A stretch of DNA of 49,993 bases from an uncultured Bacilli bacterium (GTDB lineage Bacteria > Bacillota_I > Bacilli_A > RF39 > UBA660), in NCBI GenBank assembly GCA_947629165.1, contig CANRCR010000007.1, positions 1 through 49,993 on the forward strand. Direction: 5' to 3'. The notes beneath the pieces are model-generated. The model searched no databases and had not been told where the DNA came from. It saw only the letters and a program-made list of their open reading frames with translations. Shown in pieces: positions 1-49,993 of this stretch; position 1 is the first letter of the stretch; the number at the start of each line of letters is the position of its first letter. The translations under genes were made by a program, and so were the position numbers.

Positions 1-30
1 CTTGCCGGGATTTGGCTCCTTTATTGTATC

Positions 31-57
31 AAAAAAGCCGCACCAGGTGGTGCGGTT
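31..57 (-). terminator. Rho-independent terminator for the 94-843 gene
   Basis: Stem CCGCACC (38-44) pairs with GGTGCGG (49-55) around loop AGGT. On the minus strand it is followed by six T (31-36 read in reverse). It lies just downstream of the minus-strand gene ending at 94. Confidence 0.8.
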
Positions 58-93
58 GAAATTTCAATTTAGGAAAAATAAATGCTTTGGCAT

Positions 94-843
94 TTATTTT
101 TGTTTATCATCGAGACCTTCTTTAATACCTTTCGTAATTTCTTTAGCGACATTCCCCATCACTGGTGCCATAGTATCTATGCTTTCCTCAGCAATGGGCA
201 TCACTTGTTGTACGGAGTAGGCGAATAGTTCTCGCTTTTTAGTAGATAGATAAATAATACCAGAAATAATTAAACTTACTACAAGAACAAAACCACCAAT
301 CATATAAAAAGGAATACTACTCGAAGCATCAAATTGTTTATTAAATGAGTTGTTGACTTCATCGAGTTCTAATTTAAGTGAACAGTAGTTCATGGTATAA
401 GAATTATTTTTAACTTCACTAAATTCACAATAATTAAAGGTGGAAAGAAGTGCATTATCGATTATTTGAATCGTCTCTTTTTCATCCGCAATCTCTTTTT
501 CTAAAGATTCAATCTGACCTTTTCTTTCGTAGTAGGCATCATCAAATCCTGTAAAAGGAACATTATTTAAACTTTGAATTTGCTCTTCGATTGGTTTAAT
601 TTCTGTTTCGATAGTTTCTTTTTGAGCAAGTAATTTTTTTTGCTCTTCATCGAGTTGTTGAGATAATTCATTTTTATTTTCAAGTGAATATTTCGAGCTG
701 GTTTCATTTTGCTTTATCAAGCCAGTTGCAATCAAACCCCCACCAATTAAAATTCCAATAACCAATACGCAAAGTGCAATAAGACTAATTTTTTTCTTTG
801 TCTTTAAATAAACTTCTTCATTTAAATACTTTTTTTCTTCCAT
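94..843 (-). CDS. Hypothetical membrane protein with central coiled coil
   Basis: I do not recognise this family. The 249-residue product has a basic N-terminus, a hydrophobic segment at about residues 17-42, a long charged Glu/Lys/Gln-rich stretch at about 50-130 that looks like coiled coil, a second hydrophobic segment at about 180-203, and a short cytoplasmic-type tail. This suggests two membrane anchors with an extracytoplasmic coiled-coil region, topology inferred. The start is supported by AAAGGA about 10 nt upstream and a well-spaced promoter behind it. It is monocistronic, divergent from the collagen-like gene, and closed by its own terminator. Confidence 0.75.
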   Translation of the reverse strand: MEEKKYLNEEVYLKTKKKISLIALCVLVIGILIGGGLIATGLIKQNETSSKYSLENKNELSQQLDEEQKKLLAQKETIETEIKPIEEQIQSLNNVPFTGFDDAYYERKGQIESLEKEIADEKETIQIIDNALLSTFNYCEFSEVKNNSYTMNYCSLKLELDEVNNSFNKQFDASSSIPFYMIGGFVLVVSLIISGIIYLSTKKRELFAYSVQQVMPIAEESIDTMAPVMGNVAKEITKGIKEGLDDKQK

Positions 844-866
844 TTTATATCATCCTTTATGGGTTA

Positions 867-895
867 ATTATAACAATTTTTAACTCTTTTTACAA
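867..895 (-). promoter_or_regulatory. Sigma-A type promoter for the 94-843 gene
   Basis: Read on the minus strand: -35 TTGTAA (890-895), 17-bp spacer, -10 TATAAT (867-872), ending 24 bp before the start codon. Confidence 0.75.
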
Positions 896-999
896 TGAAC
901 CCCAAATATAAGAAAGCAATTTTTTATAATCATCCATGACGACTGTATTAAGAAGTGGAAAAATTTCTTCATATATTAAAATGAAAGGAGTAGAAAAAA

Positions 1000-1881
1000 A
1001 TGTTTAATAATCAAAATGAACCGAAACCATGGCCACCTTTTTGCTATGCATTAGGACCCACGGGACCTACGGGACCAACCGGACCTCAAGGACCAATCGG
1101 ACCTATGGGATTTCCTGGTTCCATCGGAGCAACCGGACCCACAGGACCCACGGGACCTGCCGGAGGACCTACAGGTCCAACCGGACCAACTGGACCAACT
1201 GGACCTACGGGACCAATCGGATTAACTGGTGAAGTAGGAGCTACGGGACCGACTGGTGAAACAGGACCTACAGGACCAACGGGAGATGCTGGAACAGCTG
1301 CTACAATAACGATTGGAACAGTAACTTCTGGAGATGCTCCGGCCGTTGAAAACGTTGGAACACCAACGGATGCAATTCTTAATTTTACTTTACAACAAGG
1401 TCCAACGGGAGAAACAGGACCAATCGGACCAACGGGTGATACTGGACCAACCGGACCTGCTAATGGACTCAATGCTTATGGTGGTCTTTATTCGACAGCA
1501 ACACAAGATTTCACTACTGCAACGGCTACCCCAACGCAAGTAACTTTAAGTACAGCGATGGATGACTTAGATGTGGATAGTACGGTAACGCCTAACACTA
1601 TGACGAGTACGGAAGCAGGAGATTACGAAATTACTTATCATGTCAATGCCGAACTCGATAATGCAGGAGATCTAACCGCTGCAGTACGAAATGGGGGAGT
1701 AAATATTCCAGGAACGGAACAGACACTTACCTTTACTGCCAATGAAAGTGAATCTTTTAGTGGAAATGTCGTAACAACTTTAGCCGTTGGAGATACGATT
1801 GATATCGCTTTAACATCGACTGTAGATGGTACCGATGGTACCGTGAATCAAGCTTCTTTGACAGTTAAAAAACTAAATTAG
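1000..1881 (+). CDS. Collagen-like Gly-X-Y repeat surface protein, BclA-like
   Basis: The 293-residue protein starts with a short non-repetitive leader (about 1-18), then a Gly-X-Y region rich in GPTGPT triplets (about 19-98). A non-collagen insert follows (about 99-136, including [19 protein letters not shown]), of a type common in bacterial collagen-like proteins, then a second shorter collagen stretch to about 158. The C-terminal beta-rich domain of about 135 residues resembles the trimerising C1q/TNF-like heads of BclA proteins. One extra Gly near GPAGGPTGP breaks the triplet phase. There is no signal peptide or LPXTG motif, so export and anchoring are unclear; exosporium proteins of this class also lack them. 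AAAGGAG precedes the ATG. The adjacent glycosyltransferase could act on it (inference). Confidence 0.9.
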
Positions 1882-1885
1882 AAAT

Positions 1886-1906
1886 AGAGACGAAAGTCTC
1901 TTTTTT
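1886..1906 (+). terminator. Rho-independent terminator of the collagen-like gene
   Basis: AGAGAC (1886-1891), GAAA loop, GTCTCT (1896-1901), then a T run to 1906. A second weaker hairpin, GACATTT/AAATGTC (1938-1956) with a T tail, follows. Confidence 0.85.
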
Positions 1907-1996
1907 CTATAAACTGATAATAATTTACTTTAAATAGGACATTTTTTATAAATGTCTTTTTCTTTGTTTCATACATTATAGTGCGAGGAGGAAAAT

Positions 1997-3094
1997 ATGG
2001 CAAAAAGAAAAGTATGTGTTTATGCAATTAGTAAGAACGAAGAAAAGTTCGTTGATCGGTTTGTCGATAGTGCCTGTGAAGCCGATGCCATCTATGTACT
2101 AGATACGGGTTCTACAGATGAAACTGTCAAACGCTTAAAAAAAAGAGGAGTCCATGTGAAACGAAAAATAATAAAACCTTTTCGCTTCGACACAGCTCGA
2201 AACCAATCGTTAGAACTTGTTCCAATCGATACCGATATCTGTGTTTGTCTCGATTTGGATGAAGTACTAGAAAAAGGATGGAGAGCCAAATTAGAAGAAG
2301 TTTGGAAGGAACAGACGACGCGACTTGCCTATAACTACAACTGGAGTTTCGATGAAGAAAACCATCCAAAAGTAAATTTCTATATCGAAAAGATTCATGT
2401 TCGAAAAGGTTATCACTGGACGCATCCTGTTCACGAAGTTTTAACTTGTGATTTACCGAAAGAAGTAATTCAAAAAACGGATAAAATAACGGTAAATCAT
2501 TATCCTGATGTTTCCAAATCGCGAAGTAGTTATCTTCCTTTACTCGAATTATCGGTACAAGAAGATCCCAATGATGACCGTGCCTTGCATTACCTAGGAA
2601 GAGAATATATGTATTATCATCGTTGGAACGATTGTATCGATATGTTAATTCGACATTTAAATTGTAAAAAGACTACTTGGAAAGAAGAACGAAGTGCCTC
2701 TATGCGTTTCATTGCACGAAGTTATATTCATTTAAAACGTTATGATGAAGCAAAAATGTGGTTAGAAAAAGCGATTCAAGAAACCCCTCATCTAAGAGAT
2801 CCTTATATGGAAATGGCCTTCCTATACTATGAATTAAAAGATTATGCGAATGTAATTAGATATGTGGAAAGTGCACTAGAGATAAGAACCCATGAAAAGA
2901 TTTACATCAATGAACCTTTTAGTTGGGACAGTACTCCTTATGATTTACTTTCGATTAGTTATTACGAACTTGGAAATGTGGAAAAAGCACTTCAAAATAT
3001 CGAAGAAGCCATCCGTCTTAATCCCAAAGAAGAACGACTCTTAAAAAATCGAGACATTATGAAAAAAGGAAAAAAAGAATCTAGTTTAGACTAG
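1997..3094 (+). CDS. Family 2 glycosyltransferase with TPR repeats
   Basis: Predicted to transfer a sugar from a nucleotide sugar to a protein or glycan. Residues 1-110 form a GT-A type fold: an N-terminal AISKNEE segment, LDTGSTDET typical of GT2 nucleotide binding, and LDLDEVLEKGW carrying the DxD metal site. The C-terminal half (about 185-350) contains TPR-like helical repeats, for example RSYIHLKRYDEAKMWLEKAI and ISYYELGNVEKALQNIEEAI. This architecture occurs in the SunS-type TPR glycosyltransferases that glycosylate peptides. AGGAGG precedes the ATG. It follows the collagen-like gene, which makes that threonine-rich protein a plausible acceptor; this is inference, and terminators separate the two genes. 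Confidence 0.88.
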   Translation: MAKRKVCVYAISKNEEKFVDRFVDSACEADAIYVLDTGSTDETVKRLKKRGVHVKRKIIKPFRFDTARNQSLELVPIDTDICVCLDLDEVLEKGWRAKLEEVWKEQTTRLAYNYNWSFDEENHPKVNFYIEKIHVRKGYHWTHPVHEVLTCDLPKEVIQKTDKITVNHYPDVSKSRSSYLPLLELSVQEDPNDDRALHYLGREYMYYHRWNDCIDMLIRHLNCKKTTWKEERSASMRFIARSYIHLKRYDEAKMWLEKAIQETPHLRDPYMEMAFLYYELKDYANVIRYVESALEIRTHEKIYINEPFSWDSTPYDLLSISYYELGNVEKALQNIEEAIRLNPKEERLLKNRDIMKKGKKESSLD

Positions 3095-3102
3095 GTTCTT
3101 TT
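3076..3102 (+). terminator. Terminator overlapping the glycosyltransferase stop codon
   Basis: AGAATCTAGT (3076-3085), loop TTAG, ACTAGGTTCT (3090-3099), then a short T tail. The stem includes the TAG stop. Confidence 0.7.
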
Positions 3103-3146
3103 ACTGTCAAATTATTGTATATTGCTGGTTAAAAAAATGAAAAACA

Positions 3147-3175
3147 ATGTCAACAAAAAGGCCTTGTGATATACT
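3147..3175 (+). promoter_or_regulatory. Promoter of the pfl operon
   Basis: -35 ATGTCA (3147-3152), 17-bp spacer, -10 TATACT (3170-3175) with an extended TG at 3167-3168. It lies about 90 bp upstream of pflB. The overlapping TTGTGA half resembles a Rex half site, but the other half is poor. Confidence 0.6.
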
Positions 3176-3265
3176 TAACATAGGAGACTTTGGATAGTAG
3201 AGATAATATCGATACTGATCGAAAGAATATCCAATAATGATAGTAATAAAAGGGGAGGATTTCGA

Positions 3266-5491
3266 ATGGAAGCATGGGAGTCTTTTAAAGAAGGAAAATG
3301 GATGAATGAAATTGACGTTCGTGATTTCATTGTACAAAATTATACACTTTATGAAGGAGACGAATCCTTTTTAAGTGGAACGACAGAACGGACTAAAAAA
3401 GTATGGGATCGCTGTAGTGAACTCTTAAAAGAAGAACTAAAAAAGGGAGTACTCGATATTGATACGGTACATATGTCTGGAATCAATGCTTTTGAACCAG
3501 GTTATATTGATCGGGATAATGAAGTGATTGTAGGACTTCAGACGGATGCACCACTCAAAAGAATGGTAAATCCTTACGGTGGAATTCGTATGGTCTATAA
3601 TTCACTCGAAGCTTATCAGTATCAATTAGATCCGACCGTAGATAAATACTTTAACGAATTTCGTAAAACACATAACCAAGGTGTATTTGATGCCTATACG
3701 AGAGAAATGCGAAAAGCACGTCATGTAGGATTATTAACCGGTCTACCAGATGCCTATGGAAGAGGAAGAATTATCGGGGATTATCGCCGTATTGCCCTCT
3801 ATGGAATCGATCGTTTAGTGGAGGAAAAACAAAAAGATTTAATCGGACTTGAAACGACGATGACGGAAGAAGTAATTCGTTTAAGAGAGGAAGTATCGGA
3901 ACAGATTCGTGCCCTCGATGATATTAAAAAAATGGCGGCTAGTTATGGATGTGATATCAGTAGTCCTGCTAAAAATGCGAAAGAAGCTGTACAGTGGACT
4001 TACTTTGGATATTTAGCTGCCATCAAAGAAAATAATGGGGCAGCAATGAGTCTAGGAAGAACTTCTACGTTCTTAGATATTTATATCGAACGGGATTTAC
4101 AAAGAGGTATCTTGACTGAAGAACAGGCTCAAGAATTGATGGATCAGTATGTTATTAAATTACGGATTGCTCGTCATTTAAGAACACCGGAATACGATCA
4201 ATTATTTTCGGGAGATCCAACTTGGGTAACCGAATCGATTGGCGGAGTATCGTTAGAAAATCGTCCATTAGTGACTAAAAACTCGTTCCGGATGCTTCAT
4301 ACATTAACTAATCTTGATCCCGCACCAGAACCAAATATGACGGTTTTGTGGAGTAAAGATTTACCAGAAAACTTTAAAAAATACTGTGCAAAAATGAGTA
4401 TTAAAACCGATGCTATTCAATATGAAAACGACGATTTGATGCGTCCTATTTATGGGGATGATTATGCGATTGCTTGTTGCGTTTCAGCAATGAAAGTAGG
4501 AAAGCAGATGCAGTATTTTGGAGCGCGTTGCAATTTAGCCAAAGCCTTACTTTATGCAATTAATGGAGGAGTCGACGAAGTAAAAAATGACAAAGTATTA
4601 GATAACGTCGAACCTATTTTAGATGAAGTACTAGATTATGAGAAAGTTAAAAATGCGTACGACAAAGTACTAGAACAAGTTGCCGAACTTTATGTTAATA
4701 CGATGAACATCATTCACTATATGCACGATAAATATGCTTACGAACGTGGTCAAATGGCTTTACACGATACCAAAGTAGAGCGACTAATGGCGTTTGGTGT
4801 AGCGGGTCTTTCCGTTGTTGCCGATAGCCTTTCCGCAATTAAATATGCAAAAGTAATGCCGATTCGTGATGAAAATGGAATTGCCATCGACTTCAAAATC
4901 GAAGGAGAATTTCCGAAATACGGAAATGACGATGATCGAGTAGACTTACTAGCCACCGGCGTACTAGAAAAATTCTATAGTGAATTATCAAAACATGAAA
5001 TATATCGTGGTGGAAAACCAACATTATCGGTTTTAACCATTACTTCGAATGTCGTTTATGGAGAAAAGACCGGAGCTACTCCAGACGGAAGAGCAAAAGG
5101 GGTTGCCTTTGCACCGGGAGCTAATCCAATGCATGGAAGAGATGAAAATGGAGCTCTTGCTAGTTTGAATTCCGTTGCCAAAATAAATTATGCTGATTGT
5201 TGTCGAGATGGTGTTTCGAATACCTTCTCGATTGTACCGAATGCCCTTGGCAGTACCATGGAAGACCGTATCGATAATTTAGTATCGATTCTCGATGGTT
5301 ACTTTGTACAAGGTGCCCATCATTTAAATGTAAATGTGCTTCATCGGGAGACTTTAATTGATGCGATGGAAAATCCGGATAAATACCCACTTTTAACCAT
5401 CCGTGTTTCCGGTTATGCCGTTCGTTTTAACCGTCTTACGAGAAAGCAACAGGAAGAAGTAATTGCCCGTACCTTCCACGAGAAATTATAA
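3266..5491 (+). CDS. pflB: Formate acetyltransferase (pyruvate formate-lyase)
   Basis: Cytoplasmic glycyl-radical enzyme converting pyruvate and CoA to acetyl-CoA and formate during anaerobic fermentation. Its 741 residues match the usual family length. The adjacent active-site cysteines are in IACCVSAMK (Cys404-Cys405). The glycyl-radical motif RVSGYAVRF places the radical Gly at about residue 716, 25 residues from the C-terminus as expected. GGGGAGG precedes the ATG. The stop codon overlaps the pflA start by one base, so the enzyme and its activase are translationally coupled. With nifJ at 43.8 kb, the organism has two routes from pyruvate to acetyl-CoA. Confidence 0.98.
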
Positions 5492-6195
5492 TGCAAGGTT
5501 GTATAGATTCCATTGAAAGTATGGGTCTTGTCGATGGACCGGGTATTCGTACCGTCATCTTCTTATCGGGCTGTAAATTAAGATGTAAATATTGTCATAA
5601 TCCAGAGATGTGGGTAAAAGGAAAAGACAATTATTCCGTCGATGAACTCGTAAAAAAAATATTACGTTTTAAACCGTACTATGGAAATAAAGGAGGCGTC
5701 ACTTTTTCGGGAGGAGAACCTTTAATGCAACCGGACTTCCTACTAGAAGTATGTAAACGTCTCAAACAAGAAGGAATTCATATCGCTATTGACACGGCCG
5801 GGGTAGGAACGGGTCATTACGAAGAGTTATTATCGTATGTCGATTTAATAATTTTAGATATTAAACATGTGACGAGAGAAGGTTATATTAATTTAACTGG
5901 ACATGAAATCGATGACAGTTTGAACTTTATTAAAACGGCCAATCGAATGAAAAAACCTTATTGGATTCGTCAAGTAGTAGTGCCCGGAGTAACTGATAGC
6001 GAAACGTACTTAAAATACTTAAAACAGTTCTTAAAACAACTCCCAAATATCCAAAAAATAGATTTCATTCCCTATCATAAATTGGGAAGTGAAAAATACG
6101 ATCGTATGGGATTAGAAAATCCTTATCGAGATAAACCGGCGATGGATCCGGATCGTTGTAAAGAACTATATGAATATTTTATGAAATTAGAGTAG
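5491..6195 (+). CDS. pflA: Pyruvate formate-lyase activating enzyme
   Basis: Radical SAM enzyme of 234 residues that installs the glycyl radical on PflB. The Cx3Cx2C cluster motif is seen as CKLRCKYCH (about residues 29-37), followed by the SAM-binding GGE motif in VTFSGGEPLMQ (about 69-79). The N-terminal IDSIESMGLVDGPGIRTVIF is typical of the family. The ATG overlaps the pflB stop (5489-5491) with no separate promoter, so it depends on the pflB message. A strong terminator follows immediately, and its T tail forms the left edge of the mobile-element insertion site. Confidence 0.97.
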   Translation: MQGCIDSIESMGLVDGPGIRTVIFLSGCKLRCKYCHNPEMWVKGKDNYSVDELVKKILRFKPYYGNKGGVTFSGGEPLMQPDFLLEVCKRLKQEGIHIAIDTAGVGTGHYEELLSYVDLIILDIKHVTREGYINLTGHEIDDSLNFIKTANRMKKPYWIRQVVVPGVTDSETYLKYLKQFLKQLPNIQKIDFIPYHKLGSEKYDRMGLENPYRDKPAMDPDRCKELYEYFMKLE

Positions 6196-6212
6196 GAGAC
6201 TACTCTTTTTTT
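6189..6212 (+). terminator. pflBA operon terminator
   Basis: AGAGTAG (6189-6195), loop GAGA, CTACTCT (6200-6206), then seven T (6206-6212). The stem includes the end of pflA. The T7 tail abuts the left end of the mobile element. Confidence 0.9.
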
Positions 6213-6230
6213 GTTAAAAAAAAAGTACAT
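6206..6230. other. Left attachment junction
   Basis: Chromosomal T tract (6206-6211/6212), presumed coupling bases TGTTAA (6212-6217), then the element end A7-GTACAT (6218-6230). It mirrors the right junction, as in Tn916-family insertions. Confidence 0.7.
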
Positions 6231-6259
6231 ATTTCTAATTATCTTTTTATAAATTCTTA

Positions 6260-6302
6260 AATGTCGTTAAAACCTTTATTTTCAAAGGCTAACGACATTT
6301 TT
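6260..6302. terminator. Hairpin near the left end of the element
   Basis: AATGTCGTTA (6260-6269) pairs with TAACGACATT (6290-6299); an inner CCTTT/AAAGG extends the stem. T5 follows on the plus strand. It could stop transcription entering or leaving the element. Confidence 0.55.
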
Positions 6303-6355
6303 ACTTTAGGAAGATGTTCACATATATTTTTGTATTTTCTTATATTTACGTTTTC

Positions 6356-6381
6356 AAAAGTAGTAAATTCGTAGTAAATTA
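6356..6381 (+). repeat. Left integrase arm-type sites, two tandem copies
   Basis: Two copies of GTAGTAAATT, 11 bp apart (6360-6369 and 6371-6380). The sequence agrees with the DR-2 site bound by the N-terminal domain of Tn916 Int (GAGTAGTAAATTC, from memory). The same 26-bp unit with one mismatch recurs at 14982-15007. It overlaps the 3' end of int. Confidence 0.85.
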
Positions 6382-7578
6382 CTTTTGTTTATTTATCTTT
6401 TCCATCTCGGCTTGTGCAGACAAATATGTAGGGTGTGTATAATAACTTAACGTCATTAAAATATTTTTATGTCCCATGATATATTGCAAAGTGTGAGGAT
6501 TTATACCATAATTGGCCAAATTTGTACAAAAAGTATGTCTTAAAGTATGTGGTGTCATTTTATTTGGCAATTGTTCTTCATGATGTTTATTATACTTTCT
6601 AACAATTCTAGTAAATAATTTATCGTAGGTATCTCGTAATCTTGGATAACCACTACTTTGTAAGAATAGGAAACCAGTATAACCATCAATAGTAATAGTC
6701 TTTCTATTTTTACGATTATTTAATATTCGCTTAAAGATTTCATACGCTCTGTCGCTCATAGGTACTTTTCTTATACCACTTTCGGTTTTAGTCTTTTCAA
6801 TATAATAACCTCTTTTTGTATTCCTTAAAAGTTGATGGTCTATATTGATTAATCTATTTTCAAAGTCTAGGTCTGTCTCTGTTAGTCCACAAAATTCAGA
6901 TACACGAAGTCCTGTTTCCCTTAACAAAACAATCTCGTCATAATATTTATAATATGTTTTATCACTTTTAATAAAAGAATATAGGCTCTCTTCTTGTTCG
7001 AGCGTTAATGATGTTTTTGGCTCTGTATCGTTTTCAATAACTTCATTAAGGTTAAAGTCAAATGGATTTTTCCTTATGCAATCATCTTGTATAGCCATAT
7101 GAAAAGCAGACTTTAAAGAACGCTTATCATTTTTAATAGTCTGATAGGCTACACCTTTTTCTTTCATACGTATTGCCCATTCCTTACCGTCCGACACCTT
7201 AACCTTTTCAATAGGACAAGTACCTAATTTATCTTCTTCTAATGATTTCATAAGTCTATTTCGTCCTATTTCGGTGCTATCTGCAACATTTGGTCGTTGT
7301 TTTATCTTTTTAGCATATAACTGGCAAACAGTCATCCGTTTACCTATTGTATCTATACCATCGTAAAAGTCTTTTTGTAATTCTGCTTCTTTTTCTCGTA
7401 GTGATAAATCATTACGCTTTCCCTTTGGTGTTTTGTCAGTTGGCACTAACTTCCAAGCATAAATAAATTGTGGTTGGCCGAAATTATCAGTATATTTGTA
7501 AACATATCTTCCATCTTTTCTTTGGCTCTCTCCAGTATTTAAAATTCTGTTTTTATTATCTCGTCTTTTCTGTGACAT
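6379..7578 (-). CDS. int: Tn916-family tyrosine integrase
   Basis: The 399-residue recombinase catalyses integration and excision of the element. It resembles Tn916 Int throughout, including the N-terminal arm-binding domain (RRDNKNRIL, GESQRKDGRY). Catalytic residues fall at the Tn916 positions as I recall them: Arg225 (TGLRVSE), Lys264, His344 and Arg347 (HTLRHT), His370 (MGHKN) and nucleophile Tyr379 (LSYYTH). AAAGGAG precedes the ATG. As in Tn916, it lies next to an element end and downstream of xis. An inverted repeat separates it from xis and may set the relative expression of the two. Confidence 0.97.
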   Translation of the reverse strand: MSQKRRDNKNRILNTGESQRKDGRYVYKYTDNFGQPQFIYAWKLVPTDKTPKGKRNDLSLREKEAELQKDFYDGIDTIGKRMTVCQLYAKKIKQRPNVADSTEIGRNRLMKSLEEDKLGTCPIEKVKVSDGKEWAIRMKEKGVAYQTIKNDKRSLKSAFHMAIQDDCIRKNPFDFNLNEVIENDTEPKTSLTLEQEESLYSFIKSDKTYYKYYDEIVLLRETGLRVSEFCGLTETDLDFENRLINIDHQLLRNTKRGYYIEKTKTESGIRKVPMSDRAYEIFKRILNNRKNRKTITIDGYTGFLFLQSSGYPRLRDTYDKLFTRIVRKYNKHHEEQLPNKMTPHTLRHTFCTNLANYGINPHTLQYIMGHKNILMTLSYYTHPTYLSAQAEMEKINKQK

Positions 7579-7603
7579 TTTTTATTCTCCTTTCTATTTA
7601 TAG

Positions 7604-7651
7604 AAAGAGCCTTGATATGTCGATTCCATTATAACATGTTCAAGGCTCTTT
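7604..7651. terminator. Hairpin between xis and int
   Basis: AAAGAGCCTTGA (7604-7615) pairs perfectly with TCAAGGCTCTTT (7640-7651). T5 follows on the plus strand, only T3 on the minus strand. It could attenuate xis-int read-through or block antisense transcription into xis. Confidence 0.5.
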
Positions 7652-7655
7652 TTCA

Positions 7656-7886
7656 CTATATTGTTCCCAATTTATCTATAAGTTGTTCAAATTGTTTTCG
7701 TTTTATTTGAATACGATTACCATTCATGATAACCCAATTAGACATGAGATTTTCTTCTGCAAGTTTGCGAAGTTTATTCTCGCCAATGCGAAAATATTTC
7801 GAAGCTTCTTCAATAGTCAATGTGTATTTTTCCCAAATGGGTACATCAATGTATGATAGAAATGTTTTATTTTCTGCAAAATTCAT
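7656..7886 (-). CDS. xis: Excisionase, Tn916 Xis-like
   Basis: A 76-residue basic DNA-binding protein that directs Int toward excision. The central part, [20 protein letters not shown], followed by LRKLAEEN and [17 protein letters not shown], is nearly the Tn916 Xis sequence and forms a winged-helix (MerR-like) fold. It has about 9 extra N-terminal residues (MNFAENKTF) compared with Tn916 Xis as I remember it. AGGAGG lies 8 nt upstream of the chosen ATG, and that SD is inside a short upstream ORF, suggesting translational coupling. Confidence 0.95.
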
Positions 7887-7889
7887 AAA

Positions 7890-7985
7890 TTATTCCTCCT
7901 CATAATCATAAATAAAATCTGTTTCTAATGTTTCAGGATAAGTCACAAAGTATATTCTAGTATTTTTTAATATTTCAAATATCAT
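7890..7985 (-). CDS. Possible 31-residue ORF upstream of xis
   Basis: The minus strand has ATG at 7985 and TAA at 7892-7890, encoding a 31-residue acidic peptide that begins MIFEILKNTR and ends DYEEE. Its last codons contain the AGGAGG of xis, and its stop is one codon before the xis start in the same frame. That arrangement fits a leader coupled to xis. Its own SD is weak. I do not recognise it, and it could be chance. Confidence 0.35.
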   Translation of the reverse strand: MIFEILKNTRIYFVTYPETLETDFIYDYEEE

Positions 7986-8000
7986 TTTAATTTGCCTTTA

Positions 8001-8042
8001 CTATATGTTTCACATATAGCCCTTTCATTATTTTTTGTTCAA
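8001..8042 (-). promoter_or_regulatory. Putative xis-int promoter with palindromic operator
   Basis: On the minus strand: -35 TTGAAC (8037-8042), 18-bp spacer, -10 TATATG (8013-8018). A perfect inverted repeat, CTATATG/CATATAG (8001-8007 and 8013-8019), covers the -10 and could be an operator. Confidence 0.5.
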
Positions 8043-8074
8043 GAAAAATCTCTCGAGATTATGCACACTTTCCC

Positions 8075-8103
8075 TTGAACTAATACGAATTGTACTATAA
8101 AAT
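8075..8103 (+). promoter_or_regulatory. Putative promoter of the 8163 gene
   Basis: -35 TTGAAC (8075-8080), 17-bp spacer, -10 TAAAAT (8098-8103). An alternative -10, TATAAA at 8096, gives a 15-bp spacer. It is divergent from the xis promoter. Confidence 0.5.
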
Positions 8104-8162
8104 ATAAGATATGTAATTTAAGCAAACCGGAAGTATCCCGGAAATTTAGAAAGGGTGTTTTT

Positions 8163-9113
8163 ATGAAGGTTTTAGATAACGTTTTAGTAATCATTCCAAA
8201 GAAACATCAAGAGGGAAAGATTGAGATTAAGAGAGAGAAAAATATAAGTAATTGGGCAATTTTAGACTTTACAATGCGAGTTGCAAAACAAAAAAGTTCC
8301 ACTAATAATATAAGTTTAAGTAATAGACAATTGACAAGTCTTTTAAATACTAATAACTATATTAAATGCGAAACAAGTGAAATATACGAAGCCATAATTA
8401 ATATTGGTAATCAACTAAACGAAAAAATATATGAATTACAAAAGAATAAAGAAATCAATTTTTATGGAAAAGACCGTATAGATAAAATATTTAAGAAATA
8501 TAGGAACGATATTATAGATAATAACATAGATTATGAATGTAAAAAATTTTGTAAGGCATTTAGTTATATTCCTTTTGAAGATGAAGAAGACAACTATTTA
8601 AAATTTTGTATTTTCACATATTACACCTTTGAATTAGGTTATATTTCTACATATTTTAATAAACCAAAAGGGAAAAATAGTACATACTATGATGATGAAA
8701 AAACTCTAAATAGAAGAAAAGAAATAATAAATTATTTACATAATAATTACTTTAGTCTTAATAACAAAGAGATTGACGAAATTATTCTTGAAAGATATGA
8801 GTTTTACACAGAAAAATATTCAAAGTATGATAAAGTAAGGTTTTGCCTTATTGACGCAGTAAAAGAAGCAGAATTGGAAAAAAAGACATACTCAGATGAA
8901 ATATTTGATATGGTTATAGCAACAGAGGAATTATTAGTACCAATAATTTGGGAAACAAAAAATATATTATGTAATATGTTTAGTGATAAAACATATGCTA
9001 TTTGTGACGAACCAACTTGTCATAATTTGTATAGAAAAAATGGAAGACAACAATATTGCACAGGTTATGAATGCTCACATAAACGTGAGAGAGATAGAAA
9101 AAATAAGTCTTAA
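8163..9113 (+). CDS. Unrecognised element protein with C-terminal zinc ribbon
   Basis: A 316-residue, Lys/Asn/Tyr-rich, very AT-rich gene. I do not recognise residues 1-270. The last 40 residues contain two CxxxxC pairs, CDEPTC and CTGYEC, spaced 13 residues apart and followed by SHKRERDRK. This resembles the zinc-binding tail of CGNR-type proteins and suggests nucleic-acid binding. AAAGGG precedes the ATG. It is transcribed away from xis-int and ends at a hairpin shared with the convergent recombinase gene. Its role could be regulation of the element or a host-interaction function; the sequence does not decide. Confidence 0.8.
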   Translation: MKVLDNVLVIIPKKHQEGKIEIKREKNISNWAILDFTMRVAKQKSSTNNISLSNRQLTSLLNTNNYIKCETSEIYEAIINIGNQLNEKIYELQKNKEINFYGKDRIDKIFKKYRNDIIDNNIDYECKKFCKAFSYIPFEDEEDNYLKFCIFTYYTFELGYISTYFNKPKGKNSTYYDDEKTLNRRKEIINYLHNNYFSLNNKEIDEIILERYEFYTEKYSKYDKVRFCLIDAVKEAELEKKTYSDEIFDMVIATEELLVPIIWETKNILCNMFSDKTYAICDEPTCHNLYRKNGRQQYCTGYECSHKRERDRKNKS

Positions 9114-9136
9114 ATCATAGGACTTTATTTTTTATC
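9101..9136. terminator. Bidirectional terminator between convergent element genes
   Basis: AAATAAGTC (9101-9109) pairs with GACTTTATTT (9121-9130) with one bulge. T-rich tails are present on both strands. Confidence 0.6.
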
Positions 9137-9989
9137 TTAAATAATTTTGAACTATAACGTCTTCTCGATTGTGACCTAATGACATACTAACCTCGTGTAA
9201 TGCCTCTCTATCAAATGAACGTCCAGCCATATCGCCTCTAGCATAGTAAATTTCACTTCTTGAAAGCATACTTGTATCTCTTGCAATTGAATTATAATAT
9301 TGATTAGCATAATCACTTCTATAAGCGTGAATAGGTGCTTTGCTATGAACTCGTCCCCATACCTTTTCGCTGTCTTCTGTGTTTCTTATCTTGTCTATAA
9401 CATTTTGATTGTTATTTAGTATTAGAGCGTCGCGTTCTTTACCACCTTTGCCATTCGTAACGTGGACGTAGTATTGTCCGTCTTTTTCGCGTAAACAATC
9501 ACCCTTAACATTTTCTAATTCGCTACGTCTAAGTCCAGTTGCTTGACAAAACTCTTTTAAGTCGGCGTTTCTTGTTTCACTAAAGTGGCGTGACGACTCA
9601 GTGTCAAGTCTTGAACGCGTGATGTCGGCTCTATGTCTTACGTCCGTTTCGACTTCTTTAAAATAACTATGATTGTATAATTTTGATAATGATGATAAGT
9701 ATGACTTTTGTGTATAAGCACTTACGCCTTGCGCTCTTTTGTCTTGAATATAATCATTGACGTGCTGACGGCAATCTTCTAGGGTTTTTGAATTGTAATT
9801 AGATTTGCAATAATCGACAAAACGATTAGCAGTCTCTAAATAATTGTGATAAGTTCTATATGAAAAAATTTTATCACTCACATCATTGTTGTTCTTTGCT
9901 TCGTGACGACTTTCAGAAATTGATAGTTTCGAGTGTAAAACTTGTTGTACTTGATAATTTAATGATTTGCCACTATTTGCGTGTCCCAT
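9132..9989 (-). CDS. Second tyrosine recombinase
   Basis: A 285-residue site-specific recombinase unrelated to the Tn916-type int beyond the fold. The N-terminal SAM-like core-binding region (about 40-120) is followed by a catalytic domain with all expected residues: Arg in ATGLRRSELE (about 153), Lys in TNGKGGKERD (about 181), HxYR as IHAYRSDYA, SLGHNRED and the terminal Tyr in NYLR. The very short tail after the Tyr is typical of this group. I recall similar proteins beginning MGxANxGKxLNYQV on clostridial and Lachnospiraceae elements. GGGGG precedes the ATG. It could resolve replication multimers or act at the repeats upstream of its start. Confidence 0.9.
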   Translation of the reverse strand: MGHANSGKSLNYQVQQVLHSKLSISESRHEAKNNNDVSDKIFSYRTYHNYLETANRFVDYCKSNYNSKTLEDCRQHVNDYIQDKRAQGVSAYTQKSYLSSLSKLYNHSYFKEVETDVRHRADITRSRLDTESSRHFSETRNADLKEFCQATGLRRSELENVKGDCLREKDGQYYVHVTNGKGGKERDALILNNNQNVIDKIRNTEDSEKVWGRVHSKAPIHAYRSDYANQYYNSIARDTSMLSRSEIYYARGDMAGRSFDREALHEVSMSLGHNREDVIVQNYLR

Positions 9990-10031
9990 AATAATACCCC
10001 CTAAATTATTTTGTTGTTAAGGTTTTACCAA

Positions 10032-10153
10032 CACTCTTTATTATCGTGTCTTATGCACGACACGTTCGTTTTATCGCGAAGTTTGTATAAATAGACTAAC
10101 TATTCTAAATCTCTCAATAGCACTCTTTTTTATAGTTACTTATGCACGTAACT
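10032..10153. repeat. Two stem-loop units with identical loop and covarying stems
   Basis: Unit 1 (10032-10064): CACTCTTTATTAT, then stem CGTGTC, loop TTATGCAC, stem GACACG. Unit 2 (10121-10153): CACTCTTTTTTAT, stem AGTTAC, loop TTATGCAC, stem GTAACT. Three of six stem pairs differ but stay complementary. They lie 75-165 bp upstream of the recombinase start. Confidence 0.8.
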
Positions 10154-10340
10154 GAGAAAATAGTTGTCGTATTTATAACACGCTTTTAAAGGCCACTTTT
10201 AGCCGTTTTTAGCGTTGTTTTGATATGAATGATAATTTACTTTGATGTGGTGTGATTATTCTCTTTTCTCACACTTATGATTTGTTTCTTGATGATTATG
10301 ACTTCTTCGTCTTATCGTCTAAGAACATCATTCTTATCAA

Positions 10341-10377
10341 ACTCGTCAATTAGTCAACAAGTTGTTTTTTGACGAGT
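10341..10377. repeat. Inverted repeat, 9-bp arms
   Basis: ACTCGTCAA (10341-10349) and TTGACGAGT (10369-10377). A small inner CAAC/GTTG hairpin is followed by T6. Confidence 0.75.
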
Positions 10378-10383
10378 AGGGTG

Positions 10384-10413
10384 TTTTGCTAGTTTCTTTC
10401 TAAACTAGCAAAA
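10384..10413. repeat. Inverted repeat, 12-bp arms
   Basis: TTTTGCTAGTTT (10384-10395), loop CTTTCT, AAACTAGCAAAA (10402-10413); perfect. Confidence 0.85.
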
Positions 10414-10528
10414 ATGTAATAGATAAAAAACGCCTTTTTTGTATTCTTTAAATCATCCTTTCTTTTTTAATTCCTCCTTTCCTAATTTATTTTTTATTCA
10501 CTGGCTCCTTTTTTATCTATTACATTTT
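10411..10528. repeat. Inverted repeat, 20-bp arms with 78-bp loop
   Basis: Positions 10411-10430 are perfectly complementary to 10509-10528. The intervening 78 bp are pyrimidine-rich and contain an A6-CGCC-T6 mini-hairpin at 10425-10440. The left arm overlaps the previous repeat by 3 bp, so the two structures compete. Confidence 0.85.
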
Positions 10529-10556
10529 ATTTATGAGGTATGGGGGTTATAATTTT

Positions 10557-10613
10557 TACGGCGTATGTCGCCGTTTAGTCGCACATTCTATTCGACTAAA
10601 CGGCTACGCCGTA
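10557..10613. repeat. Long imperfect hairpin, about 20 bp paired
   Basis: TACGGCGTA (10557-10565) pairs with TACGCCGTA (10605-10613), and CCGTTTAGTCG (10571-10581) with CGACTAAACGG (10593-10603). The apical loop is 11 nt and an asymmetric internal loop separates the helices. It is notably GC-rich for this genome. Confidence 0.85.
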
Positions 10614-10737
10614 CTGACGCCATCAACTTCGCTCACTTGTTCCGTCTTCCTCGTCTCACTCATTCTCTTACTCATCGCTTCACTTCCTCACAGCCTCTCT
10701 CGTTTCACTTCCTCATACTTCCTCACACTCACACTTT

Positions 10738-10757
10738 GACACGTGCATACACGTGTC
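10738..10757. repeat. Perfect 8-bp hairpin with 4-nt loop
   Basis: GACACGTG (10738-10745), loop CATA, CACGTGTC (10750-10757). Its reverse complement contains TATGCACG, echoing the loop motif of the 10032-10153 units. Confidence 0.8.
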
Positions 10758-10875
10758 TTGTGTTCCTGTTCGTTGTATTCGTCGTTCAGCTCGTTCGTTG
10801 TTCGTCGTTACACTCTTCGTTCGCTTATTCATTCGACATCGTCATACGTTACGCGTTCGTTTGTTTCGGTTGTCT

Positions 10876-10920
10876 TGCATTTTAGATTCTTTTATAAAAG
10901 TTTAAAAATTCTAAAATGCA
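10876..10920. repeat. Inverted repeat, 11-bp arms, downstream of rep
   Basis: TGCATTTTAGA (10876-10886) and TCTAAAATGCA (10910-10920), with an inner palindrome CTTTTATAAAAG. It lies just past the rep stop. On the minus strand the T run comes before the stem, not after, so it is not a standard terminator. Confidence 0.75.
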
Positions 10921-10937
10921 TAAAAAAAGACTGATAA

Positions 10938-12377
10938 CTAATCATTATCATCTTTTTCATAAATTAATTTTATTGTTTCAGGCCAAGAAGTAACCTCATA
11001 AAATGGGTAACCCTTGTACCTTTTTCCAAAATCTTTAAACTTTTTCATTATCTCTTCTTCACTCAATTTCATTAATTGATTGTTCTTTATTACATTATAT
11101 TTTTCGAGTGGTAGAGTAAGCAGTTTTGCTGTTATTTTGCGTTCCAATTCTTCACGTCCAGCACAGGCAATTACTATTTGTTGCATATCACCCTCTATAG
11201 AGGAATACTTCTCGTACGTAAAAAAATCGTCATTATTTTCCATAAAACCTTTGTTAATCAACAAATCGAAATCGTCTTTGCGTAAAGCCAATATTATAGG
11301 AAAACGGCGATAACTTTGTTTTTTATCCTCAGATTTTATACTTTGCCCATCTCTCGTGATGTATTCCCCAGCCAAGCCATTTAGAAAGGTGGTGTAGTCT
11401 TCTACCGAGTTAACAATGTTTATTGCGTTACATAGTTTAACACTTCCATACTTTATATTCTGTCTCCTCGCGACTGGGCTAGGGTGGGTATCAAAAGCGT
11501 CAAAAACGTTACCACGATTTCCTAAAGTTCTTATTAAGTCAATTGCTCGAACATCGTTCCAAATAATTACAGGTTGTCCATCATATCCATCGAAAGTTAT
11601 CTTTTCATTACCACCAACTTCAAAATAGATGTCTTCCTCATTTTCTATATTTGGAAATAATTGTCTTGCTAATGCTCTACTCATTAAACCCTTTCCAGTA
11701 CCACCTTCACCACATATATAAAAATTGATACGAGTTTTTGGTGGCTTTTGATTAGTGAGTAAATATTCTTTCCTGTTTTTTTCTAACTTGTCCCAAAGTT
11801 TTGTATATAATGCTATATTTTCTTCTCTACATTCTCGTAATGTTTTTCCCTCATTTAGAACTTGGTAAAGCATTAAATCTTTATCATTAAGAATAACACC
11901 AAGACGTTCAAATTTGTTAATTTCTTCTCTAAAGTTAAAATTACTTTTTATGTTATTGTCTAGGTACTTATGCTTGCCTTTCTCTTGCTCTTTGTTACTT
12001 TCGTGAGTTAAGTATTGTACGTTTTGAATAAAAGCAGTCTCTACATTTTTTCCTTTTGGAATGTCAACTTGATTTATTGGTACTTTAAACCATTTGGCTA
12101 CAACCTCTAATTTTTCACTATTTGGTATAAAACCAACAATATGGTAGTGTTTAGGTTTTAAATCTCCGACTTTCCAATTAGGTTCATTTCCGTTTTTTTC
12201 CTTATAATTTTGATAGTCATTTTCCAAGTATGCATCTTTATCGTGTAAAATATATGCCCATTTTTTAATACTTCTATGGTTAAGGGCGTCAATGATTTGT
12301 TCTTCATCAATTAGTTTTTCGTTTGTCTTAGAATTAACTAATTGTTGAACTATATGAAAAACTTTAATCTTCATCAT
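10938..12377 (-). CDS. Replication initiator with HUH nuclease and SF3-like helicase domains
   Basis: 479 residues. The N-terminal nuclease (about 1-140) has a YILHDKD segment (42-48), the HUH metal site in PKHYHIVG (His77, His79) and a likely nucleophile Tyr122 in VQYLTHES. The C-terminal half is a P-loop ATPase: Walker A GEGGTGKG (about 223-230), a Walker B-like segment VIIWNDVR (270-277) and an Asn-containing motif C candidate, AINIVNS (about 318-324), as in superfamily 3 helicases. Rolling-circle Reps with this fusion are known from the bacterial pCRESS-type plasmids related to CRESS DNA viruses, and Rep-like proteins also serve as relaxases in some integrative mobilizable elements. AGAGGTGA precedes the first of two ATGs. 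Confidence 0.9.
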   Translation of the reverse strand: MMKIKVFHIVQQLVNSKTNEKLIDEEQIIDALNHRSIKKWAYILHDKDAYLENDYQNYKEKNGNEPNWKVGDLKPKHYHIVGFIPNSEKLEVVAKWFKVPINQVDIPKGKNVETAFIQNVQYLTHESNKEQEKGKHKYLDNNIKSNFNFREEINKFERLGVILNDKDLMLYQVLNEGKTLRECREENIALYTKLWDKLEKNRKEYLLTNQKPPKTRINFYICGEGGTGKGLMSRALARQLFPNIENEEDIYFEVGGNEKITFDGYDGQPVIIWNDVRAIDLIRTLGNRGNVFDAFDTHPSPVARRQNIKYGSVKLCNAINIVNSVEDYTTFLNGLAGEYITRDGQSIKSEDKKQSYRRFPIILALRKDDFDLLINKGFMENNDDFFTYEKYSSIEGDMQQIVIACAGREELERKITAKLLTLPLEKYNVIKNNQLMKLSEEEIMKKFKDFGKRYKGYPFYEVTSWPETIKLIYEKDDND

Positions 12378-12755
12378 TTGTTATCACCTCTTACTCGTAT
12401 TTTTCATACTTTTTATTTTATAAAAGGCCTCAAAATATTATAAAGAAAAATTGAGGTATTACCACAGAAACCTCAACGCTACAACACAAGCCCGTTTTGT
12501 AGCGTTTCGTTTTAATATACTTGAAAATAAAGATAATAAGAGAAATGATATAAAAAACCTCAAAAACCTCAAAGAATTTTAAAAACTTTGAAACACTTTG
12601 AAACACAAAAAAACTATTGCAATTGTTAGCAATAGTTTTAAAAGGTAATAACAAAGGAAGAGTTTAATAGTTTTGTATATATATACTCTATATAATGCTC
12701 CTTTTTTTGCTGAATATCCCATCAGCCATTAACATTATACTTTTATTTTAAATTT
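12378..12755. other. Regulatory gap between rep and the XRE regulator
   Basis: 378 bp without a convincing gene. It holds a hairpin with 10-bp arms, AACGCTACAA/TTGTAGCGTT (12475-12484 and 12497-12506), two tandem AAACCTCAA-type repeats (about 12555-12572), a perfect tandem repeat of ACTTTGAAAC (12585-12604), a minus-strand terminator (12607-12639) and a TA-rich stretch with GTATATATATAC. The direct repeats could be Rep-binding iterons or part of a copy-control RNA; neither is proved. Confidence 0.55.
12607..12639 (-). terminator. Terminator of the XRE regulator gene
   Basis: AAAACTATTGC/GCAATAGTTTT (12610-12620 and 12629-12639), perfect 11-bp stem, 8-nt loop. On the minus strand it continues into T7. 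Confidence 0.8.
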
Positions 12756-13001
12756 TTATTCATCTTTTGTGTCTAAATCGTCAAGCAATCTTTTTGGGTG
12801 TATCCCTAATTGTTGCCCTATTAAATACATTGTTGGAAGGCTAATGCTTCGATAAGTATTACTTTCCAAGTCACTTATAAAACCTGTTGATAAGTTACAC
12901 TTTACAGCCAATTGTTCTTGGGTGAGACCCCTTAATTTTCGAAATTTCTTGATGTTTTTACCAACGATGTAATAACAATAGTTAGCGTCTTTTTTATCCA
13001 T
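12756..13001 (-). CDS. XRE-family helix-turn-helix regulator
   Basis: An 81-residue DNA-binding protein that is almost only a Cro/CI-type HTH. The core is IKKFRKLRGLTQEQLAVKCN, then LSTGFISDLESNTYRSISLP (recognition helix about residues 38-50) and a closing helix TMYLIGQQLGIHPKRLL. GGAGTGA precedes the ATG. It is divergent from an AbrB-type gene, and their promoters overlap one palindrome, so it probably represses itself and its neighbour. A role in keeping rep and excision silent is plausible but inferred. Confidence 0.93.
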   Translation of the reverse strand: MDKKDANYCYYIVGKNIKKFRKLRGLTQEQLAVKCNLSTGFISDLESNTYRSISLPTMYLIGQQLGIHPKRLLDDLDTKDE

Positions 13002-13039
13002 TAAATATCACTCCATTGTTATTGTTTCATAATGTTTTT

Positions 13040-13078
13040 AAAATATTCTTCGACAAATAGTCGAACAAGTGCTATAAT
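13040..13078. promoter_or_regulatory. Divergent promoters sharing one palindromic operator
   Basis: Plus strand: -35 TCGACA (13050-13055), 17 bp, -10 TATAAT (13073-13078). Minus strand: -35 TTGTTC (13063-13068), 17 bp, -10 TATTTT (13040-13045). The palindrome TTCGAC-AAATA-GTCGAA (13049-13065) lies across both -35 regions. A flanking pair TTTCATAA/TTATGAAA (13025-13032, 13081-13088) frames the region. Confidence 0.7.
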
Positions 13079-13121
13079 AATTATGAAATGAAAAAAGACT
13101 TTATAAGAAGGTGAAACAACG

Positions 13122-13367
13122 ATGTATTTAAGAAATATTGATGGTTTGGGTCGGATACATATACCAGCCGAAGCACGAGAAAAACTGAACATATCTACTA
13201 ACGAATTTGTAGAACTAGAATGTAAAAACGAATGCTTGATTATCTCTAAACGTGGTAAATCTCCAAGTGAAATGATTTCTGAACTTATAGAAAAATATAG
13301 TAAACAAATTGTAAATGGTAAAATATCATCAAAAATACTAGACGATTTGAAAAAGATAAAGTTTTAA
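13122..13367 (+). CDS. AbrB/SpoVT-type DNA-binding protein
   Basis: 81 residues. The N-terminal half, RNIDGLGRIHIPAEAREKLN followed by ISTNEFVELECKNECLIISK, is a swapped-hairpin AbrB domain with the usual GRI-hydrophobic-P pattern. The C-terminal 30 residues are helical and charged. Such proteins act as transition-state regulators or as antitoxins; no toxin gene follows, so regulator is the better guess. AAGGTGA precedes the ATG. It is transcribed from the shared divergent promoter region and is followed closely by a small lysine-rich ORF. Confidence 0.9.
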   Translation: MYLRNIDGLGRIHIPAEAREKLNISTNEFVELECKNECLIISKRGKSPSEMISELIEKYSKQIVNGKISSKILDDLKKIKF

Positions 13368-13382
13368 AAAGGAGTAGTAACA

Positions 13383-13475
13383 ATGAAAAATAAAAAAGAA
13401 AAAAATACAAAAAAAAGCAAAAAGAAGATAGTATTAATAATACAAAATAGCATTAAAAGCAGTTTTTATTACTGA
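13383..13475 (+). CDS. Small lysine-rich ORF, 30 residues
   Basis: ATG at 13383, TGA at 13473-13475, preceded by AAAGGAG at good spacing and only 15 bp after the AbrB-type gene. The peptide starts MKNKKEKNTKKSKKKIVLII and ends SSFYY. The basic-then-hydrophobic N-terminus resembles the start of the surface protein at 13630, so it may be a relic of a duplicated signal anchor or a genuine small peptide. Confidence 0.45.
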   Translation: MKNKKEKNTKKSKKKIVLIIQNSIKSSFYY

Positions 13476-13493
13476 ATAAAAAGAAGAATAAAA

Positions 13494-13596
13494 TTAATTA
13501 GGAAAAAAGGTGAATTTTTTTATTATTTACTTTTTCAGGGAAAGGAGTTAATATATAATATCTCAATAAAAAATGAACAGAATTTTTCCTAATTAA
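13494..13596 (+). repeat. Inverted repeat in the leader of the surface-protein gene
   Basis: TTAATTAGGAAAAA (13494-13507) is perfectly complementary to TTTTTCCTAATTAA (13583-13596). Between them lies a possible promoter, TTTTCA (13532-13537), 16 bp, TATAAT (13554-13559). Depending on the start point, it is either an operator pair or one arm of a leader structure. Confidence 0.65.
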
Positions 13597-13629
13597 AAGT
13601 AGAAAGAACTAAAGGAGGTTTTTATTCTT

Positions 13630-14880
13630 ATGAAAAAATTGTTAAAAAAGAAAAAAACAGTGGTGGTCATTATCTTAATGGTATTAGCCATCGTCATTGG
13701 GGCTGTCACACTATGGTGTGTTAAGAACAATGAAAACAAAGTTATTACAGAACCTACTGAGGTTCGTTCTGTGCTAACAGCTGAAACTGGAAGCCCTGTT
13801 CCAGAAGTAAGCGACTACTTCAAACACCTTAATGGGTCAGCAGAAGATTTCACAATCGCCTATTTGAACGACGATGAAGAAATTGAAAAGCGTGATGAAT
13901 TGTTCATTGCAACTTATTACGTTGACGCTGAAGGTAATGAAGTAAAACGAGATGACGCTTTCGAAAGTAGCGATACCGAAGAGAGTGAAGTTTTAAAGAA
14001 TGGCTATAAGGAAGTTGTAGTTCTTAAGGGAACTTATAGCTACACTGTAACTATTCAAAATAAAAATGATAATAAAGAAGTGTATGTTACTAAACTTCAA
14101 CTTGAAGATACCAAAGCACCTATCTTAAAGGTTAAGGACGCAACAATTACCGAAGGGGATAATGTTGATGCCACTAACTTTTTTGAGAGATGTGATGATA
14201 ATTCAAGAGAAGCGTGTAACACACCTTACTTCGTCAAAGAAGTTAAAGGTGAAGATGGGAAAACAACTTATGAAAAAACTGAACTTGATAAGTCTGTTGG
14301 TGAACACGAAGTTCTACTTCGTGCCGAAGACGCATCAGGTAATGTTTCAGAAATAGTTAAAGCTAAACTTACCGTTAATAAAAAACCAGAAGAACCAAAA
14401 CCTGCTACTAACAACAATTCTAGTTCAAGCAACAAAACAACTAGTAGTAGTTCTACTAAAAAACCATCTAGCAATGGTTCAAGTAGTAGTTCTAGCGGTT
14501 CTAGTTCGAACTCCGGTTCAACTAGTAAACCTGCTACTAATGCTTGTGGTTCTAAAGGTTATACTTATAGTCAATCAGTTGCCTATGCATTCTGGGGATG
14601 TAACGGTAGTGAACCTGTAGGCGGAATGACAAGTAAAATTAATGACGAATTATTTGGACCTGCTGGGACTAAAGAGCTTAATGCTTGTAAAGCTCATTTT
14701 GGCAACAATGATTGTAGTGACTGGGTTAACATAATTCCTATCTTAGACAATGCAACGGGTAAGGTCGTAGGATATTATGCTAAGTTCCAAATGGAATACG
14801 GTGACTGGGATAATCTTCAAATAGTTGGAACTGGTTATATGCTTCCCGGCCGTGTTGTTATGACATCTAAGAGTTACTAA
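13630..14880 (+). CDS. Membrane-anchored surface protein, element cargo
   Basis: 416 residues. The N-terminus has a polybasic run and a hydrophobic segment (about 10-30) acting as uncleaved signal anchor or signal peptide. Residues about 30-150 are unassigned. Residues about 155-255 look like a DUF5011/Ig-like domain (TKAPILKVKDATITEGDN, then VGEHEVLLRAEDASGNVSE). A Ser/Asn/Lys-rich linker spans about 256-305, followed by a C-terminal domain of about 110 residues with several Cys (ACGSKGYTYSQSVAYAFWGC). I do not recognise the C-terminal domain. AAGGAGG precedes the ATG. It is the only obvious non-mobility gene of the element, so probably the cargo: an adhesin, inhibitor or exclusion factor are all possible. 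Confidence 0.85.
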   Translation: MKKLLKKKKTVVVIILMVLAIVIGAVTLWCVKNNENKVITEPTEVRSVLTAETGSPVPEVSDYFKHLNGSAEDFTIAYLNDDEEIEKRDELFIATYYVDAEGNEVKRDDAFESSDTEESEVLKNGYKEVVVLKGTYSYTVTIQNKNDNKEVYVTKLQLEDTKAPILKVKDATITEGDNVDATNFFERCDDNSREACNTPYFVKEVKGEDGKTTYEKTELDKSVGEHEVLLRAEDASGNVSEIVKAKLTVNKKPEEPKPATNNNSSSSNKTTSSSSTKKPSSNGSSSSSSGSSSNSGSTSKPATNACGSKGYTYSQSVAYAFWGCNGSEPVGGMTSKINDELFGPAGTKELNACKAHFGNNDCSDWVNIIPILDNATGKVVGYYAKFQMEYGDWDNLQIVGTGYMLPGRVVMTSKSY

Positions 14881-14900
14881 TACTTCTAAAATCATTTTTA

Positions 14901-14925
14901 AAGAGTTCTTCGGAACTCTTTTTTT
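14901..14925 (+). terminator. Terminator of the surface-protein gene
   Basis: AAGAGTTC (14901-14908), UUCG tetraloop, GAACTCTT (14913-14920), T7. Confidence 0.92.
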
Positions 14926-14981
14926 GTTTAAGACATATATTTATTACTATCATAATGACATATCAAGGTTCTTTTTATTTT

Positions 14982-15007
14982 AAAAGTAGTAAATTAGTAG
15001 TAAATTA
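14982..15007 (+). repeat. Right integrase arm-type sites, two tandem copies
   Basis: GTAGTAAATT at 14986-14995 and 14997-15006, with the same 11-bp phase and orientation as the left copy at 6356-6381; one mismatch in 26 bp. Confidence 0.85.
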
Positions 15008-15057
15008 ACTTTATAATCTTATATAGTTTGTTTATATTAAAGGGTTTTTAAAGATTT

Positions 15058-15081
15058 GTACTTTTTTTAAATATAAAAAAA
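15058..15081. other. Right attachment junction
   Basis: Element end GTAC-T7 (15058-15068), presumed coupling bases AAATAT (15069-15074), then chromosomal A7 (15075-15081). The A7 is the U tail of the convergent LCP-gene terminator read on the other strand. Confidence 0.7.
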
Positions 15082-15112
15082 GAACAATCTATGGAGTGGA
15101 TTGCTCTTTTTT
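15075..15112. terminator. Bidirectional terminator of the LCP gene
   Basis: AGAACAATC (15081-15089) pairs with GATTGCTCT (15099-15107). T6 follows on the plus strand and T7 (15075-15081) on the minus strand. It overlaps the LCP stop codon. Confidence 0.85.
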
Positions 15113-17311
15113 AGTTGATTCTTTTTCTTCGGGTGACGTTGTTGGTTTTGGTGTCGAAGTAGGTGTAGGACTTGGTGTAGGTGTTTCATCTTCGGCAACA
15201 ATCGTCAGTGTAATGGTCTTTGTACTTCGAATAGATTGTCCTTCGGCAATACTTTGTTTGATAATGGTACCAACAGAATTACCATTTGCCATCGCGACGG
15301 AAACTTCGTTATAGACAATTTGTACATTCTTTAATTTATTAACCCAACTTTGTACGGCCGTTTTATTTTTTCCAACAAAGTTTGGCATGATACATGCATT
15401 GTTATCAGGACTAGTAGCACAATCGATTTTATCGGTGGTAGTACTCGAAGAATTATTGCTTTCAAGTGTTAAGGTAACGGTTTTATTAGGAATTAAATCA
15501 AGTCGTTTTTTAGCAGGATAATTTTGCGATACCACAAGTCCGTTCGAATTGTTTGCAAAGATAATTTGAATTCCATTTTGTTGACCCCAAGAAGCGGCAT
15601 AAGCTTTCGTTTTACCGGTGAAGTCAGGAAGAAGTGGATATAATCTAGTAGCGCTGTAGTTTCCATCTCCAATACGTGCCTTTTCATAAGGAGAATTGAT
15701 AGAGAAGGAGAAGGTCTTTATCATCGTTGGCTCTTCTAGTTCCAAATTAACTTTCATCGCATGAATAACATCTTCTAAACTTCCTTGGTTAATAATCTGA
15801 TCAGAAAGTACGAGTTTCATCGACTCGTCATAAATCATTTGTCCACTCGTTTTCAAGAAAAGGGGTTGGAAATTAATAACATCACCGTGCTCACTATAAC
15901 CTTTAGCAATAATATCTTTTAAAACACTATAGAACGATAGAATATCCGTTTGCGTCATATTCATTTCGATATTGGAACTAACGAGATCGAATAGTCCCAT
16001 CACTTTATCGACACTTCGAATATCTTTGATTTTATCGATTAGGGCTTGAATTACTTCTTGTTGATGAATACCACGAACAATATCGCTTCGTTCACCTAAA
16101 TTCCATTCTTTACTACAGTATTTTGGCCACGTTTTACGATTACGTGCATAGGCAAGGGCTTGTTCACCATTTAAAGTTTGAAGTCCTTTTGTAACATAAA
16201 CCATATTTTTTCCAAATTTACGATCACTATTTTGTTCACAGAAACTGTATGGAACATCGATTTCGACTCCTCCCAGAGCATCGACTAATTGAACGACCGC
16301 TTTAAAATTAACTTTAACGTAGTAATCGATATCGATACCAGTAAATCCTTCGATGGTTCGCATCATACAGTTCGCACCATACCACGCTGCATGGGTAATT
16401 TTATTTTCTTTTTGATTTGCAAAACAAGCAATCGGTACATAAGAATCTCTTGGAATACTCAAAGTCGTCGCGGTTAAAGTTTTCGGATTAAAAGTAACTA
16501 AGATAAGCGAATCTCCATTAAAAGCAGCATTCTTATCCATTCCGTTTACTTCGGAGTCGACGCCCATCAATAATACAGTAAAAGGTTCCGTTACCGAAGC
16601 AGGTTTCCGATCACTTCCATCCGCAAGTAAATCTTCATTTTTCATTTCTTTTTCTTTAGAATAAATAACTTTGGTGGTATCTCCAATATCTTCAAAGCCG
16701 GGAACTGCTTGGAAATTGGTCACATAGTTACTCGATAAGAAAATGACATCTACTTCTTTATCAAATAAAGCATTTATCATAGTAGGGAAGTCTTCATATT
16801 CCTTAACGGTATTCTTTTCTTCTAATTTATTTTCTTCAATAATTTCTTTAGCAATGGCATATTCTGCATTCGTATCGGGAACAATTCCAACTTGTAAATT
16901 ATTGACGTCTTCTAGTTTTTCAAAACTACTATCTTTTAAAGCCACTAAACTAGTAGAATAAGTGATGTAATCGTGACTGAGTGAAATATGCGAATAAAGA
17001 TAATTAATTACAAGGGAACCCCCAATAGAAAGTAATATGTACAAACTGATTCCAATATAAAAAGCCACTCTTTTTTTCTTGGTTTTCTTTTTCCATAACC
17101 GATATAAATAAAACAATAATGCTAAATCGATTACGGCTAGAAGTAGCATCATAATATAACAAATAATCGGTTCCGTTAAAATAAGTAAAAATATATGATA
17201 AATAAAGAAACCACTACTAATAAGAGCAATGATAGAAAGTATAGTAACGAGAACTAAGACAAGCATACTTTCTTTTTTGTTGGCGGTTTCTTTTCCTTTC
17301 TTTTTTTTCAT
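15089..17311 (-). CDS. LytR-CpsA-Psr family wall transferase with C-terminal PASTA domains
   Basis: 740 residues from the chosen start. Three hydrophobic segments (about 14-98) precede an extracellular domain resembling a solute-binding fold (about 115-215), an LCP catalytic domain (about 245-410; FTVLLMGVD, LSIPRDSYVP, ALAYARNRK), two PASTA-like repeats (about 570-630 and 655-715) and a Pro/Thr tail. LCP enzymes attach teichoic acids or capsule from undecaprenyl carriers to peptidoglycan, and PASTA repeats bind wall material, so it likely anchors the polymer made by the 26-41 kb locus. ATG 17311 is preferred over 17329: AAAGGTGG precedes 17311 at good spacing, and 17329 nearly coincides with the transcription start. 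Confidence 0.92.
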   Translation of the reverse strand: MKKKKGKETANKKESMLVLVLVTILSIIALISSGFFIYHIFLLILTEPIICYIMMLLLAVIDLALLFYLYRLWKKKTKKKRVAFYIGISLYILLSIGGSLVINYLYSHISLSHDYITYSTSLVALKDSSFEKLEDVNNLQVGIVPDTNAEYAIAKEIIEENKLEEKNTVKEYEDFPTMINALFDKEVDVIFLSSNYVTNFQAVPGFEDIGDTTKVIYSKEKEMKNEDLLADGSDRKPASVTEPFTVLLMGVDSEVNGMDKNAAFNGDSLILVTFNPKTLTATTLSIPRDSYVPIACFANQKENKITHAAWYGANCMMRTIEGFTGIDIDYYVKVNFKAVVQLVDALGGVEIDVPYSFCEQNSDRKFGKNMVYVTKGLQTLNGEQALAYARNRKTWPKYCSKEWNLGERSDIVRGIHQQEVIQALIDKIKDIRSVDKVMGLFDLVSSNIEMNMTQTDILSFYSVLKDIIAKGYSEHGDVINFQPLFLKTSGQMIYDESMKLVLSDQIINQGSLEDVIHAMKVNLELEEPTMIKTFSFSINSPYEKARIGDGNYSATRLYPLLPDFTGKTKAYAASWGQQNGIQIIFANNSNGLVVSQNYPAKKRLDLIPNKTVTLTLESNNSSSTTTDKIDCATSPDNNACIMPNFVGKNKTAVQSWVNKLKNVQIVYNEVSVAMANGNSVGTIIKQSIAEGQSIRSTKTITLTIVAEDETPTPSPTPTSTPKPTTSPEEKESTKKEQSTP

Positions 17312-17340
17312 GAATCTGCCACCTTTCATATCCTTTTTTA

Positions 17341-17369
17341 ATTATAACGAAAAGAAAAAAAATATTCAA
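17341..17369 (-). promoter_or_regulatory. Promoter of the LCP gene
   Basis: Minus strand: -35 TTGAAT (17364-17369), 17 bp, -10 TATAAT (17341-17346). Confidence 0.85.
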
Positions 17370-17456
17370 CCTCTTAAAGGAAAAACAAAACGACATTTCA
17401 TTCATAATAAAAAATTAATAACATAGAATGAAGTGTACTAAATAAATAGTACAAGA

Positions 17457-17492
17457 AAAAAAGAGATTCATAGTGTTATGGTCTCTTTTTTT
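17457..17492. terminator. Bidirectional terminator-like hairpin
   Basis: AAGAGA (17461-17466) pairs with TCTCTT (17482-17487), with A/T tracts extending it on both sides. It sits between divergent genes where no transcript should end, so it may insulate the switchable promoter at 17535 from antisense transcription. The rest of 17312-17630 holds only the two promoters and a small GTACT/AGTAC repeat. Confidence 0.55.
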
Positions 17493-17534
17493 GTAAAGAA
17501 ATAAAAAAGAAATGTGTAAATCAACATCCTACAC

Positions 17535-17562
17535 TTGACGGGGGGGGGTACTTTTTTATACA
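17535..17562 (+). promoter_or_regulatory. Promoter with a G9 tract in the spacer, candidate phase-variable switch
   Basis: -35 TTGACG (17535-17540), whose last G starts a run of nine G (17540-17548), then TACTTTTT and -10 TATACA (17557-17562). The spacer is 16 bp with G9; one added G gives 17 bp. Slipped-strand changes in the tract would tune or switch transcription of the SipW operon. Confidence 0.65.
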
Positions 17563-17630
17563 ATTAATTATAGAATAGGCTAAAGTCGATGGAAGCATAT
17601 AAAAAGAAAAGCAGTAGGAGGGGTATACCG

Positions 17631-18149
17631 ATGGCAAAATTTTTTTCGAAAAAAATATTTTCTTTTTATGCGACCTTTTTAGCATTGGTACTCTTCCTTT
17701 GTACTTTTGGTGTAACGACAAGCCGCTATATGGGGCTTGTTCAATCGGATGATCCGGTAGTAGCTGTTCCAATTCTTGATTTAAGTAATGATCAAATGGT
17801 ATATACCATCGATAAAATGCTTCCAGGAGAAGAACGTGAATATGAATTTTATGTAACGAACAAAGCAAATGACAAAATAAATGAAGTTCAATTAGACTAT
17901 CAATTTGTTATAACTTCTACTACGGAAATACCATTGCAATTTAAATTGTATGATATTACGGATAACAAAGAACAAGAATTAGTCGTGATGGATAATAAGA
18001 CCGCATCTATAGAAATGCCCCATGGTGTAGAAGAAACGCATCAATATCGGTTAAAGATTATTTGGGATAAAGCACAGAACGATGTCCGTTATGCAAATCA
18101 ACAAGTATCGCTTAAGATTGAATTAAAAGGAGCACAAGTGCTCGGTTAG
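17631..18149 (+). CDS. Exported protein of the SipW operon, TasA/CalY-like candidate
   Basis: 172 residues from ATG 17631, chosen because AGGAGGGG lies 7 nt upstream. A signal peptide (KKIFSFYATFLALVLFLCTFG, about 8-28) is followed by TTSRYMG and a beta-rich domain of about 135 residues (MLPGEEREYEFYVTN, VSLKIELKGAQ). The size, position next to a SipW-type peptidase and overall pattern suggest a secreted TasA/camelysin-like or minor pilin-like subunit. Similarity at the residue level is weak, so the family is inference. First gene of three behind the poly-G promoter. Confidence 0.8.
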   Translation: MAKFFSKKIFSFYATFLALVLFLCTFGVTTSRYMGLVQSDDPVVAVPILDLSNDQMVYTIDKMLPGEEREYEFYVTNKANDKINEVQLDYQFVITSTTEIPLQFKLYDITDNKEQELVVMDNKTASIEMPHGVEETHQYRLKIIWDKAQNDVRYANQQVSLKIELKGAQVLG

Positions 18150-18160
18150 GAAATTTATGA

Positions 18161-18688
18161 ATGAAAAAGATAGTAAAAATTGTTTTCGGAATCATATTTG
18201 GCTTTATTACTTTTTATAGTGTTTTCATTTTAATTGAACGGTTAATTGTTAAAGAGGAGACACCTAGTTTTTTTGGTTATAAAAACTTTATTGTATTAAC
18301 GGGAAGTATGAATCCTTTTTTACAAGAAGGGGATATTATTTTTGTAAAAAAGACAAATGATATCAAAGAAGGAGACATTGTAGCTTTTCGCTTTGAGGAT
18401 GCAATTATAACGCATCGTGTGGTAGAGATTGTGTCAGAAGATGGAAATAAAATGTATCAAACAAAAGGAGATGCCAACAACGATCGAGATCCGGAACTAA
18501 TCGAAGAAGATAAAATTGAAGGAGAATATCAATTCAAGATACCGAAAATAGGGAATGTTATATTATTTTTAAGATCTCCGTTTGGAACTTTCATCATATT
18601 GTTTATTTTAGTAAGTGGTTTTCTTTGGATTAACATTGATATTTTTAATCGAAGAGAGTTAGTAAAAGGAGAGGTAGGACATGAATAA
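18161..18688 (+). CDS. Signal peptidase I, SipW/ER type
   Basis: 175 residues. The N-terminal membrane segment (about 5-26) is followed by the catalytic Ser49 in VLTGSMNP and His85 in IITHRVVEI. A Ser-His arrangement rather than Ser-Lys marks the archaeal/eukaryotic-like S26B class to which Bacillus SipW belongs. A second membrane segment lies near 140-165. In Bacillus, SipW cleaves the signal peptides of the biofilm fibre proteins TasA and TapA. Here it sits between two genes with unusual signal peptides, its probable substrates. The upstream SD is weak and the next gene overlaps it by 8 bp, so the operon is translationally coupled. Confidence 0.93.
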   Translation: MKKIVKIVFGIIFGFITFYSVFILIERLIVKEETPSFFGYKNFIVLTGSMNPFLQEGDIIFVKKTNDIKEGDIVAFRFEDAIITHRVVEIVSEDGNKMYQTKGDANNDRDPELIEEDKIEGEYQFKIPKIGNVILFLRSPFGTFIILFILVSGFLWINIDIFNRRELVKGEVGHE

Positions 18689-20258
18689 ACGGGTAAAAAT
18701 AGTACTTTTATTGTTAACTATCGGAGCACTCTTTATTACGACCAATATTACCTATAGTAAATATGTTTTCATACGAAATTTTGATGCGACCGTTTCGTCC
18801 CAACCTTTCTATTTTGAAGCAATACCGGAATCAGATAATATTGTATTTCCAAGAACGCCGGACGAAAGTGATACTGATATAATACTTACGACGACTACTT
18901 CTTTTAATATCGATATTAAAAATAATGACGACACGAATTTTAATCCATTTGATACTACCTATACCATTTCCATTGTCGATAATCCGAAATTCACATTTGC
19001 TGAAGGAGATACCATTACGAAGACAATAAAAGGAGGAGAAATCATACAAGATACGATTCCCTTAACACTAAATATAGTGGATTTAGAGAATCCTTCAACC
19101 GATGTTAAAATACGTATAACTTCGACAAGCCCTTATGCTAAAACAATCGATTTAGATTATAAAGTAATTCAAGAAGGAGCCATTCAAACGATTGAAGACT
19201 TACTTGATTTAAGTCTAGCGGTACGAGATTCTTTGAAAGGAAGAAATACCAGAACGAGTGTCGATGTTACAACGCAAAGATTTAAAATGACGAGAGATCT
19301 CGATTTTGATGATGTAAATAGTTTTGAGGATCCTTATCGGACAGATTATGGGGATATAAACTTAAACGGATTTGCTGCAAAAGATTTAATTACAGAAATT
19401 AACTCCGATACAGGTTTTTTACCGATTGGTCTTAAAGAACATCGCTTTAAAGGAGTTTTCAATGGAGGAGATTATTCGTTAGCGGATTTACAAATACATA
19501 AAGCATTACAAGTTAATATTGGGTTATTTGGAGATGTCGAAAATGCGACTATTAAAAATCTTCATCTGGTAAGAGCACACGTTACAAATGAAAACCAAAC
19601 GGCCGGAATAATCGTTGGAAAAGCAAGTGGGGGAGTTTATGAAAATCTTACGACCGATGAAGCAAGTTCTGTTCAGTCAAACGATACCGAAAAAACGAAA
19701 GAGGATACCTATACGGGAGGAATTATCGGTTATGTCGAATTAAATGCCACCGTCAAAAATTGTACAAACTATGCAGCAGTAACGACAAGGTTTACCGGTG
19801 ATGCCACATCCTATTCAGGACCAGCCGGAGGAATTACAGCGTGGATGGCAAATTCTACTATTGAAGATTGTAATAACTATGGTACGATTGTAGGGCAGAG
19901 TTACGTTGGTGGAATTACGGGATTTGCAGGTATGCAAGATACTTTGGCTACTAATGGAAATGGAATGATTCGTAATTGTCATAACTATGGACCGGTTAGC
20001 ACCTATGTTACCAGTACCAATGGAGGAGCACAAATTGGTGGAATTGCCGGATATAATAAAGCGACCGGAACAGTTACCAGTTGTACCAATCATGGATCTG
20101 TTCATGGAAGAACGAATGTCGGAGGTATCATCGGTAATAATCCAGGAACGATTACGAATTGTACCAATTACAATTCAGATATTGTAGGTAGTACATCCAA
20201 CGTTGGAAGAATTGTAGGATCTGGAAAAACTGGAACGGGAAATAGTGATAAATCATAA
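18681..20258 (+). CDS. Exported protein with GLUG-type repeats, probable beta-helix adhesin
   Basis: 525 residues. The signal region KIVLLLLTIGALFITTNITY is followed by SKYVF, similar to SipW-dependent signals. Residues about 35-165 form a beta-sandwich-like domain. From about 230 on there are repeated Gly-rich units of GLUG type: TYTGGIIGYVELNATVKNCT, SYVGGITGFAG, AQIGGIAGYNKATGTVTSCT, TNVGGIIGNNPGTITNCTNY. These units occur in right-handed beta-helix surface proteins. There is no sortase motif or C-terminal membrane segment; the tail is Gly/Lys-rich. It is the likely effector of the poly-G controlled operon, a surface adhesin or fibre tip. AAAGGAGAGG precedes the ATG. Confidence 0.88.
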   Translation: MNKRVKIVLLLLTIGALFITTNITYSKYVFIRNFDATVSSQPFYFEAIPESDNIVFPRTPDESDTDIILTTTTSFNIDIKNNDDTNFNPFDTTYTISIVDNPKFTFAEGDTITKTIKGGEIIQDTIPLTLNIVDLENPSTDVKIRITSTSPYAKTIDLDYKVIQEGAIQTIEDLLDLSLAVRDSLKGRNTRTSVDVTTQRFKMTRDLDFDDVNSFEDPYRTDYGDINLNGFAAKDLITEINSDTGFLPIGLKEHRFKGVFNGGDYSLADLQIHKALQVNIGLFGDVENATIKNLHLVRAHVTNENQTAGIIVGKASGGVYENLTTDEASSVQSNDTEKTKEDTYTGGIIGYVELNATVKNCTNYAAVTTRFTGDATSYSGPAGGITAWMANSTIEDCNNYGTIVGQSYVGGITGFAGMQDTLATNGNGMIRNCHNYGPVSTYVTSTNGGAQIGGIAGYNKATGTVTSCTNHGSVHGRTNVGGIIGNNPGTITNCTNYNSDIVGSTSNVGRIVGSGKTGTGNSDKS

Positions 20259-20263
20259 AAAAG

Positions 20264-20288
20264 AAAGGACGAAAAAGTCCTTTTTTTT
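20264..20288 (+). terminator. Terminator of the SipW operon
   Basis: AAAGGAC (20264-20270), loop GAAAAA, GTCCTTT (20277-20283), T8. Confidence 0.9.
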
Positions 20289-20340
20289 GACGTAAAGACT
20301 ATCGAAAATAAAGGGAAAAACGACCATGTATTCTATTTTT

Positions 20341-20349
20341 TGATATAAT
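20341..20349 (+). promoter_or_regulatory. Extended -10 promoter of the autolysin gene
   Basis: TGATATAAT (20341-20349), no good -35. It lies 32 bp before the start codon. Confidence 0.6.
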
Positions 20350-20381
20350 ATAATTGAGATATTATGAAAGGAGGAGGTCCG

Positions 20382-23300
20382 ATGCAAAAAAGAATGGCTC
20401 AATTTTTTCTAGCCCTATTATTAATTGAACAATTTTTCTTACTTATGCCGATGGAAGTAAAAGCGTACACCTCCTCGAGTGAAACCTATTATTCACGAAA
20501 TGAATGTGATAAAAAGGCCTATGAGTTAGCCTATGCAAATAGTGATAAGTCACTTACTAAAAAAGAGTGTTACGACACTTACGACAAAGCTAAAAAAGCG
20601 ATGGATGAATCGAAAGAGAATAATAGTGATAACTTAGTAATATTAGAGCGGAAAAATAATCAAACGAAAATTATCGATGCCAAATATGCCATCTTAGATA
20701 TCAATAAAAATGATAGTTCTCAAAATACCAATGTGTATATCGATGATACCACAAATTCGGCTTATACCTACATTAATGGAAATAGTTCCTATGGAGGAGT
20801 AGAAGCCCTTTATCTAGGTATCAATATAAATAATCATCGTGCGAAAATGAAAATTTCCGGAATCACGGGTTGGTTAAAAGAAGGGGAGTATAAAATTGTT
20901 CCTTTAGTATGGGTCTCTTCCTCGAATAAATATATTGTAACCGACGATACGATTACCCATTATTTAACGACAGATATGTATGATAATTCTTCGAATAAAT
21001 GGGTAACGTATACACTAGGACCAAAGCCAACACAATTAGCAAAAGGTACTTATTATAGTTATGACGGAATATACTTTTACCGCGATTTAAAATTATTAAC
21101 GCAAGATGAAAGAGAAGGCGTAAGGACGAGAAGTGTCAATAAAGATAACCCTTATTACAACTATTATATGTATTTGCCACATCACTCGAAAACGACTTAT
21201 TCTGGAAGTGATATCGACGAGTATTTAAACAACTTATACGATAAAGTAAAAGGGTACAACTATACCAATTTGTATGGAAGTGGATATGCTTTCTACAACG
21301 TCCAAGAAAATCAAGGAATCAATGCATTAATGATGTTGTCGGTAGCGCGTAATGAATCCGCGGAAGGTCGTAGTAAATTTTCAACGAGCCGAAATAATTT
21401 ATTCGGTCATAACGCCGTCGACTCGAATCCGAACAGTGCTTCGAGTTACACTTCGATAAGAAAGTCTATTTTAGCACATGCGACGGACTTTATCGGTTAT
21501 GGTTATGCCTTCGCCAGTGATTGGCGTTTTTACGGAAGTCATTTAGGAAATAAATTGATGGGAGCTAACGTAAAATATGCATCGGATCCCTATTGGGGTG
21601 AAAAAGCGGCCTCGTATTATTATGCTTTTGATGCTTCCAACGGAATGAGTGACTATAACTATTATCAATTGGCAATCAAGAGTAGGGATGGAATCATTTA
21701 TCCGTCGTACGAACCGAAAAGTGATGAAAAATATCGTATTTTAACACCGGGAGAAGATGCTTCGGATTATAACTATCAACGAAATGGATCCCCGGTAATC
21801 ATCGTCGAAGAAGTCAAGGGAGATACCGTTAATGGTAGTGATGTTTGGTACAAGATTATAAGTGATGCCAATATTAATAGTAATCATCAATTTGTACCGA
21901 ACAGTGTAAATGTGAAGTACGATTGGGATACCAACTATGTTTATGTTCCGGCTAGTTATTATACAAAGATTAATGATACGAAATTAAAAGATGTCGATTC
22001 GATTACAGATTATGAAGAAAAAAAATATACGTATGAATCTTTTGAAAGTGGCGGCATTGCTACTCCACAAGTCGCAATGATTAAAGCGAATGGAACGCGT
22101 CTATATACCGATCCACTCTTAAAAATTGCATCTGGACGTACTTGGAATAAAGGTCAATATGTGGTCGTATTTGAAAAAGCGTACGATGGTAATAAATCCT
22201 TAAAATCGTATCAAGTTTCAGCAACTTATCAAAAGGGATTCCGGGAATGGATTACCCCGACCGATATTAGTTTTACCAAAATGAAATACGGAAAAGTGAA
22301 CATGACCAAAGTACATACATATGCGAATGTTCGAACAAGTACGAGTACCAGTAGTCAAAAATTAAATCCCGATAATGGTGGGTTAGCCGATGGTACCTAT
22401 GTGGTAATTTTAGAACAAAAAACAGTAAGTGGTGTTCCGTGGGTAAAAATTGATTACGATGGAACGCTAGGTTGGGTTATTCAAAAAGATGCGGATCAAG
22501 AGATCGAAATTCATGAATCGACTTTACAAAACAATGCGCCAGTCATTAAGGCAAGCAATCAAACGATTGCCGTCGGTTCAACATTTGATCCGAAAAAAGG
22601 AGTAACCGCTACGGATACCGAAGATGGAAATATCACTTCCCGTATTCAAGTGGTAGATAATAAAGTAAATACCTCCCAAAAAGGAAGCTACAAAGTAACT
22701 TACAGTGTTACCGATAGCGGTTCATTAACAACGACTAAAACAATTACGGTAACCGTAGTAGATCGTACTTTAAAACCAGGTTTATTCGCTTATGAATCGA
22801 TGAAAGAAGTAGGAAAAGATACCTTTGAAGTAGCAGGATTCTTAGCGGTAAAAGGAACCAATAATAAATTGAGTGATGAAATTAAACATTACTTTATTCT
22901 TCAAAATGTCGATACGAAAAAAGAATATCGCTTCGAAGTAACGCAGTGGAGAACAAATTATCCATATGAGATGAGTGATGCCGATGATACGAAAGCATAC
23001 GACTATAGTGGTGGATGGTTTAAAGGAAATGTTAATCTATCGAGTGTTCCGGAAGGCGACTACATTGCTTATGTCGAAGTAGAAAATGGTATTTATAAAG
23101 CAAAAGAACTATATCAGAACTTAGTTTATGGAACGATGCCTAGAAAGGCACAAGGAGCCAATAATCGAGGTTATTTATTCCAAATGAATTATTATACAAA
23201 ATCACGTCCACTCGATATTTCAATTCGAGATGAAGGACTCCTTGCAAATAGTATTCCACCGACAACCGATAAGATGTATAACTTATTTGAGTCCATCGGT

Positions 23301-23711
23301 TTCAAAGATGGAAAACTAACGATTCGAGGAACCTCCCATAATGTTGGTATCGATTATAGTAAAAATAAAACGATTGAGCGAACGATTGTCTTAGAAAATA
23401 TCGAAAACTTTAAACGTTATAGTGCGGAAGTAGGATCGATTACAAACGGGGATTACACCGTAGAATTAAAAGTATCAGATGGAAAAGATAAGACGAGAGC
23501 TTGGTTTGATGGATCGATTGATATTGCAAACTTAGAAAAAGGAACCTATGCCATTTATATTATGACCAAGGTAGATAACTTCGCGGATTTCGGTGAATTA
23601 AGAGATTTGTCCTATCGTACCTTTAAAGAAACGGTCTCGATTAATGGTAAGAAATACACCTTACGAAGAGTCGATAGTAAACGATTCCGAATGGAATTAG
23701 TAGTCAGTTAA
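20382..23711 (+). CDS. Large secreted N-acetylglucosaminidase (autolysin)
   Basis: 1109 residues from ATG 20382, chosen because AAAGGAGGAGG precedes it; an in-frame ATG at 20364 lies upstream of that SD. A signal peptide (to about residue 28, EVKAYT) leads into an unassigned region of about 250 residues. A GH73-like glucosaminidase domain follows (about 300-430; LMMLSVARNESAEGRSKFS, NNLFGHNAVD, YWGEKAASYYYAF), then an SH3-like domain (about 635-705; YANVRTSTST, LGWVIQK), a DUF5011 Ig-like domain (about 715-790) and two related C-terminal beta domains. It should cleave peptidoglycan glycan strands during growth or separation. Confidence 0.92.
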   Translation: MQKRMAQFFLALLLIEQFFLLMPMEVKAYTSSSETYYSRNECDKKAYELAYANSDKSLTKKECYDTYDKAKKAMDESKENNSDNLVILERKNNQTKIIDAKYAILDINKNDSSQNTNVYIDDTTNSAYTYINGNSSYGGVEALYLGININNHRAKMKISGITGWLKEGEYKIVPLVWVSSSNKYIVTDDTITHYLTTDMYDNSSNKWVTYTLGPKPTQLAKGTYYSYDGIYFYRDLKLLTQDEREGVRTRSVNKDNPYYNYYMYLPHHSKTTYSGSDIDEYLNNLYDKVKGYNYTNLYGSGYAFYNVQENQGINALMMLSVARNESAEGRSKFSTSRNNLFGHNAVDSNPNSASSYTSIRKSILAHATDFIGYGYAFASDWRFYGSHLGNKLMGANVKYASDPYWGEKAASYYYAFDASNGMSDYNYYQLAIKSRDGIIYPSYEPKSDEKYRILTPGEDASDYNYQRNGSPVIIVEEVKGDTVNGSDVWYKIISDANINSNHQFVPNSVNVKYDWDTNYVYVPASYYTKINDTKLKDVDSITDYEEKKYTYESFESGGIATPQVAMIKANGTRLYTDPLLKIASGRTWNKGQYVVVFEKAYDGNKSLKSYQVSATYQKGFREWITPTDISFTKMKYGKVNMTKVHTYANVRTSTSTSSQKLNPDNGGLADGTYVVILEQKTVSGVPWVKIDYDGTLGWVIQKDADQEIEIHESTLQNNAPVIKASNQTIAVGSTFDPKKGVTATDTEDGNITSRIQVVDNKVNTSQKGSYKVTYSVTDSGSLTTTKTITVTVVDRTLKPGLFAYESMKEVGKDTFEVAGFLAVKGTNNKLSDEIKHYFILQNVDTKKEYRFEVTQWRTNYPYEMSDADDTKAYDYSGGWFKGNVNLSSVPEGDYIAYVEVENGIYKAKELYQNLVYGTMPRKAQGANNRGYLFQMNYYTKSRPLDISIRDEGLLANSIPPTTDKMYNLFESIGFKDGKLTIRGTSHNVGIDYSKNKTIERTIVLENIENFKRYSAEVGSITNGDYTVELKVSDGKDKTRAWFDGSIDIANLEKGTYAIYIMTKVDNFADFGELRDLSYRTFKETVSINGKKYTLRRVDSKRFRMELVVS

Positions 23712-23742
23712 AATCAGTTGTCAAAAGCAACTGATTTTTTTT
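23711..23742 (+). terminator. Terminator of the autolysin gene
   Basis: AAATCAGTTG (23711-23720), 7-nt loop, CAACTGATTT (23728-23737), T8. Confidence 0.9.
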
Positions 23743-23777
23743 ATAAAAAAAAGACCATAGTCTTTACTATGATCTTT
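23743..23777 (-). terminator. Terminator of the PASTA gene
   Basis: AAAGACCATAGT (23750-23761) pairs with ACTATGATCTTT (23766-23777) with one wobble. On the minus strand it runs into a T8 tract. It is back to back with the autolysin terminator. Confidence 0.85.
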
Positions 23778-25827
23778 ATCGGTTAACAATAATCGTATAA
23801 GTACGTCCTTGTACAAAAGTATTAGGACCGGCCTTAACGCTCGAGTCAGAACTGATGAGTCCAGATCCTTCGTTTACATCTTTCGGCTTAAATACAAAGG
23901 TAACTCCTGGACAGAGGCTTTCTAATTTTGCTTTTAAAGTACTAACGGTTTCTTCGTAAGTATGACCGTACCAGGTAGCTTGAATAACAACGTTATAACT
24001 TTTTGCTTCTCCACGACTGAGGTAGACGGTAATACTACTTCCTTTATTCATTCTTCCACTGGCACTTTGTTTGGTTACGGTGCCGGCTGGAGTAGAAGAG
24101 AAATTATCTTCGGTAACAAAGCGACAGGTGATACCCAATTGATCACATTGTGCTTGCGCACTGGCTTTCGTTTGACCTTTGAAGTTCGGAACATCGACTT
24201 TTTCAATAATACCACTACTTAACGTAACGGTTACCGTAGCACTTTCACTCACGGTACTTCCGGAATTTCGAGATTGTTTTATAACGACATCACGTGCCGT
24301 ACTTTCGGTATAGCCTCCATATATGAAACTACAACGAACACCGGCGGCATCACAAGCACTTTGTGCCTGACTTTTTGACTTTCCTATTAAATAAGGAACC
24401 GTCAATTCTTTTCCTTGAGATACGACGACAGTAACGGTATCTCCATTTTTAATAATATCGCCATCTTTGTGTGATTTTCGAATAATGGATCCACTCGGAA
24501 CGGTATCACTAAATTCCACTTCTTCTTTTAAAGGAATTTCGTATTTTTCAGCCCATTGACGATAATCGTTAATGCTATCAAACTTTTCCATTTTAAGAGG
24601 TCCTTTCGATAAGACGACAGAAACGACATCGCCTTCTTCCAAAATATCGCCTTCTTTATGACTTGCTTGAATTGGTCTACCGATTTCAATCGTATCGTCG
24701 TATTGATCTAAGAATTCAATTTTTAAATTGTTTTCGATTACCCAAGCCGTAATTTCTTCCATCGACATGGCAAGTAGGTTAGGAGCCACTATTTTAGCAC
24801 CCTTCGAAATCGTAATCGTAACAGTATCGGTATTTGGATCGACCATTTCGCCTTGTTCGATACTTTGAAGAAGTACATTTCCTTTGGAAATCGTATCACT
24901 GTAATCATACTTAATTTCGTACTTAATACCATTTCGTTTTAACCAAGTGAGAGCTCGGAAACTACTTTGTCCTACTAATTGTTCCATCGGTACTGGTTCT
25001 AACGGTTCATTTCCTAACGAAGCAATAATAAGAATCTTTTCATCGCGTGGTAATTGACCAGATTTATCTTGTTCGATGACAATATCTCGTTCGGTACTCG
25101 ATACTTCAAAATCAATCGATACATTGGTAAAATAATTTTCTTCGACAAAGGCAATTACTTCATCGACATTTCGTCCAATCATATTCGGGAAGAGTACCTC
25201 TTTTGAAGTATCAGGACCATTCGATACCACCACCGTAAGTGATTCAATATCATGAACAAGGGTTCCTGCTTCGACATCCTGACTAATCACATAATTGGTC
25301 TGAATGAGATCACTGTTCTCGTAAGTGGTTTCAATCGTGATATGATTTGCATTTCCCCAAGCGATTACCTCGGTAAGACTTTTATTCTTAAAGTTTTCGA
25401 CGTACGCTTGAACAGGTAATTGAATCATTCCGGTTTGTTCTAAAAGTTGGAAACTACTAAAACCGATCAATAGAAGAGCAGTTATTAAGACGAGATTTTG
25501 TCCCTTTTTAGAATCAGTATAAACACCAATTAGTACAAACAGTAAAGTAAATAATAAGAAGAAACCACCTTGAACGAGTTGAGACAATTGATGAACTTCC
25601 TGTTTACTGTGGATAAAAGTTAATATTGAAACACCTAAAGCGAGTAAAAAAGAAATGGATAAGAAGACATAGAGGACAATTTTCTTTTTTCCTGGCTGGT
25701 GTCGTTTTTCTATCTTTTCTTTAATTAATTTTTCTTTTGGATCTTCCTCAACAAGATTATCTTCCGGTTCGATTTTTTTGGTTATAGGTTCATTGCTTTT
25801 TTTCTTGGTTGACTTACTTTTTGCCAT
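23776..25827 (-). CDS. Membrane protein with about seven PASTA repeats and no kinase domain
   Basis: 683 residues. A charged cytoplasmic N-terminus (about 1-48) is followed by three hydrophobic segments (about 49-70, 84-104, 111-128) and a chain of about seven PASTA repeats (about 135-600; for example VLFPNMIGRNVDEVIAFVEE, LTVPYLIGKSKSQAQSACDA, VDVPNFKGQTKASAQAQCDQ). A distinct C-terminal domain starts at SYNVVIQATW. PASTA repeats bind muropeptides or beta-lactams and usually belong to PknB/StkP kinases or PBPs; neither domain is present. The last two repeats each have a CxxxxxxC pair that could form disulfides. AGGTGG precedes the ATG, and TATAAT at 25849-25854 (minus) is the likely -10. Confidence 0.9.
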   Translation of the reverse strand: MAKSKSTKKKSNEPITKKIEPEDNLVEEDPKEKLIKEKIEKRHQPGKKKIVLYVFLSISFLLALGVSILTFIHSKQEVHQLSQLVQGGFFLLFTLLFVLIGVYTDSKKGQNLVLITALLLIGFSSFQLLEQTGMIQLPVQAYVENFKNKSLTEVIAWGNANHITIETTYENSDLIQTNYVISQDVEAGTLVHDIESLTVVVSNGPDTSKEVLFPNMIGRNVDEVIAFVEENYFTNVSIDFEVSSTERDIVIEQDKSGQLPRDEKILIIASLGNEPLEPVPMEQLVGQSSFRALTWLKRNGIKYEIKYDYSDTISKGNVLLQSIEQGEMVDPNTDTVTITISKGAKIVAPNLLAMSMEEITAWVIENNLKIEFLDQYDDTIEIGRPIQASHKEGDILEEGDVVSVVLSKGPLKMEKFDSINDYRQWAEKYEIPLKEEVEFSDTVPSGSIIRKSHKDGDIIKNGDTVTVVVSQGKELTVPYLIGKSKSQAQSACDAAGVRCSFIYGGYTESTARDVVIKQSRNSGSTVSESATVTVTLSSGIIEKVDVPNFKGQTKASAQAQCDQLGITCRFVTEDNFSSTPAGTVTKQSASGRMNKGSSITVYLSRGEAKSYNVVIQATWYGHTYEETVSTLKAKLESLCPGVTFVFKPKDVNEGSGLISSDSSVKAGPNTFVQGRTYTIIVNR

Positions 25828-25934
25828 TCACACCACCTCAATCCTTCTATTATAAGTATAGTATAAATTAAGAGGAATAGAAAGAAGAACAAGGGAAAAA
25901 AACGTAAAATTGTGTCGAAAAGAAAAAGGGTTTA

Positions 25935-25943
25935 TGGTATAAT
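25935..25943 (+). promoter_or_regulatory. Extended -10 promoter of the polysaccharide locus
   Basis: TGGTATAAT (25935-25943), weak -35 (TCGAAA, 25915-25920). Its position shows that the first in-frame ATG-like starts before 25950 are not used. Confidence 0.6.
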
Positions 25944-25962
25944 CAAAGATAGGATGTGCGGT

Positions 25963-27858
25963 ATGGAAAAAGTTTTAGAAATAGGAAAAAAGATTATAAA
26001 CAATAAAGGAGTCCAATTAGGTGTCTTTATTTTAGGTGTCTTCTTTTCTTTTTTTATTCTCGATATAAGATTACGAATGTTAACCTATCAATATGTTAAT
26101 TTTTATGCTTGGGATGCACTTTCGCCATTTTTATTTACGGTCAGTTGGATTGCTTTATTTATTATGCTATTATTACTTTTGCCGAAAAAGGCAAGAAGGA
26201 TTATTTATTCATTATTACTTATCGCGTTTAATATTTTGACATTGGCACAATATATTCATATTCAAGTGCTCGATCGTTTTTTTGGAGTATACGATTTGTT
26301 TTTAGCGGGAGAAGGAGCCGGTTACTTTACCTCGGTTTTAAATGTAATTGACGGAAATATTCTTTGGACACTAGGTCTATCGTTAATCAGTTATGTAGCG
26401 ATGCTTTTTTTAATAAAGTATCAAAGCGAGTTTACCAAAGGAAAAATTTATTACGGGGTAATAATTTTAGTAGGACTATCGTTATTCTTTATTCCACGTT
26501 TCGTTGCCATTGATTCCTTTGGTGAAAAGATGCTTGGAAACGAAGCTCTCGTTGCCCAAAATGTTCGAAACAGTTACGAAGAGTTTAATAATCCGAGTAG
26601 AAATATGGCACTAGGAGGTCTTTACGAAAAAACTTTCCGTGAGATTTATCTCTATATTGGAGATTGTTTTGATAATCAAAAAGAAGAACATTATGAAGAA
26701 GCCGTTTCTTATTTTGAAAATCGGGAACAAATTCCTTCTGAAAATGAAATGACGGGCGTATTTAAAGATAAAAATGTAATCTTTGTCATGTTAGAAAGTA
26801 TCGATTCATGGCTTGCTACCGAAGAGTTAATGCCCACTTTCCATCGATTACAAGAAGAAGGATGGAATTTTACGAATCGTTATGCACCAAGTTTTGGAGG
26901 AGGAGCGACTTTCAATACAGAATTTTCGGTAAATACGGGAATGTATTCCCTAAATAATGGTATGGCTGCATACACCTTCGATCAAAATACTTATCCGTAC
27001 TCATTACCGAATATGTTTAAGAAAGATGGTTATCTCGTTCAATCGGTACATGCGAACAATGGCAGTTTCTATAATCGTAAAGGTATTCATTTAAGTATTG
27101 GGTACACCCATCATTATTCGATTCGGGATGAACATCTCGATATTCAAGAGAATTATTTTGAAGACTGGGTACTCGCTGCAAACGATCAAATCTATCGTTA
27201 TATCGTACCGAATACCGAGGATAAATTTATGACTTTTGTAACAACCTACACAGGACATATGCCTTATGGAAACGATAACAATAAATGTGATACCAATCCG
27301 TATCATTTAGCGGTAGAGGGGGATGAAGCCCTTTCGTGTATTCGAAATCTCGTTCGGCATACCGATGAATTTTTAAGAATCCTTTTAGAACGGCTCGAAG
27401 AAGATGGAATTTTAGAAGATACCGTACTCGTTCTTTTTGCCGATCACTATACCTATGCTTATCCAGATATCGAAAAAGTATATCAAGAAAAAGGAACGGA
27501 GGATGCCAACCTCTTACAAAAGGTTCCTCTTGTCATTTGGAGTAAAGATATCGAAAGTAAAAAGATTACCATCTTGATGGATTCGGCCGATATTTTACCG
27601 ACCGTTGCCAATCTTTTCGATCTTTCATCGTACGATGCCAATCATTATTTAGCCACCGATGTCTTTGGAACAAATCATGAATCATTCGTTTATTTCCCTG
27701 ATGAAAGTTGGTACGACGGAACACTATATTATCACGGACAACCAGTGGAAAATACCGACGTTTCTTACATCGAGCGTATGAATGAACGGGTTTTACAAAA
27801 AATAACTATAAACGACGATATGTTATTAGGAGACTATTACCGTTACTATCGTCATTAA
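25963..27858 (+). CDS. LtaS-like membrane phosphoglycerol/alkaline-phosphatase-type transferase
   Basis: 631 residues from ATG 25963; the reading frame is open further upstream, but the promoter -10 lies inside that extension. Five hydrophobic segments (about 15-190) precede an extracellular sulfatase-fold domain. Conserved elements include IFVMLESIDSW, the catalytic Thr region SFGGGATFNTEFSVNTGMYS and the metal-binding LFADHYTYAYPD. Lipoteichoic acid synthases have this five-helix plus sulfatase layout and transfer glycerol phosphate from phosphatidylglycerol. It heads the surface-polymer locus, so it either makes LTA or decorates the glycan with a phospho-substituent. Confidence 0.9.
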   Translation: MEKVLEIGKKIINNKGVQLGVFILGVFFSFFILDIRLRMLTYQYVNFYAWDALSPFLFTVSWIALFIMLLLLLPKKARRIIYSLLLIAFNILTLAQYIHIQVLDRFFGVYDLFLAGEGAGYFTSVLNVIDGNILWTLGLSLISYVAMLFLIKYQSEFTKGKIYYGVIILVGLSLFFIPRFVAIDSFGEKMLGNEALVAQNVRNSYEEFNNPSRNMALGGLYEKTFREIYLYIGDCFDNQKEEHYEEAVSYFENREQIPSENEMTGVFKDKNVIFVMLESIDSWLATEELMPTFHRLQEEGWNFTNRYAPSFGGGATFNTEFSVNTGMYSLNNGMAAYTFDQNTYPYSLPNMFKKDGYLVQSVHANNGSFYNRKGIHLSIGYTHHYSIRDEHLDIQENYFEDWVLAANDQIYRYIVPNTEDKFMTFVTTYTGHMPYGNDNNKCDTNPYHLAVEGDEALSCIRNLVRHTDEFLRILLERLEEDGILEDTVLVLFADHYTYAYPDIEKVYQEKGTEDANLLQKVPLVIWSKDIESKKITILMDSADILPTVANLFDLSSYDANHYLATDVFGTNHESFVYFPDESWYDGTLYYHGQPVENTDVSYIERMNERVLQKITINDDMLLGDYYRYYRH

Positions 27859-27871
27859 AAAGGAGAATTAT

Positions 27872-29197
27872 ATGAAAAAAGTCAATCGCTGGATCGATTC
27901 CCATTTCAGAAACATCTTTCTTCTTTTTTTGTATTTGCAACCTTTCTTAGATGTGTTAACCGCGTGGGGAATCAATTATTTTCAAATGAATTTGACGATT
28001 GGAATCATCGTTCGTCTACTTTTTTTAGTCTTTTTGTTTTACTGTTTTCTTTTCCTTTCCCACGATCAAGAAAAGAAAAAAGAAGGTTATTATTTAGGAG
28101 TTTTACTGCTTTATGCCATCAGTTTTGCGTCCTTAATTCTAATTAAAAAGGGAACCGGTGCTTTTCTATACGAGATGCAAGGAAGTTTTCGTAGTTTCTA
28201 TTTTCCTATTGCACTCCTTCTTATGTATTCCATACAAAAAGAAAGAAACGAGAAAATTGAACTTCGTCATTATGTAAGAATTTTGATGATTTATGTTTTC
28301 TTTATCCTTGTTCCAACTTTTTTCCATTTGGGATTCGATGCCTATACTCAAGGAAAAGTAGGGAATTTAGGATGGTTTCATTCGACCAATGAAATTAGTG
28401 CGATACTATCCTTGTTTTTACCTTATTTTATGCTCTATTTAATGGATCGAAAAAAGACTAAAACAAGTCTTTGCTTGAAAATTTTAGCTAGTGGAACTTT
28501 ACTTTATGCCCTTTTCACGTTAGGTACCAAAATGACCATTATCAGTTTAGGCTTGACGCTTTGTTTCTTTGGAATTCATTACTTAATCGAATTAAGAAAA
28601 AAGAAAGCGTATCGTCAAATCCGTATTTGGTTAGTGCTTATTTTAACGATTGCTGGTACGGGCGTCTTTCTAATTCCCAAGACCTCATTTTATCAAAATA
28701 TTCAAATTCATTTAAACTATTTAGGAGTAACGAATCCGATCCAAATTGTTACTAATCCCAAAGTATTAGATCACTTTGTATTTAGTTCAAGGCTTTCATT
28801 TTTAGCTCAAACGAACAAAAATTATATGAAAGCTCCGTTGGAAGAAAAAATGTTAGGAATTGGATACATCGAAAACTATGGAACAGACGAAGTAAATTTA
28901 AAACTGATCGAAATGGATTTTTTTGATTTATTCTACCGTCACGGAATAATTGGTTTTCTTCTTTACATGTTACCGATTTGCCTGGTTTTAAAAACGATTT
29001 TTCAAAGTATCAAAAAACAAAAGAAACTATCGCTCGAGAAAAAAACTTTCCTTTTAAGTCTCTTACTTATAGGTATCATGGCCTTTTTAGTAGGACATGT
29101 TTTGGTAGCACCATCGGTCAGTATTTTTATCATCTCTTTACTGCTTGAAAATAGTCCAAAGGAAGAAGTTGCAAAGAAGTCTAGAAAAGTCTCTTAA
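27872..29197 (+). CDS. O-antigen ligase/polymerase-like membrane protein
   Basis: 441 residues with about 11-12 hydrophobic segments and a larger extracytoplasmic loop around 265-330. The motif GWFHSTNEISAILSLFLPYF is characteristic of the O-antigen ligase/Wzy family. In Gram-positive loci such proteins polymerise lipid-linked repeat units or ligate finished glycans. AAGGAG precedes the ATG and only 13 bp separate it from the LtaS-like gene, so they are co-transcribed. It ends at a terminator-like hairpin. Confidence 0.88.
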   Translation: MKKVNRWIDSHFRNIFLLFLYLQPFLDVLTAWGINYFQMNLTIGIIVRLLFLVFLFYCFLFLSHDQEKKKEGYYLGVLLLYAISFASLILIKKGTGAFLYEMQGSFRSFYFPIALLLMYSIQKERNEKIELRHYVRILMIYVFFILVPTFFHLGFDAYTQGKVGNLGWFHSTNEISAILSLFLPYFMLYLMDRKKTKTSLCLKILASGTLLYALFTLGTKMTIISLGLTLCFFGIHYLIELRKKKAYRQIRIWLVLILTIAGTGVFLIPKTSFYQNIQIHLNYLGVTNPIQIVTNPKVLDHFVFSSRLSFLAQTNKNYMKAPLEEKMLGIGYIENYGTDEVNLKLIEMDFFDLFYRHGIIGFLLYMLPICLVLKTIFQSIKKQKKLSLEKKTFLLSLLLIGIMAFLVGHVLVAPSVSIFIISLLLENSPKEEVAKKSRKVS

Positions 29198-29210
29198 AAA
29201 GAGGCTTTTT
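29187..29210 (+). terminator. Terminator after the ligase/polymerase gene
   Basis: AAGTCTCTT (29187-29195) pairs with AAGAGGCTT (29199-29207), short loop, T5. The stop codon is inside the structure. Confidence 0.65.
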
Positions 29211-29211
29211 C

Positions 29212-29240
29212 TTTACTATTAAGGAAAAATAAACTATAAT
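29212..29240 (+). promoter_or_regulatory. Promoter of the glycosyltransferase operon
   Basis: -35 TTTACT (29212-29217), 17 bp, -10 TATAAT (29235-29240). Confidence 0.75.
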
Positions 29241-29257
29241 GAATACAGGTGGTAAAC

Positions 29258-30394
29258 ATGAAAAAAGTAACCATTTTAACACTTCATTTAGGATATGGTG
29301 GAATCGAAAAATCAGTTGCTGCTTTAGCAAATATGTTATGTAAAAATTATGAAGTAGAAATTATATCGAGTTATAAACTTTATGAACAACCGGCTTTTGA
29401 AATAGATAAAGAGGTTAAGATAAAATACTTAATTGAACAATTTTGTCCCAATCGAGAAGCGTGGAAAGAAGCACTTAAAAATCTAAAACCGATGAAATTA
29501 TGTAAAGAATCTTATCACGCTGTTCGAACTTTATCTTTAAAAAAGAAAACGATGATTAAAGCAATTCGTCAAAGTGATGCGGATATCATTATTTCGACAA
29601 GAGATATTTTTAACGAATGGTTAGGGAAATATGGTCGTAGTAAAGCATTGAAAATTGGTTGGGAACATAATCACTTTGATATTGGGGAAGAATATACGAA
29701 AAAAGTAGCCAAATCGGCACGAGACCTCGACTATTTAGTGTTGGTCTCGGATTCGATTCGAGATTACTATAAACCACTTTTAAAAAATTATAATTGTACT
29801 TGTGTGACGATTCCGAACGTACTTGAAAGTTATCCGACAGAAATGGCGGACTTGAGAGCTAAAAAGATAATATCGATTGGTCGCTTATCACGAGAGAAGG
29901 CCTATGACGATTTACTAGACGTAATGAAATTAGTACACGAAGTAGAACCGAAATGGGAACTCGATATTATCGGGGATGGTGTCCTTCGAAATCATTTGGG
30001 GGACCGGATCTATAATGAAAAATTAGATTATATTCATCTATTAGGTTTTCAAAATAAAGACGTTATTAATCAGGCGTTAAAACAAGCTTCGATCTATGCG
30101 ATGTCTTCGATTACGGAATCGTTTGGAATTGTCTTATTAGAAGCGATGTCTTATGGACTTCCTTGTGTAGCGTTCCGTTCGGCCGAAGGCGCATGTCACT
30201 TGATTTCGGATGGAGAGAATGGCTATCTTATCGATAATCGAGATAAAGAAGCGATGAAAGATCAGATAGTATCTTTGATAAAAGATCGTAAAAAAAGAAT
30301 AGAAATGGGAAAAGAAGGTCGCAAAACAAGCCTTAAATATACGAGTGCCAACATCAAAAAAGATTGGATGCGTATTTTAAAGAAGAGAGGATAG
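29258..30394 (+). CDS. Family 4 glycosyltransferase
   Basis: 378 residues from ATG 29258 (AGGTGG upstream; a GTG at 29249 overlaps that SD). GT-B fold: the N-terminal LHLGYGGIEKSVAALANML is the acceptor-side loop, and the C-terminal half has KKIISIGRLSREKAYDDLLD and a donor-binding EX7E-type segment in SSITESFGIVLLEAMSYGLP. Cytoplasmic, adding a sugar to the lipid-linked repeat unit. First gene of a long run of same-strand genes with short gaps or overlaps reaching 40200. Confidence 0.93.
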   Translation: MKKVTILTLHLGYGGIEKSVAALANMLCKNYEVEIISSYKLYEQPAFEIDKEVKIKYLIEQFCPNREAWKEALKNLKPMKLCKESYHAVRTLSLKKKTMIKAIRQSDADIIISTRDIFNEWLGKYGRSKALKIGWEHNHFDIGEEYTKKVAKSARDLDYLVLVSDSIRDYYKPLLKNYNCTCVTIPNVLESYPTEMADLRAKKIISIGRLSREKAYDDLLDVMKLVHEVEPKWELDIIGDGVLRNHLGDRIYNEKLDYIHLLGFQNKDVINQALKQASIYAMSSITESFGIVLLEAMSYGLPCVAFRSAEGACHLISDGENGYLIDNRDKEAMKDQIVSLIKDRKKRIEMGKEGRKTSLKYTSANIKKDWMRILKKRG

Positions 30395-30395
30395 T

Positions 30396-30872
30396 ATGAA
30401 GAAGAAAAGAGTACTATTTATTGCCAGTACGGGAGGACACTTATCCGAACTAATGCAATTAAAACCGATGTTTTCTCACTATGATTCTTATTTGATAACC
30501 GAGAAAACAAAATCGACGAAGCATCTTCGGAAGGAAGCTCCGAAAAAGGTTCATTTTTTAATCTATGGAACCAAAGATCATTTTTTAATTTATCCTTTCA
30601 AATTGCTATTAAATTGTTTTAAAAGTCTTTACTTTTATATTCGAATCCGGCCAAAGTTTATTATTACGACCGGTGCCCATACGGCAGGACCGATGTGTTG
30701 TATTGGGAAACTCTTTGGCAGTAAGATTATTTTTATTGAAACTTTTGCCAACATCGATACAAAGACCGTAACCGGACGTATTGTTTACCATTTTGCAGAT
30801 CTATTTATCGTGCAATGGGAATCGATGTTAAAACTTTATCCCAAAGCTATTTATAAGGGGTGGATTTACTGA
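30396..30872 (+). CDS. Alg14/PssD-like membrane subunit of a two-part glycosyltransferase
   Basis: 158 residues. The start KKKRVLFIASTGGHLSELMQ and the later ITTGAHTAGPMCCIGKLFGS are typical of the PssD/EpsE/Alg14 group, which anchors the Alg13/PssE catalytic partner to the membrane. A hydrophobic helix (about 62-80) fits that role. Only 1 bp separates it from the previous gene, and its TGA stop overlaps the ATG of the next gene, which encodes the Alg13-like partner. TGA here acts as a stop, arguing for the standard genetic code. Confidence 0.92.
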   Translation: MKKKRVLFIASTGGHLSELMQLKPMFSHYDSYLITEKTKSTKHLRKEAPKKVHFLIYGTKDHFLIYPFKLLLNCFKSLYFYIRIRPKFIITTGAHTAGPMCCIGKLFGSKIIFIETFANIDTKTVTGRIVYHFADLFIVQWESMLKLYPKAIYKGWIY

Positions 30873-31783
30873 TGATTTTAGTTACCTTAGGAACACAAGA
30901 CAAGAGTTTTGAACGCTTGTTAAAAGCCTTAGAAAAAGAATTAAAAAAAGGAACCATTCAAGAGGAAGTAATCGTTCAGGCAGGATATACCAAATTTAAG
31001 TCAGATTATATGAAAATATTTGACTTGATTCCTTCCGATGAATTTGATCAATTAATAAAAAAATGTGATATTTTGATTACGCATGGTGGAGTAGGAAGTA
31101 TTTTAGCCGGAGTAAAAAATCATAAAAAAGTAATCGCTGTTCCACGCCTTTCTAAATATAAAGAACATACGAATGATCATCAAATCCAAATTGTTCATGA
31201 ATTTGCTCAAGAAGGATATTTAATCGAATTAAACGATTTAAGTAAAATAGGAAAAGTACTTGAAGAAGCACGTACTTGGAAACCAAAAAAATTTAAAAGT
31301 AATACGAAAAAATTTGTTCAATCTTTAGAAGATTACATCGAACAAGAAAGTAAGAAAACAAAAAGAGAACAACTCAAACAATTATGGAATCGTTATAAAG
31401 AATTATTTCTCTATTTAGTTTTTGGCGTATTAACTACCGTGGTAAGTTTAGCGACTTATTTCATCTTAGTACCTTATTTATTAAATCCGGATCATCCAAT
31501 CGAATTACAAATTGCGAATGTGATTGCTTGGATTGTATCGGTTACGTTTGCTTATTTTACCAACCGCAAATACGTCTTTGAAAGTAAAAGTAAAAATCGT
31601 TTAAAAGAAGCAGCATCGTTTTATTCATCTCGTTTAGTAACATTGTTATTAGATATTGCAATTATGTTTGTAGGAGTAACGTTATTAAAGGGAAACGACA
31701 AGATAATGAAACTAGTTTCCCAAGTAGTCGTCATTGTTTTAAATTATGTTTTAAGTAAATTATTTGTATTTAAAAAGAAATAG
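30872..31783 (+). CDS. Fusion of Alg13/PssE-like glycosyltransferase with GtrA-like membrane domain
   Basis: 303 residues from ATG 30872, which overlaps the previous stop (AAGGGGTGG upstream). Residues 1-150 are a GT28 C-terminal/Alg13-type domain: MILVTLGTQDKSFERLLKAL and ILITHGGVGSILAGVKNHKK. Residues about 175-303 are a GtrA-like four-helix membrane domain with the family motif FAYFTNRKYVFES and terminal LSKLFVFKKK. GtrA proteins are proposed flippases for undecaprenyl-linked sugars. PssE/Alg13 proteins are usually stand-alone, so the fusion would tie synthesis of the second sugar to membrane translocation. A GtrB-like enzyme sits at 40236. Confidence 0.9.
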   Translation: MILVTLGTQDKSFERLLKALEKELKKGTIQEEVIVQAGYTKFKSDYMKIFDLIPSDEFDQLIKKCDILITHGGVGSILAGVKNHKKVIAVPRLSKYKEHTNDHQIQIVHEFAQEGYLIELNDLSKIGKVLEEARTWKPKKFKSNTKKFVQSLEDYIEQESKKTKREQLKQLWNRYKELFLYLVFGVLTTVVSLATYFILVPYLLNPDHPIELQIANVIAWIVSVTFAYFTNRKYVFESKSKNRLKEAASFYSSRLVTLLLDIAIMFVGVTLLKGNDKIMKLVSQVVVIVLNYVLSKLFVFKKK

Positions 31784-31792
31784 GGAAGTTAG

Positions 31793-32743
31793 GTGATTCC
31801 TTTGATAAAAGTAAGCGTTATTGTACCGGTATACAACAAAGAAAAAGAGTTAGAAAAATGTCTTGATTCATTGGTACAACAGACTTTAGAGGAAATTGAA
31901 ATCATTGTCGTCGATGATGCCAGTACCGATGGAAGTAGAAAAATCATAGAACAGTATCAAAAAAAGTATCCTACTAAAATAAAGGCTTACTTTAATGAAG
32001 TGAATCAACAGATTGGAAAAACTCGTAATCGCGGTTTAAAAGAAGCCACAGGAAAGTATGTTGGATTTGTGGACGGGGATGATTTTGTAAAACCAGAGAT
32101 GTATCAAGCGTATTTCGAGTTTGCGGAACAAAATAACTTAGATATAGTGACCGGTTTCTATGATAAAGTAAGTAAGACGACAACCCGTTTTGAAAATCCT
32201 GTATTTCCTATTTCAAATATCAAAGAACGACCCAATTTATTATTAGAGATCGATTATGGACCTTGTAATAAAATTTTCAAACGAAGTTTAATTGAAGAAC
32301 ATCAAATTTGTTTTGAAGAAAATTTAAAATACGAAGATATGCCTTTTGTAGCAAAAGCACTTTGTTATGCCCAAAAAGTAGGCCATATCGAAGAAAGTTA
32401 CTACGGTTATTATATTCATGAAGAAAGTGAGACGACCACCATCGATTCTCATGTGTACGACATGTTTCAAATAATGGATCAAGTCCAAAAACTTTATGAG
32501 CAAGTAGTCGATAAAGAGTATATCGAAGCTTTGACGATTCGACAAATTACGCGTTACATGTTACAACAGAAATATCAAATCGATCAAAACGTAAAGAAAC
32601 AATTTATTGCGGATGGATATCAATACTTAAAAAAAATGAATCCAAATTGGCGAAAGAATTCACTTTATAAGAAGGAAAATTTTGTAAAAAGACTTGTGAA
32701 AAACCATGCTCGTCTATTAAAATTGTATTGTAGAACGAATTAG
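31793..32743 (+). CDS. Family 2 glycosyltransferase
   Basis: 316 residues. GT-A fold with IKVSVIVPVYNKEKELEKCL, VVDDASTDGS and DGDDFVKPEMY (the DxD-type site), and a helical C-terminal region. Two starts are possible: GTG 31793 with AGGG upstream, or TTG 31802 with AGGTGA five bases before it; the latter gives the typical family N-terminus. No ATG is available. It follows the Alg13-GtrA fusion by 9 bp in the same operon and likely adds a sugar to the repeat unit. Confidence 0.9.
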   Translation: MIPLIKVSVIVPVYNKEKELEKCLDSLVQQTLEEIEIIVVDDASTDGSRKIIEQYQKKYPTKIKAYFNEVNQQIGKTRNRGLKEATGKYVGFVDGDDFVKPEMYQAYFEFAEQNNLDIVTGFYDKVSKTTTRFENPVFPISNIKERPNLLLEIDYGPCNKIFKRSLIEEHQICFEENLKYEDMPFVAKALCYAQKVGHIEESYYGYYIHEESETTTIDSHVYDMFQIMDQVQKLYEQVVDKEYIEALTIRQITRYMLQQKYQIDQNVKKQFIADGYQYLKKMNPNWRKNSLYKKENFVKRLVKNHARLLKLYCRTN

Positions 32744-32758
32744 AAAGAAGGAATAATC

Positions 32759-33571
32759 ATGAACACTATAAAAAATATTATAGGTAATTTTAAACACTAT
32801 TCTTTTCTTATGCAACAATTGATTGCCCGGGATTTTAAAGTAAAATATAAAAGAAGTGTGTTGGGAATTTTATGGAGTTTACTTTATCCAATTTTAATGA
32901 TGAGTGTCATGGCTATTGTCTTTTCACAAATGTTTAAATTTCGTGTCGAGGGAGTCAATTATTTAGTTTATTTAATGACAGGACTTGTTATGTTTAACTA
33001 TTTTAGTGAGGCTTCTAATTCTGCGATGACTTCGGTCGTGAATAACTTTGCATTGATGACAAAAGTTTATATTCCAAAATATATCTTTCCAATTGCCAAA
33101 TGCCTTTTTGTAGGAATTAATTTTATGCTTACCTTGATTCCGCTTTTAGCGATTATTTTATTTACAGGAAATGCGGCAGAAGGAACCAAATGTGTCATTA
33201 ATGTGTGGTATTTACTATTACCTTATGTATTTATTTCCATGATTGTCTTTACGATGGGGCTTGGCCTACTATTATCTTGTATCTCGGTCTTCTTCCGCGA
33301 TATGTTTTATATTTACGGAATCGTTTTAACCATTTGGAACTATCTAACACCCGTTTTCTACGATGTTAGTATTTTGCCTGATTATGCTAGAACAATTATG
33401 AATTTTAATCCTTTATATATATTTATTACAACGGCAAGAGATATTATTTTATATGCCAAATGTCCTGCCCCCGAAATGCTTCTATCGTGTGGCTTAATTG
33501 CCCTTGGAACATTACTTGTAGGAAGTTTTGTCTTCAAAAAGAATCAAGATAAGTTTATTTATTACGCTTAA
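32759..33571 (+). CDS. ABC-2 type polysaccharide/teichoic acid export permease (Wzm/TagG-like)
   Basis: 270 residues, six hydrophobic segments. The N-terminal LIARDFKVKYKRSVLGILWS and the following LLYPILMMSVMAIVFSQMFK are typical of TagG/Wzm/RfbA permeases. It pairs with the ATPase encoded 12 bp downstream to move lipid-linked glycan across the membrane. AGAAGGA precedes the ATG. Its presence indicates an ABC-dependent polymer, which makes the nearby O-antigen ligase-like protein more likely a ligase than a Wzy polymerase. Confidence 0.95.
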   Translation: MNTIKNIIGNFKHYSFLMQQLIARDFKVKYKRSVLGILWSLLYPILMMSVMAIVFSQMFKFRVEGVNYLVYLMTGLVMFNYFSEASNSAMTSVVNNFALMTKVYIPKYIFPIAKCLFVGINFMLTLIPLLAIILFTGNAAEGTKCVINVWYLLLPYVFISMIVFTMGLGLLLSCISVFFRDMFYIYGIVLTIWNYLTPVFYDVSILPDYARTIMNFNPLYIFITTARDIILYAKCPAPEMLLSCGLIALGTLLVGSFVFKKNQDKFIYYA

Positions 33572-33583
33572 GGAGGAGTTCCC

Positions 33584-34372
33584 ATGATTGATATAAAAAA
33601 TGTAGCCATGAAATTCGATCTTGGAATCGAAAAAAATTTCTCTTTTAAACAGTTATTTATTAATATCCTCTCTTTTGGAGTTAAAAAGAAGAAAAAAAGT
33701 TATTTTTGGGCGTTAGAGGATATTACTTTTCATGTAAATAGAGGAGAAGTAATTGGACTTATTGGAAGTAATGGGGCTGGCAAATCCACTTTACTAAAAG
33801 TAGTAAGTGGAGTAATGAAACCAACCAAAGGAAAAGTGCAAGTAAATGGAACGATTGCTCCCATGATTGAATTGGGAGCAGGTTTTGATAGTGAATTGAC
33901 GGCTCGAGAAAATATTTATTTAAATGGGGCAGTACTCGGTTATCAAAAAGATTTCCTCGATCGAAAATTTGATGAGATTGTCGAATTTTCTGAATTACGT
34001 GACTTTTTAGATGTTCCCGTAAAAAACTTTTCTTCCGGAATGGTTGCTAAATTAGCATTCTCCATTGCAACCGTGGTGGATCCAGAAATATTAATCGTCG
34101 ATGAGATACTTTCGGTAGGAGATATTAAATTTCAAGAAAAAAGTCGTAACAAAATGATGGAAATGATCAAAGGAGGAACGACCGTACTCTATGTATCACA
34201 CTCGTTAGAATCGATTGAAGAACTTTGCAACCGTGTCGTATGGCTTGACCATGGACATATTAAAATGCAAGGGGATACCAAAGAAGTTTGTGAAGCTTAT
34301 TATTTAGAACAGATGGGGGAGACTATGGAAGAAAGTAATCGCCGTCGTAAAAAAGAAAAGAAAGAAAAGTAA
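33584..34372 (+). CDS. ABC transporter ATPase for polysaccharide/teichoic acid export (Wzt/TagH-like)
   Basis: 262 residues. Walker A GLIGSNGAGKSTLLK (about 58-72), signature KNFSSGMVAKLAFSIA (about 147-162) and Walker B ILIVDEIL (about 170-177), with the D-loop SVGD. The long N-terminal extension before Walker A (KNVAMKFDLG, FSFKQL) is typical of TagH/Wzt proteins. There is no C-terminal glycan-binding domain, as in short Wzt forms. Starts with a good SD (AGGAGG) and ends 1 bp before the next ATG. Confidence 0.95.
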   Translation: MIDIKNVAMKFDLGIEKNFSFKQLFINILSFGVKKKKKSYFWALEDITFHVNRGEVIGLIGSNGAGKSTLLKVVSGVMKPTKGKVQVNGTIAPMIELGAGFDSELTARENIYLNGAVLGYQKDFLDRKFDEIVEFSELRDFLDVPVKNFSSGMVAKLAFSIATVVDPEILIVDEILSVGDIKFQEKSRNKMMEMIKGGTTVLYVSHSLESIEELCNRVVWLDHGHIKMQGDTKEVCEAYYLEQMGETMEESNRRRKKEKKEK

Positions 34373-34373
34373 T

Positions 34374-35450
34374 ATGAAAAAATGGTTAATAGCGAGTTAC
34401 AATTTAGAAGTCGGTGGTATTGAAAAAGCCCTCGTTAATCTTTTAAAAAATATTCCTCAAGAATATGAAATTACGTTGTTGCTTCAAGAAGAAAAAGGGA
34501 CTTTATTAGAACAACTTCCCCAAAATATTATTCGAAAGACGTACACGATTTCGAAAAGTAGATGGAAGTTATTGAGAAAGATCTATAACCGGCTTCATTT
34601 AATTGCTTTTATATTAAAAAATTATCATCATTACGATGGAGCGATTTGTTATGCCACTTACGATATTCCATCTTCGATTTTGACGCGTTATTTAGGAAAG
34701 AAGAGTATTTTGTGGATTCATAGTAACTATGTGATGGCTTACCGAGATTCTGAAAAAGTAAAAGCGTTTTTTGATCAACGGAAAATCTCTAAATTTGATC
34801 AATGGGTCTTTGTTTCCGAAGAAGCCAAAAAAGATTTAGAGCCTTTTTATCCGATGGTAAAAGAGGCCAAAGTGATTAATAATTTAATTGATTTTGATGA
34901 GATAAAAAGAAAAGCCCAGGAAAGAATCAAAGAGAAAAAAGAAAAGAATACGTTATTATTTGTAGGTCGTTTAGAAGAATCTTCGAAAGGATTATTCCGG
35001 CTATTAGAAATCATGAAACAGTATCAAGAGCAAAAGATAGAACGGCATCTTTGGTTGGTAGGAGATGGACCGGATCGAGAAAAATACGAAACCTACTGCC
35101 AAGAAAACAATTTACATAACGTACGTTTCTTAGGAATGAAAAAAAATCCATATGCTTACATGGAACAGTGCGATGTTTTAATGCTTCCTTCGTACTACGA
35201 AGGTTTTCCGGTTGTTATACTCGAAGCGTTATCGTTAGGAAAGAAAGTAGTGACTACCATCGATGTTTCTTGTGAAGGATTAAATTTAAAAGAGTATGTC
35301 TATCTCACAAAAAGAGAGGCTACTAAGTTACAAAAGACAATTGATTTTGCACTTACTGATCAAGGAAAGAAAAAATTTGATTGTTTAACATTTAATCAAC
35401 TTAATTTAGTAAAAACATTGGCATTATTAGGTGATGAAAATGAAATATAG
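34374..35450 (+). CDS. Family 4 glycosyltransferase
   Basis: 358 residues. GT-B fold with N-terminal ASYNLEVGGIEKALVNLLKN, LLFVGRLEESSKGLFRLLEI at the second Rossmann domain and the donor site LMLPSYYEGFPVVILEALSL. Similar in plan to the 29258 gene. It begins 1 bp after the ABC ATPase stop and overlaps the next gene by 11 bp, so it is tightly coupled in the operon. Acceptor and donor sugars cannot be told from sequence. Confidence 0.93.
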   Translation: MKKWLIASYNLEVGGIEKALVNLLKNIPQEYEITLLLQEEKGTLLEQLPQNIIRKTYTISKSRWKLLRKIYNRLHLIAFILKNYHHYDGAICYATYDIPSSILTRYLGKKSILWIHSNYVMAYRDSEKVKAFFDQRKISKFDQWVFVSEEAKKDLEPFYPMVKEAKVINNLIDFDEIKRKAQERIKEKKEKNTLLFVGRLEESSKGLFRLLEIMKQYQEQKIERHLWLVGDGPDREKYETYCQENNLHNVRFLGMKKNPYAYMEQCDVLMLPSYYEGFPVVILEALSLGKKVVTTIDVSCEGLNLKEYVYLTKREATKLQKTIDFALTDQGKKKFDCLTFNQLNLVKTLALLGDENEI

Positions 35451-36366
35451 TATTATTGTTTGTAACTATAATGGAGTATCGTATATCGACGATTGTCTTT
35501 CGTCCTTGATAAATCAAACGTATATCAATTTTGAAGTAATCGTAATAAATGATGGAAGCACGGATTCTTCCCTTACCAAGTTAAAAAAATGGGAAGAAAA
35601 ATATCCTGAAAAGATAAAAGTATTCGATCAAGAAAACCAAGGATTAAGTGCTAGTCGTAATCGTGGTGTACAAGAAGTAACGGGCGATTACCTCTTGTTT
35701 GTGGATATTGATGATACCTTAAAAGAAAACACTTTAGAAACACTTGAGAACCAGCAAGAAGATACGGACCTAATTAAATTTCAAGCAGAAAACCATTATC
35801 CCGATGGCCGTATTGAACCGATCTTATCGAATTTAAAAAATAAGGTTTTGTCGGGCGAAGAAGCCTTTTGCCAAATGGTAAAAGAAAAACAAGTCTTTGA
35901 AATGGCACAACTTTACGCCTATCGGACCTCTTTTTGGAAAGAAAATCAATTTACCTTTGCGAAAGATCGCTATCATGAGGATTTTGGACTCATTCCGTAT
36001 GTTATTATAAAAAGTAAAAGTGTCAAATTTTTAAATGAACCTCTTTATCAATATCGTCAGACCGATAATAGTATTACCCGAAATAAAGATTATGAAAAAA
36101 CCGTGAAAAGAGCTAAGGATATTTTATTTTTTCAACAAGATTTGTGGATAAAAATAAAGGAAATAGATACAGTTAGTGAAAAAACGAAACATATATTTAA
36201 AAGTTTTATAGCAAATGCGGTTATTAGCCAAGTAAATAATTTGCAAGGAAAAGACCGTGAAAAATACATCGAAGAAATCAAAGAAAAGAAAATACTGGAA
36301 GATTTATCACGGGATTCATTAAAACAAAAATTAAAGTATAATTATTTGAAAAAAAGATTAAAATGA
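35440..36366 (+). CDS. Family 2 glycosyltransferase
   Basis: 308 residues from ATG 35440, preferred because AGGTGA lies 6 nt upstream and the product then begins MKYSIIVCNYNG, the usual GT2 start. GT-A motifs: VIVINDGSTDSSL and LLFVDIDDTLKENT, where the usual DGDD is DIDD. The C-terminal half is helical. It overlaps the end of the preceding glycosyltransferase gene. Confidence 0.92.
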   Translation: MKYSIIVCNYNGVSYIDDCLSSLINQTYINFEVIVINDGSTDSSLTKLKKWEEKYPEKIKVFDQENQGLSASRNRGVQEVTGDYLLFVDIDDTLKENTLETLENQQEDTDLIKFQAENHYPDGRIEPILSNLKNKVLSGEEAFCQMVKEKQVFEMAQLYAYRTSFWKENQFTFAKDRYHEDFGLIPYVIIKSKSVKFLNEPLYQYRQTDNSITRNKDYEKTVKRAKDILFFQQDLWIKIKEIDTVSEKTKHIFKSFIANAVISQVNNLQGKDREKYIEEIKEKKILEDLSRDSLKQKLKYNYLKKRLK

Positions 36367-36388
36367 AGATAAATGAGAAGGTGAATGC

Positions 36389-38197
36389 ATGACAAAAAAA
36401 TATATCCATTATTGTTGGTTTGGAGGAAAACCTTTACCGAAACTAGCTAAAAAATGTATTCATAGTTGGCAAAAGTATTTACCCGATTACGAAATTAAAC
36501 GCTGGGATGAAACGAACACGAAATTAGAAGAATGTCCATTTGTAAAAGAGGCATACGAAGCAAAAAAATGGGCTTTTGTTGCGGATTATGTTCGTACGAA
36601 AGCGCTTTATGAATACGGTGGAATTTATTTTGATACCGACATGGAAGTGTTAAAAGATATAACAGATTTATTTCAAAGTGATACCTTTTTGGGAATGGAA
36701 GATACCGGTTATGTAGCGGTAGGAGTATGGTATGAAAAAAATAAAAATGCATATTTACCTGGAAAACTATTAGAAAAATACCAGAAAATGAAGCATTTCG
36801 ACATCGAAAAAGTTGCTCAACAGAGCATTCCTCTTTTAATTAGTAATATTTTAGAGAAGGATCATATCGTTTATGGAGCTAATCAAATCCAACGTTTAAA
36901 TCATGGAATTTGGATTTATCCAAGAGACTATTTTTATCCTTATTCGTATAACCGCGATAATAATATTTTTACGAATAATACTTGTATGATTCATTATTAT
37001 GATGCATCTTGGATTCCTGCTCGAGACCGAATGGAAAATCTTTTAGTTCGTAAAGTAGGTCGCAAAAAAGCCGTTCAAATTATTAAATCACTTCAAATTG
37101 CTAAGTCGAATGTGCATAAAGTAGGGCGTACTGTTTTATTTCCAGTAGTGATGTATCGTGATTATAAGGTAAAGCAAAAAAAAGTAACCCCTACGTATTT
37201 AGAACGCGTTAATAAAACGATTCAGTCCATTGCAGGACAAAAAAAGAGTCCGTATTTAACGTTTTATAATAATGATTGGTTAGGAGTAACGAGTGCTACG
37301 AAAGAACTTTTTGAAAATTTGGTAGATTGTGGAGAAATTTATCGATACGAAGATGCCAAAAAAATTGCGGAAGCAATTCTACAAACGGATGCCAAGCAAG
37401 TAATATTTAGTTCTTTTGCATTAGGATGGTATAAAATAGCTACGTATTTAAAAAAGAAAAATAAAAATATAAAAATTAAAACTTTTTGGCATGGAAGTAA
37501 TTCCCAAGTATTAGAAGGTTATGGATGGGAACGTAATTTGGAAATTATTCGTCTTCATCAAAAAAATATAGTGGACGTGATGGGGACTTGTAAGAAAAGT
37601 TTATTAAACTTTTATAAAGAACAAGGGTATGATGCTTTTTTCCTAACTAATATTGTTAATGTAGATAAGAAAAAGAGAAATAAAGTTCAAAACAAAAAAT
37701 TAAAAATAGGATTGTATGCTGCAAACTGTAATGATTGGCGAAAAAATATGTATACCCAGATGGGGGCTATTAAATTATTAGGGAATGCAACTTTAGATAT
37801 GGTTCCATTATCGGAAGAGGCTCAAGAATTTGCAGAACTAATTGATTTAGAAATTACCGGTGAAAAACAAGGAATGAGTCGCGAAAAATTATTTGAACGG
37901 ATGGCGCAAAACGATCTCAATCTATATGTCACTTTTTCGGAGTGTGCCCCGATGCTTCCACTCGAAAGTATGGAAATGGGAGTGCCTTGTCTAACGGGAA
38001 ACAACCATCACTATTTTAAAGGAATCGATTTAGAAAATTGGATAGTTGTAAAGCAGGAAGACAATGCCTTAGAAATTAAAGAAAAGATAGAAAAAGTATT
38101 AAAAAATCGTCAAAAAATAATAGATATGTACGAAAAGTTTTCGAATAACAACAAAGAAGAAAGTAGAAAACAAATCGAACAATTTCTAGCACGGTAG
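36389..38197 (+). CDS. Bifunctional glycosyltransferase: GT32-like N-terminus, GT-B-like C-terminus
   Basis: 602 residues. Residues 1-230 are a GT32-type (capsular sugar-transferase) domain: KYIHYCWFGGKPLPKLAKKC, VADYVRTKALYEYGGIYFDT and the DxD at Asp82/Asp84. Residues about 290-600 look like a GT-B domain: IKTFWHGSNS, LKIGLYAANCNDWRKNMY and a donor-site-like LNLYVTFSECAPMLPLESME followed by MGVPCLTGNN. Its last 90 residues resemble a segment of the next protein (about residues 195-290), suggesting a shared module. It could add two successive sugars. Confidence 0.88.
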   Translation: MTKKYIHYCWFGGKPLPKLAKKCIHSWQKYLPDYEIKRWDETNTKLEECPFVKEAYEAKKWAFVADYVRTKALYEYGGIYFDTDMEVLKDITDLFQSDTFLGMEDTGYVAVGVWYEKNKNAYLPGKLLEKYQKMKHFDIEKVAQQSIPLLISNILEKDHIVYGANQIQRLNHGIWIYPRDYFYPYSYNRDNNIFTNNTCMIHYYDASWIPARDRMENLLVRKVGRKKAVQIIKSLQIAKSNVHKVGRTVLFPVVMYRDYKVKQKKVTPTYLERVNKTIQSIAGQKKSPYLTFYNNDWLGVTSATKELFENLVDCGEIYRYEDAKKIAEAILQTDAKQVIFSSFALGWYKIATYLKKKNKNIKIKTFWHGSNSQVLEGYGWERNLEIIRLHQKNIVDVMGTCKKSLLNFYKEQGYDAFFLTNIVNVDKKKRNKVQNKKLKIGLYAANCNDWRKNMYTQMGAIKLLGNATLDMVPLSEEAQEFAELIDLEITGEKQGMSREKLFERMAQNDLNLYVTFSECAPMLPLESMEMGVPCLTGNNHHYFKGIDLENWIVVKQEDNALEIKEKIEKVLKNRQKIIDMYEKFSNNNKEESRKQIEQFLAR

Positions 38198-38208
38198 GAG
38201 GGGATAAA

Positions 38209-40200
38209 ATGAAGAATATAATTTATCATAATCTTTTAGCAATTTATCTTCCGCCTAAAAGTAATTTGTGGAAAGAAGCTTTTGCCTATCTTTTCCCCAA
38301 TTCCGTTATTTATACGACCGATAAAATGGATCATATGGATATTCGCAAAAGTATAAAACAAAATGATTTTAAAGGAATTATTTTGGTAGACTATTTAAAA
38401 GAATATAGCGAAATTATGCGAGATAATCCAGAAACACCGATTTTCTTTGTTTATACGAAAACACTGGCCTCTTTAACAGATCTGATAATTCGAGAAGGAC
38501 TATACGAAATAATTCGTGGTTTAGAACAGCAACAAATTAAAAAAGTAGCGTTTACAGATGAGAGCCTTTATCGAGTACTACAACCCAAATACGCTAATGT
38601 TACTAACTTTTCCTTAACCCTTCCAATAACGACTAAAAGAGTGAAGAAAGGAAATAAAACCGTAGGTATTTTAGTAGATGAAACCGATTTTAAAAGTAAT
38701 TTCTATAATCAATTAAGTGCTTTATCTTTTTTTAAAGATTGGACGGTTAAAACAGAAAAGCCATCGAAAAGAACAACAAAGTTCACCTCTTCTTTTAATA
38801 TTTCTTTAAAACCCTGTTCTGATCTAGAAGAGACCATGGAAGATAATGATCTTAATTTAAATATTGCTTTTACCAATACCGATGTGCTTCCTTTTTTAAG
38901 AAGTATGGATATGCAAATTCCTTGTCTTTTAGGAAATACGAATTTACTCGATATTGATCCTTTTTTAAAAAAGATGCTCATTTTAGATAGCGATGATGAT
39001 ATCGATGAGATTAAAACAAAGATGAATGAAGTTCTTCAAAAGAAAGAAGAAATATTTAAACACTATCAAGAATTTCGTAAACAATATGATATAGCATGCT
39101 TTAATCGAAAAGAGAATTTTTATAAAGAGAAAAAAATTGAACCGGAAGAAAGCACTCTTTTGTGTAGTGTGGTTGTTCCTATTTATAATGTAGAAACTTA
39201 TCTAAAAGAATGTGTAGAATCTATCATAAAAGCGATTCAAAAAACAACCCAAGAAGATGCCTTTGAAGTATTACTTATTAACGATGGTAGTACCGATCAA
39301 AGTGCTACGATTGCTAAAAAATTTCAAAAAAAATATCCGACACTCGTAACTTATTTGGAACAAGAAAACCATGGATTAGGAGCAGTACGAAATGTAGGAC
39401 TTAAACAAGCGAAGGGAAAATATATTGCATCCATCGATTCGGATGATATAATTGATGAACGCTTTTTTGTCGATGCCCTTTCTTCGATGAAAAAAGGAAT
39501 CGATCTTATTATCTATGATTGGGATTCCATTCTAATAAACGAAAATAAACATTTTGTAACGATGGCGATTGAAGATATTTATAAAGGAGAAAGTCGTTAT
39601 AAAAAATTACTTTATACGACCATCATGCCTTCTGCCTGTAATAAAATTATTAAAAAAAGTCTTTTCACAACGAATCAACTAACTTTTATCGAAGGAAAAC
39701 GATATGAGGATTTATCAACTATTCCGATTATCTTTTTAAATAGTAAGACCGTGGATTACCAAAATAAACCTTATTACGGTTATAAGATTCGAAGTCAATC
39801 GATTATGCGAAGCAAATTAAATTTAGATATGGTAGATGTCCTAAATATGCTCGATGAACGTCTTGAAAAAACAGATTTAACGGAACAAGAAAAACAAGAA
39901 TTTCGTTTTTATGTTTATTTTTGGCGAATTGAACAATATGTAATTGCTCCTTTATACCAAAAAGATATCGATCAAAAGAAAGCTTGTGAATTTATTCAAA
40001 AAAACTTTTCTTCGGTTTATCAAAAAGTATACCAAACAAACTTTATGATGGAAGCATATTTAGCGAAACATCCTGACTTAAAACAAGCACTCGATAAAAG
40101 AACAAAAGCGATACAACATGATAAATTAGAACAGTACATTAAAGAAACGCAAGAAAGTCCATTAGAACTAACGGCAGCAAAACTATACTTAGAGAAATAA
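38209..40200 (+). CDS. Bifunctional glycosyltransferase: GT-B-like N-terminus, GT2 C-terminus
   Basis: 663 residues. Residues about 1-300 form a degenerate-looking GT-B-like domain ending in NDLNLNIAFTNTDVLPFLRS, MDMQIPCLLGNTN and a coiled region, parallel to the end of the preceding protein. The canonical Glu-containing donor site is weak, so this half may be structural. Residues about 310-530 are GT2: TLLCSVVVPIYNVETYLKEC, LLINDGSTDQSA, IASIDSDDIIDERF. A helical C-terminal tail follows. Last gene of the run that began at 29258; a new promoter follows. Confidence 0.87.
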   Translation: MKNIIYHNLLAIYLPPKSNLWKEAFAYLFPNSVIYTTDKMDHMDIRKSIKQNDFKGIILVDYLKEYSEIMRDNPETPIFFVYTKTLASLTDLIIREGLYEIIRGLEQQQIKKVAFTDESLYRVLQPKYANVTNFSLTLPITTKRVKKGNKTVGILVDETDFKSNFYNQLSALSFFKDWTVKTEKPSKRTTKFTSSFNISLKPCSDLEETMEDNDLNLNIAFTNTDVLPFLRSMDMQIPCLLGNTNLLDIDPFLKKMLILDSDDDIDEIKTKMNEVLQKKEEIFKHYQEFRKQYDIACFNRKENFYKEKKIEPEESTLLCSVVVPIYNVETYLKECVESIIKAIQKTTQEDAFEVLLINDGSTDQSATIAKKFQKKYPTLVTYLEQENHGLGAVRNVGLKQAKGKYIASIDSDDIIDERFFVDALSSMKKGIDLIIYDWDSILINENKHFVTMAIEDIYKGESRYKKLLYTTIMPSACNKIIKKSLFTTNQLTFIEGKRYEDLSTIPIIFLNSKTVDYQNKPYYGYKIRSQSIMRSKLNLDMVDVLNMLDERLEKTDLTEQEKQEFRFYVYFWRIEQYVIAPLYQKDIDQKKACEFIQKNFSSVYQKVYQTNFMMEAYLAKHPDLKQALDKRTKAIQHDKLEQYIKETQESPLELTAAKLYLEK

Positions 40201-40203
40201 AAA

Positions 40204-40212
40204 TGGTATAAT
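40204..40212 (+). promoter_or_regulatory. Extended -10 promoter of the GtrB-like gene
   Basis: TGGTATAAT (40204-40212), starting 4 bp after the previous stop codon. No clear -35. Confidence 0.6.
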
Positions 40213-40235
40213 ATCTTTAAGAAGAAGGAGTTTGT

Positions 40236-41177
40236 ATGAAAAAAATATCAATTGTTGTACCTTGTTACAATGAAGAAGAATCACTTCCTTTATTTTATAA
40301 AGAAGTAGATAAAGTAACCGAAAAGATGGCCCATAAGGCCAACTTTGAATTCGTATTTGTAAACGATGGGTCAAAAGATAAAACGTTAGAAGAACTACGT
40401 AAATTAGCTAAAAAAGATAAAAGAGTTCGTTATATTTCGTTCTCACGCAATTTTGGAAAAGAAGCAGCTATGTACGCCGGACTAGAACATGCCGAAGGGG
40501 ATTATGTAACGACGATGGATGCCGATTTGCAAGATCCACCGGCATTGTTAGAAGAAATGTTTGATACACTCGAGACCGGTGAATACGATTGCTGTGCTAC
40601 GAAAAGTACCTCTCGAAATGGCTATTCGTTCTTTCGTAAATTATTTACAAAATGGTTCTATAAGATTATAGGAAAACTTTCTAAAACGGAAATGGTCGCT
40701 GGAGCAAGAGACTTCCGTTTAATGACGAGACAAATGGTCGATGCAATTCTTTCGATGAAAGAGTACAACCGCTATTCAAAAGGACTTTTCAGTTTCGTTG
40801 GATTTGAAACGAAATGGATCGAGTTTGAAAACCAAGATCGTGTCGCAGGAACAACGAAATGGAATTTTTGGAAATTGTTTGCTTATGCCATCGATGGCAT
40901 TGTCGCTTTCTCGACCACACCATTATTAATTGCTGCTTTCCTTGGAATTTTATTCTGCTTTGTCGCTTTTGTTATGATTGTGGTAATTGTAGTAAAGACA
41001 TTAGCCTTTGGAGATCCAGTATCCGGATGGCCAAGCCTTGCTTGTATTATTTTCTTAGTCGGTGGCATCAACCTTTTCTGTACGGGAATTATTGGAGAAT
41101 ACTTAGCAAAAACGTATTTAGAAACGAAACAAAGACCGATTTATATTATTAAAGAGACCGAAAAATCAGGAAAATAG
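40236..41177 (+). CDS. GtrB/DPM1-like polyprenyl-phosphate glycosyltransferase
   Basis: 313 residues. The GT2 domain has ISIVVPCYNEEESLPLFYKE, FVFVNDGSKDKTLEELRK, ISFSRNFGKEAAMYAGLEHA and TMDADLQDPP (the DxD site). Two C-terminal membrane helices (about 228-255 and 265-290) end with NLFCTGIIGEYLAKTYLETK, the classic GtrB tail. It should load a sugar onto undecaprenyl phosphate for transfer outside the membrane. The GtrA-like flippase usually paired with it is fused to the Alg13-like protein at 30872. AAGGAG precedes the ATG. Confidence 0.94.
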   Translation: MKKISIVVPCYNEEESLPLFYKEVDKVTEKMAHKANFEFVFVNDGSKDKTLEELRKLAKKDKRVRYISFSRNFGKEAAMYAGLEHAEGDYVTTMDADLQDPPALLEEMFDTLETGEYDCCATKSTSRNGYSFFRKLFTKWFYKIIGKLSKTEMVAGARDFRLMTRQMVDAILSMKEYNRYSKGLFSFVGFETKWIEFENQDRVAGTTKWNFWKLFAYAIDGIVAFSTTPLLIAAFLGILFCFVAFVMIVVIVVKTLAFGDPVSGWPSLACIIFLVGGINLFCTGIIGEYLAKTYLETKQRPIYIIKETEKSGK

Positions 41178-41178
41178 T

Positions 41179-41202
41179 AAAAAGGAGTTTACTCCTTTTT
41201 TA
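41179..41202 (+). terminator. Terminator of the GtrB-like gene
   Basis: AAAAAGGAG (41179-41187), TTTA, CTCCTTTTT (41192-41200), T run. A second small hairpin TTCCTTT/AAAGGAA (41229-41246) follows. Confidence 0.88.
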
Positions 41203-41267
41203 TTTTTATGATAAAATGAAAGGGTAGGTTCCTTTGACAAAAGGAAATACGAAAAAATTAGTTCTAC

Positions 41268-41296
41268 TTTACAAATTTTTTCGAATATGATATAAT
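41268..41296 (+). promoter_or_regulatory. Strong promoter of the OLE RNA
   Basis: -35 TTTACA (41268-41273), 17 bp, -10 TATAAT (41291-41296) with extended TG (41288-41289). Predicts a transcript start near 41303. Confidence 0.88.
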
Positions 41297-41302
41297 GTAG
41301 AG

Positions 41303-41892
41303 CGTAAAAACGGAATTGGTGCACTATTCTAGTGAACAATCGTTATTATGAAGGCGGGGTTAAAATACCGTTAAAGAGCACATCAGTGAAGCTTTTGGTG
41401 GTCGCTTGGAACGCCCAGTTCGGGGCGATTGCTGGAAGAAAGAGATACTGGACGACCGTAATGGCATACGGCAACCGTTCCACTTCTCGCGGAGACCTAA
41501 TTAGGTGAAAAACGATACGATGTTTTTTACGAATTAGATTTGGAACCTATTCTTGGGGAAACCTATGAATAGCGTAGCTTGACTTGAGTGAAGTTTGGGG
41601 ATGGAGACAGCTACTTTCCTTTCGTACAAAAGAAAAGTAGTATTGCTACCGGAAACATTCTTTGCAAAAAAGTACTAGTAATAACAAGTTCCTGAGGAAA
41701 ACTCCTAGAGTGTTCCTAATTTCTTTCGGATTGCAGTGCATGCTAAGTGGTAATCAAGTCGTAGAACTGGTGACAGTCTACCTATTGCTTGAAAGGGGAA
41801 CCGCTTTCTGGTAACGGAAAGTAGCGATAGGGGAAATCCAACTTGACCTAAGATGCAAAGTTTACGAAAGGAATGACCATTTCTTTTTTTTT
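41303..41892 (+). ncRNA. OLE RNA (ornate, large, extremophilic)
   Basis: A 590-base region with a strong promoter, no coding frame, many local hairpins and its own terminator (AAAGGAATG at 41867-41875 pairing with CATTTCTTT, then a long T run). The next gene encodes a protein that looks like OapA, the membrane partner of OLE RNA, and OLE RNAs of about 600 nt typically lie directly upstream of oapA. The assignment rests on size, structure and this genomic pairing; I did not align it to the covariance model. In Bacillus halodurans the OLE complex is linked to cold, ethanol and Mg2+ stress responses. Confidence 0.85.
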
Positions 41893-41917
41893 AGTTTAAT
41901 TTAAAAGAGGTTTTTAA

Positions 41918-42478
41918 ATGAAAAAGATAAATAAAAAACGTACCAAAAATAAAAAGGTAACCGATTATAAATGGATTGTTATAGTAACGCTTGCCGCTTT
42001 TTTAATCTCGCTTGGTTTTTCTTTATTATCAGAGACCATCATTCCACAAGTATCGTTAATAGTGGCAATCATTATTTTACTTTTCTTTATTGCATTAGGT
42101 ATCCTTTTCGATATGATTGGGGTTGCGGTGACCGTCAGTGAAGAAGCATCTTTTCATTCGATGGCTGCTAAAAAAGTAAGAGGAGCACCCCTTGCCGTTC
42201 TCTTAATTCGTAATGCCAATAAAGTATCCAGCTTTTGTAACGATGTTATTGGCGATATTTGTGGCATCATGTCCGGTGCTACCGGTGTGACCATTGCGGT
42301 AACGATTGCTAGTCAATTTCATTGGGACTTATTATGTGTCAGTCTCTTTCTAACTGCTTTAATCGCCGCTTTAACCATTGGAGGAAAAGCGTTAGGAAAA
42401 GGAGTAGCCATGAATAAAAGTAACGAAATACTTTTCCGTTTTGCTAAAGTATTAACTATTTTTTATTCGGGAAATTAA
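41918..42478 (+). CDS. oapA: OLE-associated membrane protein OapA
   Basis: 186 residues, basic N-terminus (KKINKKRTKNKK), then four hydrophobic segments (about 19-40, 45-70, 122-142, 145-162). The conserved cytoplasmic-side segment SFHSMAAKKVRGAPLAVLLI is followed by RNANKVSSFCNDVIGDICGI, as I remember for OapA and the related DUF21/CNNM-type domains. OapA homodimers bind OLE RNA and hold it at the membrane. AAAGAGG precedes the ATG. The gene starts 26 bp after the OLE terminator, so expression probably comes from read-through of the OLE promoter. Confidence 0.88.
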   Translation: MKKINKKRTKNKKVTDYKWIVIVTLAAFLISLGFSLLSETIIPQVSLIVAIIILLFFIALGILFDMIGVAVTVSEEASFHSMAAKKVRGAPLAVLLIRNANKVSSFCNDVIGDICGIMSGATGVTIAVTIASQFHWDLLCVSLFLTALIAALTIGGKALGKGVAMNKSNEILFRFAKVLTIFYSGN

Positions 42479-42515
42479 ATAATTTTATAAAGAAAATAGG
42501 AAATCTTATTATCGT

Positions 42516-42544
42516 TTGCAAAAGCAATAAAAATATGATATATT
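42516..42544 (+). promoter_or_regulatory. Promoter of the phosphodiester glycosidase gene
   Basis: -35 TTGCAA (42516-42521), 17 bp, -10 TATATT (42539-42544) with extended TG. Confidence 0.75.
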
Positions 42545-42584
42545 TTAAGATAGCGAAAGAATAAAAAAAGGATGTACGAAGGTT

Positions 42585-43715
42585 ATGAAGCAGGAAAATG
42601 TAAAAGGAAAACATACACCTAAAGATTATCAAGAAGAAAAAGTAAAAAAAGTAAAAAAACCAAAAGAAAAAAAAGAAAAGATAAAAAAAGACAAAATCGA
42701 TAAACTAATCCGTTGGAAAAGAGTATTCTTGGTTTTTTTATCGTTTTGTTTTATGCTTTTTAGTGGAGGAATGTTCCTTCTTTATGGACCGTGGCCTTTT
42801 GTAAGAGAAACCTTAATTACCACCGCCATGACGACGATGACACATCAATATTTAGCACGATGGTTTTATAGTGATGCGACCATTGATGAAGTGATGAGTC
42901 AACAGTATGTAATTGAACCAGAAGGAAATACGGATCCCGACCAAATTGAGATTAAAGAACCGGATCTAATGTATGCAAACGAATATGAAAGAGAAATTCT
43001 AGAAAAAGATCCGGACAATGATATTTATAAAATCATTCCTATTTCAGGAGCAAAGTATAAAGGTTATTTAGTAGCTGTTTACGACCCTTCAAAAGTAAAA
43101 ATAGCAACGACAAAATATTTAGGAACAAGAGGTCAGACGACCAAAGTAATGGCCCAAGAGTATAATGCTTTAGTAGCCATGAATGCGAGTGGTTTCTACG
43201 ATCCCGATTGGAATAGTAATGGATCGACTCCGCACGGAACAGTTATTCAAGATGGAAAAGTTGTTTTTGATTTTAAAGACGCCGGAGTCGGAGGAGGATT
43301 TATTGGCTTTACCTATGAAAATAAATTAGTACTCGGCCGAATGACCAAACAACAAGCACTCGATATGGGAATGCGAGATGCTATTGAATTTGGACCTTTC
43401 CTTATTGTAAATGGAGTTCCTGCCTTTGTAAAAGGAAATGGTGGTTGGGGAATTTCACCACGTAGTGCCATCGCCCAACGAAAAGATGGAATTGTATTAC
43501 TACTTGTTATCGATGGAAGAAGAGCCGACAGTATCGGTGCGGATTTAGTAGATGTAACCGAAGTATTAATGCGTTATGGTGCCTACAATGCGGCAAACTT
43601 AGATGGAGGTTCATCGACATCACTCATTGTAAACAAAGAAGTTTATTCTCATCCGGTAGCTGGAGGAGCCGAAGGATTACGGAATATACCAACGGCTTGG
43701 ATTGTCGTCGAATAA
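42585..43715 (+). CDS. Membrane-anchored phosphodiester glycosidase (NAGPA/DUF2233 family)
   Basis: 376 residues. A very Lys-rich cytoplasmic N-terminus (about 1-45), one membrane segment (about 47-70) and an extracellular domain. Family landmarks are VAMNASGFYDPDW, GTVIQDGKVVFD, EFGPFLIVNGVPAF, ISPRSAIAQRKDGIVLLLVI and the terminal AANLDGGSSTSLI. Relatives cleave sugar-phosphodiester bonds, such as GlcNAc-1-phosphate caps, and occur in exopolysaccharide loci, so it may trim surface glycans or wall teichoic linkages. The SD is weak (AAGG close to the ATG). Confidence 0.92.
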   Translation: MKQENVKGKHTPKDYQEEKVKKVKKPKEKKEKIKKDKIDKLIRWKRVFLVFLSFCFMLFSGGMFLLYGPWPFVRETLITTAMTTMTHQYLARWFYSDATIDEVMSQQYVIEPEGNTDPDQIEIKEPDLMYANEYEREILEKDPDNDIYKIIPISGAKYKGYLVAVYDPSKVKIATTKYLGTRGQTTKVMAQEYNALVAMNASGFYDPDWNSNGSTPHGTVIQDGKVVFDFKDAGVGGGFIGFTYENKLVLGRMTKQQALDMGMRDAIEFGPFLIVNGVPAFVKGNGGWGISPRSAIAQRKDGIVLLLVIDGRRADSIGADLVDVTEVLMRYGAYNAANLDGGSSTSLIVNKEVYSHPVAGGAEGLRNIPTAWIVVE

Positions 43716-43723
43716 AGCATTAA

Positions 43724-43750
43724 AAGGAAGAACAAGTTCTTTCTTTTTTT
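43724..43750 (+). terminator. Terminator of the glycosidase gene
   Basis: AAGGAAGAA (43724-43732), loop CAAG, TTCTTTCTT (43737-43745), T run to 43750. Confidence 0.85.
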
Positions 43751-43799
43751 ATGGTTTTTGCTTATAATAGTTTATAGAGAACATAAAGTAGGTGAAACG

Positions 43800-46700
43800 A
43801 TGAAAAAAGAATATCGAATCATGGATGGAAACGAAGCTTGTGCCCACGTTTCTTATCTTTTTACAGAAGTAGCAGGAATTTATCCCATTACGCCATCTTC
43901 ACCGATGGCCGAATTAACGGATAGTTTTAGTAAAGATGGAAAACAAAACTATTTTGGATCGCCAGTAAAAATAATTGAGATGCAATCGGAAGCAGGAGCC
44001 GCTGGAATGGTACATGGCTCGCTTCAAAATGGTTGCTTAACGACCACGTATACCGCTAGTCAAGGACTATTATTGATGATTCCCAATATGTATAAAATGG
44101 CTGGAGAACTACTTCCTGCCGTAATTCATGTCGCTGCAAGAAGCTTATCTACGCATGCCTTATCCATTTTAGGAGATCATCAAGATATCTATGCGACTAG
44201 AATGACTGGTTTTGCTATTTTAGCCAATTCTTCGGTGCAACAGGTAATGGATTTAACGGGAGTAGCACATCTATCTGCCATTAAGGGAAGTGTTCCTTTC
44301 TTAAACTTTTTCGATGGCTTTCGAACGAGTCATGAACTTCAAAAAATCGAAGTAATTGATACAGATGCTTTAAAAGATTTAATTGACCAAGAGGCACTAC
44401 AAAAGTTCCGCGATCGTTCACTTAATCCAAATCATCCAGTCACGAGAGGAACGGCACAAAACGATGATGTTTATTTCCAAGCAACCGAAGCTAGAAATAA
44501 ATACTATATTGAATTAGAAGATATTGTAGCTAATTACATGAAAGAAATAAGTAAATTGACGGGAAGAGACTACAAACCATTTAATTATTACGGAGATCCA
44601 AAAGCGACGAAAATGATTGTAGCCATGGGTTCCGTTTGTGAAACAATTAAAGAAACGATTGATTACTTAAATCAAAAGGGAGAAAAAGTAGGTTTGATGG
44701 AAGTGCACTTATATCGTCCATTTAGTACACGCTATTTTTTAGAAGAACTTCCTGAAACTGTGGAAAGAATTGCCGTTTTAGACCGTACCAAAGAAATTGG
44801 AAGCAATGGAGAACCGCTTTATCTTGATGTGGTCAATGTCATCAGTAAACATAATCCAAAAGTCGAAGTTTTAGGTGGAAGATATGGACTCTCAAGCAAA
44901 AATACGACACCCGCTATGATCAAAGCAGTATATGACTTTCTCGATGATCGCGATCGCTTCCAAGGATTTACGATTGGTATTACCGATGATGTTACCCATC
45001 TCTCACTTCCGATTCCAGATTTCAAATTACCGAGCCATGAAACCGAATTCTTAATCTATGGCTATGGTTCCGATGGAATGGTAAGTGCTTGTAAAGATAT
45101 TATGAAAATTACCGGTAATTTAACCAATGCCTATGTGCAAGGATACTTCCAATACGATTCCAAAAAAAGTGGAGGGGTTACGAAATCTCATCTACGTTTT
45201 AGTAAAGAACCAATTCATGCACCTTATTATGTCGATAATCCAATGCTCGTAGTTTGTACCAAGGAGTCATATTTAGAAAAATATGAAATTATAAAAGATA
45301 TCAAAGAAAAAGGAATCTTTATTTTAAATACATCGAAAGAGGGAAAAGAGGCTTTAGCTTTACTCAAAACTTCGGATATTGAACAAATGAAAGAAAAAAA
45401 GATTCGATTCTATACCGTAAATGCGCTAGCCCTTGCGAAAGAGGTAGGACTAGATCATAAAATAAGTGCCATTATGGAAACCGTTATCTTTAAAATCGGT
45501 CATTTACTAGATTTTGAAGCCGCTAAAAAAACATTAAAACAAGATCTCGAAAAGAAGTTTGCGAACAAAGCAAATCAGATTGCCGAGAAAAACAAAGAAG
45601 CGGTTGACCGAGCCCTGGATTTCTTAAAAGAAGTAAATCTAGAAGAGACCATAAAAAGTAAGAAAAAAGAAGTGGTTGCTAAAACCTTATTTGAAATGAT
45701 GGATCAAAGAAAAGGGGATCTACTTAAAGTTAGTGATTTCTTAGAGCATGCCGATGGAACGTTTGAAGGAGGCTTATCTCGTCTTGAAAAAAGAGATACG
45801 AGCGATATCGTTCCTTGTTATCATCCTGAAAATTGTATTATGTGTAACCAGTGCTCCTTTGTTTGTCCACATGCTGTTATTCGTCCTTTCTTATTGAGCC
45901 CGGAAGAAGTTGAAAATGCCCCAGAAAGTCTAAAAGAGAAATTAAAAGATGCAAATATCAAAGGGACCGATTATAAATTTATTATCAGTGCTTCAATTCC
46001 AGATTGTACAGGTTGCACGTTATGTAGTGACATTTGTCCTGGACTCAAAGGAAAAAAAGCTTTGACCATGGAAAATAAAGACACCCTAAGTAAAGAGGCA
46101 AAAGAAGCATATGAATATCTCTTTAACAAGGTGACAGAAAAGGATGTCTTAACCCCAGGAACTGTAAAAGGAAGTCAATTCCGTAGTCCAAAATTCGAAT
46201 TTCCAGGTGCTTGTAGTGGATGTGGAGAAACCGCTTATTTAAAATTGTTGACTCAACTATTTAAAGACCATCTTGTGATTGCCAATGCGACGGGATGTTC
46301 CTCTATTTATGGAGCTAGTGCTCCATCGACACCTTACCAAGTACCATGGGCAAGTTCTCTCTTTGAAGATAATGCCGAATATGGATTTGGAATGAAAATT
46401 GCCGATGACACCATGAAAGAACGAATCAAACAGCTCATTAAAGATCACATTTCTAAAGTTTCGGATTCGGAAATTGATATCTATAATAATTATTTAGAAA
46501 ACGTGACCGATACTTCTGGAGATGCCCTTTATGAAGTAATAGATCATACCAAAATTAAAGAGTTGAAACCATTAAAAGAATTTATTAAGAAAAAATCGTT
46601 CTGGTTAACCGGAGGAGATGGTTGGGCTTATGATATCGGTTTCTCTGGAATTGATCATGTCCTAGCCAATCACGAAAATGTAAATATTTTAGTACTCGAT

Positions 46701-47243
46701 ACCGAAGTGTATTCCAACACAGGAGGACAAACTTCGAAATCGAGTCGTATGGGAGCCGTTGGAAAATTTGCATCGAACGGAAAACAGACAGCTAAAAAAG
46801 ATTTAGCCGGAATGGCTCTTTCTTATCCACATGCGTATGTAGCAACGATTGCTTTAGGAGCGAATATGCAACATACGATTAAAACTTTAATTGAAGCAGA
46901 AAGATACGAAGGACCATCGATAATTATTGCTTATGCACCTTGCATCGCACAAGGTATTGTCAAAGGTATGTCTTCGACGATTCAAGAACAGAAATTAGCG
47001 GTTGAGTCGGGGTACTTCCCACTATTCCACTACCATCCGGAAGAACAACAATTCTATTTAGATAGTGATGCCGATTTTAATCGTTATTACGAATTTATTG
47101 CAGGAGAAGACCGGTATCGGATGTTAAAGAAAATTAATCCGGAACACTACCGAGAATTATTAGAAGACAATAAAATAAATGCCATGGAACGCTATCAAAA
47201 ATATCAAGCAATGGCACAATCCACAGAAAAAAACGACAAGTAA
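43800..47243 (+). CDS. nifJ: Pyruvate:ferredoxin (flavodoxin) oxidoreductase
   Basis: 1147 residues from ATG 43800, chosen for AGGTGA just upstream; TATAAT at 43763-43768 is a likely -10. Single-chain PFOR converting pyruvate, CoA and oxidised ferredoxin to acetyl-CoA, CO2 and reduced ferredoxin. N-terminal domain with YPITPSSPMAELTD; two 4Fe-4S motifs, CIMCNQCSFVCP (about 679) and CTGCTLCSDICP (about 735); C-terminal TPP domain with CSGCGETAYLK (about 804), GGDGWAYDIGFSG (about 940) and TEVYSNTGGQ. Length is close to the usual 1170. It complements pflB and supports a strictly anaerobic lifestyle. Confidence 0.98.
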   Translation: MKKEYRIMDGNEACAHVSYLFTEVAGIYPITPSSPMAELTDSFSKDGKQNYFGSPVKIIEMQSEAGAAGMVHGSLQNGCLTTTYTASQGLLLMIPNMYKMAGELLPAVIHVAARSLSTHALSILGDHQDIYATRMTGFAILANSSVQQVMDLTGVAHLSAIKGSVPFLNFFDGFRTSHELQKIEVIDTDALKDLIDQEALQKFRDRSLNPNHPVTRGTAQNDDVYFQATEARNKYYIELEDIVANYMKEISKLTGRDYKPFNYYGDPKATKMIVAMGSVCETIKETIDYLNQKGEKVGLMEVHLYRPFSTRYFLEELPETVERIAVLDRTKEIGSNGEPLYLDVVNVISKHNPKVEVLGGRYGLSSKNTTPAMIKAVYDFLDDRDRFQGFTIGITDDVTHLSLPIPDFKLPSHETEFLIYGYGSDGMVSACKDIMKITGNLTNAYVQGYFQYDSKKSGGVTKSHLRFSKEPIHAPYYVDNPMLVVCTKESYLEKYEIIKDIKEKGIFILNTSKEGKEALALLKTSDIEQMKEKKIRFYTVNALALAKEVGLDHKISAIMETVIFKIGHLLDFEAAKKTLKQDLEKKFANKANQIAEKNKEAVDRALDFLKEVNLEETIKSKKKEVVAKTLFEMMDQRKGDLLKVSDFLEHADGTFEGGLSRLEKRDTSDIVPCYHPENCIMCNQCSFVCPHAVIRPFLLSPEEVENAPESLKEKLKDANIKGTDYKFIISASIPDCTGCTLCSDICPGLKGKKALTMENKDTLSKEAKEAYEYLFNKVTEKDVLTPGTVKGSQFRSPKFEFPGACSGCGETAYLKLLTQLFKDHLVIANATGCSSIYGASAPSTPYQVPWASSLFEDNAEYGFGMKIADDTMKERIKQLIKDHISKVSDSEIDIYNNYLENVTDTSGDALYEVIDHTKIKELKPLKEFIKKKSFWLTGGDGWAYDIGFSGIDHVLANHENVNILVLDTEVYSNTGGQTSKSSRMGAVGKFASNGKQTAKKDLAGMALSYPHAYVATIALGANMQHTIKTLIEAERYEGPSIIIAYAPCIAQGIVKGMSSTIQEQKLAVESGYFPLFHYHPEEQQFYLDSDADFNRYYEFIAGEDRYRMLKKINPEHYRELLEDNKINAMERYQKYQAMAQSTEKNDK

Positions 47244-47254
47244 TTGTCGTTTTT
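47231..47254 (+). terminator. nifJ terminator overlapping the stop codon
   Basis: AAACGACAA (47231-47239), loop GTAA, TTGTCGTTT (47244-47252), T5. The stop TAA is in the loop. Confidence 0.88.
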
Positions 47255-47261
47255 AAATACA

Positions 47262-47405
47262 TGAGAGGTCGTACCCCCTGAAGGACGACCTCAATAAAAA
47301 GAATAAAAAGGGGTTGGCTAGTGTGATACTAGCGACCAATTCGCCTTTTGAGTGAATTGGTGATACTTATACTAATCGATTAGAAACAATTTGTCAACCT
47401 TTTTA
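47262..47405 (+). ncRNA. Unassigned structured RNA between nifJ and recG
   Basis: Stem GAGGTCGT/ACGACCTC (47265-47272, 47285-47292) with loop ACCCCCTGAAGG. An A-rich linker and GGGG (47310-47313) could pair with the loop as a pseudoknot. Then GCTAGT/ACTAGC (47317-47333), CCAATTC/GAATTGG (47336-47360) and palindrome CTAATCGATTAG (47372-47383) are enclosed by GGTTG/CAACC (47312-47316, 47395-47399), followed by T5. No clear promoter of its own; it may be a nifJ 3' product or a recG leader. The class is unknown to me. Confidence 0.55.
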
Positions 47406-47463
47406 ACATCTTTTTTTTAATTTTTTTGAAATAAATTTTTTAATAAAAAAAATCGCAATTTCC

Positions 47464-47493
47464 TTGGAAAAATAGTCTATTTTATGTTATAAT
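47464..47493 (+). promoter_or_regulatory. recG promoter
   Basis: -35 TTGGAA (47464-47469), 18 bp, -10 TATAAT (47488-47493) with extended TG (47485-47486). Confidence 0.75.
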
Positions 47494-47517
47494 ATGAACG
47501 AAAAAGGACGTGGTAGT

Positions 47518-49512
47518 ATGCTAGAAGTTTCCAAAATGAAAGGAATCGGTCCTAAGACGTTAGCCTTGTTAAATAAGATCAATATTAATACGGTTGAAGA
47601 CTTAGTGACACACTATCCATTTCGCTATGAATTATTAAAACGAAGCGATTTAAAAACGGTCGAAGAAAATGACAAAGTAATCATTGATGGAAAAATTGAA
47701 AGCATACCAATTTTATTACGATTTAAAGGTGGATTAAATAAACTAAATTTCCGTTTAGTAACCCCTTCTGGCGTCGTAGGAGTCTCTATCTTTAATCGCG
47801 CTTTTTTAAAAACTAATTTAACGATTGGAACCAGTGTTATTGCCATTGGTAAATTTGATCGAACAAAAAATGTAATAACGGCTTCCGATATTAAGTTTGG
47901 ATCGTTATCTAACGAAGTAAAAATAGAACCTGTTTATCACTGTACAAGTGGACTAACGAATAAAAACTTAGCGAATTATATTAATGGGGCTATTATGCTT
48001 TATGGAAAAGAAATCCCGGATTATATTCCAACCAAATATCTCGATAAATATAATTTTTCCAATAAACGTACGGCATTAAGTATTGTACATAATCCACCTT
48101 CGATGGAAAAATTAAAAGAGGCAAGTATCCGTCTAAAATACGAAGAACTATTTGCTTTTATGTTTAAAATTAACTTTTTAAAAGAACAAAATCATAAAGA
48201 AAAACTAGGTATTGAACGTCATATTGATGAAGAACAATTAAAGACTTTTGTAGCGAGTTTACCTTTTGAACTAACCAACGATCAAAAGAAAGCAGCCAAA
48301 GAAATTTTAAAAGATTTAAATAGTAAAAATCGTATGAATCGTCTTCTTCAAGGAGATGTAGGAAGTGGTAAAACCATCGTTTCAGTACTAGCGATGTATG
48401 CCAATTTCTTAAGTGGTTATCAAAGTGCCTTAATGGCTCCGACAGAAATACTAGCTACCCAACATTATAACAATATTAAAGATTTATTAAAGAAGACAAA
48501 AGTAAAAGTAGCCCTATTAATTGGTTCTATGACAAAGAAAGAAAAACAAGAGATTTACGACGAACTAGCCAAAGGTAAAATTGATATTGTAATTGGAACC
48601 CATGCCTTGATTCAAGACGATGTCGTATATCAAAACTTAGGTCTTGTCATAACGGATGAACAACATCGTTTTGGCGTTAACCAAAGAGCTAATTTAAAAA
48701 ACAAAGGAATTAAACCGGATGTGCTTTATATGAGTGCTACCCCAATTCCAAGAACGTATGCGCTTACGATTTATGGGGATATGGATGTTTCGATTATCAA
48801 AGAGATGCCAAAAGGTCGAAAACCAATTAAAACGTTTGTAAAATCGGATGCTGAAATAAAAGAAGTACTTGAAATGATGTATGACGAGTTAAAAGAAAAG
48901 CACCAAATATATGTAATTGCTCCATTAATCGAAGAAAGTGAAAATTCAGATTTAACTACAGTAAACGAATTACGAGATAAAATGAATTTAGCTTTTGGAA
49001 GCAAGTACAAGATTGATATTATTCATGGAAAAATGGCTGGTGGAGCAAAAGATCTAATCATGGAACAATTTGCTCAAAATAAAGTAAATATACTAATTAG
49101 TACAACGGTAATTGAAGTAGGAGTAGATGTGCCGAATGCTTCGATGATTGTCATTTTTGATGCGAACCGTTTTGGCTTGTCGACACTTCACCAGTTAAGA
49201 GGAAGAGTAGGCCGTGGAAATGTCGAATCAAAATGTATTTTAATTGGAACGAGTGATACCGACCGATTAAAAATTATGGAAGAGACAAACGATGGATTTT
49301 TAATTAGTGAAGAAGATTTTAAATTGAGAGGTCACGGAGATCTATTTGGAACAAAGCAAAGTGGTGATATGGCCTTCAAAATTGCCAATGTACGACAAGA
49401 TTATAAAATATTAGTTCAAGCAAGAGATGACTCACGAGAATATTTACTTGACAGTTCATTTGACAATGACCCATTAAAGAAAACCCTTATGCAATCAATA
49501 AATGATAACTAA
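47518..49512 (+). CDS. recG: ATP-dependent DNA helicase RecG
   Basis: 664 residues from ATG 47518; the in-frame ATG at 47494 directly touches the promoter -10 and cannot be used. RecG remodels stalled forks and branched DNA. The N-terminal wedge/OB region includes KGIGPKTLALLNK and LVTHYPFRYE. Helicase motifs: LLQGDVGSGKTIVSVLAM (Walker A about 278), APTEILATQH, VITDEQHRFGVNQR (DEQH about 379), YMSATPIPRTYALTIYGDMD, STTVIEVGVDVPNAS and LHQLRGRVGRG. Length is normal for the family (about 680). The upstream SD (AAGGA) is spaced a little long. Confidence 0.97.
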   Translation: MLEVSKMKGIGPKTLALLNKININTVEDLVTHYPFRYELLKRSDLKTVEENDKVIIDGKIESIPILLRFKGGLNKLNFRLVTPSGVVGVSIFNRAFLKTNLTIGTSVIAIGKFDRTKNVITASDIKFGSLSNEVKIEPVYHCTSGLTNKNLANYINGAIMLYGKEIPDYIPTKYLDKYNFSNKRTALSIVHNPPSMEKLKEASIRLKYEELFAFMFKINFLKEQNHKEKLGIERHIDEEQLKTFVASLPFELTNDQKKAAKEILKDLNSKNRMNRLLQGDVGSGKTIVSVLAMYANFLSGYQSALMAPTEILATQHYNNIKDLLKKTKVKVALLIGSMTKKEKQEIYDELAKGKIDIVIGTHALIQDDVVYQNLGLVITDEQHRFGVNQRANLKNKGIKPDVLYMSATPIPRTYALTIYGDMDVSIIKEMPKGRKPIKTFVKSDAEIKEVLEMMYDELKEKHQIYVIAPLIEESENSDLTTVNELRDKMNLAFGSKYKIDIIHGKMAGGAKDLIMEQFAQNKVNILISTTVIEVGVDVPNASMIVIFDANRFGLSTLHQLRGRVGRGNVESKCILIGTSDTDRLKIMEETNDGFLISEEDFKLRGHGDLFGTKQSGDMAFKIANVRQDYKILVQARDDSREYLLDSSFDNDPLKKTLMQSINDN

Positions 49513-49559
49513 AATGATTTTTAGTCAAAAAATAAATTATTTTAAGCAATGGATTTTGA

Positions 49560-49588
49560 TTGACAATTGAACTTTTTCATATTATGAT
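49560..49588 (+). promoter_or_regulatory. Strong promoter of a small RNA
   Basis: -35 TTGACA (49560-49565), 17 bp, -10 TATGAT (49583-49588). Predicts a start near 49595, directly at the first hairpin. Confidence 0.85.
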
Positions 49589-49594
49589 TAAAGT

Positions 49595-49686
49595 GCGTAG
49601 AATAAAACTACGCTGGCTCTTACGAACTAAAATGTGAGAGCGATTCAACCAAAACCCCCTGAAGGAGCCGAAAGGCTCCATTTTTG
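49595..49686 (+). ncRNA. Candidate small RNA, about 92 nt, C-rich single-stranded motif
   Basis: It has its own promoter, hairpin GCGTAG/CTACGC (49595-49613), hairpin GCTCTTAC/GTGAGAGC (49616-49641), the exposed stretch CCAAAACCCCCTGAAGGAG, and terminator GGAGCC-GAAA-GGCTCC (49664-49679) with T5. No ORF. The 13-mer ACCCCCTGAAGGA (49654-49666) also occurs at 47273-47285. C-rich unpaired motifs of this kind in Gram-positive sRNAs commonly bind Shine-Dalgarno sequences; that role is inferred. The flanks 49513-49559 and 49687-49839 hold nothing else I can identify. Confidence 0.65.
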
Positions 49687-49839
49687 TGTGCTTTAATTCA
49701 TATTAGTTTAATTAAGTTCTACTAATATTTAGAAAAGTTTATGTTAGTTTAGAAAAAATTCTGATTTTTAATAATTAAATTATGTCAATTTTAAAGTAAA
49801 TTACCACATTCAATTGACTATTTGGGTAATTTACAAAAA

Positions 49840-49872
49840 TTTAAGCAAGAATTAAGCAAGAATTAAGCAAGA
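49840..49872 (+). repeat. Three tandem 11-bp repeats upstream of the Fic-like gene
   Basis: (A/T)TTAAGCAAGA at 49840-49850, 49851-49861 and 49862-49872, one per DNA helical turn and ending 4 bp before the -35. Confidence 0.85.
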
Positions 49873-49876
49873 TGCA

Positions 49877-49905
49877 TTGAATTTAAATACGAATAGTAGT
49901 ATAAT
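49877..49905 (+). promoter_or_regulatory. Promoter of the Fic-like gene
   Basis: -35 TTGAAT (49877-49882), 17 bp, -10 TATAAT (49900-49905). Confidence 0.85.
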
Positions 49906-49933
49906 AAATATACAAGAATTTGAGGTGAATTTA

Positions 49934-49993
49934 ATGAAAAATTATATACCTCCATTTACAATAACGGGTAAAATGGTTGATTATATTTCTAGC
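49934..49993 (+). CDS. Start of a Fic-family protein gene, cut by the window end
   Basis: Only 20 codons are present. The product begins YIPPFTITGKMVDYIS after MKN, which matches the N-terminus common in Fic/DOC-type AMP-transferase family proteins (PPFxITxKM). GAGGTG precedes the ATG, and a complete promoter with three tandem repeats lies upstream. The catalytic HPFxxGNGR motif would be outside the window, so the call rests on the N-terminus alone. Confidence 0.6.
   Translation, partial: MKNYIPPFTITGKMVDYISS

Follow-up and report, generated by a model that had tools for sequence, protein, structure and literature searches.

The locus analyzed here raises a simple question: what is a run of nine guanines (G9) doing in a promoter spacer of an AT-rich genome, in front of an operon that encodes surface proteins? 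An earlier note on this DNA had proposed that slippage in the tract controls the operon. The window, by which we mean the whole stretch of 49,993 nucleotides that was analyzed, lies on contig 7 of the 1.09-Mb genome of an uncultured, gut-type member of the Bacilli, assembled into 30 contigs. Runs of at least eight Gs are found at one place in this 50-kb window and at three places in the genome.

The G9 tract occupies positions 17540-17548 of the plus strand inside the promoter spacer, and its first G doubles as the last base of the -35 hexamer, TTGACG (17535-17540). Reading the sequence confirms the coordinates of the earlier note, which placed the tract between TTGACG and the -10 sequence TATACA (17557-17562) with a spacer of 16 bp. 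However, TATACA overlaps a second possible -10, TACAAT (17559-17564), which gives an 18-bp spacer at G9. Together, TTGACG and TACAAT match the consensus at 10 of 12 positions, the joint top score of the region in the promoter scan. In addition, TACAAT aligns with the -10 sequences of the two closest sisters of the window promoter, namely TAAAAT (17 bp, G8) in L052, the other SipW operon of this genome, and TAGAAT (18 bp, G9) in L055, a SipW promoter of the congener G002. For these two reasons we prefer TACAAT. The suggestion that one extra G would produce a 17-bp spacer is true for TATACA, whereas with TACAAT one G fewer would be needed; the direction of the optimum is therefore uncertain, and the present G9 state could exceed the 17-bp mode by one G instead of falling short of it. 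Thus, both the -10 that we prefer and the direction in which the optimum lies are probably not those first put forward. An imperfect AGAGA...TCTCT hairpin flanked by A/T runs was read in the sequence upstream of the promoter (17456-17493); the terminator scan of the region did not call it, and it is a possible insulator or terminator.

The operon behind this promoter has the content previously described, i.e., a SipW-type signal peptidase and two exported proteins, one of them with GLUG repeats, all on the plus strand. The first gene (17631-18149) encodes a TasA/camelysin-like exported protein of 172 amino acids, and its start is best set at 17631, after the ribosome binding site AGGAGG, rather than at 17589. 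Its likeness to the camelysin model PF12389 is weak (E = 0.0049, below the model cut-off). The best Foldseek hit of its AlphaFold model (pLDDT 71) is an archaeal bundling pilin, with a marginal E value of 1.3e-3; this pilin has been described as a TasA-like system (PMC9674648). The 172-residue protein is probably a substrate of the SipW-type peptidase. The peptidase gene (18161-18688) matches the ER-type profile TIGR02228 with 102.9 bits (cut-off 51.85); it also matches NF046067, the equivalog model for Bacillus subtilis SipW, with E = 1.3e-31, yet falls under the equivalog cut-off. The third gene (18681-20258) encodes the exported GLUG-repeat protein of 525 amino acids (PF07581, E = 2e-5). 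Its C-terminal repeat domain is predicted to be all-beta in a model with a pLDDT of 79, and a fold search of the PDB with this model returned only partial, uninformative matches. A hairpin with a T-run, read in the plus-strand sequence at 20264-20290, closes the operon; in the scan it was assigned to the minus strand. Elsewhere in the window, positions 10938-12377 encode a replication protein of the Rep_OBD plus RNA-helicase type with HTH and AbrB-like neighbors at 12756-13367, which probably points to an integrated rolling-circle element.

An orthologue of the GLUG protein that is 59% identical is encoded in a G-tract operon of G002 with a G9 promoter, and relatives with 50-59% identity are present in other SipW operons. 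At two of the relatives (L041 and L044), no G tract of at least seven was found in the DNA examined, which for L041 begins near the operon. Therefore, since this operon type occurs both with and without the tract, individual lineages have probably acquired or lost poly-G control and kept the operon type.

In this genus, long G tracts serve almost exclusively as spacers of promoters. Two of the three tracts of at least eight Gs in the window genome directly follow TTGAC, and both are upstream of SipW operons, the second being the TTGAC-G8 promoter of L052 mentioned above. The third is in frame within an open reading frame for a vWA-domain membrane protein (L002; contig 3 of G000, positions 67522-67529), where a G8 run covers codons 17-19; this is a candidate frameshift contingency locus. 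The congeners G001, G002 and G003 have 43, 30 and 27 such tracts, respectively, of which 42, 28 and 27 are within 12 nt after TTGAC. The corresponding numbers of G-tract promoters are 42, 28 and 28, the 28th site in G003 being a G7. Across the four genomes of the genus, 99 of the 103 tracts of at least eight Gs are found 0-12 nt downstream of TTGAC, a position with a chance of about 1.3% for each tract by composition, and the four exceptions are all within open reading frames. A -10 sequence follows the tract at a spacing of 14-22 bp in nearly every site that was inspected. In G002 (L275 and L276), a G9 in the open reading frame of a predicted membrane protein and a G8 in that of a predicted exported protein are possible further frameshift loci. 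In metagenome-type assemblies such as G002 and G003, many contigs stop 20-280 bp away from a G-tract promoter. Repetition of the promoters and 5' regions probably breaks these assemblies, and so the repertoires are likely to be under-counted.

The genes behind these promoters are of the kind expected for repeat-promoter contingency loci. A hydrophobic, export-like start is present in 93 of the 102 readable genes, a set that comes mostly from three congeners with many paralogues and so does not represent 102 independent cases. By comparison, such a start is seen in 3 of 21 genes that follow ordinary promoters (TTGACA-N16-18-TATAAT) in this genus (Fisher p = 3e-12). In the congeners, a single paralogous family, whose N-termini are TasA-like, accounts for most of the targets. 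For example, stretches matching one of these proteins number 53 in G001, 38 in G002, 39 in G003, 10 in G004 and a single one in the genome of the window. Searching PDB sequences with the congener surface proteins gave no convincing match. Other targets include type-IV-pilin-like proteins, PARCEL/DUF285 proteins, Ig-like surface proteins, a vWA protein and SipW itself; a few, e.g., in G328, are not exported. In two tandem arrays, L232 (G454 contig 1) and L277 (G323 contig 6), each exported-protein gene has its own G8-G10 promoter.

The number of Gs varies among copies of the promoter. In G016, eight near-identical promoters have tracts of G9, 9, 10, 11, 11, 13, 14 and 14, with spacers of 16-21 bp; 25 of the 28 possible pairs are unequal in G number, and the 37 flanking bases differ by only 2.2 on average. 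Three tandem copies in G123 have G9, G10 and G11 with identical 24-base downstream flanks, and copies in G014 have G11, G12 and G13. These are differences between promoter copies within single genomes, since one genome per species was compared. Ten candidate pairs of orthologous promoters from G001 and G003, several of them ambiguous, mostly have equal G numbers and are too few for a conclusion. Overall, tract length ranges from 7 to 22 Gs. Very long tracts of G22 (L081, G293) and G15 (L191, G396) occupy the same promoter position, and the L081 contig, which runs on into poly-A, may have a faulty end.

These observations lead us to consider slipped-strand phase variation of promoter spacing as the best explanation for the locus, and we regard it as quite probable. 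The reasons are that the repeat lies in the spacer, that the targets are exported, that near-identical copies are unequal in length and that the position of the tract within the spacer is free. As we envision it, the G9 tract would form the spacer of a sigma-70-type promoter driving the three-gene surface operon (TasA-like protein, SipW and GLUG protein), and slippage during replication would reversibly add or remove Gs and shift the distance between the -35 and -10 by single bases. Each shift may move the promoter between efficient and inefficient states and so alter transcription, and the window locus would be expected to exist in a mixture of states, cells of one clone thus differing in whether they make the surface structure. 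Related species have this device before as many as dozens of genes for exported proteins, each transcribed on its own, which would generate a combinatorial surface repertoire. Judged from sequence, the slippage-controlled SipW operon envisaged in the earlier note is therefore best kept as the preferred explanation, backed by another SipW operon elsewhere in this genome and by a wider pattern of up to 42 promoters per congener, nearly all of them before exported proteins, with copies that differ in G number in relatives.

Some observations fit phase variation less well. Tracts in the window's genus are mostly exactly G9 (66 of 85), which is steadier than in G016, G123 and G014 and steadier than fast switching predicts; the commonest spacer in G002, 20 bp, would be inactive by E. 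coli rules; and there are only two such promoters in the genome of the window. The spacer lengths of G-tract promoters as a group, which range over 15-20 bp, speak for phase variation in that they avoid the mode of ordinary promoters. By hand count, 17 bp is the mode of ordinary promoters (47 of 88), whereas it is found in only 10 of 121 G-tract promoters, for which the modal spacer is 16 bp in G001 and G003 and 20 bp in G002. Should 17 bp be the optimum, as is the case for the ordinary promoters here, the majority of copies in these assemblies would be in a weak state; alternatively, poly-G DNA may shift the spacer optimum. Loss of mismatch repair as the cause was rejected, because 43 of the 44 genomes tested have MutS, whether or not they have many G-tract promoters; any switching therefore occurs with mismatch repair probably available.

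The steadiness of the tract would also suit a fixed regulatory element, in which a dedicated protein binds the poly-G spacer and controls a surface regulon without any switching by slippage. In the window's genus (g1), where the tract is mostly nine Gs long, it sits in a cassette with some 45-60 bp of conserved sequence, and the 20-bp spacers of G002 would be compatible with an activator that adjusts spacing in the manner of MerR-type regulators. However, the distance from the tract to the -10 varies by lineage from 0 to about 11 nt, the tract spans the whole 7-22 range with unequal copies in the three genomes described above, and no regulator was identified, all of which makes this explanation unlikely. 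We consider it slightly less likely still that the tracts are structural spacers, i.e., that stiff, A-like G-rich DNA sets a constant promoter strength and that changes in length are incidental drift that serves no switching. Copies do tolerate spacers of 16-20 bp, and a poly-G helix has a shorter length and less twist than ordinary DNA, such that a spacer of 18-20 bp could function. This would leave unexplained why the tracts are nearly confined to exported-protein genes and all but missing from the rest of these AT-rich genomes. Finally, a sequencing or assembly artefact of poly-G calls, or chance, is very improbable and is effectively refuted by the TTGAC association: the assemblies look metagenomic and contigs often end near such promoters, but the tracts have unique flanking sequence and occur on both strands in more than 100 genomes, about one run of at least eight Gs would be expected per 1.2 Mb, and in the genus 99 of 103 tracts follow TTGAC.

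Promoters of this type are widespread in the family to which the window belongs. The pattern TTGAC-N0-10-G8 is present in 129 of 386 family genomes, and the reversed control pattern gave a handful of matches. A sample of the order yielded genomes of the window's own family alone, and in a class-wide sample the pattern matched in 17 of 54 family genomes and in 45 of 341 others, the latter with at most seven sites each. A second family of Bacilli (f21; G703, G714, G765 and others) has 1-7 TTGAC-Gn sites per genome in which the tract is far from the -35 and, from the matched strings, presumably close to the -10. The place of the tract in the spacer thus varies by lineage, against the -35 in the window's genus and abutting the -10 elsewhere, and therefore spacing, rather than a fixed motif, is the shared feature. 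A phage-borne element was rejected, as only 13 of 2.9 million viral contigs had the TTGAC-G pattern and none had the genus cassette.

A more tentative extension, which we offer as a possibility somewhat short of even, is that the switch has two tiers. In the window species, SipW itself would be under poly-G control in two operons, gating the maturation of all SipW substrates; in the sister species, dozens of SipW-type substrates would have poly-G promoters of their own; and slippage in promoter spacers would be the main surface diversifier of the family. If phase variation is the true explanation, a large uncultured group of Bacilli, some of which at least were sampled from rabbit gut, possesses a built-in switchboard that sets its surface proteins at random, with possible effects on colonization, phage resistance and immune recognition. 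The locus that was first noticed is one member of a very large set. The promoter states can be read in existing metagenome reads by counting the Gs per promoter, and the promoters form a natural series for measuring the effects of spacer length and poly-G structure on transcription.

The kind of mechanism proposed is already known. Phase variation by promoter spacing has been documented for porA, hif and Mycoplasma hyorhinis (PMC3899988), and in the promoters described here the repeat likewise lies between the -35 and -10. One close case is porA of Neisseria meningitidis, in which a poly-G spacer also belongs to a sigma-70 promoter for a surface protein; the porA transcript level follows the G number in the spacer, and one-base changes alter transcription (PMC3899988). 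Unlike the present case, it is Gram-negative, is named as a single promoter rather than dozens, and involves a porin and not a SipW/TasA-type system. The (TA)n promoter of hifA/hifB in Haemophilus influenzae also has its repeat between the -35 and -10 of an adhesive-fiber operon (PMC3899988), but in that system the repeat is a dinucleotide, there is one divergent promoter pair and the fibers are chaperone-usher fimbriae. As in the B. subtilis tapA-sipW-tasA operon, a SipW-type peptidase is co-transcribed with exported fiber-type proteins (PMC9674648); that operon differs in being SinR-regulated with no poly-G promoter described, and the window operon has a GLUG protein. In the literature outside subscription journals and preprints, we found no report of poly-G promoter switches in these bacteria.

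The Vlp system of M. hyorhinis, with its poly-A tracts and lipoproteins, offers a likeness to the pattern in the congeners, which have many paralogous surface genes with repeat promoters of their own (42, 28 and 28, as well as the arrays L232 and L277), in contrast to the two sites of the window genome. Vlp proteins are, from the title of reference 21 in PMC11868660, a surface-protein family expressed combinatorially, and their promoter repeats are tied to phase variation (PMC3899988). The bacteria described here differ in that the tracts are poly-G, the export signals are SipW-type, the loci are unlinked and several protein families are involved. Within the literature that could be searched, what is new is the spread of the device over a family of uncultured Bacilli, with up to dozens of loci per genome, its coupling to SipW-type export and the control of the processing enzyme itself.

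Follow-up and report, generated by a model that had tools for sequence, protein, structure and literature searches.

A full-length OLE RNA with adjacent oapA in an uncultured Bacilli bacterium, and shortened OLE forms in its family

OLE RNAs are among the largest structured RNAs of bacteria, and their biochemical job is unsolved. The locus considered here raises the question of what such an RNA works with in a probable gut bacterium that has a small genome. The window, a stretch of 49,993 nucleotides from an uncultured Bacilli bacterium, holds an OLE RNA followed directly by a gene for a 186-residue protein. A sequence-only reading had named the pair as OLE and OapA and regarded it as broadening the setting in which OLE is known. 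The pair is real and well formed. Its setting is an already known one and the claim of a wider setting is out of date, because OLE was reported in 2024 from RF39 and TANB77, uncultured gut clades of Bacillota with reduced genomes that mostly lack OapB and OapC (Fernando & Breaker 2024, PMC11332333). The surrounding family is more useful than the pair itself, and much of what follows concerns it.

The ole-oapA locus

The features of the locus are as follows.

41268..41296, + strand: ole promoter, sigma-70 type (TTTACA at 41268-41273, 17-nt spacer, TATAAT at 41291-41296)
41300..41896, + strand: OLE RNA (RF01071), full-length class, P7 and P8 present
41582..41673, + strand: P9 hairpin of the OLE RNA (placed by transferring consensus columns 312-408 to the window sequence)
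41624-41627, + strand: self-complementary GUAC in the P9 apical loop (CGTACA, centre GTAC), presumed homodimer kissing loop
41918..42478, + strand: oapA, encoding a predicted four-helix membrane protein of 186 aa (DxxxD as DVIGD, residues 109-113)

When the whole window was searched with cmscan, OLE was the sole Rfam match, at 398.8 bits (E 8.6e-114; the gathering score of RF01071 is 50 bits) and over model positions 1-616, which is the full length. A covariance-model search found this one copy in the genome to which the window belongs and none in 14 control genomes searched in the same way. The promoter was also correctly recognized from the sequence: it matches 11 of 12 consensus positions, carries a TG ahead of the second hexamer and was the top-scoring promoter of the region in a scan. 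From the end of ole to the start of oapA there are 22 nt on the same strand. The terminator that had been placed between the two could not be recovered by scanning, and all that is seen ahead of oapA is a run of U residues at about 41881-41891, behind the stem that closes the OLE RNA. Since a terminator was not found there, read-through transcription from ole into oapA is likely.

Upstream of ole lie glycosyltransferase-type ORFs, and downstream of oapA a NAGPA-domain protein, a pyruvate:ferredoxin oxidoreductase (PFOR; TIGR02176, 1486.6 bits) and RecG. The polysaccharide and PFOR genes that had been read as the setting of the pair are thus indeed its neighbours, but the neighbours of ole differ among family members and these genes have no fixed link to it. 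The presence of PFOR bears out the earlier suggestion of a probable gut anaerobe as host. Some further ORFs of the window were named by eye. One that resembles pyruvate formate-lyase and a radical SAM ORF of activating-enzyme type, both at 3266-6195, fit an anaerobe, and two integrase-like ORFs with a 479-aa replication-initiator-like ORF at 6379-12377 probably mark an integrated mobile element. The window also encodes a collagen-like protein with GPTGPT repeats at 1000-1881.

The structure of the RNA was examined in an alignment of 16 full-length OLE sequences, the window copy and 15 from relatives. At 85 of the 147 pairs of the consensus fold there is at least one compensatory double change, and the conserved secondary structure expected of an OLE RNA is therefore maintained by covariation. 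Stems are named by laying the published order (P4 with an A-rich loop, then P5 and P6, whose loops are complementary, and after them P7, P8 and P9) onto the Rfam consensus, a mapping that is our own. The window copy keeps both P7 and P8 and is in this respect different from variant 2, which lacks the two stems, is common among RF39 OLE RNAs (PMC11332333) and occurs in the family of the window. It resembles the full-length class in its full-model match, stems, adjacent oapA and palindromic P9 loop, and differs in having a probable gut host with a draft genome of about 1.1 Mb, and in the lack of candidates for OapB and OapC.

The P9 loop deserves separate attention. A kissing loop at P9 has been seen by cryo-EM, and switching among GGCC, GAUC and AGCU was noted in the same work (Kretsch et al. 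2025, PMC12286853), which is why we do not present palindrome switching as novel; the GUAC of the window adds to the kinds named there. Of 129 OLE sequences, 118 have a self-complementary tetramer at the centre of the apical loop, a count that takes in some non-family loci (Clostridia) and related sequences that are not independent: GGCC in 74, AGCU in 20, GUAC in 12, UUAA in 4, GCGC in 3, and GAUC, CAUG, CGCG, UCGA and UGCA once each. About 20 would be expected at 1/16 per tetramer, and shuffling gave a mean of 41 and a maximum of 55. When P9 is left out of tree building, the resulting tree shows at least 20 switches between palindrome types. The palindrome is often missing from variants whose P9 is short. 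Taken as sequence patterns, these palindromes, including the one in the window, support OLE homodimers.

OapA and the other partners

The 186-residue protein is OapA, as had been proposed. It carries the DxxxD motif that is the signature of OapA (PMC11332333) and is 38-74% identical to 20 ole-linked relatives in the family; C107, D109, V110, G112 and D113, and with them both aspartates of the motif, are invariant in all 21 aligned proteins. The AlphaFold2 model (mean pLDDT 86.9) has four long helices at residues 17-44, 47-73, 100-134 and 138-166. Its five best PDB matches are all membrane domains of CNNM/CorB/CorC proteins (7m1t, 7m1u, 7cfg and 7cff), with probabilities of 0.97-1.00 and E values of 0.005-0.8, the top match having probability 1.00 and E 0.005. 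The Pfam CNNM match is weak (E 0.004, below cut-off), and a CNNM-like fold has already been published for OapA. The DxxxD motif, the CNNM-like fold and adjacency to ole are shared with OapA of Halalkalibacterium halodurans, a likeness of features and not one drawn residue by residue. The Mg2+ exporters of the MpfA/CorC type have the membrane-domain fold in common with OapA, which is without their CBS and CorC_HlyC domains.

The remaining partners were sought in the genome of the window, a draft of about 1.1 Mb that is 94% complete and in which an absence is not proof. A search for OapB and OapC had been advised in the sequence-only reading. There is no candidate for OapB, as KOW was matched by L24 and NusG alone, and none for OapC (YbxF, L7Ae family) with the L7Ae profile at E up to 1, a search that did find the family in 10 of 14 control genomes. 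This is what PMC11332333 reports for RF39, whose OLE-bearing members are likewise uncultured gut Bacillota with reduced genomes that largely lack both proteins. The window probably belongs to RF39, judged by these shared features and by the P7/P8-less variant in its family. An MpfA-type CorC_HlyC domain was also not found in the draft. The ribosomal protein bS21 is present (E 1.3e-13) and is common to this genome and the OLE ribonucleoprotein of H. halodurans, from which the window genome differs in lacking candidates for OapB and OapC. Near bS21 (L135, about 389-760) are two short ORFs with double-glycine leader-like starts (LSSQELVQMEGG and LTTDELLQIEGG), perhaps bacteriocin precursors.

OLE, OapA and MpfA across the family

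The family was surveyed through 193 genomes of at least 80% completeness. Of these, 131 carry OLE and 132 carry OapA, with both in 129, only one in 5 and neither in 59 (Fisher p 2.7e-43, kinship among genomes ignored). A larger draw from the family gave OLE in 257 of 387 genomes, while none was detected in 23 genomes of the class that belong to other families. Contig ends account for three of the five discordant genomes: an OLE fragment lies at a contig end in G107, and the locus breaks off at one in G109 and G166. In G061 (L124) a full-length OLE is present and OapA was detected neither adjacent to it nor elsewhere in the genome; in G170 (L123) OapA is present and OLE was not detected. G170 and G007 (L130) belong to one genus, in which oapA stands away from ole, amid unrelated genes. 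The two genes are on different contigs in G007 and about 1-3 kb apart in G009, G176 and G141, so co-transcription is not universal.

Incompleteness of about 8% would explain only some 15 of the 59 double absences, and most of them therefore look like real losses, although assembly breaks at ole do occur. One such break is G002, of the same genus as the window, which was dismissed as a case of loss since its contig starts just before oapA. Two OLE matches each in G003 and G029 are probably due to contamination or contig ends.

Across Bacillota, OLE and MpfA have been reported to be anticorrelated, and MpfA was considered as a replacement for OLE in the relatives without it. This was rejected. 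A CorC_HlyC (MpfA-type) protein is found in none of the 193 genomes, including all 59 without OLE and OapA, although the search detected one in 11 of 14 control genomes. Of the 11 family genomes that have strong CNNM proteins, 9 carry OLE and 2 do not (p 0.51). TerC/MeeY gave no match above cut-off in the family. With CorC_HlyC absent throughout, MpfA does not balance the loss of OLE and OapA in this family, a result that qualifies the published anticorrelation and does not overturn it.

How, then, would the ole-oapA unit work? We favor, at a probability of roughly 85%, a membrane ribonucleoprotein in reduced form. One promoter would drive an OLE RNA of about 600 nt and, probably by read-through, OapA; the RNA would bind OapA and sit at the cell membrane, most likely as a homodimer held partly by the self-complementary P9 loop. 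Through its CNNM-like OapA, the complex may help the cell with stress and Mg2+, by analogy with H. halodurans, and it would do so here without OapB and OapC. The very arrangement of the locus, with ole 22 nt ahead of the oapA start codon and no terminator found between them, could also mean that the RNA serves chiefly to control oapA expression, as a long cis-acting leader, and is not a free-standing part of a ribonucleoprotein. Yet the RNA is conserved where oapA lies kilobases off or on another contig (G200 in addition to the four separated cases above), the covariation in the P9 loop points to pairing between two molecules, and OLE of H. halodurans is an abundant RNA bound at the membrane by OapA (PMC9723947, PMC12265935). 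A leader of this kind is thus very improbable.

It is also conceivable, in a shrinking genome from which OapB and OapC are gone, that OLE is a decaying relic, as the 59 genomes that lack OLE as well as OapA and the occurrence of shortened forms might suggest. Against this, the window copy is full length and high-scoring for the family, it keeps its promoter, the invariant columns and the palindromic P9, and the stems have been maintained through compensatory change; decay is, if anything, slightly less credible than the leader. The alternative with the best, though still low, chance is that OapA alone serves as a CNNM-type Mg2+ exporter in place of MpfA, with the RNA merely tuning it. The fold of OapA and the want of any CorC_HlyC protein in the family agree with this idea, but OapA almost never occurs without OLE (G170 is the one unexplained case among 132), and the genomes without OLE and OapA are without MpfA too, so not every member of the family needs one or the other.

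Shortened OLE forms

Apart from full-length copies like that of the window, the family contains OLE RNAs of about 460-515 nt that have lost P7 and P8; L020 and L022 are without the P7/P8 part of the model. A still smaller form, here called mini-OLE, has 378-381 nt, scores 134-139 bits and is found in G062 and G189, of one genus, and in G127, of another. Each is followed by oapA.

L126, 1669-2046: mini-OLE RNA, then oapA
L127, 1316-1693, - strand: mini-OLE RNA, then oapA
L128, 1663-2043: mini-OLE RNA, then oapA

In these RNAs model positions 74-277 are reduced to a dozen-odd nucleotides able to form a small hairpin (TGTTAA..TTAACA). The roughly 200 nt that are lost correspond, in our stem mapping, to P5-P8, and the missing part comprises, by published positions, the kink-turn region for OapC, the P6 site of bS21 and the L5/L6 bridge of the dimer. 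By inspection, P2, P3 and P4 are kept, as are a shortened P9 with a palindromic UGAUCA and the 3' domain, and the promoter and directly adjoining oapA are likewise retained. A form of this kind was not found in the main text of PMC11332333 or in the other OLE papers examined.

It appears reasonably probable, as a joint proposition, that mini-OLE marks a minimal core working with OapA and that MpfA is not a necessary replacement in this family, the latter because many relatives are without OLE, OapA, MpfA and TerC alike. With full-length, P7/P8-less and mini forms next to close relatives that have no OLE, the family amounts to a natural deletion series, all in small genomes and with OapA as the one clear partner kept. 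Such a series could tell which parts of the RNA OapA needs, and it provides a smaller target for structural studies. The family also lends itself to asking if MpfA is a true substitute for OLE. CNNM-type proteins of about 340-410 aa (L137, L138 and L139) occur here in genomes without CorC_HlyC, both OLE-bearing and OLE-less.
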